From a virus, in IMG/VR virus record IMGVR_UViG_3300007539_000025, positions 1 to 53,816 of that record: DNA of 53,816 nt; one strand, 5' to 3'. Within the stretch, counting starts at the first letter, position 1, and each line of letters starts with the position of its first letter. Both the position numbers and the translations under genes were made by a program. Positions 1 through 53,816 of the stretch are shown here, piece after piece. The notes beneath the pieces are model-generated. The model saw only the letters and a program-made list of their open reading frames with translations. It did no database searches and was not told where the DNA came from.

Positions 1-25
1 CTCTATCCAGCTGAGCTACGGGTGC
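1..25 (-). tRNA. 5' part of a tRNA, cut by the window edge (Arg-like)
   Basis: Read on the minus strand this begins with acceptor strand GCACCCG, then TA, D-stem GCTC and a D-loop containing GG (AGCTGGATA), then GAG. This is a textbook tRNA 5' half. The anticodon and 3' half lie outside the window. The 5' sequence resembles bacterial tRNA-Arg, but the identity cannot be proved from 25 bases. It stands 13 bases beyond the stop of the next minus-strand gene, so it is probably part of the same transcript. Confidence 0.85.
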
Positions 26-38
26 AATGTGTATAGCA

Positions 39-287
39 CTAGTCTAATAGTGTCATATACGCTTTGGGGTTAGCTGATCTAAACCAGTCTAAACCTTTCT
101 GCATTAGATCCCATTGTTGAAATCTTTCTGCGCCGATAATTAAATCGTACATTGCTACCTCGTTGGGTGACAGTAGGGCCTTATCGCCTGTAAATCTATT
201 TTCTACAGTTTCCCACTCGGTGTACTTCATGCCATCATACCACTTTGGTAATGGCTTTTGTCCTGTATCACTTTTCTTTCCACTCAT
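39..287 (-). CDS. hypothetical protein (82 aa)
   Basis: Not recognised. An 82-residue soluble, Trp- and Tyr-containing protein with no signal peptide or membrane segment. A central stretch NEVAMYDLIIGAERFQQWDL looks helical. Its start lies inside the end of the upstream gene (about 20 bp overlap), which points to translational coupling in the minus-strand array of small genes. It could be a small host-takeover protein, but this is inferred only from position. Confidence 0.65.
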   Translation of the reverse strand: MSGKKSDTGQKPLPKWYDGMKYTEWETVENRFTGDKALLSPNEVAMYDLIIGAERFQQWDLMQKGLDWFRSANPKAYMTLLD

Positions 288-708
288 AACCTTCTTCGAT
301 TAATTCGTTTTCAACTTCTTCTTTTTTATCATTGTAATAAAGCTCATACACTTCTTCAATAACTTCTTGAAAATTATAATCATCAAAGTCAAGATCGAAA
401 TGTATTCTCTGACCATCTACCATGGCATCAGGCATTTTTTCCAACCAATCATTATCATAGTAGTATACATCGTCACCGATATAAGGGTTTTTATCATCAT
501 TAGTAGCAACCCATATTTCATAACCATCAGAAGTTGTTTCAGGGTAAAACATTATATCATAACTACCACTCCAGCTTGTATCAATATCAAATTCAAAGTG
601 TTCTTGAATAGCTCTGTACTGATCTTCAGTATCTAGCTCAGACATTTCTACAACACCATGCTCTGATAGTCTTTCGTGTATTAAATCAAATGTTAACTCT
701 TTACTCAT
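268..708 (-). CDS. acidic hypothetical protein (146 aa)
   Basis: Not recognised. The protein is strongly acidic and Tyr-rich; its second half carries runs such as FDLDFDDYNF and ends with a Glu/Lys-rich helix. An all-acidic surface could suit a DNA mimic or an inhibitor of a host nucleic-acid protein, but that is only a suggestion from composition. The start overlaps the stop of the upstream gene by 4 bp (ATGA-type). An opposite-strand reading of 89 codons exists here but looks like a shadow. Confidence 0.7.
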   Translation of the reverse strand: MSKELTFDLIHERLSEHGVVEMSELDTEDQYRAIQEHFEFDIDTSWSGSYDIMFYPETTSDGYEIWVATNDDKNPYIGDDVYYYDNDWLEKMPDAMVDGQRIHFDLDFDDYNFQEVIEEVYELYYNDKKEEVENELIEEGYEWKEK

Positions 709-944
709 GATCTTTCAATTATTTGGTTACCGAATATAAAGCTGTAAGAGCTTAGTTCTGAATTATTTAGGTTAGAGTATGTAATTATGTCGCTAACTTC
801 GCTGATAGTAAGGTCAGACCACAATGTTTTAGACATAAGAGTGTACTTTAATCTTTTAGCTGTGTCGTATTTTCTAGCACTTTCTTGCAATGCTTCTTTT
901 ACTTTTGGAACAAGTCCGTCATAAATGGTTTTAATTTTAGTCAT
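705..944 (-). CDS. hypothetical protein (79 aa)
   Basis: Not recognised. A 79-residue protein, basic at its N-terminus (MTKIKTIYDGLVPKVKEALQ) and predicted mainly helical. It is the first gene after the promoter-like motif at 963-994, with a leader of roughly 20 bases, and has an AAATAATATG start context without Shine-Dalgarno. It is coupled by overlap to the next gene downstream. Confidence 0.65.
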   Translation of the reverse strand: MTKIKTIYDGLVPKVKEALQESARKYDTAKRLKYTLMSKTLWSDLTISEVSDIITYSNLNNSELSSYSFIFGNQIIERS

Positions 945-962
945 ATTATTTTATTTAATTAT

Positions 963-994
963 ATTATCCAATAGTGTTCGTATTATGTATGTAA
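963..994 (-). promoter_or_regulatory. T7-like phage promoter motif, copy 1
   Basis: On the minus strand the site reads TTACA, 5 bases, AATACG, 9 bases (AACACTATT), GGATAAT. Six other copies with identical spacing occur in the window. TAATACGA...CACTAT..GG matches the bacteriophage T7 promoter core closely, with one base less between AATACG and the GG start. It sits just upstream of the 705-944 gene and overlaps the stop codon of the 983-1168 gene. Confidence 0.75.
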
Positions 995-1168
995 CAATTT
1001 CATTAGTGCGCTCTGCACGATGTGATTACAAGCTTCATTGTATTCATCACCTTCTAGTGTATCTACTATTGTACCGTCTACAGCCCAATCAATAGAATCT
1101 ACTATTATTTCACTTAAGTGACTCGCTACAGCTTCTGCAATTGAGTCAAGTTCTTTCATTTTACTCAT
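983..1168 (-). CDS. hypothetical protein (61 aa)
   Basis: Not recognised. A small acidic helical protein (MSKMKELDSIAEAVASHLSE) ending LMKLLHT. The last codons and stop lie inside the promoter motif at 963-994, so the same bases serve both. The start context is TTTAAATAATATG, A/T-rich without Shine-Dalgarno, as in its neighbours. Confidence 0.6.
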   Translation of the reverse strand: MSKMKELDSIAEAVASHLSEIIVDSIDWAVDGTIVDTLEGDEYNEACNHIVQSALMKLLHT

Positions 1169-1169
1169 A

Positions 1170-1310
1170 TTATTTAAATTTATTTGCTACTTCACGTATT
1201 TCTTCTTTATCTTCGCTGTCGAGCCCAGGTGTTTGCTGAGCGTACATGCGTAGTACATAGTGTACAAAAGTACAATCGTTTTCGCTTAGTTTAATTGTTT
1301 TAGTTGCCAT
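1170..1310 (-). CDS. hypothetical protein (46 aa), short gene
   Basis: A 46-residue frame starts MATKTIKLSENDCTF and ends VANKFK. It fills the gap between its neighbours exactly: the start overlaps the end of the upstream gene (stop at 1300) and its stop falls 1-2 bases from the start of the next gene. The length, the MATKT start and the tight packing support a real gene. Function unknown. Confidence 0.6.
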   Translation of the reverse strand: MATKTIKLSENDCTFVHYVLRMYAQQTPGLDSEDKEEIREVANKFK

Positions 1311-1596
1311 ACTCTATATTTTTTTCACTTGTTACCATCCACTCACAGTCACTTACCTTGTGACCTGCACCGTATAAAAACGATTCACAAGATTCTGTGT
1401 CAGGATTCCATTTATTTTCATCAGTACATAATACGCTAATGTCATATCTATATACTTTACCGTCTGTAAAATCTAGCAAGAATATGTATTTAGCTCTTTC
1501 ATCTGCAAACATAATTTCTTTATTATATTGCTCTGCATTTTCTCTGAGCTTTCTTTCTTCTTCCATTTCGTGCCATGCTGTTATAGTATCACTCAT
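1300..1596 (-). CDS. hypothetical protein (98 aa)
   Basis: Not recognised. The N-terminal third (residues 1-35) is a charged helix (EMEEERKLRENAEQYNKE). The rest looks like a small beta domain (FLLDFTDGKVYRYDI) with three Cys near the C-terminus. The start overlaps the end of the upstream gene by 4 bp. No membrane segment. Confidence 0.65.
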   Translation of the reverse strand: MSDTITAWHEMEEERKLRENAEQYNKEIMFADERAKYIFLLDFTDGKVYRYDISVLCTDENKWNPDTESCESFLYGAGHKVSDCEWMVTSEKNIEYGN

Positions 1597-1844
1597 GATT
1601 TTGCTATTTGTTTTAGTTGATTTACTGTATATTGTTTACCTGTTTCTTGCCACATACGGTTGTGAGTGAACTTACGAGCTTTGCTGTACGTCTTCTTGCC
1701 GTCAACTTTGTACCTCATATACTCTTTATCGGTAAGTCCACTACATCTACCGTCATGGACGTGCTTGCGTCTATGCTCCGCTGCACGTAATTTCTTTTGC
1801 TCTTCAACATAGTTGAGCAGATCTCTCATGTTATTAACTACCAT
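1593..1844 (-). CDS. basic hypothetical protein (83 aa)
   Basis: Not recognised. A strongly basic protein rich in Lys, Arg and His (EHRRKHVHDGRC, KKTYSKARKF), which suggests nucleic-acid binding, although no known fold is evident. It overlaps both neighbours by a few bases, so it is probably translated as part of a coupled set. Confidence 0.6.
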   Translation of the reverse strand: MVVNNMRDLLNYVEEQKKLRAAEHRRKHVHDGRCSGLTDKEYMRYKVDGKKTYSKARKFTHNRMWQETGKQYTVNQLKQIAKS

Positions 1845-2038
1845 GGTAACTCTGATTTTTCAATATAAGTTAGACCTTTGTAGTTAAACCACTCGTATTT
1901 GCCGAGTTTACCTTCGTCATCTTTATATTTAACTCCGAATGACGGCGGTAGATCGCCGATTGTATAGCCTTTATACTCAACGCCGTTAAGCTTAGCTAAA
2001 TGAGTGTCATACTTTTTGTAGAATTTAATTGATTGCAT
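1838..2038 (-). CDS. hypothetical protein (66 aa)
   Basis: Not recognised. A 66-residue basic/aromatic protein (YKGYTIGDLPPSFGVKYKDD), probably a small beta fold. It is the first gene downstream of the promoter motif at 2067-2098 and has an AATTTACTATG start context. Confidence 0.6.
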   Translation of the reverse strand: MQSIKFYKKYDTHLAKLNGVEYKGYTIGDLPPSFGVKYKDDEGKLGKYEWFNYKGLTYIEKSELPW

Positions 2039-2066
2039 AGTAAATTATTTAATGTTATTTGATTAT

Positions 2067-2098
2067 ATTATCCAAGAGCTTACGTATTTTGTTTGTAA
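2067..2098 (-). promoter_or_regulatory. T7-like phage promoter motif, copy 2
   Basis: Minus-strand TTACA, 5 bases, AATACG, 9 bases (TAAGCTCTT), GGATAAT, with the same spacing as the other copies. It lies in front of the 1838-2038 gene. Its upstream half encodes the last residues (YKQNT) and stop of the 2080-2460 gene. Confidence 0.75.
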
Positions 2099-2460
2099 TT
2101 TTTTAAGTAGTACTCAACAATAAAAGCTAATCTAGTCATTTCATTGTATATTAGAGCTCTTGCCCATGCAGTACCTTTTCTTACGTAAGTTTTACCATCT
2201 TCACCAAGCCACATCCATCTGTCTTCTCTTTGATACTTAGGATTTAGTTGATAAATTCTGTCACTACTATCACATCTTCTAACGTAACCGCTAGAGTAAG
2301 AACCCATAAGCTCACCTGTTGGACATAAGAATATTCTTGTACCATTTCTAGCTTGTCTTTGTGTAGTAACTTCTTTAATTCCATGCTCAATGAGCATTCT
2401 TCTTGCGAACGAGTCGCATAGCATTTGGCGTTCTTGTTGCCAAGTGTAAGTGTTTTTCAT
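2080..2460 (-). CDS. hypothetical protein (126 aa)
   Basis: Not recognised. The start at 2460 (MKNTYTWQQER) is preferred over an in-frame upstream ATG at 2541. The longer form would run deep into the upstream gene, and 2460 has the AAATACTATG context typical of this block. The protein is basic and aromatic, with a Trp-rich middle (DRWMWLGEDGKTYVRKG) and a helical C-terminus that runs into promoter copy 2. Confidence 0.65.
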   Translation of the reverse strand: MKNTYTWQQERQMLCDSFARRMLIEHGIKEVTTQRQARNGTRIFLCPTGELMGSYSSGYVRRCDSSDRIYQLNPKYQREDRWMWLGEDGKTYVRKGTAWARALIYNEMTRLAFIVEYYLKNYKQNT

Positions 2461-2470
2461 AGTATTTAAT

Positions 2471-2776
2471 TTAGTCGCCTTTCCAGTTATAAGGTGGAGT
2501 TGCGGCGGGTTGGTCATAAAATTTTGCACAAGCGGCATCACTTAGTTTCTGCATTTCGATATAGTGATCTTTATTATCTATTCTATCATCGATTCTTTCT
2601 AGCATATCTTCTTTAGTTGTAGTTGAGAAGCTAGCTAAGTTAACGCCTTCAAGTAGTTTTTCATCTTTACAAGTATAACCACTTGCAGGTTTACCATTCC
2701 AGGTAGTCCATTCTGAGTACGTATACTCTACACCTCGGTAGTTTAGTACGTCTTTGATATTTTCATTTGTAAGCAT
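2471..2776 (-). CDS. hypothetical protein (101 aa)
   Basis: Not recognised. Residues 10-40 look like a small beta domain (YRGVEYTYSEWTTWNGKPAS) and residues 55-90 like an acidic helix. Short gaps on both sides (10 bp each) and the AATAACTATG start fit the rest of the block. Confidence 0.65.
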   Translation of the reverse strand: MLTNENIKDVLNYRGVEYTYSEWTTWNGKPASGYTCKDEKLLEGVNLASFSTTTKEDMLERIDDRIDNKDHYIEMQKLSDAACAKFYDQPAATPPYNWKGD

Positions 2777-2786
2777 AGTTATTAAT

Positions 2787-3002
2787 TTATCTTAGACAAG
2801 TTCCGTAGCCGCGACGCCTTGATGACTTTCTGATTGCTTCAGCTTGCGATTTAGACATAATTTGGATAGAGTTGCCCGTTTTATGATTAGTAATCGGAGC
2901 GCAACCATAAGCTTCAGTAGTTGAACAGCTGACACAAGTACGATAGTTTAACTTGATTCGTACAGGGTGGATAGCGTTACCGCAGCTACATATACTTGCC
3001 AT
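2787..3002 (-). CDS. small Cys-rich zinc-ribbon-like protein (71 aa)
   Basis: The N-terminus has a CSCG pair and then a CVSC pair about 16 residues later, as in compact zinc ribbons such as the TraR/DksA type. The C-terminus is basic (RKSSRRRGYG). A zinc-stabilised nucleic-acid or RNA-polymerase-binding protein is possible, but no family was matched with certainty. It is the first gene downstream of promoter copy 3. Confidence 0.65.
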   Translation of the reverse strand: MASICSCGNAIHPVRIKLNYRTCVSCSTTEAYGCAPITNHKTGNSIQIMSKSQAEAIRKSSRRRGYGTCLR

Positions 3003-3028
3003 AATTATTTTATTTTAGTTACATTATT

Positions 3029-3060
3029 ATTATCCAACAGTGTTCGTATTTTGTTTGTAA
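3029..3060 (-). promoter_or_regulatory. T7-like phage promoter motif, copy 3
   Basis: Minus-strand TTACA, AACAA, AATACG, AACACTGTT, GGATAAT. It lies 27-58 bases upstream of the 2787-3002 start. The whole motif is also the last ten or so codons (YKQNTNTVG) and stop of the 3030-3164 gene: the stop TAA is inside GGATAAT. Confidence 0.78.
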
Positions 3061-3164
3061 TAAACTCTGTTGTAGCGATCATACCACTCATCTTCAATCA
3101 TCATTATTTGTTGACGAGTTAGCTTGATTATCTTATTATGAGAGTGTTTTCTAGTGCGAGCCAT
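3030..3164 (-). CDS. hypothetical protein (44 aa), short gene
   Basis: A 44-residue frame begins MARTRKHSHNKIIKLTRQQ and ends in the promoter motif. The N-terminus is very basic and is followed by an acidic patch (IEDEWYDRYN). It overlaps the end of the 3151-3285 gene by 14 bp in another frame. Likely real because the chain of overlapping small genes is continuous. Function unknown. Confidence 0.55.
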   Translation of the reverse strand: MARTRKHSHNKIIKLTRQQIMMIEDEWYDRYNRVYYKQNTNTVG

Positions 3165-3285
3165 AGTGATATTCAGTATATTCTTCAACAGTGACCCACT
3201 TGTCGATCTCGTTAGCGTATATCATTCCGTCGATGACATGCTCGTCTTCAAAAGACCATAGTTGATTGTGGTTAAACTTTCTCAT
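3151..3285 (-). CDS. hypothetical protein (44 aa), short gene
   Basis: A 44-residue acidic, aromatic frame (MRKFNHNQLWSFEDEHVIDG). Its ends overlap both neighbours by 14 bp, which is the pattern of translational coupling seen throughout this arm. No domain recognised. Confidence 0.55.
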   Translation of the reverse strand: MRKFNHNQLWSFEDEHVIDGMIYANEIDKWVTVEEYTEYHYGSH

Positions 3286-3412
3286 TTGTTTCTTTGTAAA
3301 AGGTTATTCTTTCTTCAACATCTTGTCTAGTTATCTCGCCTTTCATTTGTTTTAAGACGTCACTAGTCATATCTATTTGTTTACCGTTAGGACAAGTTAG
3401 TATAAATTGCAT
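3272..3412 (-). CDS. hypothetical protein (46 aa), short gene
   Basis: A 46-residue frame (MQFILTCPNGKQIDMTSDVL) preceded by TATTAACTATG. The first part looks like a short beta hairpin and the second like a charged helix. It lies directly downstream of the tRNA-like element at 3434-3512, so that RNA is probably processed from, or lies within, the same transcript. Confidence 0.55.
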   Translation of the reverse strand: MQFILTCPNGKQIDMTSDVLKQMKGEITRQDVEERITFYKETNEKV

Positions 3413-3433
3413 AGTTAATAGTTTTATAGTTAG

Positions 3434-3512
3434 AAGTCATTGCAAGAATCGAACTTGCACAAGTGATAGAGTTGGTATTCGTCCATCGTTGTCACTTGCA
3501 ACCGTTATGACT
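3434..3512 (-). ncRNA. tRNA-like RNA, degenerate or non-canonical
   Basis: Read on the minus strand, AGTCAT at the 5' end pairs with ATGACT at the 3' end. Just before the 3' strand is a perfect T-arm: GCAAG, loop TTCGATT, CTTGC. The 79-nt length suits a tRNA. Two mutually exclusive interiors are possible. One is a weak cloverleaf (GTTG/CAAC D-stem, GATGG/CCAAC anticodon stem with one mismatch, loop ACGAATA centred on GAA). The other is a perfect 7-bp CAAGTGA/TCACTTG stem and no D-arm. U8, U33 and the D-loop GG are missing, and CCA is not encoded. It may be a decayed tRNA or a tRNA mimic. Confidence 0.45.
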
Positions 3513-3522
3513 AGTTGTATTT

Positions 3523-3696
3523 TTAAATTGTTACACCATTGAAGATTACTTGATAAGTCATGAAGATAATACCTGTTATAGCTAGAGGAGCTAAGAAACC
3601 GAAAGCAAATACTTCAGCGATTACTTCAAAGATTGGTTTAGATTTTACATAGTTTTGCACTGCAGGAATAAATCCTCTGAATTTAAATTTAGACAT
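3523..3696 (-). CDS. small membrane protein (57 aa)
   Basis: A 57-residue frame with a basic N-terminus (MSKFKFRGFIPAVQNYVKSK) followed by one long hydrophobic segment at about residues 27-52. Probably a single-span inner-membrane protein with the basic end inside. It is the first gene after promoter copy 4 and has a CAAATAACTATG start. Such early membrane peptides often act on host envelope or exclusion functions, but nothing here identifies a target. Confidence 0.6.
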   Translation of the reverse strand: MSKFKFRGFIPAVQNYVKSKPIFEVIAEVFAFGFLAPLAITGIIFMTYQVIFNGVTI

Positions 3697-3723
3697 AGTT
3701 ATTTGATTTTATTAGTTATTATT

Positions 3724-3755
3724 ATTATCCATCTACTTACGTATTATATTTGTAT
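3724..3755 (-). promoter_or_regulatory. T7-like phage promoter motif, copy 4
   Basis: Minus-strand ATACA (one change from TTACA), 5 bases, AATACG, 9 bases (TAAGTAGAT), GGATAAT. It stands just downstream of the 3755-3874 stop and 28 bases before the start of the 3523-3696 gene. Confidence 0.7.
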
Positions 3756-3874
3756 TAGTAGAAGTCGTAGTATATATTTAGAACTTCATTTCTTTGTTCT
3801 TTAGTTAGTAAGTTCCAGTGCTTTCCGAACTTGCGAAAGCTAATTTTTAGTAAATATGTATTCATGTGAGCCAT
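3755..3874 (-). CDS. hypothetical protein (39 aa), short gene
   Basis: A 39-residue frame (MAHMNTYLLKISFRKFGKHW) ending IYYDFY. Basic and aromatic. The start context ATATAACTATG matches its neighbours, and the stop abuts promoter copy 4. Could be a chance frame, but size and spacing match the rest of the array. Confidence 0.5.
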   Translation of the reverse strand: MAHMNTYLLKISFRKFGKHWNLLTKEQRNEVLNIYYDFY

Positions 3875-3911
3875 AGTTATATATTTTAATTGATTAGACA
3901 AAAGTTTTAAT

Positions 3912-3969
3912 AGTTGTCACGAGTGGAATCGAACCACTATTAACCATTGTGACAGGTTTCTGTTCAACT
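3912..3969 (-). ncRNA. tRNA-like minihelix (acceptor plus T-arm)
   Basis: On the minus strand TGTCAC pairs with GTGACA. The space between holds only a 9-10 nt linker and a perfect T-arm: AGTGG, loop TTCGATT, CCACT. There is no room for D and anticodon arms inside this acceptor stem. An outer AGTTG/CAACT pair extends the hairpin. The layout (acceptor strands meeting a consensus T-loop) parallels the element at 3434-3512. It could be a tRNA remnant, a processing signal or a tRNA-mimic RNA. Confidence 0.4.
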
Positions 3970-4023
3970 GTATTTATACTCGAGAGAACACATTTCAACG
4001 CCGAGTGAAACAAAGAGTAGTTA

Positions 4024-4254
4024 TTAGACTACTTCTTTGTCTCTTAGTACAACTGGAACACTTGTTGAAGAAGTATAGCTTTTGTACTTTTGAAAGCAAG
4101 GCATAGACTCTAGTTTATCTTTCATGATTTCATATACTTTATCATGATTGTAAGTGAATGTTTTGCCTGACTTGAATTCTACATTGATAGTAGAGTTTTG
4201 ACCGATTAAAGATTTTCTGATAACAAATCTTTTTGAAGTAATTGAATTTGACAT
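4024..4254 (-). CDS. hypothetical protein (76 aa)
   Basis: Not recognised. A small basic protein with a beta-rich first half (VEFKSGKTFTYNHDKVYEIM) and a Ser/Thr-rich tail. First gene transcribed leftward from the control region, downstream of promoter copies 5 and 6, with a TAATAACTATG start. Position suggests an early product. Confidence 0.65.
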   Translation of the reverse strand: MSNSITSKRFVIRKSLIGQNSTINVEFKSGKTFTYNHDKVYEIMKDKLESMPCFQKYKSYTSSTSVPVVLRDKEVV

Positions 4255-4287
4255 AGTTATTATATTTAAGTTATTATTTACATTTAT

Positions 4288-4319
4288 ATTATCCGTTTGC
4301 TGTCGTATTAGCTTTGTAA
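4288..4319 (-). promoter_or_regulatory. T7-like phage promoter motif, copy 5
   Basis: Minus-strand TTACA, AAGCT, AATACG, ACAGCAAAC, GGATAAT, 34 bases upstream of the 4024-4254 start. TAATACGAC is identical to the first nine bases of the T7 class III promoter core. Confidence 0.78.
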
Positions 4320-4426
4320 TAAAAGTTAGTGTTTTGTTTACTTGTTATTATTTGTTAAGTATTGTTCCGCACTTTCTCTCAATATCTAATTTACTTTTAG
4401 TTTTATTAGTTATTACTTACAATATA

Positions 4427-4458
4427 ATTATCCATGTGTAGTCGTATTAAGTCTGTAA
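4427..4458 (-). promoter_or_regulatory. T7-like phage promoter motif, copy 6
   Basis: Minus-strand TTACA, GACTT, AATACG, ACTACACAT, GGATAAT. The core TAATACGACT-ACAC-ATGG is the closest in the window to the T7 promoter. It drives leftward transcription into a 170-nt leader before the first small gene, so it either doubles copy 5 or makes a leader RNA. Confidence 0.8.
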
Positions 4459-4513
4459 AATAAATGTGAAATAAAATAATAAAATAAAAATATAGTAAAT
4501 AAAAATATATAGG

Positions 4514-4545
4514 TTACATGGGAAATACGAGGCGAAGCGGATAAT
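4514..4545 (+). promoter_or_regulatory. T7-like phage promoter motif, copy 7 (rightward)
   Basis: Plus-strand TTACA, TGGGA, AATACG, AGGCGAAGC, GGATAAT, with spacing identical to the six minus-strand copies. It is the only rightward copy found and stands at the head of the plus-strand genes, about 190 bases before the first start codon. It probably serves the chaperonin and virion block. The transcript would begin in the GG of GGATAAT. Confidence 0.78.
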
Positions 4546-4648
4546 GCAGGTGGGGCCCGCTTAAGCAAATGCGTTTTCGTTTTAGTGCAGGTGCGGTAAG
4601 GGGAGGGGGCAACACTATACCTCTAAATATCTAACAAATTTAAAAATA

Positions 4649-4691
4649 TGACAGTAGCCTATAAAGTTATATAAGTAACTACCTATTGTCA
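4649..4691 (+). promoter_or_regulatory. hairpin in the rightward leader
   Basis: TGACAGTAG pairs with CTATTGTCA (9 pairs, one G-U), and inside it AGTTA pairs with TAACT around the loop TATAAG. It lies in the transcript made from promoter copy 7, 38 bases before the first start codon. It is AT-rich and has no U-run, so a processing, stability or operator role is more likely than termination. Confidence 0.5.
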
Positions 4692-4729
4692 CACTTTAAA
4701 ATTTAAATAAACCATGTAATTATTCTGGT

Positions 4730-4948
4730 ATGGCAATAGCGAACTCACAAGGATTATCAAGAACAGCACTAGCAGCAAAGCGAGCTAGAGACTTAGCAGC
4801 AGCTAAAACACCTAAGCGTAGAGCTAGGAAAGCTGAAAATCAACGCATCGGACAAAGATCTGATAGCGATCTGCATCATGATGGTAGCGCTGTTAGAAGA
4901 GTATCTATAGCCTATAATAGAGCTACTCACACAAGAGGAGAAGTATGA
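4730..4948 (+). CDS. small basic protein (72 aa)
   Basis: Not recognised by family. Very basic and Ala-rich (residues 12-36: AALAAKRARDLAAAKTPKRR), with a helix that would be positively charged on one face, suggesting DNA or RNA binding or a minor virion protein. First gene of the rightward block. It ends with ATGA overlap with the next gene. Confidence 0.65.
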   Translation: MAIANSQGLSRTALAAKRARDLAAAKTPKRRARKAENQRIGQRSDSDLHHDGSAVRRVSIAYNRATHTRGEV

Positions 4949-5052
4949 TTTACGACCTATTATTAATGTTCGGCACGGTAGCAGCTAGTTTTTTATTCCA
5001 TGTTGTAGTGTACGAATCAACCTTTGATAAACCAAATAAAAAGCGTAAATAA
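4945..5052 (+). CDS. small membrane protein (35 aa), short gene
   Basis: A 35-residue frame starts MIYDLLLMFGTVAASFLFHV, one hydrophobic span, and ends in a basic tail (PNKKRK). It overlaps the upstream stop by 4 bp. It is unusual here in having a clear Shine-Dalgarno (AGAGGAG) 5 bases before the ATG, which supports translation. Function unknown. Confidence 0.6.
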   Translation: MIYDLLLMFGTVAASFLFHVVVYESTFDKPNKKRK

Positions 5053-5096
5053 GATCCGCTTAACCAAGTATCTTAAAAACCTTAAACCTTAATAAA

Positions 5097-5387
5097 ATGA
5101 CTTATTTTTATTACAAAACAAATACCTGGAACAACTCCAATACGGGTATTACCGAGGAAACCATTAACTATTGGAAACACCTTGTAGACAAAAAGAATTG
5201 GAGAATTACACAATTACCTAACGGTTTCTACCAGACAGAAGTAAAAGATCAAGATGATCAATGGTCTGATGTAACTAGACGAGAAACTATTGATGGCGCT
5301 GAAGCAGCAATTGATGGTAGCATCGAACATTACAATAAGAAGCTAGACTTTGTAAAAGGTCCTAAGGTAGTTAAAACATTTGAATAG
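5097..5387 (+). CDS. hypothetical protein (96 aa)
   Basis: Not recognised. A 96-residue acidic protein with many Asn, Asp and Trp residues in its first two thirds (WKHLVDKKNWRITQLPNGFY), probably a compact alpha/beta fold. It sits 19 bp ahead of groEL and is likely co-transcribed with it. No signal peptide or membrane segment. Confidence 0.65.
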   Translation: MTYFYYKTNTWNNSNTGITEETINYWKHLVDKKNWRITQLPNGFYQTEVKDQDDQWSDVTRRETIDGAEAAIDGSIEHYNKKLDFVKGPKVVKTFE

Positions 5388-5406
5388 GAAATAAAAATTT
5401 AATTTA

Positions 5407-6972
5407 ATGGAATATAATAACCCTAGCGAAATTGTCAAGGATTTACACTTTGGTAATGACGCAAAGAACAAGATAGTGGCTGGTGTATCAAAACTAGCCG
5501 AAGCAGTTAAGTCTACCTTGGGTGCATCAGGTAGATGTGTAGTTTACGAGGATGCCCTCGGAAAACCGGTGATAACAAAAGATGGTGTAACCGTTGCGGA
5601 AAGCGTAGTCTTACTTGATCCGGTTGAAAACATAGGTGCTACATTAATTAAAGAAGCTGCAAGGAACACAGTGAAAGAAGCAGGTGACGGTACTACTACA
5701 GCTACCGTCCTTGCTGAATCACTATTGAAATATGCTGAAGAAGCGGAAGGAACTCCTAGAGAAAAGAAAAACGGTATAAACAATTATGCCAATAAAGTAT
5801 ATGATTATTTAAATTCTATAACAATACCAGTAGAAGGTGATATGTTAGAGAACGTAGCAAATATATCATGTAATAACGATAAGGAGTTAGGTTATATCAT
5901 ATCTGAGGCTTACAATAAAGTAGGTAAATCAGGTGTGGTTTTGATGGAAGAGTCTGAGTCTGACCAAACGTACGTTGATATTGTAGATGGAGTACAAATA
6001 GAGTCTGGCCTTAAATCACCACACCTTATTACTAATAAAGATAAACAGATATGTGAACTAGATAACCCATATATATTAATAGTATCTAGTAAAATACCTA
6101 ATATAAGAAAAATACAACCTATATTAGAACATGTAATTAAAACTAAAAGATCTTTACTTATAGTTGCTGATGTTGAAACTCAAGTATCAGCTACACTTTT
6201 AATGAATAAAGTTAAAGGTAATATAAAAGTAAACTATATAGATCTACCTGGTTTTGGTCCTACGCGTCAAGAAACAACAGAAGACTTAGCACTTTTAACT
6301 GGTGCAATTGTTATGAATGAAGATCTTGGCGATGATTTAGACTTAATAAAACCAGATGTTTTAGGTGAAGCTGTAAAATGTATTACAGATGACAAGACTA
6401 CAGTACTAACTATAGGTGATACAGCTGGTATTTTAACAGAAAGAATAGAAGAAGTACAAAAGCTGATCAAAAAAGAGAAAAACCAGTACATAAAACGTAG
6501 ACTAGAGCAAAGAATAGCTATGTTAAGTGGTACTGTTGGTGTAGTTAAGGTAGGTGCAAACTCAAAAATTGAGTTAAAAGAGAAAAAAGACCGAGTAGAA
6601 GATGCTATTTACGCTGTAAAAGCAGCTTTGAAAGAAGGTATTGTGCCAGGAGGTGGTAGAGCACTTGCAGAAGCGGCTGAAAATTGTGAGCCACTTGATG
6701 AATTTGAGTTAATTTTGCAAAAAACGCTGTTTTCACCGTTTAAAACTATACTAAAAAACGCAGATATGTCTAATCTTACAACAGAAGGCATCGAAAAAGG
6801 TTATGGATATGACGTAACTTGCGGTTGTATTAAGAATTTAATCGAAACTGGTATTATAGATCCAGTTTTAGTAACAAAATCTGCATTAAAAAACGCTATT
6901 TCAGTAGTTTCTACTATAATTTCAGCAAATTGTGTAATATCTAATATAAGAATAGACAATGCAAGCAATTAA
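5407..6972 (+). CDS. groEL: phage chaperonin GroEL
   Basis: ATP-driven folding chamber subunit, expected to help fold abundant virion proteins. Visible GroEL hallmarks are KDGVTVAE (residues 58-65), the ATP loop [10 protein letters not shown] (93-102), VEDAIYAV with the catalytic-type Asp, [14 protein letters not shown], and [13 protein letters not shown] near the end. All nucleotide-contact Asp positions appear conserved, so it should be active. At 521 aa it is slightly shorter than bacterial GroEL (about 545) and lacks the Gly-Gly-Met C-terminal tail. The next gene, groES, overlaps it by 14 bp; in bacteria the order is usually reversed. The first 350 bases have much higher GC than the rest of the gene (see findings). 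Confidence 0.97.
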
Positions 6973-7219
6973 TTATTATATTATAGTAGAAAAAATAAAA
7001 GTCGAGCCGAAGAAAGTAGGTGGACTTATACTAACTGACAAAGTTGATGACGAAAACAGGTATATTAAAGCTAAAATTATTTCTATTGGCAATTTAGTAC
7101 CTGATAGTGTAAAAAAAGGTGATGTTGTTTATTTTGATAGACACGCTGGTCATGGTATAACGTTTAATGAAACTAGATACCATGTTATACAAGTTGGCGA
7201 TGTCGTACTAGTGGCATGA
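6959..7219 (+). CDS. groES: co-chaperonin GroES
   Basis: The lid of the chaperonin. At 86 aa it is slightly short of typical GroES (about 95). It carries a mobile-loop-type sequence KKVGGLILTD (residues 18-27), the family signature of Gly-Gly followed by hydrophobics, and later KKGDVVYFDR, matching the GD(V/I)V strand of GroES. It lacks the long roof loop. It starts inside the end of groEL and overlaps the next gene by 4 bp, so it is translationally coupled to both. A phage-matched lid may suit larger substrates, as with T4 gp31, but that is inference. Confidence 0.9.
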   Translation: MQAINYYIIVEKIKVEPKKVGGLILTDKVDDENRYIKAKIISIGNLVPDSVKKGDVVYFDRHAGHGITFNETRYHVIQVGDVVLVA

Positions 7220-7656
7220 GATTAAGTGCTCAAGATATTAGAGAGATAGGATTGTTTAAGTATTACAGGCTCGTTCGTAAATGGGCCTGTAAAACTTACA
7301 AGCTAAATGATGCTGATCTAGAACTTTTAATATATTTAGATTGCAAATCGCGATTTACACGTAATGATTTTATAGAAGGCGTTTACACTTATTCATGGGA
7401 TAAGCAACGCTGGGAAAGGTTAAGAAAAAACGGTTGGATAGAAGTTTGGCGCCACCGTAACCGCACTTCAATTAAATACAGCATTTTTAAGACCTCATTT
7501 AAATGCTCACAATTAATCAGTAGAATTTACAGAATATTACTAGGTGAAGAAGATCTTCCTACTTCAGATAGAAATATTTTTTTTAATAATAGATCATACT
7601 CAGATAAAGTATATAACAAAGCTATTGACGATATGATTAAAGATAAAGATAGATAA
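7216..7656 (+). CDS. winged-helix-like protein (146 aa)
   Basis: Residues 28-100 read like a winged-helix domain: helix (DADLELLIYLDCKSRFTRNDF), helix with WDKQRWERLRKNGWI, then a basic beta wing (EVWRHRNRTSIKYSI). This pattern resembles MarR-like DNA-binding proteins. The C-terminal 45 residues are charged and probably flexible. It is placed between the chaperonin genes and structural genes, so it might regulate the late block or be a minor DNA-binding virion protein. Family assignment is by pattern only. Confidence 0.6.
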   Translation: MRLSAQDIREIGLFKYYRLVRKWACKTYKLNDADLELLIYLDCKSRFTRNDFIEGVYTYSWDKQRWERLRKNGWIEVWRHRNRTSIKYSIFKTSFKCSQLISRIYRILLGEEDLPTSDRNIFFNNRSYSDKVYNKAIDDMIKDKDR

Positions 7657-7658
7657 TT

Positions 7659-7931
7659 ATGAGAAAAGGTATTGGACCAAACAACTTGGGTGCTGGACCA
7701 GCTGGCTGTCCAACTTGTGGACCTGCTTGTGATTGTGATCAACCACAATCAATGGCTAAATTTAACCCAGCATTAGAACAAGCTGAGAAAGATGGCAAGT
7801 TAAACCCTGGGTTTGCTAAAGCTGTAAGAGAAAGTAAACAACCTAAAGCAGCTGGTAAGATTTTACCTGCTATAGCCGGTGCTGTAGCATCTAAAGTAGC
7901 TGGTAAAGCTGTAGATAAATTAATGGGTTAA
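7659..7931 (+). CDS. small Cys-rich/Ala-rich protein (90 aa)
   Basis: Not recognised. The N-terminus holds four closely spaced Cys (GCPTCGPACDCDQPQ, residues 16-30), suggesting metal binding or disulfides. The C-terminus is an Ala/Gly/Lys helix (AAGKILPAIAGAVASKVAGK). The AAGKILPA motif recurs in the 9534-10283 product, so the two proteins may share a docking or membrane-contact segment. Its stop shares one base with the next gene's start. Confidence 0.6.
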   Translation: MRKGIGPNNLGAGPAGCPTCGPACDCDQPQSMAKFNPALEQAEKDGKLNPGFAKAVRESKQPKAAGKILPAIAGAVASKVAGKAVDKLMG

Positions 7932-8317
7932 TGAGTTTCAAAATGAAAACCTTCCACGAAGTGGTTGGTATTGATGAAACATCCACTGTTAATAGACCAG
8001 TTTTTATAAAAAAACTAGAATCTGGCGTAGGTGGAGAAGCTAACAGAGATGGTACAACATTTATAGACGATGACGTTCCTAAACATTTAAGACAAAAAGT
8101 AGTCAACCATGAAGATGTTCATCATGATCAAATGATTCAAGGTAGACTTGGTTATACTCATGACCATGTATATTGGAAAGAAAACACTAAAGCTCCTCTA
8201 AAAGTTTTCGCTAGAGAAAACATGCAAGATGGTAATCCTGAGTTTACTTGGGAAAAAGAAGCATACGAACAAGAGGACGAAAAAGCAAAACAAAATGAGC
8301 AACGAAAACAAAACTAA
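7931..8317 (+). CDS. putative minimal zinc metallopeptidase-like protein (128 aa)
   Basis: Contains HEDVH (residues 60-64), a match to the zincin HExxH motif, in the helix context KVVNHEDVHHDQM. About 45 residues later comes WEKEAYEQE, which fits the acidic third ligand of gluzincins. At 128 aa it is far smaller than most peptidases, and the C-terminus is a charged tail. The motif is seen directly; activity is inferred. Its place among particle genes suggests prohead processing or a structural role. The end overlaps the next gene by 23 bp. Confidence 0.5.
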   Translation: MSFKMKTFHEVVGIDETSTVNRPVFIKKLESGVGGEANRDGTTFIDDDVPKHLRQKVVNHEDVHHDQMIQGRLGYTHDHVYWKENTKAPLKVFARENMQDGNPEFTWEKEAYEQEDEKAKQNEQRKQN

Positions 8318-8618
8318 CTATACCGCCTATAACATTTATAGTAGAATTAGAGGTGAAGACAGTGGTGAAGATGCTAAGAAAGCACCTGAAGCTACTGGTA
8401 AAAGCATATACGCTAAAAATCATAACATGTTCAGCAGAGGTGTAGGTGCTGCTAGAGCAGGGCTTGATGCTGGTTTTAAAACAGCTGAAAAAGCTGGAAA
8501 AAAACAACAACTACCACCACCTGATGATACTTTAACTGACGAAGAAAAAGAGAATACAGAAAACAAAGGTAAAGACTTGTTAGATGAAACTACACCTGAT
8601 ATGAGCGGTGATAACTAA
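8295..8618 (+). CDS. hypothetical protein (107 aa)
   Basis: Not recognised. The start at 8295 (MSNENKTNYTAYNIYSRIRG) is preferred over an in-frame start at 8229 that would lie deep inside the upstream gene. Low-complexity and charged: a basic Ala/Gly middle, then an acidic Pro/Asp/Glu C-terminus. Probably disordered. Lies in a row of small proteins that may be minor virion components. Confidence 0.6.
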   Translation: MSNENKTNYTAYNIYSRIRGEDSGEDAKKAPEATGKSIYAKNHNMFSRGVGAARAGLDAGFKTAEKAGKKQQLPPPDDTLTDEEKENTENKGKDLLDETTPDMSGDN

Positions 8619-8630
8619 AAATAAATAATC

Positions 8631-9494
8631 ATGCCTAGAAAAACAAAAAATAGATTTGTACAACCAGTATCTTTTTTTAAAAATACTGAAAGAAAAGACT
8701 TAGGTCAAGCTGTTGATGACCAAAATGTACTAAAAAACGTAACAGAAGTCAAGACTACCAAAAAAGGTGGTAAACTACCTACATATAAAGAAGCTTGGGA
8801 TATGGATCTTGAAGGTATAAAGGGTATGTATGGTAGTTATGAAGACTATGTTTCTGATATGCAAGGTATACAGCCTGGTGATAAAAGAGATCAAGAAAGA
8901 GAAGCTGCTAGAGCGGAAGCTGAAAAAGATAAAGTAGATACAAGTCACGAGCTAGATGACATTGAAAAACCAGGTAGTGATGCTAGTAGATCAAATGCTT
9001 TTACAGCTGCTCAAGGTAGAGGTCAATCTAGATTAATAAAATCAAGATCAAGAGACGCTATAAGAATGGCTAGAAAACAAATGAGATCTGGTGCTATAAC
9101 TAGAGAAGAATTTGAAGAGCAAAAAAAGCAAATAAGAACAGCTGCTGCTGAAGCGTCTAGAGCTCAATTTCAAAACGCTGTTGATCAACTTACTCAAGGT
9201 AGAAATCCTTACACTTCAAGTGAAAGTGTTGTTTATGGTAAAGAAATGACACCAGGTGAAGAAGGTAGTGATAAAACCGTTAAAACAGATGAAGAAATAG
9301 AAAGCGAAGGGTTAGTAACCGTAGACTCTTTAATAAATAAAGATAAAAACCCTGATGCTAGTATTGATGGTGATCAAGAAACTAGAGTAGCTAATTCAGG
9401 GTCTGAAGAAAATCCAGATGCGCCAGTCTCAATGAGAATGTCTGCCATTGGCCAATATGGGTTTAAAAATTTAAAATTTGGTAGACGCAAATAG
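8631..9494 (+). CDS. hypothetical charged protein (287 aa)
   Basis: Not recognised. Residues 85-190 are highly charged and helical (Glu/Arg/Lys-rich, with KSRSRDAIRMARKQMRSGAI), consistent with a coiled coil or nucleic-acid contact. The last part is acidic and Ser/Asp-rich and ends with a short basic tail. No enzyme motif. Similar low-complexity proteins precede the holin, so it may be an inner-capsid or accessory protein. Confidence 0.6.
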   Translation: MPRKTKNRFVQPVSFFKNTERKDLGQAVDDQNVLKNVTEVKTTKKGGKLPTYKEAWDMDLEGIKGMYGSYEDYVSDMQGIQPGDKRDQEREAARAEAEKDKVDTSHELDDIEKPGSDASRSNAFTAAQGRGQSRLIKSRSRDAIRMARKQMRSGAITREEFEEQKKQIRTAAAEASRAQFQNAVDQLTQGRNPYTSSESVVYGKEMTPGEEGSDKTVKTDEEIESEGLVTVDSLINKDKNPDASIDGDQETRVANSGSEENPDAPVSMRMSAIGQYGFKNLKFGRRK

Positions 9495-9533
9495 AGGACG
9501 CTCTATATTTATAACAATTAAACAATAAAAGTC

Positions 9534-10283
9534 ATGGCATTTAAACTTAAAAACACACCTGAAAAAATGTTCCACAAAGCGGAAGGTCAGGTACAACAAC
9601 CTCAACTACCAGGTTTAAAAGAAGAAGGTAGTTACGCTGGTAACCCAGACGCAGCTGGTAAAATTCTACCTGCGGCTCTAGGTATTTACGGAGCTTATAA
9701 GGCTGGTCAAGCGTTATATAAAGGAGGTAAAGATTTATACAACAAAGCTAAGCAAGCTAAATCTGATTATGATGCTGGTAAAAAAGCTAGACAAGAATCT
9801 GAGTCAAAAGAATCTTCTAGTACCACACCTAAAACAGATACAAAACCAAAGCAAACTGGAGGTAAAAACACTAAAATAACAGGTGCTATGGGTTCTGATT
9901 TAAGAAAGCAACAATACGATGCAAAAGGTTGGAAATATGATCATACAATTTCTGGTGATCACGAAGGTGCTTATAAAAAACCTTCTAAGTCAACTACGCC
10001 TAAAACAGATACTACGCCTAAAGTAGATACTAAGCCTAAGACAGATACTACACCTAAAGCAGATACTACAACAAAAACTCCTAAAAAGGAAACATCTCCT
10101 CAAGCTGCAAAGCTTAGAGCAAAAGGTGAAGCTGCTCTTGAAAGTGGTAATGTTAAAAAAGCTCAAAGACTTAGAAAACGTTACGACAGAAAAACAGCTA
10201 GAGACAAAAAGAAAGCCGCTAGAAAAGGTAGCACGCCTGATTATAGTGGGTCTCCAGCACAAAAGAAATACTGTAAAAAGTAA
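9534..10283 (+). CDS. Lys/Thr/Pro repeat protein (249 aa)
   Basis: Not recognised. Starts MAFKLKNTPEKMFHKAEGQ, then carries AAGKILPAALGIYGAYKAG (residues 41-59, shared motif with the 7659-7931 product). Most of the rest is Lys-rich low complexity with a tandem TPKTDT/KPKTDT repeat at about residues 150-183. The C-terminal 60 residues are very basic. Probably an extended, positively charged protein, possibly DNA-associated in the head. It overlaps the holin candidate by one base. Confidence 0.6.
   Translation: MAFKLKNTPEKMFHKAEGQVQQPQLPGLKEEGSYAGNPDAAGKILPAALGIYGAYKAGQALYKGGKDLYNKAKQAKSDYDAGKKARQESESKESSSTTPKTDTKPKQTGGKNTKITGAMGSDLRKQQYDAKGWKYDHTISGDHEGAYKKPSKSTTPKTDTTPKVDTKPKTDTTPKADTTTKTPKKETSPQAAKLRAKGEAALESGNVKKAQRLRKRYDRKTARDKKKAARKGSTPDYSGSPAQKKYCKK
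9985..10075 (+). repeat. degenerate tandem repeat encoding T-P-K-T/V/A-D-T
   Basis: About six imperfect 15-18 bp units of the form CCTAAAACAGATACTACG encode alternating TPKTDT, TPKVDT and KPKTDT. The units differ at codon third positions, so this is an old expansion rather than a recent slippage event. Confidence 0.7.
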
Positions 10284-10735
10284 TGTCTAAAAAGAAGTTC
10301 AAAGATACCAAGGTAGGGCAGTTTTTATCTAAGACTGCCCCAGGTATCCTTGGTACGGTTGGGGATGTTTTACCCGACTCAGGCGTCTTTGGTGTTGTAA
10401 AGAATTTAATATCAAAAGATGAAACGCTACCTGTAGAGGATAAAGAGAAAGCAATGAAACTATTAGAGATGGATATGGTAGAGATGCAAGAAGTTTCAAA
10501 GCGTTGGGCAAGCGATATGAAGTCAGATAGCTGGCTAAGTAAAAACACAAGACCTATGTCGTTGATATTTTTAACTATATCAATGGTTTTATTAATTATA
10601 CTAGACAGCTTTGAGTGGAGCTTTAGTGTGTCAGCCGGTTGGGTTGATTTACTTCAAACACTTTTAGTTACAGTTTATGTAGCTTATTTCGGTTCACGAG
10701 GAGCTGAAAAGTTTCAGACAATAAGAAAAAAATAA
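10283..10735 (+). CDS. holin, 3-TM GTA-holin-like
   Basis: Makes lesions in the inner membrane for lysis. The N-terminal half is soluble and helical, with KRWASDMKSDSWLSKNTRP (residues 73-91), a sequence typical of the GTA_holin_3TM family just before its membrane part. Then come hydrophobic segments at about residues 92-108 and 118-137, and a basic end (RGAEKFQTIRKK). Far from the endolysin gene (49505-49981), which is unusual. A second membrane protein at 50266-50622 could also be the lysis holin. Confidence 0.7.
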   Translation: MSKKKFKDTKVGQFLSKTAPGILGTVGDVLPDSGVFGVVKNLISKDETLPVEDKEKAMKLLEMDMVEMQEVSKRWASDMKSDSWLSKNTRPMSLIFLTISMVLLIILDSFEWSFSVSAGWVDLLQTLLVTVYVAYFGSRGAEKFQTIRKK

Positions 10736-11464
10736 ATGGCTAGAATATCCACTTACTCGGTAGATAACACGCTGCAGAAAAATGATCTGTTACTAGGATC
10801 TAATGCTAACGGCAGAACAAGAAACTTTACGTTTGAAGACGTAACTACTTATTTAATGAGTGTTGGTATAAGTGGTAAGTTTGTGTTACAATATGTTAAC
10901 ACATCGTTTAATGGATATTCAACACAGCAAAAAGGTCAATTCACAGTACCTGGTAGCTCAGCTAACACTTATAATTTTAGTGACTCTGTTACATTTAAAA
11001 TAAGTGAGTTTCCTTTTGGTGTAGAAAAACTATCTGCACTTGAAAGAATACAACAGTTTAAAAATGAAACAGTATTAATAGCTAATATAAATGATATAAA
11101 CCAATTTGGTTTATTCAATATAACGAACATACAGCAAGACAGTAATGACAATACGTTATGGGATATAACCTTAACGGCTTCTTACGGTAAGTCTTTAATT
11201 TCAAATGGTATATTAGAAAATTTAAAATATTATACATTTGAAGTTTATAAGTCAGATAAGAGGTTTGTTCATCATCAAAATAGTCCATCTACATCTTGGT
11301 CTATTAACCACAACTTGGGTAAGTTTCCTAATGTAACTATAAAGTTTTCATCAGGCGCAACGTACACTAACGTTGGTGCTTTTGCTGGTGTTCAATTTAC
11401 AGACGAAAACAATTTAACAATAAACCTGCGAGCTGCTGAAAGTGGTTACGCTTATTTAAACTAA
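10736..11464 (+). CDS. tail fiber/attachment protein, N-terminal type (242 aa)
   Basis: Starts MARISTYSVDNTLQKNDLLL, continues GRTRNFTFEDVTTYL, and then becomes beta-rich. The C-terminal 70 residues (HHQNSPSTSWSINHNLGKFP) include an INHNLG motif common in phage fiber and adhesin modules. It heads the fiber cluster and shares no overlap with the upstream holin. Probably an adaptor joining fibers to the tail. Role inferred from position and composition. Confidence 0.55.
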   Translation: MARISTYSVDNTLQKNDLLLGSNANGRTRNFTFEDVTTYLMSVGISGKFVLQYVNTSFNGYSTQQKGQFTVPGSSANTYNFSDSVTFKISEFPFGVEKLSALERIQQFKNETVLIANINDINQFGLFNITNIQQDSNDNTLWDITLTASYGKSLISNGILENLKYYTFEVYKSDKRFVHHQNSPSTSWSINHNLGKFPNVTIKFSSGATYTNVGAFAGVQFTDENNLTINLRAAESGYAYLN

Positions 11465-11479
11465 CTAAATTAAAAAATA

Positions 11480-13402
11480 ATGGCAATTCCTTTTTTAAAT
11501 CACATAGACTTAACTAAATCGGAAATACGAAGAGTTAGTCTACACCAAACAACAACAGCCAGTGTAGGTAATGAAAAATTTACAGGGCAGATAATTTTTG
11601 ACACCGGTGATTCAAAGGCTAAATACTATGATGGTAGTGCTTGGATTACTATGGGTGATACTGATAACTACGTAGATGGTGCTTCTTTATCAAACAACAC
11701 TCTTACATTAACAAGAACCGGTAGTTTAGCGGACATCACAGTAGACCTTAGTTCTTTAGACACAGATGATAACTACGTAGATGGCGTTTCGCTATCCGGT
11801 AGTACGCTTACTCTAACAAGAACAGGTTCGTTAAGCGACCTAACACAAGATCTTAGTAGTATAGTTCCTTCTGATGTAGTAGATGGTACTGGTGCAGCTG
11901 GTCAAGTAGCTTATTGGTCTGACTCAGACACTATAACTGGTGAAAATGATTTTGGATGGGACGCTACTAACAATAGACTAGGCATAGGTGTTGGTTTGAC
12001 ACCAACTGCAAACTTAGATATTAAAAGAAGTGTTACTAGTGTTGCTAACTCTTTAGCTTTAACAGATACTAGAGCTTCTGTTAAAATAATTGGTAGTACA
12101 ACAGGTGACAGTCAATTAACATTTAGCCACGGTTCTGGTGGTTTAGAGCAAATTCAAGCAAGTAACGCCGCTGCAGACACGGTTAAAGATTTATCTTTAA
12201 ACCCTTACGGTGGTAATGTTTATATCAACGTAAATGACACTGGCGCTGGCACTACAGGTTTACTTGTAATCGGTGGTAATACTACTCAAACTTCACAAAT
12301 AAACATGAACAGTAATACTGGAGTCAATGATGGTAGTATTATAAATGTTCTTAATAAGTTAACACTTAGAGTAAACAGTAGCTCTACAAAACAAATACTT
12401 TTAGATAACGACGGTTACGTTCATTTAAAGACATATGGTTCTGGTAACGTAACGGGTACTGAAGTTAAAAACCTATCTGTAACATCATCTGGTAAAATAA
12501 TTGAAACAACGCCAGTAACAAATACAGATGTTTTACAAGGTATAAGCGCAGATTCTACTAACGCTGAAAGATATGTAACTTTTGTTGATAGTGCAACTGG
12601 AGCTCAACAAGCTAAGTCTGATGCTAACTTTAGGTTTAACCCTAGCACAGATACGTTAAGCGTTACTAACTTGGTTGTTTCAGGAACACAAACAATAAGT
12701 GATGAAACAGTACAAGTTGTAGAAAATAATACAATATTATTTGAAGGTACTACAGATGATGCTTACGAAACAAAGCTTACAGTTATTGATCCTACAGCTG
12801 ATAGAGTAATTAGTTTACCAAACGCAACTGGTACAGTAGCTTTAGTAGGCCAACTACCTACTGTTAATGATGCTACTTTAACGGTTGAAGGTACTGGTGT
12901 ATTAGGTGGTACTGGTACATTCACAGCAAATGATGCAGATGATACTACAATTTCAATAACACACGATGCTGTATCAAATACACCTACTACATCTACAGCT
13001 TCACCGGGATATGGTGCTTCATTTACAGCTATTGACTCTATAACAATAAGTAATGAAGGTCACGTTACAGGTGTTAATACTAAAACAGTTACAATACCAG
13101 CTTCTGATAACACAAACACTCAATTAGCTACTAAACAAGCTCTTATTGATGTTAGTGCTATGGGTACTAACACCGTTGCAACAATAAACCACGGGTTAGG
13201 ATCTGATTATTTGATTGTTCAACTGTATGATGAAGTTACTGGTCAAGTTGTTTATGCAGATGTAGAATACACAAGTGATGGTTCAACTATAAGTGACGAT
13301 CATGTTAGGATAGAGTTTTCATCTACACCTTCAAACGATGTTAGAGTAGTTATAATTGATGCTAGTACAGGTATTAGTGCTGGTAGTGTAGCTTACTCGT
13401 AA
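11480..13402 (+). CDS. tail fiber protein (640 aa)
   Basis: Beta-rich, Thr/Ser/Gly/Asp-rich fiber. Residues about 60-130 hold two tandem copies of a unit built around NYVDG.SLS..TLTLTRTGSL. A later segment (TLTVEGTGVLGGTGTFTAND) is shared with the next, larger fiber, and the last 70 residues contain INHGLGSDYLIVQLYD, a common fiber-tip type sequence. Likely part of the host-recognition apparatus. No enzymatic motif seen. Confidence 0.7.
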   Translation: MAIPFLNHIDLTKSEIRRVSLHQTTTASVGNEKFTGQIIFDTGDSKAKYYDGSAWITMGDTDNYVDGASLSNNTLTLTRTGSLADITVDLSSLDTDDNYVDGVSLSGSTLTLTRTGSLSDLTQDLSSIVPSDVVDGTGAAGQVAYWSDSDTITGENDFGWDATNNRLGIGVGLTPTANLDIKRSVTSVANSLALTDTRASVKIIGSTTGDSQLTFSHGSGGLEQIQASNAAADTVKDLSLNPYGGNVYINVNDTGAGTTGLLVIGGNTTQTSQINMNSNTGVNDGSIINVLNKLTLRVNSSSTKQILLDNDGYVHLKTYGSGNVTGTEVKNLSVTSSGKIIETTPVTNTDVLQGISADSTNAERYVTFVDSATGAQQAKSDANFRFNPSTDTLSVTNLVVSGTQTISDETVQVVENNTILFEGTTDDAYETKLTVIDPTADRVISLPNATGTVALVGQLPTVNDATLTVEGTGVLGGTGTFTANDADDTTISITHDAVSNTPTTSTASPGYGASFTAIDSITISNEGHVTGVNTKTVTIPASDNTNTQLATKQALIDVSAMGTNTVATINHGLGSDYLIVQLYDEVTGQVVYADVEYTSDGSTISDDHVRIEFSSTPSNDVRVVIIDASTGISAGSVAYS

Positions 13403-13425
13403 ATAATAAATTAAAATAAAATAAT

Positions 13426-16400
13426 ATGGCTATAAGGCATTTACATGATCTATCAGTGGTAGGTAACGTTACAGTTGCCACCACTGGGGTCACTAATAAT
13501 GTACTCTTAACCTCTACAGACACTTCTGCAGCTTCAGCACCTGATTTAGTTTTATATCGTAACGCTTTAATTGCTGATAGCGACACGTTAGGTGTACTAG
13601 AGTTTCAAGGAAGAAATGGAATGGTTACAAGTTCAACCGCTCCTTTAACTTATGGTGCTATATATGGTAGAGTTTTTGACGCTTCTGAAAATCACACGGG
13701 TTTAGGGATTAGCGCTAACAAAGGTAACGGTAGTGGAGCTTTTGTAGATGCTATGAATGTTACTTTAAAAGGAACTAATAACTCAGCTGAAGGTGCTGTA
13801 ATAATAAATCCTAGCACAACGTTTGAGTTGCCAGATTCAAACTTAGAGGTAAAAGGTAGCTATGGTATAACTACAGAATCACACGGTAGCTCAGCTAACT
13901 GGAAGCAAGCTTACGATAATCACATAACTGGTGTAGCTGTAACCGGTACTTCAACTAAAACCATAACTCTTACTCAAAGAGACGGTGGTACAATTTCTGC
14001 AAACTTTAGCGATCAAAGTGGATCAGGTGGTATAGATATGACTAATGGCTCTAACAATAGAGTTGTTACGGCTGTTGATTCAGATACTGTTAATGGTGAG
14101 GCTGGACTTTTATTTGGTGGTAGTTATTTGGAAATTACACCTGGTAACATAGCAACTCCACTACAAGTAAAAAGAACAAGCGCATCTACTAGACAAGTAA
14201 ACTTATTACTTAGTGCTAATGATGGTACTACAACGTCTGAAGGATTTTTAGGTATAGATAGTGGCGCTGATTTAAGATATGGTGCTAGCAGTAATACTAG
14301 CACTAATAGTTTAGTTTTAACTGAAGATAATTTAGATTTTGTTGTTAGTAGTAGCACTAACAATGCTATAGTTAGATTAGCTGGTGGAGGTACTAATTTT
14401 GCTAATTTTAACATAGGAGGTTTAGCTGGGGCTATAACAGTAAATTCAAGCTCAAACAGTATAACAATAGGACACCATGATACTAGTAGTTCATCTTCTG
14501 TTAATAACAGCAACGGTACAGTTATACAAGATGTAACATTAGATACATATGGTCACGTAACGGCTTTAGGTTCTGTAAATCTAGATAGTAGATATTATAC
14601 GGAATCTGAATCAAATACATTATTTGTAAATGTTAGTGGCGATACAATGTCGGGTAATTTATCAATGAACAGTAATAATATTACAGACATTGATCTTCTT
14701 TCTTTAGGGCAAAATACGGTAGGCACTACATTTGGTGACGGTGTCTCTTCTGCTCCAGATCATATGATTAGTCAACAAGTTGGAGACAACGACGGTTGGA
14801 GATTGTATGGTGAAGCGCCATCTACTAATGATGTAAAAATGATTTTTGAAATAGTAGATGATATTGAGTCTGGTGACACTTGGGTGTTTAGAAATAAAAA
14901 GACATACTCACCATATACAGCTAGAGATGAATTTAAAATCGCAGGTGATGGAAAATTTTACTCTAGAGGTAATGGTTATGTAAATACCAACCAAAGAGTA
15001 TTTGCTGATAATTACCATCCTAATGCAGACAAGTGGACAACAGCAAGATCTCACACTGTTACCCTTACTGGTGAAGTTACAGGTACTGCAACTCAGTCTG
15101 TAGACGGTACTGGTAATAAAACATGGTCTATCGCTACAACATTAAATAATACAGCTCTTGATGATCAGTATGTAGACGTTACTGGTGATACAATGACTGG
15201 AAAACTTACATTATCTGATTCAGGTTATGAGATTGGTGATGAGATGATGGTTTGGAAAAAACATTACGTTGTTAATAGCACGAATCCTGGAGAATTATTG
15301 TATAGCGACGGTAACTCTTTACCAAACGGTGGTATATATAGATTTACAGCACATATTTCTGGAACTGGTACTGATCAATTCGCTAGAGCAGTATATTGGA
15401 ATCAAAATGGTACTTGGAGAGTAAATGTTACTGGACAAAGCGGAACGTCTAGTAACCATCCTGAGTTTCAAATACTAAGCAATGGAACTTCAAATGTTCC
15501 TCATGTACATATAGATCACGCTAGTAATTATACAATTCAGGTTTTAGGAGAGAGAATAGGATTAACTGAAGGAACTGGTACTGATAATGCTGGTTATGGT
15601 TTTGGTGTTGATGGATTTATGGGAAGTGTTCACAGCGATTTGTATTTTTTGCCAGGCGGCACAACAGCAACCGGAGCAGATCCTTATAATGATGGCAACA
15701 AGGTTTTTCATGATGGTTACCATCCAAATGCTGATAAACTAACCACAGCAAGAACAATCGCTGGAACTAGCTTTGATGGAACATCAAACATAGATATTAA
15801 TTATAATAATCTAACTAATAAACCTAGTATACCAACAGTTAACAATGGAACACTTACAGTACAAGGAACAGGTGCATTAGGAGGTAGTGGTACGTTTACT
15901 GCAAATCAAAGTACTAATGCAACAATTAGTATATCTCATGATGACACATCGAGTCAAAGCTCTGTTAACAACAGTAGTGGTACGGTTATACAAGATGTTA
16001 CTTTAGATGGGTACGGACACGTTACATCGCTAGGCTCTGTGGACTTAGATGGCAGATATTATACAGAATCTGAAATTCAAACCTTTTTTAATAGAGGTTA
16101 CATATCGAAACATTCTGCTGTTAACCTTCCGGTTGGTTGGTATACAATTGCAACAAATACTGGTGATAGAGCATTAGGAGAGTTTCAAATATGGGATGGC
16201 GCAAGTGGTGACCATCAATCTGTATTGTTTAATGCGTCTCATCATTTTGGTACTAATGGTTCAAATGACATTAATGTTTTAGCAAATTCAAGATACAGTG
16301 GTACTAATTTTAGATATATAAGAATAAAAGACAATGGTACTTATGACGGTGCTGCTTTACAAGTGTATGTGGATGGTGCTAGTAATTCTGTTAACGTTGC

Positions 16401-18129
16401 TATTGTTGGTGGTAATGCTCAAGAGAGTGGTTGGGTTATAAAAGATTGGATTGCTGATGCAACTGACCCAGGGGATGTTTCTAGTTGGGCAAACTTTACA
16501 GAACATTGTAGAGTAGATTTAGACAATGTTGTCAATGGTGGTATGATTAGTACTGGCGAAATGTATCTTGGCGGAACTACGACTCAATATAAAGCATTTC
16601 ACGATAATTATCACCCAAACGCTGATAAATGGACTACAGCTAGAACATTAAGTTTAACTGGTGACGTTACAGGTAGTGTAAGTTGGGACGGGTCTGCAAA
16701 TGCTTCAATTACAACTGCTGTAGCAAATAATAGTCATGAGCATACTAAACTTCACGAAGAAAGCACAATAACCTACGGAGGTAGTTATTTACAGTGGACA
16801 GATTTAAGTGGTAATGGTGGAGCAGGAACAAACGGTAACGCGCCTGGCAACCCTTTTAGCGATTGGCACCATCACCTTATAATGAATCACGGTAATAGCA
16901 GTGGTTATTATGTTGACATGGCATTTTCGTTCCACAGCGATAGAGTTCATTTTAGAAGACTTGAAAATGGTTCATTTGGATCTTGGAGAGAATTTTTCCA
17001 CACAGGACATCTTCCTACTTGGTCTGAAATAGCGTCAAAACCTTCTACATTTGCACCTAGCTCGCATAATCACGATGATAGATACTATACTGAAAGTGAA
17101 TCCGATGCTAAGTATTTATTAAACACTTCAGATGTTTTAAACGGTGAATTAAATGTAGCTAGAAATAGCGGTGTAACTGGTAGCTCAGCGCCTAGCTATA
17201 GTTCAGCTAACATAGAACTTCAAACTTCTAGCAACCACGTGCCTGCAATAAGTTTCCATAGAGGTGGTTATAGTGCATCAACACTATATGAATATGATGG
17301 TGAATTATATGTAAACCCTTGGACAACAAGAGCACAAGCAGGAAAACTTTTATCTAGTGGAAACTTTGATGATTATGTAACATCTACTTATATTAATAAC
17401 CTTGTTACAACTAGTGGAATTAGTCAATCTGATGCAGACACAAGATATATAAATGCCACTGGTGACACTATGAGTGGTACTCTGAACATGGCAGGTAATA
17501 TCTTATACCTTCACACTTCAAGTGGTAGTCCAGGTTTAAGAAGTTATTATGGTACTGTGAATGTAATAAACGGAAGTAGTGCTGGTACACTTTATGTAGG
17601 TACTGGTTCCGCTAACTCTAGTGGAGCTGTTTACGCTGTAACACAAGGTGCTAGTAGCAACAATAAAGTTGTTTATAATAATACATATCACAGTTACTAC
17701 GTTGGTAGTTCAACTGAAGAAATGCGCCTAGAGTCTGATGGTGATCTGCACGTTGAAGGTGATGTAACAGCTTACTCAACTACTGTTTCTGATATTAGAT
17801 TAAAAGACAATGTAATAACTATTGGTAATGCTTTAGATAAAGTTTGTAAGCTTAGAGGTGTAGAATACACTTGGAATAAAGGTAGTAGAAAAGACACAAG
17901 AGATCTAGGAGTTATAGCTCAGGAAGTAGAAAAGGTTTTACCTGAGATAGTTAAAGAGAAGAAAATGCCTCTAATAGATGACAGCGGTACTACATACAAA
18001 GCAGTAGACTACGAAAAAATAACAGCTGTATTAATAGAAGCAGTAAAAGAACAACAAGCTCAAATAGATGAGTTAACAACAATTTTAGAAGAAGTAACAA
18101 AACAATTAAATAATGGCAACAACATATAA
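13426..18129 (+). CDS. large tail fiber with S74 self-cleaving chaperone domain (1567 aa)
   Basis: Long fiber with several repeated blocks: YHPNADKWTTAR-type units (three copies), two copies of NN.NGTVIQDVTLD.YGHVT..GSV.LD.RYYTES, and HNHDDRYYTESES. The C-terminus is a Peptidase_S74 intramolecular chaperone: SDIRLKDNV puts Ser1455 and Lys1460 at the spacing of the known Ser/Lys dyad, followed by the conserved LRGVEYTW...LGVIAQEVEKVLPEIV helix region and a coiled-coil tail. The family trimerises the fiber and then cuts itself off before the Ser, here leaving about 1454 residues. The end overlaps the next gene by 17 bp. Confidence 0.88.
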   Translation: MAIRHLHDLSVVGNVTVATTGVTNNVLLTSTDTSAASAPDLVLYRNALIADSDTLGVLEFQGRNGMVTSSTAPLTYGAIYGRVFDASENHTGLGISANKGNGSGAFVDAMNVTLKGTNNSAEGAVIINPSTTFELPDSNLEVKGSYGITTESHGSSANWKQAYDNHITGVAVTGTSTKTITLTQRDGGTISANFSDQSGSGGIDMTNGSNNRVVTAVDSDTVNGEAGLLFGGSYLEITPGNIATPLQVKRTSASTRQVNLLLSANDGTTTSEGFLGIDSGADLRYGASSNTSTNSLVLTEDNLDFVVSSSTNNAIVRLAGGGTNFANFNIGGLAGAITVNSSSNSITIGHHDTSSSSSVNNSNGTVIQDVTLDTYGHVTALGSVNLDSRYYTESESNTLFVNVSGDTMSGNLSMNSNNITDIDLLSLGQNTVGTTFGDGVSSAPDHMISQQVGDNDGWRLYGEAPSTNDVKMIFEIVDDIESGDTWVFRNKKTYSPYTARDEFKIAGDGKFYSRGNGYVNTNQRVFADNYHPNADKWTTARSHTVTLTGEVTGTATQSVDGTGNKTWSIATTLNNTALDDQYVDVTGDTMTGKLTLSDSGYEIGDEMMVWKKHYVVNSTNPGELLYSDGNSLPNGGIYRFTAHISGTGTDQFARAVYWNQNGTWRVNVTGQSGTSSNHPEFQILSNGTSNVPHVHIDHASNYTIQVLGERIGLTEGTGTDNAGYGFGVDGFMGSVHSDLYFLPGGTTATGADPYNDGNKVFHDGYHPNADKLTTARTIAGTSFDGTSNIDINYNNLTNKPSIPTVNNGTLTVQGTGALGGSGTFTANQSTNATISISHDDTSSQSSVNNSSGTVIQDVTLDGYGHVTSLGSVDLDGRYYTESEIQTFFNRGYISKHSAVNLPVGWYTIATNTGDRALGEFQIWDGASGDHQSVLFNASHHFGTNGSNDINVLANSRYSGTNFRYIRIKDNGTYDGAALQVYVDGASNSVNVAIVGGNAQESGWVIKDWIADATDPGDVSSWANFTEHCRVDLDNVVNGGMISTGEMYLGGTTTQYKAFHDNYHPNADKWTTARTLSLTGDVTGSVSWDGSANASITTAVANNSHEHTKLHEESTITYGGSYLQWTDLSGNGGAGTNGNAPGNPFSDWHHHLIMNHGNSSGYYVDMAFSFHSDRVHFRRLENGSFGSWREFFHTGHLPTWSEIASKPSTFAPSSHNHDDRYYTESESDAKYLLNTSDVLNGELNVARNSGVTGSSAPSYSSANIELQTSSNHVPAISFHRGGYSASTLYEYDGELYVNPWTTRAQAGKLLSSGNFDDYVTSTYINNLVTTSGISQSDADTRYINATGDTMSGTLNMAGNILYLHTSSGSPGLRSYYGTVNVINGSSAGTLYVGTGSANSSGAVYAVTQGASSNNKVVYNNTYHSYYVGSSTEEMRLESDGDLHVEGDVTAYSTTVSDIRLKDNVITIGNALDKVCKLRGVEYTWNKGSRKDTRDLGVIAQEVEKVLPEIVKEKKMPLIDDSGTTYKAVDYEKITAVLIEAVKEQQAQIDELTTILEEVTKQLNNGNNI
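14473..14625 (+). repeat. fiber repeat block, copy A
   Basis: Encodes HHDTSSSSSVNNSNGTVIQ through LDSRYYTESES. The same block recurs at about 15937-16080 in the same gene with diverged third positions. A module duplicated within the fiber. Confidence 0.65.
15937..16080 (+). repeat. fiber repeat block, copy B
   Basis: Second copy of the block at 14473-14625, encoding SHDDTSSQSSVNNSSGTVIQ through LDGRYYTESEI. The segment before it (15835-15940) is also matched in the adjacent smaller fiber at about 12859-12965. Confidence 0.65.
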
Positions 18130-18427
18130 TATAAGTAATATACAGTTACAAGGTGCTCCTTTGTTAGAAGGACAGACAAACGTAGTAACAACTGTTGGTT
18201 TTGACATACAGGGTGTGGCTGACGATGGTACAGAAGCAACCCAATACGATATGATTTCTTTAACTTACGACGCTGATAATTTTACCGCGTTTGACGATTT
18301 AACAGAAAACATTGTTAAGGGTTGGATTACTGGTTCAGATGCTTACGCTACAATTTGCGCAGCTGTGGACGGTAACATTAACAATGTAAGAGTACCAACT
18401 AGTGTAAACATGGAAAACCCTTGGTAA
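18113..18427 (+). CDS. hypothetical fiber-cluster protein (104 aa)
   Basis: Not recognised. A beta-rich, acidic protein (YNISNIQLQGAPLLEGQTNV) that starts within the last codons of the S74 fiber and stops one base before the next gene. It may be a fiber tip, chaperone or cap that works with the cleaved fiber. Function inferred only from position. Confidence 0.6.
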   Translation: MATTYNISNIQLQGAPLLEGQTNVVTTVGFDIQGVADDGTEATQYDMISLTYDADNFTAFDDLTENIVKGWITGSDAYATICAAVDGNINNVRVPTSVNMENPW

Positions 18428-18428
18428 A

Positions 18429-19040
18429 ATGGCAGTGCCATCCTCTGGAGCAATATCGCTACTAAAAATAGCCTACGAGTTAGAGTCTAATAATTATAAT
18501 AACACTTTACCCAACCCAAATGCTAGCGGTACAAATTATAATAATTTTTACTCGCATCCAATCTCACTAAAAAACATGAGTACTGGCGGTACTGGGTTTG
18601 CAGCTATTAATACAGCTAACTCGTCTAGCAACAGACCTAATGGTTCAACACCACACTCTATGTCGGAGTTCTATAGTTACGATCATGATAAAACAAGTAC
18701 TTTAGCAAGTGGTACTATAACTGTAGGTGTAGATAATATATATAGTTCTTATTTCTATGGTTACTCTAGCTTGTCTTTTCCTAATATGGGTAGTGCAACC
18801 ATGGGTTTAGTCATTGGAAACAATTGGGGTTCAGTTACAGCTTTGTACTGGCAGAACAGTAATTACTTAAGAATTCAATTTTACGGCACACCTCCAACTT
18901 GGAATCAGTTATCTATAAACGGTCAAAATCAAGGAAGTTCATCAAACTTTACTACTTCAGGTAGCCAAAAGTATAAATACACATCATCTAACCCATTTGG
19001 TACAAGTTCTGGCGCTAGTAGGTCTGTAGTGTTCTCGTAA
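18429..19040 (+). CDS. tail/receptor-binding-type protein (203 aa)
   Basis: Starts MAVPSSGAISLLKIAYELES. The SSGAISL..I pattern is common at the N-terminus of phage tail and baseplate-type proteins. The rest is rich in Asn, Ser, Tyr and Gly and beta-like, typical of exposed tip proteins. Last gene of the fiber cluster, followed by a 68-bp AT-rich gap. Assignment is by pattern and position. Confidence 0.55.
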   Translation: MAVPSSGAISLLKIAYELESNNYNNTLPNPNASGTNYNNFYSHPISLKNMSTGGTGFAAINTANSSSNRPNGSTPHSMSEFYSYDHDKTSTLASGTITVGVDNIYSSYFYGYSSLSFPNMGSATMGLVIGNNWGSVTALYWQNSNYLRIQFYGTPPTWNQLSINGQNQGSSSNFTTSGSQKYKYTSSNPFGTSSGASRSVVFS

Positions 19041-19108
19041 TAGTTAAAAAAAGTGTAAATAGCGTAATAATATAAAAGTAAAATAAAGTTTAATTTAAAT
19101 TTAATAAA

Positions 19109-19369
19109 ATGGCAAAAACTAAAGATTTAAAAATCAAAGACGAACAATTGGCTAAACTACAAGGTTTGGTTAATCAAATTAACTCAGCTGAAACTCAATT
19201 AGGTAGAGTTGAAGCTCAAAAGTACGAAATCATCGGTATGCTACCTGGTTTTAAAAAAGAACTAAGCGATTTTCAAGTAGAGCTTGAAGAAGAGTATGGT
19301 AGAGTAAGTATTAGTGTCGTTGATGGTACTATTAAAGAGATTGAAAATGAAACTGATCAGAAAGATTAG
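19109..19369 (+). CDS. coiled-coil hypothetical protein (86 aa)
   Basis: Nearly entirely helical with heptad-like Leu/Ile spacing (LAKLQGLVNQINSAETQLGR). Charged ends. No known motif. Followed by a 23-bp overlap with the next gene. Such small coiled coils near terminase genes can be scaffolding or packaging accessories, but this is a guess. Confidence 0.6.
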   Translation: MAKTKDLKIKDEQLAKLQGLVNQINSAETQLGRVEAQKYEIIGMLPGFKKELSDFQVELEEEYGRVSISVVDGTIKEIENETDQKD

Positions 19370-19565
19370 TGTTGGTAAAGACTATAAAAATGACTCCATG
19401 CACTATTCTGTAGGTCAGGAAGTGTATGGTGGTCATATTATAGATAGCATAATAGAAGAGAACGATAAGTTTAGTGTTTATATATCTAAAAACAACGAGA
19501 TATTGCCTTGGAAAGATTTTAATAAGAACATGGCTGTATCTGTAGAATATAACTTAGAGTATTAA
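19347..19565 (+). CDS. hypothetical protein (72 aa)
   Basis: Not recognised. The ATG at 19347 (MKLIRKISVGKDYKN) is preferred to an in-frame one at 19314 because it limits the overlap and gives a natural N-terminus. A small beta-rich domain (YSVGQEVYGGHIIDSIIEEN) like a KOW- or SH3-sized barrel. Its stop shares a base with the next start. Confidence 0.6.
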   Translation: MKLIRKISVGKDYKNDSMHYSVGQEVYGGHIIDSIIEENDKFSVYISKNNEILPWKDFNKNMAVSVEYNLEY

Positions 19566-20161
19566 TGCAAAGTATATTTGATTATATTGTTGAACCTTAT
19601 AACAATGAAAGGTACAATAATAAAAAAGACATTGATGGTGTCGAACTTATAACCAACACTCAAATATTTACACACCAAAACGTAAACAGAATAGCTGTAG
19701 TAAAAGCAACTCCAAAGCAAAGTGACAATAGCTTGATATGTGTTGGTGATGAAGTTGTTGTACATCATAACGTTTTTAGACGTTATCATGACATTAGAGG
19801 AGACGAAAAAAACGGAAGGGCATATATTAATGATAACAATTATTTATGCTCTCCTGATCAAATTTTCGCTTATAAGAAAATAGTAAAATGGATACCTACA
19901 AAAGGTTACTGTTTTGTAAAACCAATAGAATCTAATAATATATTTAGTCTAAATAAAGAAAAACCATTAAAAGGTATTTTAAAGCATAAAGATCCTGAGT
20001 TAGCAAATGTTAATGAAGGTGATCTTGTAGGTTTTACACCTACTAGCGAATACGAATTTGTTATAAATGGAGAAAGACTTTATAGAGTTAGATCTAAAAA
20101 TTTAACTATAAAGTATGAATATCAAGGAGACGAAAAGGAGTATAATCCAAGCTGGACATGA
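19565..20161 (+). CDS. tandem GroES-like protein (198 aa)
   Basis: The first half has NRIAVVKATP, then a VGDEVVVHHNVFRRYHDIRG strand region, like GroES-family proteins of marine phages in which the GD.V..HH segment matches the GroES beta barrel. The second half repeats the theme: TKGYCFVKPIES, LKGILKHKDP, NEGDLVGFTP. It therefore looks like two GroES-type barrels in one chain. It lies directly upstream of the terminase and capsid genes, so a capsid-folding co-chaperonin like T4 gp31 is plausible. It would be a second one besides GroES at 6959-7219. The fold assignment is inferred. Confidence 0.55.
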   Translation: MQSIFDYIVEPYNNERYNNKKDIDGVELITNTQIFTHQNVNRIAVVKATPKQSDNSLICVGDEVVVHHNVFRRYHDIRGDEKNGRAYINDNNYLCSPDQIFAYKKIVKWIPTKGYCFVKPIESNNIFSLNKEKPLKGILKHKDPELANVNEGDLVGFTPTSEYEFVINGERLYRVRSKNLTIKYEYQGDEKEYNPSWT

Positions 20162-20390
20162 AGCAGTTAAAGAACTTATTAAAGTTGCAAAAGAGCCTAT
20201 CGTCGAAACAGAAGATGACGTGTCTGCAGATAGACTCAAGAATGCTGCCGCTACTAAAAAACTGGCCATATTCGATGCCTTCGAGATTTTAAATAGAATA
20301 AAAGACGAAGAAGATATGCTTGATGGTATAGTTAAAGAAGAAAAAAAGCAAGAGTCTTTTTCTGGTTTTGCTGAAAGAAAATCTAAATAA
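20115..20390 (+). CDS. putative small terminase subunit or packaging accessory (91 aa)
   Basis: An all-helical protein with AGHEAVKELIKVAKEPI, then SADRLKNAAATKKLAIFDAF. It ends one base into the large terminase start, the usual place for the DNA-recognising small subunit, although at 91 aa it is short for that role and has no obvious helix-turn-helix. It overlaps the upstream gene by 47 bp. Function inferred from position. Confidence 0.5.
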   Translation: MNIKETKRSIIQAGHEAVKELIKVAKEPIVETEDDVSADRLKNAAATKKLAIFDAFEILNRIKDEEDMLDGIVKEEKKQESFSGFAERKSK

Positions 20391-22609
20391 TGCATCAGCA
20401 AGAGCTATATAAGGTTGTAGAACCTATAAAAATAAACACCATAAAAAGACTTAATAAGTCTAAAAAGTGGGAGTACGGTTACAATAAAGAAAATGATATT
20501 GTTGTAATTAGTAAAACAGGTATGATAGGTGATATTCTTGAAATACAAAATTTAAAGATTGCATTACCTAAAGTACCTAAAGATGTTTGTAAGTTTGAGG
20601 GTGACAAATGGCAAGTAACTGAATATCCAAAAGAATTAAGTAGAATAAAAACTATATTTGATTGGAAAGAATATCCAAGTGATTTTAAAAGTAAATACAT
20701 AGATTACATTGAAAATGAATTTAAAAAACGTGAGGAAGGTTTTTGGTTTTATAACAAAGGTGTTCCTACTTACATCACTGGTACTCATTACATGTACTTG
20801 CAGTGGAGTAAGATTGACGTTGGCAAACCAGACTTTAGAGAAGCAAATAGATTATTCTATATATTCTGGGAAGCTTGCAAGGCAGACAGAAGGAGTTATG
20901 GTATGTGCTATCTTAAAAATCGTAGATCAGGATTTTCGTTTATGGCATCAGGAGAAGTTGTTAATCAAGCAACTATTAGTTCCGATTCACGATTCGGCAT
21001 ACTGTCCAAATCTGGGCCGGATGCCAAGAAAATGTTCACAGATAAAGTCGTACCAATATCGGTCAATTATCCGTTCTTTTTCAAACCGATACAAGACGGA
21101 ATGGATCGTCCCAAAACAGAGTTGGCATATAGAGTACCAGCGTCCAAACTCACAAGAAGGAACATCACATCTACGACCGATCGGCCCGAGGAACTTACGG
21201 GACTCGATACCACGATAGACTGGAAAAACACAGGTGATAATAGTTATGACGGTGAAAAATTAAAATTACTAGTACATGACGAAAGTGGTAAATGGGAAAG
21301 ACCCAATAACATCTTAAACAACTGGCGTGTTACTAAAACAACACTTAGATTAGGTAGTAGAGTTATAGGTAAGTGTATGATGGGATCAACATCAAATGCG
21401 TTAGATAAAGGAGGTGATAATTTTAAGAAACTTTATAAAGATTCAGATGTCACAAAACGAAACCGCAATGGACAGACTAGCTCAGGACTATATAGCTTGT
21501 TCATACCTATGGAATGGAACTACGAAGGATTCATTGATTCTTTTGGATTACCTGTATTCGAAACGCCAGAAACAGAAGTTGAAGGTCCTTATGGGGAGAT
21601 CATAGATACTGGTATATTAGAGCATTGGCAAAACGAAGTTGATGGTTTAAAAAATGACGGAGACGCTTTAAATGAATTTTACAGACAGTTTCCTAGAACT
21701 GAAGAACATGCTTTCAGAGACGAAACAAAAAATAGTATATTTAATTTATCAAAAATATACGAGCAAATAGATTATAACGAAGAGTTGAATAATGAAAACT
21801 CAGTAACAAGAGGTAGTTTTCAATGGTTAAACGGTGTTAAAGATAAAACAGTTATATTTTACCCTAACCAAAACGGTAGATTTAATGTTAGTTGGTTTCC
21901 ACCTAGTAGATTACAAAATAACGTTATAATTAAAAACGGTAAAAAATATCCAGGCAATGAACATTTAGGTGCTTTTGGTTGTGACAGTTACGATATATCA
22001 GGTACTGTTGACGGTAAAGGTTCTAAAGGTGCTTTGCATGGTTTAACAAAATTTAGTATGGAGGACGTACCTCCTAATCATTTCTTTTTAGAGTACATAG
22101 CTAGACCTGATACAGCTGATATGTTTTTTGAAGACGTATTAATGGCTTTACACTTTTATGGTATGCCATTGTTAGCGGAAAACAACAAACCTAGGTTGTT
22201 GTATTATTTAAGAAGACGTGGTTACAGAGGTTACTCTATGAACAGACCTGATAAGGTTTGGAACAAATTATCTACAGCAGAAAAAGAGGTTGGTGGTATA
22301 CCAAACTCTAGCGAAGATGTTAAACAAGCGCATGCTGCTGCGATTGAAATGTATATACAAGATCATGTTGGTTTAAAACACGATGGTGATGCTGGTAACA
22401 TATATTTCAATGAAACTTTGCAAGATTGGGCTAAGTTTGACATAAACAATAGAACCAAATACGATGCATCGATAAGCTCTGGTTTAGCTATAATGGCTTG
22501 TAATAGACATTTATATAGACCTAATGCTGAAGTGCAAAAACAAAAATTGAATTTAAACTTTGCTAGATACAAAAATTCTGGTGTAAGATCAAAACTAATA
22601 AATAATTAA
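20390..22609 (+). CDS. terL: terminase large subunit
   Basis: ATP-driven DNA packaging motor with nuclease. N-terminal ATPase part: deviant Walker A region LKNRRSGFSF (about residues 178-187), Walker B LKLLVHDESG with the catalytic acid, and a GSTSNALDKGG coupling-type segment. The C-terminal part has GAFGCDSYDISG, fitting the first acid of the RNase H-like nuclease. At 739 aa it is longer than most TerL proteins. It is followed after one base by the portal gene. Bases 20985-21225 have clearly higher GC and different codon choice than the rest (see findings). No intron is visible; the frame is continuous. Confidence 0.88.
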   Translation: MHQQELYKVVEPIKINTIKRLNKSKKWEYGYNKENDIVVISKTGMIGDILEIQNLKIALPKVPKDVCKFEGDKWQVTEYPKELSRIKTIFDWKEYPSDFKSKYIDYIENEFKKREEGFWFYNKGVPTYITGTHYMYLQWSKIDVGKPDFREANRLFYIFWEACKADRRSYGMCYLKNRRSGFSFMASGEVVNQATISSDSRFGILSKSGPDAKKMFTDKVVPISVNYPFFFKPIQDGMDRPKTELAYRVPASKLTRRNITSTTDRPEELTGLDTTIDWKNTGDNSYDGEKLKLLVHDESGKWERPNNILNNWRVTKTTLRLGSRVIGKCMMGSTSNALDKGGDNFKKLYKDSDVTKRNRNGQTSSGLYSLFIPMEWNYEGFIDSFGLPVFETPETEVEGPYGEIIDTGILEHWQNEVDGLKNDGDALNEFYRQFPRTEEHAFRDETKNSIFNLSKIYEQIDYNEELNNENSVTRGSFQWLNGVKDKTVIFYPNQNGRFNVSWFPPSRLQNNVIIKNGKKYPGNEHLGAFGCDSYDISGTVDGKGSKGALHGLTKFSMEDVPPNHFFLEYIARPDTADMFFEDVLMALHFYGMPLLAENNKPRLLYYLRRRGYRGYSMNRPDKVWNKLSTAEKEVGGIPNSSEDVKQAHAAAIEMYIQDHVGLKHDGDAGNIYFNETLQDWAKFDINNRTKYDASISSGLAIMACNRHLYRPNAEVQKQKLNLNFARYKNSGVRSKLINN

Positions 22610-22610
22610 T

Positions 22611-25040
22611 ATGGCTGAGGCAGTTACTAAAGGATACTTTCCAAGTCAAATCGTTAGTGATTTAGAAAAAATGAGTGATGACTACGGGCTCAAGGTGGCT
22701 AAAGCCATTGAGAGCGAGTGGTTTAAAAGAGACTCAGGTACTAACAGGTTTTTTGGTAATCAAACAGAGTTTCATAAATTAAGACTATATGCTAGAGGTG
22801 AACAATCTATACAAAAATATAAAGACGAATTATCAATTAACGGTGATTTATCATATCTTAATCTTGATTGGAAACCAGTACCTATTATACCTAAATTTGT
22901 AGATATAGTTGTAAATGGTATATCTGAAAGAGCGTTTGATATAAAAACATATACACAAGACCCTTACGGTATGAGTAAGAGGACTAAATATATGGAGTCT
23001 GTATTAAGAGATATGAGAACTAAAGAAATATCTCAATTTGCTAAAGATAACTTCGGTGTAGAGATAACTGAAAACGATCCTGAAAAACTACCAGACTCAC
23101 AAGAGGAACTAGAACTACACATGCAGCTTAGTTATAAGCAAGCTGTTGAATTAGCAGAAGAACAAGCTATAAACGTTGTTTTAAATGGTAATAAATATGA
23201 TTTAACTAGACGTAGAGTTAATTATGATTTAACTGTTTTAGGTATAGGTTGTGTTAAAACAACTTTTTCAAAAGCAGAAGGTATTAAAGTAGATTATGTA
23301 GATCCTGCTAATTTAGTTTATTCTTATACTGAATCACCTTACTTTGATGATATATATTACGTAGGTGAAGTTAAAAGTGTACCAGTGAATGAGCTTAAAA
23401 AAGCATTTCCTAATCTCACACAAGATCAATTAGAAAAAATAACTGGCCAAGGTTTTCAAAACAGTGGATTTTACAATAGAAGTTTAACTGAGCAAAACCA
23501 ACTAGATAAAAACCAAGTACAGATTTTATATTTTAATTATAAAACTTATGCTAATGAAGTTTATAAAGTAAAAGAAACTGCAACTGGTGCTAGTAAGATT
23601 ATTGTAAAAGAAGGTGACTGGAACCCAGTTATTGATGATGCATTAGAACAAAGATTTGGTAAACTAGAAAAATCAATAGAAGTATTATATGAAGGAGCTT
23701 TAGTGTTGGGTACTGAAATAATGCTACAATGGGGATTAGCTAAAAATATGTTAAGACCAAAAAGCGATTACACTAAAGTTCAAATGAATTATAGTATAGT
23801 TGCTCCTAGAATGTACAAAGGCCGTATTGAGAGTTTAGTAGGTAGAATAACTGGATTTGCTGATATGATACAGTTAACTCACTTAAAACTACAACAAGTA
23901 ATGTCTAGATTAGTACCAGATGGTGTTTATTTAGATGCTGACGGTTTAGCTGAAATTGATTTAGGTAACGGTACAAACTACAACCCACAAGAAGCATTAA
24001 ACATGTTCTTCCAAACTGGTAGTATTATTGGTAGATCATTTACATCTGACGGTGATATGAACCCAGGTAAAATACCTATTCAAGAAATACAGAACAGTGC
24101 TGGTAGTGCTAAAATGCAAAGTTTGATAGGTACATATAACTATTATCTACAAATGATAAGAGACGTGACCGGGTTAAATGAAGCTAGAGACGCTAGTACG
24201 CCTTCAAAAGACTCACTAGTTGGTGTACAAAAAATAGCTGCAGCAAACAGTAACACAGCAACAAGACACATACTACAAAGTGGTTTATTCTTGACAGCTG
24301 AGACTGCTGAAAAAGTTTCATTAAGAATATCAGATATATTAGAATATTCACCAACTAAAAATGCGTTTATTCAAAGCATCGGCACGCATAATGTAGCAAC
24401 GCTTGATGAACTAACTGAGTTACATTTATATGACTTTGGTATATTTATAGAGTTAGCGCCAGATGATGAGCAAAAACAAATGCTAGAAAACAATATACAA
24501 ATGGCATTAACTCAACAAACTATAGACCTTGAAGATGCTATAGATTTAAGAGAAATTAAAAATGTAAAGTTAGCTAATCAGCTTTTAAAGATAAGACGTA
24601 AAAAGAAAATGGAAGCTGATCAAGCTGCTCAACAACAAAATATACAAGCTCAAGCTCAAGCTAATGCTGAAGCTCAACAAGTTGCAGCTCAAGCAGAAGT
24701 ACAAAAACAACAAGCATTAACTCAACAAAAATTACAGCTAGAACAAGCTAAAAGTAAGTTTGAGTTAGAGAGATTAATGCAGGAAGTTAATTTGAAAAAA
24801 GAGCTAATGAATCACGAGTTCATGATTAACATGCGTTTAAAAGGTATGGAGCTTGAAACCGTTAACGCTAAAGAAAAATATAAGGAAGACAGAAAAGATG
24901 AGCGTACTAAAATACAAGCTAGTCAACAGTCTGAATTAATCGATCAAAGAAAAACTAATAAACCACCTAAAAACTTTGAATCGTCAAGTAATGATATACT
25001 AGGTGGAGGTGTGGGGTTAAATCAATTTGATCCTAGATAA
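22611..25040 (+). CDS. portal protein (809 aa)
   Basis: Forms the ring at the capsid vertex through which DNA enters and leaves. It sits right after terL and carries YARGEQSIQKYKDELSINGD and LDWKPVPIIPKFVDIVVNGI, a segment typical of portal proteins from Bacteroidota phages. The core is alpha/beta. Residues about 660-770 form a long Gln/Ala/Glu-rich coiled coil (QAAQQQNIQAQAQANAEAQQ), like the barrel extension of podovirus portals. Function is assigned from order plus these segments. Confidence 0.8.
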   Translation: MAEAVTKGYFPSQIVSDLEKMSDDYGLKVAKAIESEWFKRDSGTNRFFGNQTEFHKLRLYARGEQSIQKYKDELSINGDLSYLNLDWKPVPIIPKFVDIVVNGISERAFDIKTYTQDPYGMSKRTKYMESVLRDMRTKEISQFAKDNFGVEITENDPEKLPDSQEELELHMQLSYKQAVELAEEQAINVVLNGNKYDLTRRRVNYDLTVLGIGCVKTTFSKAEGIKVDYVDPANLVYSYTESPYFDDIYYVGEVKSVPVNELKKAFPNLTQDQLEKITGQGFQNSGFYNRSLTEQNQLDKNQVQILYFNYKTYANEVYKVKETATGASKIIVKEGDWNPVIDDALEQRFGKLEKSIEVLYEGALVLGTEIMLQWGLAKNMLRPKSDYTKVQMNYSIVAPRMYKGRIESLVGRITGFADMIQLTHLKLQQVMSRLVPDGVYLDADGLAEIDLGNGTNYNPQEALNMFFQTGSIIGRSFTSDGDMNPGKIPIQEIQNSAGSAKMQSLIGTYNYYLQMIRDVTGLNEARDASTPSKDSLVGVQKIAAANSNTATRHILQSGLFLTAETAEKVSLRISDILEYSPTKNAFIQSIGTHNVATLDELTELHLYDFGIFIELAPDDEQKQMLENNIQMALTQQTIDLEDAIDLREIKNVKLANQLLKIRRKKKMEADQAAQQQNIQAQAQANAEAQQVAAQAEVQKQQALTQQKLQLEQAKSKFELERLMQEVNLKKELMNHEFMINMRLKGMELETVNAKEKYKEDRKDERTKIQASQQSELIDQRKTNKPPKNFESSSNDILGGGVGLNQFDPR

Positions 25041-25069
25041 ACATTTGTTTAATTTTATAATATTATATT

Positions 25070-26263
25070 ATGGCAGAAAATAAAGAACAAGAAAATGTTC
25101 AAGAAGAAGTTGTTGAAGAAAAAGTAGAACAACAAGAAGAACAAAAGCCTGAAACTGGTTTTCAAGAAGACGGTACTTATAAAGTAGATTTAAATAAGAT
25201 ACCTAGTGAAGAACAACAAGAAGAAGTTGTTGAAGAAGAAGAACCAGTAGCTGAGCAAGAACAAGATCAACAAGTTGAAGAAGTTACTGAAGAAGTAACT
25301 GAAGAACAAGTTGAAGAAGAGGTTCCAGTTTTAGAAGAGGTTACCGAAGAACAAGTTCAAGAACAAGTTGAAGAGGTGCAGGAAGAAGTAGAAGAAGCAA
25401 TAGCTGAAGCTCAAGAAACTGGTGAACCGTTACCGGAAAACATACAAAAAGTTGTAGACTTTATAAATGAAACCGGTGGAAGTTTAGAAGATTATGTAAG
25501 ATTAAATCAAGATTATAGCAATCTTGATGATAAAGATTTACTATATGAATACTACAAATCATCTAAACCACATCTAAACGTTGATGAGATTAATTTCTTA
25601 ATTGAAGATGAGTTTTCTGTAAATGAAGATGAAGATTCAGACAGAGAGATTAAAAGAAAAAAATTGGCATTAAAAGAGCAAGTTGCGAATGCTAAAAACC
25701 ACCTAGACGGGTTAAAGTCTAAATACTATGACGAGATCAAAGCTGGTAGTAAGTTACTCCCTGAGCAACAGAAAGCAGTTGAGTTCTTTAATAGGTACAA
25801 CAAAGAGTTAGAAGAAACTAACAAAATGCAGGAACGTCAATCATCTATTTTTAAGCAGAAAACTAATAATGTTTTCAACGATAACTTCAAAGGTTTTGAA
25901 TATTCTGTCGGCGATAAAAAATATAGATTTAACGTTAAGGATGCTGAAAAAGTCAGAGATACCCAAGGCGACATTAATAATTTCGTTAAGAAGTTCTTAA
26001 ACGAAAACAACGAAATGTCAGATGCTACTGGTTATCACAAGTCGCTTTTTACAGCTATGAATCCTGATTTGGTTGCTAATCATTTTTACGAGCAAGGTAA
26101 AGCTGATGCTATAAAAGAAAGTGTAGCAAAAGCTAAAAATGTTGATATGGATCCAAGAGGTACACACAGTAAACCTGTGAACAACTCTGGGTTTAGCGTA
26201 AGACCGGTTGGCGATAGTTCTGATGACTATAAGTTTAAAATTAGAACAAACAAAATAAGTTAA
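25070..26263 (+). CDS. acidic coiled-coil protein, probable scaffold (397 aa)
   Basis: The first 115 residues are an extremely acidic Glu/Val/Gln repeat (units such as EEVTEEQVEEEV), followed by a helical, charged remainder. It is placed between portal and major capsid genes, where capsid scaffolding proteins normally lie, and the composition matches. No protease motif. The repeat is low complexity, so it could be variable among relatives. The scaffold role is inferred. Confidence 0.65.
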   Translation: MAENKEQENVQEEVVEEKVEQQEEQKPETGFQEDGTYKVDLNKIPSEEQQEEVVEEEEPVAEQEQDQQVEEVTEEVTEEQVEEEVPVLEEVTEEQVQEQVEEVQEEVEEAIAEAQETGEPLPENIQKVVDFINETGGSLEDYVRLNQDYSNLDDKDLLYEYYKSSKPHLNVDEINFLIEDEFSVNEDEDSDREIKRKKLALKEQVANAKNHLDGLKSKYYDEIKAGSKLLPEQQKAVEFFNRYNKELEETNKMQERQSSIFKQKTNNVFNDNFKGFEYSVGDKKYRFNVKDAEKVRDTQGDINNFVKKFLNENNEMSDATGYHKSLFTAMNPDLVANHFYEQGKADAIKESVAKAKNVDMDPRGTHSKPVNNSGFSVRPVGDSSDDYKFKIRTNKIS

Positions 26264-26281
26264 ATTTAAAAATTTCAAAAA

Positions 26282-27775
26282 ATGGCAAGTGGAAGTTTTA
26301 CTGGGAGTGCTAGTGCTTTAGCGCACTTAACTCCAAGACCTGTAAAAGATTTATATGGGTCAAATTACCTTTCTATCGCGGGTAATGATTATAATTTTGC
26401 GAAGCAGTTTTTACCAGAAGTTTATGAGAAAGAAGTAGAGAGATACGGAAATAGAACTATCTCAGGTTTCTTAAAAATGGTAGGAGCTGAAATGCCTATG
26501 GCTTCAGACACAGTAGTATGGTCTGAGCAAGGTAGAATTCACGTTGCATTTGATGACTGTTCAGTAGGATCAGACTCAACTGACAACGTATTAATTTTTG
26601 CTGACGCTACAAAAGCTGGCTTAGTTAGCCCACACGATACTATCGTTATTTATGATGGTTCTGGTGCTGCTGTAAAAGCTGTAGTAGTTTCTGCAAGTGG
26701 TTCTGTATCAAACGGTGTAAATGTTATTCCTTACGCTGCTGCTAACTTACAAGTAGCTGGTATCGCTAACAGTACAACTGGTTTGAAAGTGTTTGTATAC
26801 GGTACTGAGTATAAAAAAGGATCTTCAAACGCTGGATCTTCTAAAGATGCTGACTTTACTACTTTTAGTAACAAGCCTATCATCTTAAGAGATAAGTACA
26901 GCATCAACGGATCTGATACTGCTAGCATCGGCTGGGTAGAAGTAACTACTGAAGCTGGAACTGGTGGATACTTGTGGTACTTAAAATCTGAGCACGAAGC
27001 AAGAATTAGATTTGAAGATCAACTAGAAATGGCAATGATTGAAGCTGAAAAAGTTTCAGGAACTCAAATGGACTCTTTCCTAGGTACTGCTAACGGTGGT
27101 GGCGCAGGTACAGGTCTACATGGTACTGAAGGTTTATTTGCTGCTATCAGCGACAGAGGACTAGTTTTCAACAACCCTGACTTTGGCGAAACTGGAGCAA
27201 ACAACACAGGTGAAGGTTTAGTAGAGTTTGATATTATCTTACAAGAACTTGATAAGCAAGGTTCTATCGAAGAAAACATGTTATTCTTAAACAGAGGAAC
27301 ATCTTTAGCTATCGATAACATGCTTGCTAAGCAAAATTCTTACGGAACTGGCGGTACATCTTATGGTGTATTTGACAACTCTGAAGATATGGCACTTAAT
27401 TTAGGTTTCTCAGGATTTAGAAGAGGTTCTTATGACTTCTATAAGTCTGACTGGAAATATCTAAACGATGGCACCACTAGAGGTTTAGTTGGAGACGTAC
27501 AAGGTGTGTTAGTTCCTGCTGGAACAAGTACAGTTTACGACCAGATTCTTGGTAAAAATATCAAGAGACCATTCTTACATGTTAGATATAGAGCTTCAGA
27601 AGCTGATGACAGAAGAATGAAATCTTGGATCACAGGATCAGTTGGTGGAAACTATACAAGTGACGAGGATGCTATGAACGTACACTTCTTATCAGAAAGA
27701 TGTTTATGTGTTCAAGCTGCTAACAACTTTATTCTATTCAAAGATGCTGACGGTGCAACTGGAGACAGTGACTAA
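26282..27775 (+). CDS. major capsid protein (497 aa)
   Basis: Predicted shell protein. Evidence is order (terL, portal, scaffold, then this), a length suited to an HK97-fold capsid protein, a mixed alpha/beta composition, and codon use richer in C-ending codons than neighbours, which suggests very high expression. The N-terminus (GSASALAHLTPRPVKDLYGS) has no obvious prohead cleavage site. The gene is followed immediately by a strong hairpin terminator, as expected for the most abundant transcript. Confidence 0.8.
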   Translation: MASGSFTGSASALAHLTPRPVKDLYGSNYLSIAGNDYNFAKQFLPEVYEKEVERYGNRTISGFLKMVGAEMPMASDTVVWSEQGRIHVAFDDCSVGSDSTDNVLIFADATKAGLVSPHDTIVIYDGSGAAVKAVVVSASGSVSNGVNVIPYAAANLQVAGIANSTTGLKVFVYGTEYKKGSSNAGSSKDADFTTFSNKPIILRDKYSINGSDTASIGWVEVTTEAGTGGYLWYLKSEHEARIRFEDQLEMAMIEAEKVSGTQMDSFLGTANGGGAGTGLHGTEGLFAAISDRGLVFNNPDFGETGANNTGEGLVEFDIILQELDKQGSIEENMLFLNRGTSLAIDNMLAKQNSYGTGGTSYGVFDNSEDMALNLGFSGFRRGSYDFYKSDWKYLNDGTTRGLVGDVQGVLVPAGTSTVYDQILGKNIKRPFLHVRYRASEADDRRMKSWITGSVGGNYTSDEDAMNVHFLSERCLCVQAANNFILFKDADGATGDSD

Positions 27776-27786
27776 TCATCATTCAT

Positions 27787-27819
27787 AAGGTAACGGGCGC
27801 TTCGGCGCCCATATACCTT
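27787..27819 (+). terminator. terminator-like hairpin after the capsid gene
   Basis: GGGCGC-TTCG-GCGCCC, a 6-bp all-GC stem with an extra-stable TTCG tetraloop, extended by AAGGTA/TACCTT across a small internal loop, then ATTTTT. It lies 11 bases after the capsid stop. It may end or attenuate transcription, or protect the capsid mRNA 3' end. Confidence 0.82.
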
Positions 27820-27848
27820 TATTTTTAATTATTAAATTATATTATATC

Positions 27849-28583
27849 ATGGAAAATTGGGAAATTAAAGACCGAGTTTATATATTAAAAGGTAATAAAT
27901 CACCTTTACTATTTACGTTACCTGCAAAACATAGTAGAGCAAAATCACTACTTTGGTTTGACGAAGAAAAAGGTATACAAAGAGAATTAAGATATGCTAC
28001 TAATCAAAACTCACCTTTTGTTGATGAACAGAAAGGTCCAGTTACATTAGGACATATATTTTTTAGAAATGGAAGTTTAATGGTTCCAAAGCAAAGAGTT
28101 GCTTTACAAAAACTTCTATCATTATATCACCCTTCAAAAGATAAACTTTATTTTGAAAAAGATGAAATTAAAGAAGCTAGTTTAGATTTAAATTATTTTG
28201 AAATGGAACTAGAGGCTTTAAACACTGCATCAGAGTTAAGTCTTGATGAAGCTGAAGCTGTATTAAGAGTTGAAATAGGAGGTGATGTTAAAAACATGAC
28301 ATCTAAAGAAATAAAAAGAGATGTTATATTATTTGCTAGAAGAAACCCTAGTTTGTTTTTAAAGTTAATGGAAGATGATGATACACATTTAAGAAGCTTA
28401 GGTATTAAAGCTGTTGAAGACGGTATCATATCTCTAAAAGACAATAAATTTGTTTGGGCTTCAAATGGCAAAAAACTAATGGCTGTTCCTTTTGACGAAC
28501 AACCTTACTCAGCATTAGCGTCTTGGTTTAAAACAGATGACGGTATGCAAGTTTTAGAAAGTATACAAAAGAAAATAAAATAG
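27849..28583 (+). CDS. conserved-looking structural protein (244 aa)
   Basis: Not recognised by name. Starts MENWEIKDRVYILKGNKSPL. The first 100 residues are beta-rich, the rest acidic and helical (LSLDEAEAVLRVEIGGD). It is bracketed by two hairpins, so it may be transcribed at its own level. A head-completion or decoration role is suggested only by its place after the capsid gene. Confidence 0.6.
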   Translation: MENWEIKDRVYILKGNKSPLLFTLPAKHSRAKSLLWFDEEKGIQRELRYATNQNSPFVDEQKGPVTLGHIFFRNGSLMVPKQRVALQKLLSLYHPSKDKLYFEKDEIKEASLDLNYFEMELEALNTASELSLDEAEAVLRVEIGGDVKNMTSKEIKRDVILFARRNPSLFLKLMEDDDTHLRSLGIKAVEDGIISLKDNKFVWASNGKKLMAVPFDEQPYSALASWFKTDDGMQVLESIQKKIK

Positions 28584-28592
28584 TATGCATAA

Positions 28593-28627
28593 TAGTGGTT
28601 GAGCCGCTATATGCGGCTTAATTACTA
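28593..28627 (+). terminator. terminator-like hairpin
   Basis: AGCCGC-TATAT-GCGGCT with outer pairs (TT/AA, TAGT/ACTA), followed by an A/T-rich tract without a clean U-run. It lies about 10 bases after the upstream stop and 15 before the next start. Probably an attenuator or mRNA 3' end. Confidence 0.65.
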
Positions 28628-28641
28628 TAAAATAAAAAAAT

Positions 28642-29376
28642 ATGGCAGTAAGTATAGATACGGTATATCAAAGAGTATTAGCTATAGCAAACAAAGAACA
28701 AAGAGGTTATATAACACCTCAAGAGTTTAATCTTTTTGCTAATCAAGCTCAAATGGATATTTTTGAGCAATACTTTTATGATCAAAATGCTTTTTTGAGA
28801 ACACCTACAAATGATACAACTTACTCTGACATGATTGATTTGTTAGGAGAAAAAATAGATCACTTTGAAAAATACAGGCAAGCTGTAACCATGTCTACAA
28901 GTGTAGCTGGTGAAGGTACATTACCTGATTATTATAGGTTAGGTGAACTATATACAAACAAGTGTGGTAAATATGTTGAAATAGAGTTGATACCTCAAAA
29001 CGAAATATTCCACATACTAAACTCGCCACTAACAGCACCTACAACTAGTAGACCTGTTTACGTAAGAAATAGCGGTGGTACAGCCACTGATAGAGAACGT
29101 AGAATACAAATATATCCTACAACAATAGATAATAACGCCACTGTTATATGTAACTATATAGCAAGACCCGCTACTGTTCAGTGGGCTTATACTGTTGTTA
29201 ATGATAAAGCTTTATATAACTCTACTGTTTCTGTTGACTTTGAGTTACATGAGTCTGAAGAAACCGAGCTTGTTATAAAAATATTAGCTTTAGCTGGTAT
29301 ACAAATGAAAGATCCTGGGCTTTATCAAATAGCTGCTCAAGAAGACGTTAAAAACGAACAACAAGAAAAACAATAA
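28642..29376 (+). CDS. head-tail connector/adaptor-like protein (244 aa)
   Basis: Starts MAVSIDTVYQRVLAIANKEQ, continues GYITPQEFNLFANQAQMDIF, a helical opening frequent in adaptor proteins of Bacteroidota phages, then a beta-rich middle and a helical C-terminus. Placed between capsid and tail genes. Probably binds the portal ring to extend the DNA channel. Inferred from order and fold type. Confidence 0.55.
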   Translation: MAVSIDTVYQRVLAIANKEQRGYITPQEFNLFANQAQMDIFEQYFYDQNAFLRTPTNDTTYSDMIDLLGEKIDHFEKYRQAVTMSTSVAGEGTLPDYYRLGELYTNKCGKYVEIELIPQNEIFHILNSPLTAPTTSRPVYVRNSGGTATDRERRIQIYPTTIDNNATVICNYIARPATVQWAYTVVNDKALYNSTVSVDFELHESEETELVIKILALAGIQMKDPGLYQIAAQEDVKNEQQEKQ

Positions 29377-29379
29377 GAT

Positions 29380-30471
29380 ATGCCACTATTTACAGGAACG
29401 CAACAAAGATATTACGACAACGCTCAGTCATTTACTGGTGATGGATCAACTACAGAATTTACTCTGTTGTTTAACCCACTACCGACTGATGTTGGTTTGT
29501 TTATAGTATTTATAAACAATCAACAGGTTAGTCAGACTTTGTACGATGCAACACCTTATAATAGTTCAACAGGTGTTATAACATTTGATACTGCTCCTGC
29601 TGCTGGTGCTTCAATAGTAGTACAGCAAATAAACTTTGATGAAAACTTAGGTAACTACCAGTTTATAGAGTTAGATGATATTATAAATAACTTTATAATT
29701 TCTTATGTAGGTAGCGAAAAGTTAATAACAAAAGTAAAAAGAGCTGATGTAGCTTTTCACGCGCAAAGAGGTTTGCAAGAACTAAGCTACGATACATTTA
29801 AAAGTATTAAGTCTCAAGAAATAGAATTACCACCATCATTGTCAATGAGAATGCCTCATGATTACGTTAACTATGTAAAGTTAACTTGGAAAGACGATGA
29901 CGGTATAGAACATATTATATATCCAACTAGAAACACTAGCAACCCTTCACCTTTACTTCAAGATGATCAATACGATTATACATATAATCAAGATGAAGAG
30001 TTGTTAAAAGCACAAGATTCAAATACATGGTTAGCATTTCAAGATGTAGAAACAACATCGTCAGAAGATGTACACGCTAACATATACGATCATTTAACAG
30101 ATGCTGGTAGAAGATTTGGTTTAAATCCAGAAACAACACAATCAAACGGTTTGTTTTATATTGATCCAGCAAGAGGTAGAATATACTTTAGTAGTGATTT
30201 AACTGGTAAATGTATAACTTTAAAATATATAAGCGACAGTTTGGGTACTGAGGAAGAAATGGTTGTACATAAATTTGCTGAAGAGGCAATGTACAAATAT
30301 ATAGCACACGCTATATTATCAACCAGAATGAACGTGCCAGAATATCTTGTAGCAAGATTTAAAAAAGAAAGATTTGCAGCCATTAGACAAGCTAAGCTTA
30401 GATTATCTAGTTTAAAAATGGAAGAGCTAGCTCAAGTAATGAGAGGTAAATCTAAACAGATAAAACACTAA
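29380..30471 (+). CDS. tail adaptor with inserted beta domain (363 aa)
   Basis: Residues about 15-90 form a beta-sandwich module (FTGDGSTTEFTLLFNPLP, then FINNQQVSQ, then ITFDTAPAAGASIVV), a type common in phage fibers and tail proteins. The rest (ELDDIINNFIISYVGSEKLI, AFHAQRGLQELSYDT) is helical, like neck or tail-tube adaptors. Starts 4 bases after the previous gene. The combination suggests an adaptor carrying an exposed domain. Confidence 0.55.
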   Translation: MPLFTGTQQRYYDNAQSFTGDGSTTEFTLLFNPLPTDVGLFIVFINNQQVSQTLYDATPYNSSTGVITFDTAPAAGASIVVQQINFDENLGNYQFIELDDIINNFIISYVGSEKLITKVKRADVAFHAQRGLQELSYDTFKSIKSQEIELPPSLSMRMPHDYVNYVKLTWKDDDGIEHIIYPTRNTSNPSPLLQDDQYDYTYNQDEELLKAQDSNTWLAFQDVETTSSEDVHANIYDHLTDAGRRFGLNPETTQSNGLFYIDPARGRIYFSSDLTGKCITLKYISDSLGTEEEMVVHKFAEEAMYKYIAHAILSTRMNVPEYLVARFKKERFAAIRQAKLRLSSLKMEELAQVMRGKSKQIKH

Positions 30472-30474
30472 AAT

Positions 30475-33400
30475 ATGCCAGAAATTAAGCACCACTTTCG
30501 TGCAGGTAAAATGAATAAAGACCTGGACGAGAGATTAGTTCCTAATGGTGAATATAGAGACGCATTGAATGTACAGGTAGCAACCTCAGAAGGTGATGAT
30601 GTTGGTGCTTTACAAAACGTGCTTGGTAATCAAGTTAGAAGTAGTATATCGCTTTCTAGCGCAAAATGTATTGGTGTTGTAGATGATCAAGAAAACGATA
30701 AAATATACTGGTTTGTAACTAATAACTCAACACACATTATAGCTGAGTATGAAACAAACACAAAAACAGTAACACCTATACTAGTAGACACTAACGATGT
30801 TTTACAGTTTAATAAAAACTTACTTATAACTGGTATAAACATTATAGATGGTTTACTTTTCTTCACTGATGACAATTCAGAGCCAAAAGTTATTAATATA
30901 CAAAAATTCAAAGATGGCTCAACAAACTTCACTACACATACTCAATTAACAGATCAATCAGGTACAGCTTATAATTTTCAAGAAGCAGATGTTGTTGTTA
31001 TAAAGCCAGCTCCAGATGAAGCGCCTTCTCTAACTATGTTTGATACAGATAGGATAGATTCTGATGGAAATCCTATGAACACAAAAACAACGTGGCATTT
31101 TGATCCTTACGTAGCTGGATCGTTAAGAGAGATAGGTTCTACGCTTACTATATATGTTCAAAACTTAGCTTGGGAAGTTGGAGACACTATATTAGCTTCT
31201 GGAGGTACTGATGGCGATATTTTCGCGGATGAGTTTCAAAGTAGTTGGACTGTAACATCTGGGAATTTTTATTCAAAAACAATAAGATTAGAATCGATAC
31301 CTGAAGATATATCATCTGGCGCATCAGATTGGACATTTTCTTTGTTACAAGAAGATGCTTTATTTGAAAAGGATTTTGTAAGGTTTGCTTATAGATATAA
31401 ATATAATGACGGTGAATACACACCATTTTCACCTTTTTCACAAGTTGCTTTTTTACCAGCTCAAGAAGAGTTTGAGTATGACCCATCCCAAGGTTACAAC
31501 ACAGGTATGGTTAATAATGTTAGAACATTAAAAATAGCTGGTTTTAGACCAGCGGATATACCTAAACAAGTTGAAGAAGTTGAGTTGTTGTTTAAAAAAG
31601 ATATAAGCACCAACGTTTACAGTGTAGAAACGTTTACAGTTGAAGATGCTGAGTGGGGTAGTAATGAATTTCAAATAACTTCTGAAATAATACATAAAAT
31701 ACTGCCTTCTATGCAGTTATTAAGGCCATGGGATAATGTTCCTTTGAAGGCTAAATCCCAAGAACTTGTCGCTAATAGAATAGTTTATGGTAATTATTTA
31801 CAAAACTTTAATATGGTTGATAGTGGAAACACTAACGTTAAACCTGAGTTTGAAATAAATGTAGACGGTAATGGCTTTTTAGATGTTTCAGATTTTAGTG
31901 ACTCAACTGTACCGCCAGGTAAATCAATAAAATCTATGAGACAATATCAATTAGGTGTTGTTTATAGAGATAAGTATGGTAGAGAAACACCAGTACAAAC
32001 TAGCGACAGTGGGGGTTTAAATATACAAAAAACATCAGCGGATAAATACAATAGAATAAAAGTAAAATTAAACAACAACCCTCCTTCTTTTGCAACATCT
32101 TATAAATACTTTATAAAAGACGCTAGTAATCAATATTATAATCTAGCTCAAGATAGATGGTATGATGCTGAAGATGGTAATATATGGTTAAGTTTTCCTT
32201 CTTCCGAAAGAAACAAGATAGACGAAGAAACTTTTTTAATATTAAAAAAAGCACACGACGGAACAGATTTAGTTACATCTTCTGCTAAATATAAAATTAT
32301 AGATATAGCTAACGAAGCTCCTTTAGAATTAAAACAAATAAAAGCAATATTCGGTAGAGGCTCAAAAGGTTTTACTCCAACTTTTTATACTAATAATTCT
32401 AACTTTCCAAAGCCAGAAGCGTTGTTTTTTGAAATATATGATGGAGATGGTGGTAGTGGTACTGGTTTTGAAGATGACTTTGGATCAACTACTGAAATAT
32501 ACTCTACTTCTGATTTGTGTATAAGAATTTTATCTCCCGGCAGAACATCTAAATGGTACGGCGTGTCTTTTCTAGACAAAACAGGAGTTAACAATATTTT
32601 AAGAATAAACTTAGAAGAAAGGTTTGAAAATGATGTAGCTCAGTTTTTTCCTGATGGCACAGGAACATCTGCAGTTTCTGGGCTTGCTTATGAAATAGCA
32701 CAAACAAAAGTAAAAAACAAACCTGAATTTACAGGTAGGTTTTTTGTAAAAGTATATAAAGATGCTACTTTACAACAACACATTATAAGCTCACAAGCTT
32801 CTGAAAATTTTTCTATTGTAAATTCAGCAAGAGTTAGTATTAGAAAAAATTCTTGTGGTAATCCAGGTAGCTGGCAAGATAATAACACTTTTTCTTCTAG
32901 AAAATTAAGGTGGTTTTGGTCACACTGTAACGTGCATAGATGGAGAGGACCTCATGGTGGTCCTGGAAAAGATAGATCATGGGCTGCTGCTTTTAATAAT
33001 CACAATACTTTCAATAGTAGTTCTTTTAGAACAAACCCTGTTAAAATAGGTAGAGACACTATAACACTAGGTTTTCATTGGATGGAAGATAGTATTAGTT
33101 TGGCTAAAATTAGAAACGCAAACAACGGTGTACATAGAGAGTTTTTAGACGCATTGTTAACTGTAGGAACTAAAATAAGATTTACTAACGATCCTAACGA
33201 CAATGTTTATGAAATAAAAGATTTTGTTTATAGAGGTAGACAGAACTTTGATAAAGGATGGGGTAGAGGCTGGGGTAGCACTAGAGCTATGCAGTTTGGA
33301 TTTAAATTAGACAAACCTATTCAAGATTGGGATATAACAACTGATCAAAGTTTTCCACCTAGCTCTTACGCAATGTCTCAAATAGAGATATTAGATTCTT

Positions 33401-34725
33401 ACGACACAGCTGCATACAAAACAACAAATCCAGCTATATGGGAGACAGAACCAAAAGAGCAAGTTGAATTAGATATATATTATGAAGCAAGTAATGCTTT
33501 ACCTATGACTGTTCATGGTTTAGAGCAAAGTTTAGATTACTTTAACTGCTACAGTTTTGGTAACGGTGTAGAGTCAAATAGAATTAGAGACGATTTTAAT
33601 GCACCTACAATATCCAAAGGCGTTAAAGCATCTGCTCCATTAGCAGAGCAATATAAGCAAGAAAGAAGAAAAAGTGGTTTAATATATTCACAAATATATA
33701 ACTCTACATCTGGTTTAAATGGTACTAATCAATTTATACAAGCAGATAAGATAACAAAAGATCTAAATCCAGAGTATGGTAGTATACAAAAACTACACGT
33801 TAGAGGTACAGATATATTAGCTTTATGTGAAGATAAAGTTGTTAAAATATTAGCAAACAAAGACGCTTTGTTTAATGCAGACGGTAATGCTAACTTAACA
33901 GCATCAAACGCTGTTCTAGGTCAAGCTATTATACCACCAACTTTTGGTGAGTTTGGTATAAGTAAAAACCCAGAAAGTTTTGCTTATGATGGTTACAGAG
34001 CTTATTTTACAGATAAAGCAAGAGGAGCTGTTCTTAGATTATCTATGGACGGTATAACACCTATATCTAGCTACGGTATGAGTGATTACTTTGGCGATAC
34101 ATTAGCTAATATGCAAAAAGCTATAGGAAGTTTTGATGCTAATCAAGGGGTTTATAGTTTGTCTTTATATAGAAAACCAGGTTATCAACAAGTTGAAGCT
34201 GAAACTTTAAACTTTAAAGAAGAAGTACAAGGTTGGACTAGTTTTGCATCATACATACCAGAACAAGGTATATCTATAAATGATGAGTTTTACACGTTTA
34301 AAAACGGTGAAATATGGCAACATGACAACGAAACAAGAAACAACTATTATGGTGTACAGTATAATAGTAAAGTTAAAGTAGTTTTTAATGAAATGCCAGA
34401 TATGATAAAAACATTTAAAACTTTAAATTACGAAGGTACACAAGCTTACTGGCAGCAGAATTTAACAGACTCAGAGTATTATAATAATCAAACTATCAAC
34501 GGTTGGTATGCTGGTAGTATTGAAACAGATATGCAGTCTGGTTACGTAAAAGAGTTTAAAGAAAAAGAAGGTAAGTGGTTCAATTATATACACGGAACAG
34601 CTACAACACTATCTAACTTAGACACATCAGAGTTTAGTGTACAGGGTATAGGTCAATTAAACGCTATATCTGGTGATACTGCACCTACACAAATAACAAT
34701 AACAGTAGTTGAAAATAACGATTAA
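30475..34725 (+). CDS. large tail/stabilisation protein (1416 aa)
   Basis: The N-terminus KMNKDLDERLVPNGEYRDAL is a conserved opening of tail proteins in short-tailed phages, distantly like P22 gp10 packaged-DNA stabilisation or T7 gp12 tail-tube proteins. Long beta-rich body. Residues about 790-890 are an unusual Trp/His/Cys-rich part (LRWFWSHCNVHRWRGPHGG) that differs from the rest and may be an inserted domain. The C-terminal third again has propeller-like blades (EFGISKNPESFAYDGYRAYF). Assignment is from motif memory and order. Confidence 0.6.
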   Translation: MPEIKHHFRAGKMNKDLDERLVPNGEYRDALNVQVATSEGDDVGALQNVLGNQVRSSISLSSAKCIGVVDDQENDKIYWFVTNNSTHIIAEYETNTKTVTPILVDTNDVLQFNKNLLITGINIIDGLLFFTDDNSEPKVINIQKFKDGSTNFTTHTQLTDQSGTAYNFQEADVVVIKPAPDEAPSLTMFDTDRIDSDGNPMNTKTTWHFDPYVAGSLREIGSTLTIYVQNLAWEVGDTILASGGTDGDIFADEFQSSWTVTSGNFYSKTIRLESIPEDISSGASDWTFSLLQEDALFEKDFVRFAYRYKYNDGEYTPFSPFSQVAFLPAQEEFEYDPSQGYNTGMVNNVRTLKIAGFRPADIPKQVEEVELLFKKDISTNVYSVETFTVEDAEWGSNEFQITSEIIHKILPSMQLLRPWDNVPLKAKSQELVANRIVYGNYLQNFNMVDSGNTNVKPEFEINVDGNGFLDVSDFSDSTVPPGKSIKSMRQYQLGVVYRDKYGRETPVQTSDSGGLNIQKTSADKYNRIKVKLNNNPPSFATSYKYFIKDASNQYYNLAQDRWYDAEDGNIWLSFPSSERNKIDEETFLILKKAHDGTDLVTSSAKYKIIDIANEAPLELKQIKAIFGRGSKGFTPTFYTNNSNFPKPEALFFEIYDGDGGSGTGFEDDFGSTTEIYSTSDLCIRILSPGRTSKWYGVSFLDKTGVNNILRINLEERFENDVAQFFPDGTGTSAVSGLAYEIAQTKVKNKPEFTGRFFVKVYKDATLQQHIISSQASENFSIVNSARVSIRKNSCGNPGSWQDNNTFSSRKLRWFWSHCNVHRWRGPHGGPGKDRSWAAAFNNHNTFNSSSFRTNPVKIGRDTITLGFHWMEDSISLAKIRNANNGVHREFLDALLTVGTKIRFTNDPNDNVYEIKDFVYRGRQNFDKGWGRGWGSTRAMQFGFKLDKPIQDWDITTDQSFPPSSYAMSQIEILDSYDTAAYKTTNPAIWETEPKEQVELDIYYEASNALPMTVHGLEQSLDYFNCYSFGNGVESNRIRDDFNAPTISKGVKASAPLAEQYKQERRKSGLIYSQIYNSTSGLNGTNQFIQADKITKDLNPEYGSIQKLHVRGTDILALCEDKVVKILANKDALFNADGNANLTASNAVLGQAIIPPTFGEFGISKNPESFAYDGYRAYFTDKARGAVLRLSMDGITPISSYGMSDYFGDTLANMQKAIGSFDANQGVYSLSLYRKPGYQQVEAETLNFKEEVQGWTSFASYIPEQGISINDEFYTFKNGEIWQHDNETRNNYYGVQYNSKVKVVFNEMPDMIKTFKTLNYEGTQAYWQQNLTDSEYYNNQTINGWYAGSIETDMQSGYVKEFKEKEGKWFNYIHGTATTLSNLDTSEFSVQGIGQLNAISGDTAPTQITITVVENND

Positions 34726-34727
34726 AC

Positions 34728-37544
34728 ATGGCATTAACAAATTGTAGTATAAATCAAGGATCGATAGTCGTAGGAGCAAGCGCTGCTATAGGTAGTACAT
34801 CTAATATTGTGCTAACAATAACACCAAACGCTGGCTATGTACTAAGTGAGTCTGATTTTACAATAGCATCACCGCCTACTGGTATATCAACAATAACAAA
34901 AGCTAACACAGCTACAGCTTATGCAACTAACAATACAGTTAGTATAACATGTGATTTAGATGACAGTTATGTTGTTGGTACTACAGACGAAACGTTTGTA
35001 ATAGATGTTGATGGTGCTGCAGTTTTGGCTCAAGAAAAACCTATATCTGTATCAGGTACATTTACTTATTCAGGTACAAACACAGCTGTAACATCAGAAA
35101 CAGGCTCTTATACAAATTCAGGTTTTGAAGGTGAAACAGAAGTTGTTTTAACAAAAACATTTACAGCTAACTCTGGTTATTATTTTACAACAGACCCCAC
35201 TGTAGCGATTTCAGCAGGTTCTTACAGTAGTAACTACAGCGTGTCTAACGGAAGTAGAGTATATGATTCAGATAATAATTTAACAGCTGTAACAGTAACT
35301 ATATCTTATACATATCCGTCAGTTGATCAGACGGGTCACACTATAAGTTTAACTTTAGCCGCAGTTCAGATACCTGTAGTTAGCAGGTTAATAACAAATG
35401 CTTCTACAGTTACAACTTCTTTTTCTGGATCTACTACTAGACCATTAACTGTGTCCTCTACAACAACAGACTCTAATTATGCTATAACAGTAACTAGAAC
35501 TAGTGATAATTTTACGTATGATTTTACAACCGACACCTTTACTAACACAGCGACATCTGATACAGGTTCTATAGGTTCCGGAAGTATATTACAAAAAGAC
35601 ATCGTGTATCCATCTAACAGCTCTGGCGATACGTATAATATATCGGTAGCAGGAGATGGTACAACTACACTAACTACAGAAAACGTAGATACTGATAATA
35701 CACCTTTTGCATTATCTTTAACGCAAGTAGCTCCAATATCTATAACTATAGATGCTGATAGTGGTTTTAGTGGTCATTCTTTTACTTATACAAACTGCGG
35801 TCCTCATTATCTAACACCAAATAATGATTACATAGATGGTAATGGTGATCCTGGATTGACAAAAGATATAACTATAGCAATAACTAGAGGTGGTAATAAT
35901 ATACAGCTTAGAGATACTACACCTGAGTTTCCTACTGATTTTGATAACACAGATCCTACTTCAAATGGTGGTTTGGATTTTCAAATAGATGATTTAGTTA
36001 TAACAGGAAATGGAACAAGCACTATAACACTAACAGGTAAATTAGGTATAAATGAAACTCAAGTTTCTTCGGTTGTTAGTTCGTTTTTAGTTGATAATAT
36101 AATCAACGTGCCACCAGTATCTTCTAATTTAACTCTAACTGTGGCAAGAAACGCTAATGGAACAGTAACTTTATCGTCTACTGATTACAATAATGATACC
36201 TTAACACATGCTTTAGTTGGTGGTTTATCAAGTAGTACTGGTACAATATCATTAAGTGGTGATGTTGTTACATACGCTAACAATGGCAGCACCACATTAA
36301 GTGATACTTTCCAGTACAAAGCAAATGATGGTATTGAAGACGGTAACACAGCTACTGTTAGCATAACAATAACAAACACAGCTCCAGTTTCATCTAATAT
36401 ATCAATAGCTGTAAATAAAGGTGGTAGTAAAGTATTTTCGTTTAGTTCTACAGATGCTGAAAATGATACACTAACACATTCTATAGTAGCAAACCCTAGT
36501 GTTGGTAGTTTGAGTGGAGTAAACGACGCTGGTGGTACTTACACGCATAATAACTCTAGTACACTTACAGATTCATTTACATATAGAGCTAATGATGGTA
36601 TTTCAAACGGCAATACGGCTACGGCAAACGTAGCTGTTGGTGTTGCACCAGGTTCTAGCATAACAACAAATGGTGATGAAGGTGTTTATTTAGTTCCAAT
36701 GATAGTTGGTACAGACGCTGGTACTTTAAAAGTGCATTTTAATGCAATATCTGTGCCAGATAGATTTCAAATATTATTTGATACGGCTGGTACATCTAAC
36801 AATATAGCTGACATGGAAGTTGTTGCAGATTCTTTATATGTAGGAGATGGCGTAAGCTCTACAGCACCAGCCAATGGAACTACAACAGGTGCTAATGAAT
36901 ATACATACGTAGGTAGTGGAGGTGATGCAACTGGTACAGGAGAACCTGGTGCTGCTTGGGATAAAACAGGTAATGCTAATCAAAGCATAATAGTTTCAGA
37001 CACTGTTGTAACTGTAGACACAACTGACAGATCAAGTAATCCAGCTGATACAACTTCTTTAGGTGTATCAAGAAACACTTCTGGAACACAAGCTACTCAA
37101 ACTGGTGTTCAAGCGGGTGTGTTTACAAGTAACACCGCTACATCTTTAACAACTGGTTTAGATAGAAGCGATGGTAATGTTTGTTTATATTACACTAAAT
37201 CAGCAACTACAGCTTATACAGCTTACTTAAGAGTTCTTGCTCCTGTATCTGGAACAGCTTGGAACATACATCAAACAGAGTTTAGCTCTGCTTTTGGATA
37301 CGCTTTTGCTCAAGCATCTGGACCAGCGTGTTCTACACCTGAATCTAGTATAAATTCAAACAATTTAGCTTACTTTGAAGACGACGTGTTTACTAACGGT
37401 AAGAAAGTATATATAGACTCAGAAAAAACACAAGTTTTAGTAGGAAATGGAAACGTTTATAAGTTTTTTGTTGGAACTGGAGCATATGGAACTATTAGCT
37501 CAACAGGCGTAATTTCTTCTGCAGGATTCTGTGGAACACCTTAA
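34728..37544 (+). CDS. tail adhesin with cadherin-like tandem domains (938 aa)
   Basis: Thr/Ser/Asn-rich beta protein. Residues about 462-548 and 552-638 are two tandem copies of a cadherin/VCBS-like domain (VSSN.T..V..., DNDTLTH, TFQYKANDGI..GNTATV). The C-terminal 60 residues include FTNGKKVYIDSEKTQVLVGN. Such domains bind glycans or proteins at the cell surface. Probably an exposed tail or capsid adhesin. Confidence 0.65.
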   Translation: MALTNCSINQGSIVVGASAAIGSTSNIVLTITPNAGYVLSESDFTIASPPTGISTITKANTATAYATNNTVSITCDLDDSYVVGTTDETFVIDVDGAAVLAQEKPISVSGTFTYSGTNTAVTSETGSYTNSGFEGETEVVLTKTFTANSGYYFTTDPTVAISAGSYSSNYSVSNGSRVYDSDNNLTAVTVTISYTYPSVDQTGHTISLTLAAVQIPVVSRLITNASTVTTSFSGSTTRPLTVSSTTTDSNYAITVTRTSDNFTYDFTTDTFTNTATSDTGSIGSGSILQKDIVYPSNSSGDTYNISVAGDGTTTLTTENVDTDNTPFALSLTQVAPISITIDADSGFSGHSFTYTNCGPHYLTPNNDYIDGNGDPGLTKDITIAITRGGNNIQLRDTTPEFPTDFDNTDPTSNGGLDFQIDDLVITGNGTSTITLTGKLGINETQVSSVVSSFLVDNIINVPPVSSNLTLTVARNANGTVTLSSTDYNNDTLTHALVGGLSSSTGTISLSGDVVTYANNGSTTLSDTFQYKANDGIEDGNTATVSITITNTAPVSSNISIAVNKGGSKVFSFSSTDAENDTLTHSIVANPSVGSLSGVNDAGGTYTHNNSSTLTDSFTYRANDGISNGNTATANVAVGVAPGSSITTNGDEGVYLVPMIVGTDAGTLKVHFNAISVPDRFQILFDTAGTSNNIADMEVVADSLYVGDGVSSTAPANGTTTGANEYTYVGSGGDATGTGEPGAAWDKTGNANQSIIVSDTVVTVDTTDRSSNPADTTSLGVSRNTSGTQATQTGVQAGVFTSNTATSLTTGLDRSDGNVCLYYTKSATTAYTAYLRVLAPVSGTAWNIHQTEFSSAFGYAFAQASGPACSTPESSINSNNLAYFEDDVFTNGKKVYIDSEKTQVLVGNGNVYKFFVGTGAYGTISSTGVISSAGFCGTP

Positions 37545-37554
37545 AAAATAAACT

Positions 37555-37899
37555 ATGGCAAGTATAACATTAACATTTACAAACCCAGTACAAGATTCAG
37601 TACAAGTTGGAGATATAGCTTACTACACTAGCACTAGTGCTGTAGGTGGTTTTACAACTGGTGGTTCTATAATTGAAATGGGATCTATAACGGCTGTAGG
37701 TACATATTCTATAACATGTAACATATCTGATTCAACACCTAGACCATCAGGTACAGATTTTATACTGTTTAGTAAAGACAATAGAGTAAACATGGCTAGT
37801 ATAACAGGTTACTTTGCAGAAGTTGAAATGATAAACAACTCTAACATAGAATCGGAGATCTTTCACTTAAGTAGTGAAACAGTTATAAGTAGTAAATAA
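37555..37899 (+). CDS. small beta-rich structural protein (114 aa)
   Basis: Not recognised. Starts MASITLTFTNPVQDSVQVGD, all-beta pattern, ends SLSSETVISSK-like Ser-rich tail. It directly follows the adhesin and may pack against it. A 45-bp AT-rich gap follows. Confidence 0.6.
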   Translation: MASITLTFTNPVQDSVQVGDIAYYTSTSAVGGFTTGGSIIEMGSITAVGTYSITCNISDSTPRPSGTDFILFSKDNRVNMASITGYFAEVEMINNSNIESEIFHLSSETVISSK

Positions 37900-37944
37900 C
37901 ATGTAATAATAAAATAATAAAGATAACTTAAAAAAACAAGAATT

Positions 37945-38577
37945 ATGGCAATACCACCACAGTTAATAGTAGGCGGTGTAAAAGCCCTTACTAGTATAGC
38001 CGGAGGAATTATTGGCTCTAAGAAAAGAAAACGCGAGCAAAGAGCTGCTCAAGCGAATTATGATAGGCAGTTACAAAGGTTAGAAGGTATGGATACTTCA
38101 AACCCGTATGCAAACTTAGAAAACACCTACGAGGATCTTACAGTAAACACGCAAGAAGCAGAGATGTTAGCTGGACAACAGCAGCAAGCTTTAGCTAATA
38201 CTATGGGTAATCTTCAAGGAGCAGCAGGAGGTAGTGGTATAGCTGCATTAGCTCAATCAATGGCTAATCAACAATCACAAAACTTGCAAGCTGCAACAGC
38301 TAGTATAGGTCAACAAGAAGCAAGAAATCAACAACTGGCAGCAGGTCAAGCAGCTGAAATACAGCAAGCAGAACGTAAAGGCGAAATGATGTCTAGACAA
38401 ATGGAAGCTAGTAAAGTTTCAGGTATGTTAGGTAGAGCTGGTCAAAGACTAAGCGCGGCTAATCAAGCTAGGCAAGCGGCTACAAACAGTATAATGGGTG
38501 GTGTTGGTGAAATGGTTGGTATGGGAGCTAGCTTTCTACCAGGCGGAGCTAACAACGCTTTAACCCAAGGGAAATAA
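37945..38577 (+). CDS. internal virion/ejection-type protein (210 aa)
   Basis: The N-terminus has a hydrophobic Gly/Ile segment (LIVGGVKALTSIAGGIIGSK), then a basic stretch and a long Gln/Ala-rich helix (residues 30-185). This layout is like the small ejection proteins of podoviruses (T7 gp14, P22 gp7), which insert in the host envelope during DNA delivery. It precedes two larger proteins of the same supposed class. Inferred. Confidence 0.6.
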   Translation: MAIPPQLIVGGVKALTSIAGGIIGSKKRKREQRAAQANYDRQLQRLEGMDTSNPYANLENTYEDLTVNTQEAEMLAGQQQQALANTMGNLQGAAGGSGIAALAQSMANQQSQNLQAATASIGQQEARNQQLAAGQAAEIQQAERKGEMMSRQMEASKVSGMLGRAGQRLSAANQARQAATNSIMGGVGEMVGMGASFLPGGANNALTQGK

Positions 38578-38584
38578 AAACATT

Positions 38585-39826
38585 ATGGCTTACGAAGGAA
38601 CAATATCACAATCGCATTTAGAAGATCTAGCAGGACCAACTGGTGCTCCTGAAAAGATCAACTATGCAGACAGTGTAGAAAATATGTTTGCTCAACAAGC
38701 TAAACAAGCTGATGTTGAGCTTAGAAGAGCTGAAGCTGAAAAGCAGCAAGCTATAAGTAGAACTATAGGTTACATGGACGCAATACCTGATGGTGTTGAA
38801 ACATCTAAAGTACCAGCTAAATACTCAGCGGCAATACAGAGTTGGAGTAAACAAAAACAACAAGAAGCTGCGGAGTATGCTAATGAAATAGCTATAGCAG
38901 AACAAGCAGGTGATTTTCAGTCTGTATTACATTACAAGCAAAAATTTAAAGAAGTTGAAAATGCTTTTGCTAATTTAGATGCTAACTTAACTAACTTTAA
39001 ATCATACAAAGATCAGTGGATAGACGATGTCGATAATGGTAATTTAAGTAATGGCAATAATAGCAAAAAAATAGGTTTATTAGGTAGTGTATATACTGAT
39101 AACATGGACATGCAGTTTTCTGATAGTGGTGATATAACATTTACAAATGAAGAAGGTTTTGTTGATTTTCAAAAGTTACCTAATTATGTATCTAAAAACA
39201 ACAAAGGCGCTACTACTATACTAGAAACAAATGAATCATTATACAACTCTGGCCAAAGGTTAACTAACTCAAAAAGATTATTACTTAAAAATAAGTTAAA
39301 AAGTTTAACTCAAGATAGAGACGAGCTTATATCATTAGCTACAGATGATTTTATAATTGAAGGTGGTTTAGGTATAACAGATCAATCGTTGTTATATGAC
39401 CCTAATAGAACATCTGAGCTTAGAGATAAAGTTATTAATAGCTATATGAATATATTTAGTGATAGTGCTAATTCTGGGTATGTTAACAGAGCTTCTAAGA
39501 CAACAACTCGCGGTGGAGGTGGTTCACAGTCAGATAAAAAATATAACGCGATGATGAACAATATTTCACAAGGTTATAGTTTACTAGCTGATGGTGAGTA
39601 TGAGGCTATAAATAGAGTTTTAAAAGGCGAAGTTTTTTATAATGAAGATGACGGAAAAGTATACTATATAAAAGGTAACATTGTTGAACCTATAGATCCT
39701 AACAATCCAGCTGATATAACCAACATATACACGCACGAAGGTATACCACAAAATTATTGGGGTGAAATAAAATTAGATACGCCAACCACTGATGAAAGTG
39801 GTAGTGGTGCTTATGATAATTTATAA
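38585..39826 (+). CDS. coiled-coil internal virion protein (413 aa)
   Basis: Residues 25-150 are a Gln/Glu/Lys/Ala-rich coiled coil. The C-terminal half is more mixed, with a Gly-rich hinge (TTRGGGGSQ). No enzyme motif. It sits between the small ejection-type protein and the giant one, the order seen for the internal core proteins of short-tailed phages. Role inferred from that order. Confidence 0.55.
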   Translation: MAYEGTISQSHLEDLAGPTGAPEKINYADSVENMFAQQAKQADVELRRAEAEKQQAISRTIGYMDAIPDGVETSKVPAKYSAAIQSWSKQKQQEAAEYANEIAIAEQAGDFQSVLHYKQKFKEVENAFANLDANLTNFKSYKDQWIDDVDNGNLSNGNNSKKIGLLGSVYTDNMDMQFSDSGDITFTNEEGFVDFQKLPNYVSKNNKGATTILETNESLYNSGQRLTNSKRLLLKNKLKSLTQDRDELISLATDDFIIEGGLGITDQSLLYDPNRTSELRDKVINSYMNIFSDSANSGYVNRASKTTTRGGGGSQSDKKYNAMMNNISQGYSLLADGEYEAINRVLKGEVFYNEDDGKVYYIKGNIVEPIDPNNPADITNIYTHEGIPQNYWGEIKLDTPTTDESGSGAYDNL

Positions 39827-39830
39827 TTAA

Positions 39831-42800
39831 ATGGAAAAACTATATAATCAATTATATAAGGACGGTAAATATACCAAAACTTTTGAAGACTTTCAATCGC
39901 AGTTTGGTACACCAGAAACATCTGAAAAGCTATATACAGCTTTAAATGAAGCAGGAGACTATACAAGGTCTTTTGATGATTTTAAAGCACAATTCAATAT
40001 AGCGGGAAAGACATCAGACCCTGTAAATGTAGAGGCAACTGCGGGGTCAGTAAACAATACGGCCTCCGAATCGGTAGGTGGTTCTTCGGATTTAGTAGAT
40101 CCTGACGATTTTGAAAACACACAAGAGAAAAACACATGGCTTGAAGATACTTTTGGTAAAAACCAAGTAACAGATTTTTTTGGCGATTTTTATAGAGCTG
40201 GAAGTGCTGGTGCTAAAGCAGGTAGAAGTGTAGATGAAGCTTTTGATCTGTTTAAGTACGGAAGTGAAATGACAGATGAACAAGTTAAAGACTTTCTTGA
40301 TGCTCAAAGAAATATGGAGTCTGGAGGTCAAACAGACGAAATGATTTCGTTTTCTCAGGAGTTTAATGAGCTTAAAGATAAATATGGTGGTATAGGTGGT
40401 ACTTTAGCGGCTTGGTGGAAAAACCCAAGTGTTATGGCTCAATACACTACACAATCTTTAGTTCAAATGGCTAATGCCGCTTATGATAGTGAAGAAGTTT
40501 TTGGTACAGCCGCTGCAGCGTCTGGAGGTGGGGCTGCTGTAGGAGCTGGAACAGGTGCAGCATTAACAGCTATTGGTGGACCATTAGCTGTATTTGGAGC
40601 CGCAACTGGTGCTATTGGTGGTGGTATAGGTGGTTTTTTTGGTGGATTATCAGGCGCTATGGAAACTGGTATGACAACAGCTCAACTAATGCAAGAAGCT
40701 GCTGAAAAAGAAGGTTTAAACTGGGGATCAATGACAGATGATGAAAGGTTTAAATGGGTTAGAAAAATGACCAACGATAAAGAGGCTTTTGATGATATAA
40801 AAAGCAAAGCATTAGCAAGAGGTATAACCATAGGTGCTATTGATGGTGTTGTTGGTGCTGTGTCAGGTGGTGTAGGTGGTGTTGCATTTAAAACAGTTGC
40901 TGGTACAACTAAAAGTGCTCTTGCTGGCGCAGCTAGAGTTAGTGCAGTCGCGGCGTTAGAAACAGGTGGTGGTATGGCTAGTGAATATTATGGTCAAAAA
41001 GCTGCTGGTCAAGAAATGAATCTTGAAGAAATAATGATTGAAGGTTTTGCAGACAAAACATTTACAAGCATAGCCGTTGGTAAAGCTTTAGTTCAAGGTG
41101 CACCTAAATACTCTATAAATGGCCAAACGTTAAATGGTAAAGAATTTAACGATGCTCTTAAAATGATGGACGATGAGGCTTATGTATCTGCTGATATAAA
41201 AGTAGAAAACTCACCTGCAGTTGAAAGAGTTGTAAACAACAGAAGACAAAATATATCTATAGATCAAGATATAGATAGTAGAGTATCTGATGTTAACGAT
41301 AGAGCAGAGCTTATAAAACTAGAAAAACAAGTTGCCGCTTTATCAGGCAATGAAACTGTTTCTGGTAAAAACAAGCTTAATAATTTAAAAGCACGTATTA
41401 AAGAAATAACATCTAAATACGAAGGTGCTGAAGTTGATGCTACTGTTGAGCAAAGAAAACAAGCTGTAGCAAAGGCAATAGATGATAAATTTGAGGCATC
41501 GTTTAATAAAAACTTAAAAGCAACAAAAGAGGCAGCTGCTAAAAAAGGTACAAAAATTGATGTATTTGAAGACGAAGATTCTTTTATAAATAAAATAGCT
41601 GAAAACCAAGGTATAACACCACAACAAGCTAGAAGTATAGATGGTGTTTTAAGTTCTGACGGTGTATTTGTTGGTGATGGTCAAATATATATAAACAAAA
41701 CCAAAGCAAAACAATTTGGATCTGTATCTGTTGCTAGTCACGAATTTTTACACCCTGTATTAAATGCAGCTATTGGTGATACTAAACAACAAGGTAAAAT
41801 AGTTAATGACTTTAAAAAACAATTAACTAGTAAACAAAGATCGTATGTAGAAAAAACACTACGTGAAAAAGGTTATAGTCAATCAGAGTACGCTACAGAG
41901 TATTTAAACATATTTTCAGATGGTATACAAAAAGGTGATATAAACTATGATCAAAACTTATTTGAAAAAATAGGTGAAGCTATAAAAAGATTTTTTGTAG
42001 GTAAAGGTTTTGATAATATATCGTTTGATAATGGTAGAGATGTATATAACTTTTTAAAAGAGTATAACACAAGTATTAAGCAAGAGGGCAAGGTTAGCCA
42101 AAAGGCTATGGATGCTATAACTACTGCAGAACAAAAAACTGGTAGAAAAGTTGGTACAGTTGGTACAGCTGGTAGCATGCAAATGTCAAGAGCTGAAGAC
42201 GTATCTGAAATAAATCAAATATACGATAACACACCTGATAAAACACAAGCTGGTTTTGAAATAGCTCAGAAATATAGAGGTATGGCTGAGTCTGTGTTTA
42301 AACAACTTAGAGATGGTCAAAACCTTACACCAGATCAACAAGATGTTTTAAACCAAAACAAAGAAGATATTATAGCTATGATGCTATATGACAAAATACC
42401 TAGTCAAAGACAAGATTCTAAAGCTAGAAACGTATTAGGTTTAGTACAGGACTTTGTTAAAGAAAAGCAAAAATATGGTAATGTTGCTGCTTATATAAAT
42501 ACGTTTTTTAAAAACAGATCAAAAGAAGTTACTCAATACTTTATACCTGATGCAGTGTTAGAAGGTATGGAGACACAAGAAGGTACTTTAAAAAAATCCG
42601 TTGCCACTAAAACAGCTGATCAAAAAACAACTAAACCCCAAGGTCCAAAAGCTAGAAAAATAACTAGCTTTGAAAAGTTAACTATAGATGGTGAAGAATT
42701 TTACACACCAGCTATGAAAGCTGAAGTTGCTAAAAGAGTAGCTGCTAACGTAAGCATAAACGCTAGAAAAGGTTTAAACGTAAATGAAGTAGTTAAATCT

Positions 42801-45800
42801 ATAGAAGAAGACGTTAAAACTGTGATTAGAGACGTTATTAAAAAACAAATGGGTAAAGTTTCAAAAGTAAAAGGTGAAACTGTTATAAGCCCTGAGTATC
42901 AAAACTTCTTAGATCAGTCTTATGATATGTTTGTAAAGTCAATGCCTTTATCAACTATCAAGAGACGTTATAGTAAGTTATTTAAATTAAAAAAATTAGG
43001 TAGAGAACAAACAGCTGTAGGTAAAGGTATATTTCAAATGACTAAGCCTACTAAACAAGAGTTTAACACTTTCTTTACAAAAGGTGGTTATACCACATTA
43101 ATTGAAAGACAAAAAGGTATAGCTGTAGCTATGGCTGAAGAGTTTGCGGCTAATGAAACTAGTAGGTTATCAACTGATCAAAACTTTTTAGAAAAAATAG
43201 CTAGCATATTAGAGATAAGTGATGTAGCGTTAGTACCAGAAGCTCAACTACAACAGTTGATAAAAGATATTGCTAAAGCACAAGACAGAAAGATTAGTGA
43301 AGCTAGAGGCTTTGATCAAACATTACAGTTTAGTAAAACTATGTTTGAAACAAATCAAGAAGATAAAGTTACTTCTGTTTTGAGTTTTGGTGTAACAAAT
43401 CAAATAATCAAAAACACTTATTTAGAGTGGAAACAAACTGGAAAACCAAAATCAGGAAAATGGTTGGAGGTAGCTTTATTAAGAATACTACCTAATAATG
43501 GTAATATTGAGCAAGCTAGACAAATAGCCAAAGAGCTAGCTGGTAAACAAAAGGGTTTTCAAAGAAACATAACAGCTTTAGCTGATGCAAAAGGTATAGA
43601 TTTAGTTGTTGAAGATATAGTTAAATTCGTAATAGATCCTGATGCTAATAACAGTGTAGAAATAATAAATGCTAAGCTAGGTATAAAGTCTCAATATGAT
43701 GGTAAAAACCTAGGTCACGTAAATGAAGCTAGAGCTTTAGCTAAAAAGCTTAAAGATGCTATTGGTGAAGATAGTTTTATAAAAAGTTTATACCAAGGTT
43801 TTGTTAGTCCAGCTAGATTAGCTAATTTTAAAGCTAAAAAAACACCAGATTTGTTTATAAAAGACGATCAAGTAACTATAGCTAAAGACGAGAAAACTGG
43901 TAAAGATAAGAAAAACTACTATAGTTTATTTGCTGATGTCGTTGACGCAGGAAAAAACTTACTTATAAAATCTACAGCTGGTAAATTTAGAGACGGTAAT
44001 CAAACTAAAAAGAATTGGTTTTTTAGTAAAGTATACAATAAATTATCAGACGCTGGTAAAATAGCGTTTACTAAAAAACTATTAAAATCAGCTAAAAAAG
44101 AACAAAAAACATTTTTAGAGGTAGTAAATGTATTAAGAGAGTCTTATAAAGATAATTCTGCTAGTCCTCAAGCTATAGAAGGTGTTTTACTATCTATGTT
44201 TGGTGTTATGACTGGTTTGGGTAAAGCTATGGCTGGTATAAAATTTTTACCTGTAGATCCAGTAACAGGCAAACTTTTAACAATGGAAGATCTTTTTAAA
44301 ATGGATCTTGCTTTTAAAAACGATGCAGGTGTGTTTGAGCACATGAAACCTGCAGATTATATAAAAGGTTTAGCTTACTATTACATAACAACAGGTAAAG
44401 GTTTAGATGTTTTAACTAGTGAACTAGACTCTTACGATATAGCTATAATACCTGACAGAGTAGACAAAGTCATAACAGGTAGAGGAAATCAAAGTTATTT
44501 GGGACTTCTTTATAAACCAGGTGTAAATCCTTTTGGTCGTGGGCAAAGATATAGAGGTTTAGGTATTTCGTTTATGAATATTGAAACAGGTGAAATTGTT
44601 AGAAGTGGTCTGCAGTTTAGTAGAAACTCGCAACAAAGACAAAACTTAAACAAAGCAATAGAGCTAGCTAGAGATCCTAATAAAAAAGAAAAAGGTATAA
44701 GTGTATTTGATTTTGATGATACACTAGCACAAACAAATAGCATGGTTATAGTTAAAATGCCTGATGGTAAAACTATGGAGATAGATGCTACAAGGTTTGC
44801 GCTTGAGTCTGCTGATCTTGAAGCTGCAGGAGCTATATTTGATTTTAGTCAATTTAATCAAGTTATAGATGGTAAGAAAGGTCCATTGTTTGATTTAGCT
44901 ACAAGAAGACAAGACAAGTTTACTAGTAAAGATATATTTGTGTTAACAGCTAGACCACAAGAAGCAGCTATAGCAATACACGCTTTCTTAAAAGGTATGG
45001 GATTAAACATACCTATGAAAAACATAGTTGGTTTAGCGGACGGTAGACCAGAAGCTAAATCAGACTGGATAATAGGTAAAGCTGCTGAAGGTTATAACAA
45101 CTTCTACTTTGCAGATGACGCTTATAAAAATGTTAAAGCAGTACAAGATGTGCTTAACCAGATCGATGTTAAGTCTGATGTGCAACAAGCGTTTATACAG
45201 TTTAGTAGAACTATGGACGAAAGCTTTAACGATATATTAGAAGAAACAAAAGGTGTTAAGTCTGAAGCTAGATTTAGTGATGCTGCAGCTAGAGCAAGAG
45301 GAGCTAAAAAAGGTAACTTCTTTAAAAACTTATTTGTACCACCATCAGCTGAAGACTTTGTAGGTTTATTATATTCTTTCTTAGCTAAAGGTAAAAAAGG
45401 TGAACAACAAATGGCTTTCTTTGAAAAAGCATTAATAAAACCTTTTGCTAGAGCAATGCAAGAGCTTGCAGCGGCTAGACAGGTTTATGCTAGCGGTTTA
45501 AGAAGTATAAAGAAAGCTTACCCAGATGTAACAAAGAGGTTAGCCAAGCCGACTAAGTATAACGAGTTTAATCACGACACAGCAATAAGAGCTTACATAT
45601 GGAATAAATTAGGTTATGATATTCCAGGTATGTCTAAGACAGATATTAAGAGATTAACAGAATTAGTTGAAAATGATCCAAGTTTAAAAGCTTTTGCTCA
45701 AGACTTAATGGATTTAACGCAAGACAGAAAATATGTACAACCTGGTGAAAGCTGGTTAGCTGGTAATATAGCTACAGATATAAAAGATATAACTGATAAG

Positions 45801-47306
45801 GTTGGTAGAAAAGAGTTTTTAAAACAGTGGATAGATAACAAAAATGTTATATTCTCAAAAGAGAATATGAACAAGATAGAAGCTATATACGGTAAAGATT
45901 TTAGAGAAGCTTTAGAAGATATGCTTTATCGTATGGAGAACGGTACTAACAGAAACTTTGGTGGGCAAAGTAGATTAGTAAATAGTTTTACAAATTGGGT
46001 TAACAACTCTGTTGGTGCTATAATGTTCTTCAATATTAGATCAGCTGTACTACAAACATTATCTATGGTTAACTTTGTTAACTGGACAGATAATAACCCT
46101 GTAGCAGCAGGAGCAGCTTTATTAAACGTGAAGCAGTTTGCAAAAGACTTTGTTACTATATTTAACTCAGACATGTTAAAACAACGTAGAAGAGGTATTG
46201 GTAGAGATATTAATGAATCTGAGATAGCTGAAGCAATGTATGGTAAAAAGAACAAACCAAAAGCTATACTTAACTATCTGTTGAGAATTGGTTTTACACC
46301 TACACAGATAGCGGATAGTTTTGCTATAGCAGCCGGTGGTGCTTCTTTTTATAGAAACAGAATAAAAACATACATGAAAAAAGGCATATCAAGAGCTGAA
46401 GCTGAGCAACAGGCTTTTGCTGATTTTGCTGAAATATCTGAAAAAACACAGCAGTCATCTAGACCAGATCTTATATCACAACAGCAAGCTGGTCCATTAG
46501 GTCGTTTGATATTAGCTTTTCAAAACACACCTATGCAGTACACTAGATTAATAAAGAAAGCTTTTCTTGATCTTGTAAATGGTAGAGGTGATATGAAAAC
46601 TAATATAAGTAAAATAGCTTATTATGGTTTTGTACAAAACTTAATATTCGCTTCAATGCAATCAGCTTTATTTGCTTTAATGTTTACAGACAAAGAAGAA
46701 GACGAAGACTTCGCTGAAAACAAAAAAGAAAGAGTAGCTAACTCAATGGTTGATACGTTACTAAGAGGTACAGGTGTATATGGAGCTGGTATTGCTACTA
46801 TAAAAAACATGATCAAAAGATTTGTTAAAGAAGAAGAGAAAGACTTTGGTACCGATCACACGTATACGATAATAGAAGCTGTAAACTTATCACCGCCAGT
46901 AGGTAGTAAATTAAGAAAACTATACTCAGGTATACAAACGTATAGATTTAATAAAGATCTTATATCTCATAAAGGTTTTGCGTTAGATAATCCTGCTTAT
47001 CAAGCTGGTGGTAATGTTGTATCTGCTTTAACAAACGTTCCATTAGACAGGTTATTTAATAAAATGAATAACCTTAGAGCTTCAATGAATAATAACAACG
47101 AAGCTTGGCAAAGAATAGCGTTAGCGCTAGGTTGGAACACTTGGGATGTAGACGCTGAACTTGATCCTGAATTAGATAAGTTAAAAGAGTTTTTAAAGAA
47201 AAAAAGAAAAGCAAATCAAGCGAAAGATCCAGATTACAGAAAAAAACAGATTGAAAGATATAAAAAACAAAGAAAAGAAAAGATCAAAAAACTAAAAAAC
47301 AAATAA
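39831..47306 (+). CDS. giant multi-domain virion/ejection protein (2491 aa)
   Basis: Residues 3-31 and 35-62 are tandem copies of a LY..L...G.YT..F.DF..QF motif. Residues about 225-277 are a Gly/Ala-rich hydrophobic hairpin that could cross a membrane. HEFLH at 637-641, with a downstream acidic helix (YATEYLNIF), fits an HExxH zinc peptidase. Residues about 1620-1790 are a HAD phosphatase domain: FDFDDTLAQT (DxDxT), VLTARP, a Lys near AKSDW, and FADDAYKN. The last 700 residues contain LSMVNFVNWTDNNP and a second hydrophobic region (about 2265-2285) and end in a Lys-rich tail. It probably enters the host with the DNA. No T7- or N4-type RNA polymerase motif was seen. The next gene overlaps by one base. 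Confidence 0.7.
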   Translation: MEKLYNQLYKDGKYTKTFEDFQSQFGTPETSEKLYTALNEAGDYTRSFDDFKAQFNIAGKTSDPVNVEATAGSVNNTASESVGGSSDLVDPDDFENTQEKNTWLEDTFGKNQVTDFFGDFYRAGSAGAKAGRSVDEAFDLFKYGSEMTDEQVKDFLDAQRNMESGGQTDEMISFSQEFNELKDKYGGIGGTLAAWWKNPSVMAQYTTQSLVQMANAAYDSEEVFGTAAAASGGGAAVGAGTGAALTAIGGPLAVFGAATGAIGGGIGGFFGGLSGAMETGMTTAQLMQEAAEKEGLNWGSMTDDERFKWVRKMTNDKEAFDDIKSKALARGITIGAIDGVVGAVSGGVGGVAFKTVAGTTKSALAGAARVSAVAALETGGGMASEYYGQKAAGQEMNLEEIMIEGFADKTFTSIAVGKALVQGAPKYSINGQTLNGKEFNDALKMMDDEAYVSADIKVENSPAVERVVNNRRQNISIDQDIDSRVSDVNDRAELIKLEKQVAALSGNETVSGKNKLNNLKARIKEITSKYEGAEVDATVEQRKQAVAKAIDDKFEASFNKNLKATKEAAAKKGTKIDVFEDEDSFINKIAENQGITPQQARSIDGVLSSDGVFVGDGQIYINKTKAKQFGSVSVASHEFLHPVLNAAIGDTKQQGKIVNDFKKQLTSKQRSYVEKTLREKGYSQSEYATEYLNIFSDGIQKGDINYDQNLFEKIGEAIKRFFVGKGFDNISFDNGRDVYNFLKEYNTSIKQEGKVSQKAMDAITTAEQKTGRKVGTVGTAGSMQMSRAEDVSEINQIYDNTPDKTQAGFEIAQKYRGMAESVFKQLRDGQNLTPDQQDVLNQNKEDIIAMMLYDKIPSQRQDSKARNVLGLVQDFVKEKQKYGNVAAYINTFFKNRSKEVTQYFIPDAVLEGMETQEGTLKKSVATKTADQKTTKPQGPKARKITSFEKLTIDGEEFYTPAMKAEVAKRVAANVSINARKGLNVNEVVKSIEEDVKTVIRDVIKKQMGKVSKVKGETVISPEYQNFLDQSYDMFVKSMPLSTIKRRYSKLFKLKKLGREQTAVGKGIFQMTKPTKQEFNTFFTKGGYTTLIERQKGIAVAMAEEFAANETSRLSTDQNFLEKIASILEISDVALVPEAQLQQLIKDIAKAQDRKISEARGFDQTLQFSKTMFETNQEDKVTSVLSFGVTNQIIKNTYLEWKQTGKPKSGKWLEVALLRILPNNGNIEQARQIAKELAGKQKGFQRNITALADAKGIDLVVEDIVKFVIDPDANNSVEIINAKLGIKSQYDGKNLGHVNEARALAKKLKDAIGEDSFIKSLYQGFVSPARLANFKAKKTPDLFIKDDQVTIAKDEKTGKDKKNYYSLFADVVDAGKNLLIKSTAGKFRDGNQTKKNWFFSKVYNKLSDAGKIAFTKKLLKSAKKEQKTFLEVVNVLRESYKDNSASPQAIEGVLLSMFGVMTGLGKAMAGIKFLPVDPVTGKLLTMEDLFKMDLAFKNDAGVFEHMKPADYIKGLAYYYITTGKGLDVLTSELDSYDIAIIPDRVDKVITGRGNQSYLGLLYKPGVNPFGRGQRYRGLGISFMNIETGEIVRSGLQFSRNSQQRQNLNKAIELARDPNKKEKGISVFDFDDTLAQTNSMVIVKMPDGKTMEIDATRFALESADLEAAGAIFDFSQFNQVIDGKKGPLFDLATRRQDKFTSKDIFVLTARPQEAAIAIHAFLKGMGLNIPMKNIVGLADGRPEAKSDWIIGKAAEGYNNFYFADDAYKNVKAVQDVLNQIDVKSDVQQAFIQFSRTMDESFNDILEETKGVKSEARFSDAAARARGAKKGNFFKNLFVPPSAEDFVGLLYSFLAKGKKGEQQMAFFEKALIKPFARAMQELAAARQVYASGLRSIKKAYPDVTKRLAKPTKYNEFNHDTAIRAYIWNKLGYDIPGMSKTDIKRLTELVENDPSLKAFAQDLMDLTQDRKYVQPGESWLAGNIATDIKDITDKVGRKEFLKQWIDNKNVIFSKENMNKIEAIYGKDFREALEDMLYRMENGTNRNFGGQSRLVNSFTNWVNNSVGAIMFFNIRSAVLQTLSMVNFVNWTDNNPVAAGAALLNVKQFAKDFVTIFNSDMLKQRRRGIGRDINESEIAEAMYGKKNKPKAILNYLLRIGFTPTQIADSFAIAAGGASFYRNRIKTYMKKGISRAEAEQQAFADFAEISEKTQQSSRPDLISQQQAGPLGRLILAFQNTPMQYTRLIKKAFLDLVNGRGDMKTNISKIAYYGFVQNLIFASMQSALFALMFTDKEEDEDFAENKKERVANSMVDTLLRGTGVYGAGIATIKNMIKRFVKEEEKDFGTDHTYTIIEAVNLSPPVGSKLRKLYSGIQTYRFNKDLISHKGFALDNPAYQAGGNVVSALTNVPLDRLFNKMNNLRASMNNNNEAWQRIALALGWNTWDVDAELDPELDKLKEFLKKKRKANQAKDPDYRKKQIERYKKQRKEKIKKLKNK

Positions 47307-48487
47307 TGAAACAACTACTAACGCTACTACTCGCTATACTAAGTTTAAACATAAGTGCTCAAGAAAAAAAAGAAGGTTTTTTTAAGCAGCTATATGGTGA
47401 TTTTTTACAGTATGGAACTGTTTACGCTGCAGGTAATATAGGTAATGCTAGATTAGAAAGAGAAAATTACTTTATAAGAACTAATCCAGATAACTTATAT
47501 GATATACCTCAGGTTGTAGATAAAACTGTATATCACCCTCACGACTATAGATTGGGTGTAGGTATAAGAAAATTAGCTAGATTTGGTTATGAAGCTAAAC
47601 CAAACTTTTATAACGGTACAGAAAATAATGTAGGTCTATCTGCTCCTACAGCAGCTATAAAAGGTTTAGAGTATTTGTTACACTGGGAAAAACAAAGAGT
47701 TAATGGTAATGAGTTTAACAACAAGAGACTATTTGTCAGACATACTGGTAAACATCACATAGCTAAATATGAAACAAGAGAATCAGGTAATGTAGGTTTT
47801 GAATACACGTCTGGTGAACTTAGATTACGTATACCTATAGGTAGAAAATTTAGCGTATCTGCTGGTGCTATATATCGTACACACCAAAAAGCATATGGGT
47901 ATAATCCTATTGAAATATGGTTGAACGAGCAAGATGCTGATGGTAATGCTTTAAATCCATGGTGGACACTTGGTTATCAATATGGTTATCAAGATATATA
48001 CTATAACTCAACAGATCAAAACGGTGTTCAAACTTTTAACTGGTATTGGGTAGATGCACAGGGTAATACAGTTGCTTACACCGATGAACAATTTAGAGAT
48101 CAAGTTTACGGTAGATTAATGAATAGATTTAATAACGAAAGATGGTCTGAGCTAGATGCTTTTGCGGAAGTAGCGCCTATCGTCGGTTTTGATTTTTATC
48201 ACTACAAAAACAGCTTTTGGCTTCATGCGTATGGTAACTGGATACTACCTCACCATAAATATGTATCAGGCAACGAAGACTTTAGTTATTTACATCGTAA
48301 TAGTTGGGGCTTAGGTGGTCATAACGATCTACTAGACGGCGAACAATGGGACGATTACCAAGCAGGTTTAATGTTTGGCTGGAAAGTTAGTAAGGCTATT
48401 GGAATTTTTGTTGAAGGAGAATATACTAAATTTTGGGACTCAGAAATATATCAAACAAATTTTGGATTAAATATAACCTTTAGATAA
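47306..48487 (+). CDS. secreted outer-membrane beta-barrel-like protein (393 aa)
   Basis: The N-terminus MKQLLTLLLAILSLNISAQ is a clear Sec signal peptide with the ISAQ cleavage region typical of Flavobacteriia. The mature part has alternating hydrophobic/polar beta strands, abundant Tyr/Trp/Phe, and a last strand FGLNITFR, like outer-membrane porin barrels. It starts in the last base of the giant protein gene and is followed by membrane and lysis genes. It may be placed in the host outer membrane to block superinfection, alter receptors or help release. The topology is seen; the role is inferred. Confidence 0.65.
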   Translation: MKQLLTLLLAILSLNISAQEKKEGFFKQLYGDFLQYGTVYAAGNIGNARLERENYFIRTNPDNLYDIPQVVDKTVYHPHDYRLGVGIRKLARFGYEAKPNFYNGTENNVGLSAPTAAIKGLEYLLHWEKQRVNGNEFNNKRLFVRHTGKHHIAKYETRESGNVGFEYTSGELRLRIPIGRKFSVSAGAIYRTHQKAYGYNPIEIWLNEQDADGNALNPWWTLGYQYGYQDIYYNSTDQNGVQTFNWYWVDAQGNTVAYTDEQFRDQVYGRLMNRFNNERWSELDAFAEVAPIVGFDFYHYKNSFWLHAYGNWILPHHKYVSGNEDFSYLHRNSWGLGGHNDLLDGEQWDDYQAGLMFGWKVSKAIGIFVEGEYTKFWDSEIYQTNFGLNITFR

Positions 48488-48801
48488 TGGCAGAAATATC
48501 AGAAAAATCAAAAGTATCATTAGACATAAAAGCTGTTATAGGTGCTGTAATTGGTATAGTATCTATAGCTGGTGTCTGGTTTACGTTAACAGCTGAAATA
48601 GCTCAATTACAATTAGATGTAATTAGAATGCAAGACGCGGTAGCACTAAACGAAGAGTTTAGAATTAAATGGCCTCGTGGCGAGATGGGTGCATTGCCTG
48701 ATGACGCTAAGCAAGATTTAAGAATACAATATTTACAAGACGACGTAGAGCAACTAAAATATGTTGTAAAAGCTCTCGAAATAGACAACGCTAAAAAGTA
48801 A
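48487..48801 (+). CDS. membrane-anchored coiled-coil protein A (104 aa)
   Basis: One N-terminal membrane span (residues 15-35: KAVIGAVIGIVSIAGVWFTL) followed by a periplasm-sized helical coiled coil (AEIAQLQLDVIRMQ; LQDDVEQLKYVVKALEI). Same plan as the next gene, so the two look like a tandem duplication. The layout fits an inner-membrane spanin or an anti-holin, beside the endolysin. No lipoprotein partner was found. Confidence 0.6.
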   Translation: MAEISEKSKVSLDIKAVIGAVIGIVSIAGVWFTLTAEIAQLQLDVIRMQDAVALNEEFRIKWPRGEMGALPDDAKQDLRIQYLQDDVEQLKYVVKALEIDNAKK

Positions 48802-48805
48802 AACA

Positions 48806-49090
48806 ATGGCAAAACAAATAGGTGAAAATACTAAAATAACTTTAGATTTAAAGACTATGGGTATGATAATAGGTGGTGTTATATCATTAGCTTTAATGTA
48901 TTTTACATTGCAGGCTGATATAGCGTTAGCTAAGGAACTTCCCAAACCAGTTATTGATAGAGTCGAATATGATCTTAAAGACGAGTTGATACGTCAGACA
49001 ATACTAGATACTCAAGATGACGTTGAAGCAATGAAGGAACAGTTAGATAAAATAGATGAAAGACTCTACGAACTACAACAAAGAAGATAA
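48806..49090 (+). CDS. membrane-anchored coiled-coil protein B (94 aa)
   Basis: Paralogue of the previous product by layout: MAKQIGENTKITLDLKTMG parallels MAEISEKSKVSLDIKAVIG, then one membrane span (residues 20-38), then an acidic coiled coil (TQDDVEAMKEQLDKIDERLY). It shares one base with the next start. Possible spanin or antiholin role as for protein A. Confidence 0.6.
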   Translation: MAKQIGENTKITLDLKTMGMIIGGVISLALMYFTLQADIALAKELPKPVIDRVEYDLKDELIRQTILDTQDDVEAMKEQLDKIDERLYELQQRR

Positions 49091-49500
49091 TGAAAAACTT
49101 AATTTTAATTTTAATACCATTTGTAACCTTTTCACAAGTCGAAGTACCTGACAAATACTGGTTAGACGACTCTTCATTTGATAGTACTATATCAGGAACT
49201 AGTGCTTTTGGAGATGACAACACAGAAACAATAGTTGTAGAGTTTTGGGCTAAGTTTAATGAAGCTAATTGCTTTGCTGAATGGAAAGATTTAGAAGACG
49301 CTAAATATTATAGGGTAGATATATCAAAAGCACCAGCAGCTAAAAAAGAATATAAAGTTCGTATGGCACCTACTATTTTAATATTTAAAAATGGTAGTGT
49401 TGAAAAAGTATTTAAAGCAGGTTTAGATCTGCTACTACCAACAAACCTAGGTGAAATACAAGAGGTAATAAATGAAATAAACGAAGCAAGTAAATTTTAA
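49090..49500 (+). CDS. secreted thioredoxin-fold protein with altered active site (136 aa)
   Basis: Signal peptide MKNLILILIPFVTFSQ, then a thioredoxin fold: VVEFWAKF where thioredoxins have VVDFWA.WC, and a cis-Pro site RMAPTILIFKNG. The usual CGPC is replaced by NEANCF, leaving one Cys, so classical disulfide reduction is unlikely. It may bind or isomerise partners in the periplasm. Lies among envelope genes ahead of the endolysin. Confidence 0.7.
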   Translation: MKNLILILIPFVTFSQVEVPDKYWLDDSSFDSTISGTSAFGDDNTETIVVEFWAKFNEANCFAEWKDLEDAKYYRVDISKAPAAKKEYKVRMAPTILIFKNGSVEKVFKAGLDLLLPTNLGEIQEVINEINEASKF

Positions 49501-49504
49501 ATAA

Positions 49505-49981
49505 ATGAATTATTTAAGTGATAATATAAGTAAACACATAAGCTACAAGGAAGGTGTGTATAGCATAACGGCGACTAGGCTAGGTATAGACAACGTACCA
49601 AACCAATATGAGTTTGCTAACATGCAAGTATTAGCTGAAAATATATTTGAACCATTAAGAAACTGGGTGAAAGGGCCTATAAAAATAAACTCTTTTTTTA
49701 GAGGACCAGAGCTTAATAAAGCTATTGGCGGGTCTTCTAAGTCACAGCATTGCCAAGGTAGAGCAATTGATATTGACGACTCTTATGGTCATAAAACAAA
49801 CGCTGAGATGTATGAGTGGATTAAAAAGAACTTAGACTTTGATCAGATGATATGGGAGTTTGGTACAGATGAGAATCCAAACTGGGTGCATGTATCTTAT
49901 GTATCTCCCGACTCTAATAGAAACAGATGTCTTAAAGCTTACAAAGACGATAACAACAAAACTAAATACATGGTGATATGA
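49505..49981 (+). CDS. endolysin, M15-type zinc peptidase (158 aa)
   Basis: Cuts peptidoglycan cross-links at the end of infection. It carries the M15 motif SQHCQGRAIDID (residues 80-91: H..G.A.D, first His and Asp ligands) and WVHVSY (about 127-132, the H.H-type second His ligand), plus INSFFRGPELN typical of the M15_3 group. No signal peptide, so it needs a holin. It overlaps the next gene by 4 bp. Confidence 0.88.
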   Translation: MNYLSDNISKHISYKEGVYSITATRLGIDNVPNQYEFANMQVLAENIFEPLRNWVKGPIKINSFFRGPELNKAIGGSSKSQHCQGRAIDIDDSYGHKTNAEMYEWIKKNLDFDQMIWEFGTDENPNWVHVSYVSPDSNRNRCLKAYKDDNNKTKYMVI

Positions 49982-50253
49982 CATGGTTACAAAGACAAAG
50001 GCAAATTAACTCTGCTATAAATAGTCCTGTAGAAGCTCACTGTAAAAGAGAAAAACCACATACTAGTTGGACTCAATCAGATAGAGATAAATATAATAGA
50101 GAAACAGGTAGTAATTTAAAACCACCTCAACCACAAGGTGGATCTCGTAGAGATAGTTATTGTGCTAGATCTGCTGGAATTAAAAAATGTAAGAACCCTG
50201 ATAAAAATGGCGATTGTCCAAATGACATTGCTAGAAGAAAGTGGAACTGTTAA
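49978..50253 (+). CDS. small Cys-rich basic protein, DUF6321-like (91 aa)
   Basis: The C-terminal half reads SRRDSYCARSAGIKKC...CPNDIARRKWNC, the pattern of the DUF6321-type domain found in marine phages (R-SYCAR-G...ARRKW-C). Four Cys may bind metal. Coupled to the endolysin gene by 4-bp overlap. Function of the family is unknown to me. Confidence 0.6.
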   Translation: MTWLQRQRQINSAINSPVEAHCKREKPHTSWTQSDRDKYNRETGSNLKPPQPQGGSRRDSYCARSAGIKKCKNPDKNGDCPNDIARRKWNC

Positions 50254-50265
50254 AATAAAAAAAAT

Positions 50266-50622
50266 ATGTTTACAAACAAAGAATTAAGAGGATACATAGG
50301 GGCTGCAACAACCCTAGCTATGGTAATGGGATTACTATTATTTTTAGCATTTAAAGAAATACCAGAAACTAATAACGATATATTTAAAGTTATTGTCGGT
50401 ATGTTGGTCGGTAGTTTATCAGTCGTCATATACACTTTTATAGGTAAAAATCCTGAAGAGGTAGAGTCGCTAAAAGCTAAGAACGAGGCTTTAGAGGATA
50501 AAGTAGCTGCTATGGTTGTAGAAAAAGATAAGCTTGAAAAACTTTTAAGAGATACACAAACTGAAGTTATTGATAAGTTAGCTGTATCAGGTAAGAATTT
50601 TAAATTTGAAAAAGTAAAATAA
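50266..50622 (+). CDS. 2-TM membrane protein, possible holin (118 aa)
   Basis: Two hydrophobic spans (residues about 10-29 and 40-60) followed by a 50-residue charged coiled coil ending in KNFKFEKVK. The layout resembles class II holins with a cytoplasmic tail. It lies one gene after the endolysin, a better place for the lysis holin than the 3-TM candidate at 10283-10735. Cannot be decided from sequence alone. Confidence 0.55.
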   Translation: MFTNKELRGYIGAATTLAMVMGLLLFLAFKEIPETNNDIFKVIVGMLVGSLSVVIYTFIGKNPEEVESLKAKNEALEDKVAAMVVEKDKLEKLLRDTQTEVIDKLAVSGKNFKFEKVK

Positions 50623-50623
50623 T

Positions 50624-50788
50624 ATGATACCTAAAGCATTAGGACCAAAAGCGGTCGCACAGAAGAAAACTAAAAAAAGAACTTTATCAGCTTCATGTAA
50701 AGCTGCAGCTAGAGCTAAGTTTGATGTTTATCCATCTGCTTACGCTAACATGTGGGCTTCAAGACAGCAGGGAAAAGGTAAGTGTTAA
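50624..50788 (+). CDS. small basic protein (54 aa), short gene
   Basis: Begins MIPKALGPKAVAQKKTKKRT and ends SAYANMWASRQQGKGKC. AARAKFDVYPSAYANMWASR is a module that recurs in marine phages. The first 15 residues match the N-terminus of the next gene (PKALGPK.VA.K), so the two share a tag. Starts one base after the upstream stop. Confidence 0.65.
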   Translation: MIPKALGPKAVAQKKTKKRTLSASCKAAARAKFDVYPSAYANMWASRQQGKGKC

Positions 50789-50790
50789 TC

Positions 50791-51066
50791 ATGATAGTAC
50801 CAAAAGCATTAGGCCCTAAATCTGTGGCTAAAAAACAAACTGGTGGTGGTACTACAAAAGTATGTCTACCTAAAGCTAAAATAGCTAGCATGAGTGAGGC
50901 TGAAAAGAAAAAGATTATTAATGCTAAGCGATCTGCTGGTAATGCTGGTAAATATAGAAGAAGTTCTAGTAGTAATACAACAGGTACTTCAAGTAATAGT
51001 TTAGAAGACTGGGTTAAACAAGACTGGCGACAAGTTGGTGATCCTAGTAAAAAATGTGGAGAATAA
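50791..51066 (+). CDS. small basic protein, DUF5872-like end (91 aa)
   Basis: Start at ATG 50791, giving MIVPKALGPKSVAKKQTGGG; an in-frame GTG at 50782 is less likely. The middle KVCLPKAKIASMSEAEKKKI is a basic motif, and the end SLEDWVKQDWRQVGDPSKKC resembles the W..E/Q.W....G....CG pattern of DUF5872. Shares its N-terminal tag with the previous gene. Last gene of the rightward block. Confidence 0.6.
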   Translation: MIVPKALGPKSVAKKQTGGGTTKVCLPKAKIASMSEAEKKKIINAKRSAGNAGKYRRSSSSNTTGTSSNSLEDWVKQDWRQVGDPSKKCGE

Positions 51067-51097
51067 AAAAAGGGAGCAAACGCTCCCTTTCTTTTTT
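51063..51097. terminator. bidirectional intrinsic terminator
   Basis: AAAGGGAGC-AAAC-GCTCCCTTT, a 9-bp stem, with A6 before and T6 after, so it works on both strands. It lies between the converging late genes and nrdA, ending the rightward virion/lysis transcript and the leftward reductase transcript. Confidence 0.92.
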
Positions 51098-51110
51098 ACA
51101 ACAAACTAAA

Positions 51111-52826
51111 CTAACCATCACACGCGACACAATCTTCACTCATTGCGCGCTCTGCAATATCTCCACGTAGGACACTCTCTGTCCTCATATAATACAACGT
51201 TTTTATACCTTGTTTCCAAGCTTCCATATGAACTTGATTAAGCCACTTTGGTGTAGCTTCGGAAGGAAAGGCTAAGTTCAAGCTAACAGACTGATCGATA
51301 TACTGTTGTCTTATACCTGCTTGTCTAACTAGCTCTAGTTGATTTATCTCTTTAAATGTTTTAAATATTTCTTTAACAGGTGTTTCGTTTATTTCTAAAC
51401 CATCTAGTTCTTTTACTCCTTGAACAGATCCACCGTCTTTCAATATCTTATTCCATATGTTTTCGTTATTCAGTTTAAATCTTCTTAACACCTTGACAAG
51501 CGTCGGATTTTTTCTGATAAACGTCCCTTTAGCAGTTTGCTCAGTAAAAACATTAGCGGCCCAAGGCTCAATACCAGGACTAATGTTGCCAGCCAACTTA
51601 CTATTAGAGACAGTAGGAGCAATAGCCCGAAGATGAGTATTCCGCATACCTGTACCACGACACCACAAAGGTTCGCCGTAAATCTCTGCCAATGCTCTTG
51701 AAGCTCTTTCTGATTCGATCTTAATCTGGCTAAATATACGTCTTGTTTGGAATTGCGCTGGCAAACCCTCAAACGCATAGCCGTTCTGTTGTAAGTACGT
51801 ATGCCAACCGAGGACTCCCAACCCAAGTGCTCTGCCTTTCTCAGCAGATCGTACAGAGTTCTCGAAGCCTTTTCTATATTTAGCTTTCTGTATAAACTCC
51901 TCAAGCACACCGTCCAGAAACCAGATAGCATCGTAAATAATGTTTGTGTTTTTCCATTCGTCATATTTTGCTAAGTTTAGTGATGATAAACAACACACAA
52001 AACTGTGTGATTCGTCTGTATGTAGAACTATTTCACTACATATATTTGTCATGTGTACCTTTAATGCATTTTCTTTGTATGCTTCTGGATTAGCTTTGTT
52101 AGTGTTTCCTTTAAACAAGATATACGGCTCTCCGGTGCTTTTCCTCTTTCTAAGTAATTTACTCCATCTAGCCCTTGCTGTTGCATCTCCTTGCTCAAGC
52201 TTTCGCATAAACTTATCACCAATAACTGCGCATTGATGTAAGTTAAGGCTTTGTCTGTTAATATCTCCTTTAGGTTCTCGTATTTCAAGCCATTCTTCAA
52301 AATCATCGTGGTCAATGTTGATATTGACGCTTGCAGCTCCTCGTCTAACTGATCCTTGGTTTGTTGCAAGGATTGTACTATCATAGATCTTGCAGAAGGG
52401 TACGACTCCGTCTGATGTTCCATTTCCTGTTATTTTAGCGCCGGCTGGTCTAATCATATTAACTCCAATGCCTACACCGCCGCCGTGCTTCGCGAGTAGC
52501 ATCATTTCTAAGTTCTTAGTGCCAATGTCAACTATGCTATCAGCAACATCAATACCGAAACAACTTATAGGTAAACCTCTATCTAGTCCTGTATTAGACA
52601 GAACAGGTGAGGCCAAACATAACCAACCGTTCCATATGTATTCAAAGAACCTGTCGGTTAACTCTGGTTTATAAAGTCTTTTAGCAACTGTATTAGCTAC
52701 ACGCATGTAAGCATCTCTAGGAGTTTCACCGTTGTGTAGATAACCACCAGCTATAGTTTTCTTATAAACTTCTGTATCTCCCCAGTTAGGGTAATCTATT
52801 CCTTTTTTCCAATCTTTATTCCACAT
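51111..52826 (-). CDS. nrdA: ribonucleotide reductase class I large subunit (NrdA type, short)
   Basis: Reduces ribonucleotides to deoxyribonucleotides for phage DNA synthesis. Catalytic set complete: Cys89 (LPISCFG), Asn261-Cys263-Glu265 (TNICSEI), Cys278/279 (SFVCCLSS), Tyr545-Tyr546 (LYYMRTES) for radical transfer, and C-terminal CVAC (566-569) for re-reduction. At 571 aa it lacks the N-terminal ATP-cone of cellular enzymes (about 760 aa), so it is probably not shut off by dATP. Bases 51481-51960 are GC-richer with different codon use (see findings). It starts in the stop of the next upstream gene (TAATG overlap). Confidence 0.95.
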   Translation of the reverse strand: MWNKDWKKGIDYPNWGDTEVYKKTIAGGYLHNGETPRDAYMRVANTVAKRLYKPELTDRFFEYIWNGWLCLASPVLSNTGLDRGLPISCFGIDVADSIVDIGTKNLEMMLLAKHGGGVGIGVNMIRPAGAKITGNGTSDGVVPFCKIYDSTILATNQGSVRRGAASVNINIDHDDFEEWLEIREPKGDINRQSLNLHQCAVIGDKFMRKLEQGDATARARWSKLLRKRKSTGEPYILFKGNTNKANPEAYKENALKVHMTNICSEIVLHTDESHSFVCCLSSLNLAKYDEWKNTNIIYDAIWFLDGVLEEFIQKAKYRKGFENSVRSAEKGRALGLGVLGWHTYLQQNGYAFEGLPAQFQTRRIFSQIKIESERASRALAEIYGEPLWCRGTGMRNTHLRAIAPTVSNSKLAGNISPGIEPWAANVFTEQTAKGTFIRKNPTLVKVLRRFKLNNENIWNKILKDGGSVQGVKELDGLEINETPVKEIFKTFKEINQLELVRQAGIRQQYIDQSVSLNLAFPSEATPKWLNQVHMEAWKQGIKTLYYMRTESVLRGDIAERAMSEDCVACDG

Positions 52827-53095
52827 TACGAAAAATATAATATTGTGTAGGCAACCGCTACGTTTAAATTAACAAGTACTAAGTTCCATTGTTTAGCAAC
52901 AAATACTTGTGGTATCGATATAACACCAGCAATTATGTAGGTTATAATACCTATTTGATCTGGCAACAGATGAGGACTAGTCATCATAAAACCAGTCCCC
53001 ATATATCCTAATCTATTAGCCAATCTTTCTTCTGGCTTTAATCTTCTTTGTCTTACTAAGAACCTTAATAAGCTTCTTTTACTAGGCTTTCTCAT
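52826..53095 (-). CDS. small membrane protein between nrdA and nrdB (89 aa)
   Basis: Basic N-terminus (KPSKRSLLRFLVRQRRLKPE) then two hydrophobic segments (about residues 44-64 and 68-88). Stop overlaps the nrdA start. It follows the nrdB stop with no gap. The membrane form is unexpected in a reductase operon; it is not a glutaredoxin or NrdI by motif. Could be an unrelated membrane gene inserted into the operon. Function unknown. Confidence 0.65.
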   Translation of the reverse strand: MRKPSKRSLLRFLVRQRRLKPEERLANRLGYMGTGFMMTSPHLLPDQIGIITYIIAGVISIPQVFVAKQWNLVLVNLNVAVAYTILYFS

Positions 53096-53816
53096 TTACC
53101 AAATATCTTCAAAATCTTCACCTTCATTAGCCTTACTATAGTCCGTGGGTCTAATAGCAAAAAAGTCTGTATGAGTAAGTCCACCAGTAAGATGATAAAA
53201 CCAATCGAGTACAGAAGCAGAAGCTCCATCAAAGCTAAAGTAGTTTGTTTTATCTGAATAACCAAGTTCAACAAGTTTTTCATTTGCTCTTTTTCTTATA
53301 AACTGTTTTAGATCGTTTGATTTTAAATTCTCAATATCACCCATCTCAAACATTTTGTCTATATAATTTTCTTCTAACTCAACCATTGCTTCTGCTGCTT
53401 CTAAAATATCAGTCTCGCAGTCGTCTTTTAAATTAGGTATTTCTTTACACATATCTCTAAATAACTTACAACCCATTTTGCTATGTAATGATTCGTCTCT
53501 TACAGACCATTTCATTTGTTGCCCAATGCCTTTGAGTAAGTTACGAAGCTGAAAAGAATAAAGCACTGCAAAAGCGGAATATAAAGAAACTCCTTCCGCG
53601 AAAGCAGAAAAAATAGCCAATGACTTTCCAATACCCACTGGATCTGTGCCATCATATGCAACGAGATTATCAAAACGAGCAGCCGTAGCTGGCTCATGTA
53701 AAAATGCCTCGTAATCTTCAAGTCCAAGTGTTTCATTTAAATAACTATAAGCTACAGCATGTATTGTTTCTTGTGAGCCGAACATCATAGCCATCTGCTG
53801 TATCTCATGTTTAGGA
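53096..53816 (-). CDS. nrdB: ribonucleotide reductase small subunit (NrdB), N-terminus cut by window edge
   Basis: Radical-generating partner of NrdA. The frame stays open to the right edge; residues PKHEIQQ precede the first internal Met at 53794, so the start lies beyond the window. Visible di-iron ligands are E..H in QETIHAVAY (its Tyr matching the radical Tyr), Glu in FAEGVSLY, and E..H in RDESLHSKMG. Only the first ligand and N-terminal helices are missing. C-terminus EGEDFEDIW is the acidic/aromatic tail that docks on NrdA. Bases about 53520-53715 are GC-richer than the rest. Confidence 0.92.
   Translation of the reverse strand, partial: PKHEIQQMAMMFGSQETIHAVAYSYLNETLGLEDYEAFLHEPATAARFDNLVAYDGTDPVGIGKSLAIFSAFAEGVSLYSAFAVLYSFQLRNLLKGIGQQMKWSVRDESLHSKMGCKLFRDMCKEIPNLKDDCETDILEAAEAMVELEENYIDKMFEMGDIENLKSNDLKQFIRKRANEKLVELGYSDKTNYFSFDGASASVLDWFYHLTGGLTHTDFFAIRPTDYSKANEGEDFEDIW

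What the first reader, a model, noticed from the sequence alone, without database searches (positions are those of the whole stretch)
963..4545. Seven copies of a fixed-spacing T7-like promoter, pointing away from a central control region
Six minus-strand copies (963, 2067, 3029, 3724, 4288, 4427) and one plus-strand copy (4514) share TTACA-N5-AATACG-N9-GGATAAT with no change in spacing (one copy has ATACA). AATACG followed about ten bases later by GG is the core of T7-family single-subunit polymerase promoters; copy 6 reads TAATACGACT then ACAC then ATGG. Five of the six minus-strand copies stand directly before a gene start, and copies 6 and 7 form a divergent pair. The motif does not match the Bacteroidota housekeeping promoter (TTTG / TAnnTTTG). 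The TTACA box ten bases upstream of the core is not part of the T7 promoter and may be an extra recognition element. I infer that a T7-type polymerase is encoded outside the window, in a phage whose virion genes do not look T7-like.
Basis: partly seen in the sequence, partly recalled or inferred. Interest (0 to 1): 0.85.

Follow-up and report, generated by a model that had tools for sequence, protein, structure and literature searches.

The report
Phage-sigma promoters in marine Flavobacteriia phages
The repeated sequence is a real set of promoters, but they are most likely read by a sigma factor that the phage makes to redirect its host's RNA polymerase, not by a T7-type polymerase; the same sigma gene and promoters recur across a large, uncultured group of marine phages.

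Summary
In detail: seven exact copies at the stated coordinates, against 0.14 matches expected by chance even with three mismatches allowed. The T7 reading is not supported. The window is a 53.8 kb fragment of a roughly 61-65 kb podovirus genome. Arrays of the motif recur in relatives (455 distinct sites). No T7-type polymerase (PF00940) was found in 28 relatives, while the T7 control was positive. Instead, 26 of 28 motif-bearing contigs encode a ~250-aa sigma-70-family factor, in an operon behind a helix-turn-helix protein. The two exceptions are cut off at the array, as the window is. Nineteen long records of sister phages lack both motif and sigma. The logo is a sigma-type promoter: GATAAT at -12 to -7, a near-invariant purine at +1, and a conserved 17-bp box from -38 to -22 centred at -30. 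In 50 of 383 sites the ATG lies exactly at +1, so many mRNAs are predicted to be leaderless. One relative with a variant motif has a copy with +1 on the ATG of sigma itself. Isolated perfect copies on three Flavobacteriales chromosomes are unexplained. No transcript data exist.

The parts
963..994 (-). phage-sigma promoter 1; -10 GATAAT 963-968, upstream box 978-994, predicted +1 at 956; gene 705-944 starts 12 nt downstream
   Evidence: 41.4 bits
2067..2098 (-). phage-sigma promoter 2; predicted +1 at 2060; gene 1838-2038 follows
   Evidence: 40.2 bits
3029..3060 (-). phage-sigma promoter 3; predicted +1 at 3022 (GTAA class); gene 2787-3002 follows
   Evidence: 51.1 bits
3724..3755 (-). phage-sigma promoter 4 (ATACA); predicted +1 at 3717; gene 3523-3696 follows
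   Evidence: 31.7 bits
4288..4319 (-). phage-sigma promoter 5; predicted +1 at 4281 (GTAA class); gene 4024-4254 follows
   Evidence: 46.6 bits
4427..4458 (-). phage-sigma promoter 6, first of the array; predicted +1 at 4420 (GTAA class); tandem with promoter 5
   Evidence: 36.5 bits
4514..4545 (+). divergent copy 7 facing the structural-gene operon; atypical downstream part; predicted +1 at 4552 (G of TGGGGCCC); overlaps another conserved late-leader element
   Evidence: (11.1 bits)
705..944 (-). small gene served by promoter 1; homologues in the arrays of relatives
1838..2038 (-). small gene served by promoter 2
2787..3002 (-). small Cys-containing gene served by promoter 3
3523..3696 (-). 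small gene served by promoter 4
4024..4254 (-). small gene served by promoters 5 and 6; conserved near the start of this arm in relatives
4649..4691 (.). 43-bp imperfect dyad TGACAgTAGCC...CTAtTGTCA in the late leader; a related dyad overlies the start of the HTH gene of the HTH-sigma operon in relatives
4730..4948 (+). first gene of the rightward operon that leads into the structural genes

Best explanation
The seven sites are promoters for host core RNA polymerase carrying a phage-encoded sigma-70-family factor. The sigma gene is predicted to lie a few kb beyond the left end of this window. It is cotranscribed behind a helix-turn-helix protein, at the downstream end of the same leftward arm that the promoters serve. 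Sigma region 2 would open the DNA at GATAAT (-12 to -7). The 17-bp box at -38 to -22 would be read either by sigma region 4 (its TACAAA half) plus a partner, or by an activator in the position of the T4 MotA box. RNA would start at the purine 7 nt after GATAAT. In many relatives this is the A of the start codon, which would give leaderless mRNA; the window's own copies have 12-27 nt leaders. The factor would replace the host sigma-ABfr specificity (TTTG / TAnnTTTG) for the phage's small-gene and replication arm, and would reinforce its own operon. Shown: the motif, its conservation, the sigma family membership, the co-occurrence, the geometry and the lack of a detectable T7-type polymerase. 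Inferred: binding, start sites, the leaderless state, autoregulation, and that this particular phage has the gene.
For: Sigma family: Pfam Sigma70_r4 in 23 of 26 and Sigma70_r2 in 22 of 26 orthologues; PHROG 351 'RNA polymerase sigma factor' E 2e-25; profile search finds FliA 1rp3 at E 8e-11; fold search finds sigma chains. Co-occurrence: sigma in 26 of 28 motif-bearing contigs; both exceptions end at the array; motif and sigma both absent from 17 long sister contigs and 2 named phages. G048 has the sigma but no standard motif, and carries a variant array of the same architecture, one copy having +1 exactly on the sigma ATG. Geometry: position 39 is a purine in 380 of 383 sites, preceded by a pyrimidine in 83% of 455; ORF ATG exactly at +1 in 50 sites, at most 2 one nt either side. 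Every array site in ten relatives is on the sigma strand, apart from one divergent copy in G026. Specificity: 2 of 400 Flavobacteriaceae genomes match at up to 2 mismatches, both already known. Synteny: in G001 the sigma lies beyond the homologue of the window's leftmost gene.
Against: No transcript or binding data. The sigma gene is not in the window itself, which is truncated. The HTH protein co-occurs just as strictly, so genome data cannot tell which of the two proteins reads the -38 to -22 box. A 17-bp upstream box reaching -22 is unusual for a sigma factor acting alone. The AlphaFold model of sigma is only moderate (pLDDT 72, pTM 0.48). Part of the ATG-at-+1 excess may be shared ancestry of orthologous sites.
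Confidence: 0.85

Rival explanations
1. T7-type promoters read by a phage single-subunit RNA polymerase, starting at the GG of GGATAAT.
For: AATACG and a GG about ten bases on resemble the T7 core; copy 6 reads TAATACGACT.
Against: No PF00940 in the window or in 28 relatives of 52-71 kb, with T7 as working control; spacing is one base short; the positions between AATACGA and TGG are largely unconserved, while the conserved AT-rich stretch lies after GG; purine and ATG peaks at position 39; a sigma gene tracks the motif.
Confidence: 0.03
2. A phage activator, the HTH protein of the same operon, reads the -38 to -22 box and recruits polymerase carrying either the phage or the host sigma, in the manner of T4 MotA. 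(With the phage sigma this is a refinement of the best explanation, not an alternative to it.)
For: The HTH gene co-occurs with sigma in the same operon; the box is centred at -30 like the MotA box (PMC2988021) and is longer than a normal -35 element.
Against: No MotA-like sequence or fold match. A dyad over the HTH gene's own start codon in nearly all of 31 loci is an equally good candidate target for that protein. The host -7 element TAnnTTTG is absent, so the host sigma alone would have no -7 site.
Confidence: 0.3
3. The sites are promoters of a host alternative sigma factor that the phage exploits.
For: Isolated perfect copies exist on three Flavobacteriales chromosomes.
Against: At up to 2 mismatches only 2 of 400 Flavobacteriaceae genomes carry the motif, both already known from the exact scan; the genomes with chromosomal copies have no close relative of the phage sigma, only weak hits or none.
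Confidence: 0.04
4. Repressor or activator operators, or replication iterons, rather than promoters.
For: Many near-identical copies at fixed spacing within a few kb.
Against: Fixed orientation with respect to genes, 70 of 98 sites within 100 nt of a same-strand ORF start, a -10-like hexamer at canonical distance from a purine and from ATG.
Confidence: 0.05

Closest known systems
Phage-encoded sigma factors directing host core polymerase to phage promoters (SPO1 gp28 and gp33/34, T4 gp55: from memory; PHROG 351 tested here)
   Same: A phage sigma-70-family protein and a dedicated promoter class that is not a host class.
   Different: This sigma has no close relative among 50,697 named phage records; its promoter consensus, the 17-bp upstream box and the frequent +1 = ATG arrangement are its own; the hosts are inferred to be Flavobacteriia.
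T4 middle promoters (MotA box centred at -30 plus a -10; sigma appropriation; PMC2988021)
   Same: A -10 hexamer at -12 to -7 and a phage box centred at -30.
   Different: The box is a different 17-bp sequence; the phage supplies a sigma; no MotA homologue was found and AsiA was not sought.
T7 promoter and RNA polymerase
   Same: AATACG followed by GG at almost the same distance.
   Different: No polymerase gene found, spacing one base short, middle unconserved, start site predicted 12-13 nt further downstream.
Host sigma-ABfr promoters (-33 TTTG / -7 TAnnTTTG; PMC6847099)
   Same: Presumably the same core polymerase.
   Different: Neither element is in the motif; no host-type promoter was found in the window's intergenic space.

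Membership tests
T7-type single-subunit polymerase promoter system | single-subunit RNA polymerase (PF00940) encoded by the phage | tested here: not met
   0 of 28 relatives and not in the window; T7 positive control E 1e-109
T7-type single-subunit polymerase promoter system | conserved -17 to +6 block with start at GG | tested here: not met
   columns between AATACGA and TGG largely unconserved; AATACG to GG spacing 9 not 10; purine peak at position 39
Phage sigma-factor regulon | phage-encoded sigma-70-family protein with regions 2 and 4 | tested here: met
   in relatives; not testable in the window, which ends before the gene
Phage sigma-factor regulon | -10 element 6 nt upstream of a purine start | tested here: met
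   GATAAT at -12 to -7; purine at +1 in 380 of 383 sites; by sequence only, no mapped start sites
Phage sigma-factor regulon | -35 element at canonical distance | tested here: inconclusive
   TACAAA at -37 to -32 fits, but is part of a 17-bp box reaching -22
Phage sigma-factor regulon | sigma binds core polymerase and initiates at these sites | not testable with these tools
   needs biochemistry
T4-like sigma appropriation | activator box centred at -30 replacing the -35 element | tested here: inconclusive
   position fits (PMC2988021), reader unknown
T4-like sigma appropriation | MotA homologue | tested here: not met
   HTH protein has no MotA hit by profile or fold
T4-like sigma appropriation | AsiA homologue | not tested
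   not searched
Bacteroidota sigma-ABfr promoter | TTTG at -33 and TAnnTTTG at -7 | tested here: not met
   absent from the motif; no intergenic match in the window

The most novel reading that the evidence does not exclude
Some Flavobacteriales carry single perfect copies of this phage promoter on their chromosomes as tripwires: one is upstream of a TerB-domain gene beside parA-parB, others upstream of a small secreted-protein gene that is duplicated in one genome. The incoming phage sigma would then switch on host genes that act against, or in response to, infection.
Probability: 0.15. Interest if true: 0.85.

Novelty: new variant of a known kind. Interest (0 to 1): 0.62.

Why it matters
It offers a phage-encoded sigma/promoter pair for Bacteroidota, a phylum whose promoters are unlike those of E. 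coli. The promoter matrix is specific enough to annotate such phages, and possibly host genes that respond to them. It predicts leaderless phage mRNAs in hosts whose own transcripts are mostly leadered (PMC6847099). All of this can be tested with one sigma protein and one core polymerase.

Tried and rejected
T7 polymerase (PF00940) searched in window and 28 relatives: none (control). Giant 2491-aa virion protein as a virion RNA polymerase: no Pfam polymerase hit; a crude motif search for D-x-GD gave one string, DFFGD, of no evident meaning. Host-type promoters: total matches were at or below the reversed-sequence control in most sigma-bearing genomes, and none lay in the window's intergenic space. 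Faecal 'phage' records hit by the sigma: the three read were bacterial scaffolds. An apparent DNA match of the control region to MT837166 was my misreading of query coordinates; it is GroEL coding sequence. Rfam: no family in the window. HTH protein: weak HTH hits only; no solved relative by sequence or fold. Reading the GTAA class as start-stop codons (ATGTAA) was rejected because the first bases vary (TTGTAA, ACGTAA, TCGTAA). Trying to tell sigma from HTH as reader by promoter-protein covariation was uninformative: the core is almost invariant over sigmas 44-76% identical.
Full report
What was checked. Shuffled sequence gives on average 0.14 matches at up to three mismatches. The window is the whole of a linear virus record of 53,816 bases. 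Its terminase, portal and capsid belong to a podovirus group whose named relatives are Caudoviricetes sp. MW202828 (64% in the terminase) and Flavobacterium, Cellulophaga, Tenacibaculum and Maribacter phages (below 60%; the elemo group about 45%). It is therefore a phage inferred to infect Flavobacteriia. Complete relatives are about 61-65 kb, judged from repeated ends, so roughly 10 kb is missing here.

The motif in relatives. Ten complete or nearly complete relatives carry 5 to 22 sites each. In all, 455 distinct sites give the logo tTACAAAcTAAATACGA-N7-tGGATAATAtaaatR. A matrix from these sites finds nothing at 8 bits or more in six reversed genomes. In the relatives, array sites lie on one strand, with an occasional divergent copy facing the structural operon, as at window 4514. 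Of 98 sites in eleven genomes, 70 have a same-strand ORF start within 100 nt.

Why not T7. The polymerase family PF00940 was not found in the window or in 28 relatives of 52-71 kb, while the same search finds it in T7. The T7 core has ten bases between AATACG and GG (from memory); here there are nine. The bases in between are largely unconserved. The AT-rich conserved stretch lies downstream of GG.

Why a sigma promoter. If GATAAT is placed at -12 to -7, position 39 becomes +1. That position is a purine in 380 of 383 sites, in DNA where T alone is about 30%. It is preceded by a pyrimidine in 83% of the 455 sites. The first ATG of an ORF of at least 40 codons falls exactly on it in 50 sites; one nt to either side there are 0 and 2, two nt to either side 5 and 14. 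A further 37 sites have such an ATG 15 nt upstream, inside the promoter (ATGGATAAT); this is in frame with +1, and 87 of the 455 sites have an ATG at +1. These would be leaderless mRNAs, whereas Flavobacterium johnsoniae transcripts are mostly leadered (PMC6847099). Another large class (94 of the 383) starts GTAA and carries a leader. The window's own sites have leaders of 12-27 nt by this rule.

In the relatives, on the array strand and generally beyond most of its promoters, two overlapping or adjacent genes follow: a ~206-aa helix-turn-helix protein and a ~250-aa protein. The latter matches Pfam sigma-70 region 4 in 23 and region 2 in 22 of 26 orthologues, PHROG 351 RNA polymerase sigma factor, FliA and other sigma factors in the PDB by sequence, and sigma chains by fold, though the model is only of moderate confidence. 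It is present in 26 of 28 motif-bearing contigs. The two others, G021 and G023, stop at the array, so the region is missing. Nineteen long records of the sister groups (17 IMG/VR contigs and 2 named phages, one contig probably identical to a named phage) lack both the motif and the sigma. One sigma-bearing contig, G048, lacks the standard motif but has a variant array (TGC..AATAAAAACGa-N7-..GATAAT); one copy has its +1 exactly on the ATG of the sigma gene, which points to positive autoregulation. In the close relative G001, homologues of the window's leftmost genes are followed by the sigma gene about 3.5 kb further on; the window's right end lies on the other side of the missing stretch.

What remains open. 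The 17-bp box at -38 to -22 is longer than a -35 element and is centred at -30, the position of the MotA box in T4 middle promoters (PMC2988021). The HTH protein could read it; but the same genomes have a dyad, TGTGACAnnAGCC...GGCTnnTGTCACA, lying over the HTH gene's own start in nearly all of 31 loci, and a related dyad in the late leader (window 4649-4691). This dyad is an equally good candidate target for that protein. I could not separate these possibilities.

Host copies. A scan of 257 Gb of bacterial and archaeal genomes with a strict 24-base form of the motif gave five hits, against fewer than 0.03 expected from base composition. Two are phage contigs by their gene content. Three are single sites on contigs of Flavobacteriales assemblies with chromosomal genes around them: one before a TerB-domain gene beside parA-parB-dapB-lepB, two before a small secreted-protein gene, one of these genomes having a second, one-mismatch copy. 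These genomes have no phage sigma, and only the two known genomes matched among 400 Flavobacteriaceae at up to two mismatches. They may be captured phage DNA or genes that respond to the phage; neither is shown.

Verdict. The T7 reading is wrong in mechanism but right that a phage-specific reader is encoded outside the window. The best reading is a phage sigma regulon, a new variant of a known kind, with an unusual upstream box and frequent predicted leaderless starts. No experiment was available, so binding, start sites and timing are inferred.

Noticed in passing
window 4649-4691; relatives e.g. L205:2167-2209, L239:13037-13079, L081:4649-4690: A conserved ~43-bp dyad (half-site TGTGACAnnAGCC) sits over the start codon of the HTH gene of the HTH-sigma operon in nearly all of 31 loci, and a related dyad sits in the leader of the late operon. 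By eye the two halves vary independently, which suggests a DNA operator rather than an RNA hairpin. It could couple the sigma operon with the late operon.
   Followed up: partly
window 4540-4730: The late-operon leader begins with a conserved element around AcAGGTGGGGCCCG followed by GGGGCAACACTATACC...TTAGATAT; in L133, L163, L171 and L192 the GGTGGGGCCCG part occurs without the array motif upstream, so late genes may have their own promoter class.
   Followed up: partly
L377:323-353, L378:150-180, L379:4274-4304, L386: Single perfect or near-perfect copies of the phage promoter on Flavobacteriales chromosomes, upstream of a TerB-domain gene and of a small secreted-protein gene; the genomes lack the phage sigma.
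   Followed up: partly
L367:1124-5722 (G048): A relative with a divergent promoter consensus (TGC..AAAAACGA..AGATAAT) and its own sigma; a natural pair for testing which residues set specificity.
   Followed up: partly
G008 3078-4444 and 64292-65658; G004 786-6500 and 64550-70398: Two contigs carry two copies of the array and adjoining genes near both ends; in G008 the HTH and sigma copies differ by 23-28% in protein sequence, more than strain variation, which suggests a chimeric assembly or a real duplication.
   Followed up: no
window 1-25: The left edge reads like the 5' half of a tRNA on the minus strand (GCACCCGTAGCTCAGCTGGATAGAG), cut by the contig end; ARAGORN reports no tRNA.
   Followed up: no
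window 5407-7219: The phage carries a GroEL gene and apparently a GroES gene directly after the control region, as the elemo and MW202828 relatives do elsewhere in their maps.
   Followed up: no
G022 (L210-L213), G006 (L371): The sigma gene is broken by frameshifts or stops in these two contigs, and in G022 also the HTH, portal and terminase genes, probably sequencing errors; counts from them should be used with care.
   Followed up: no
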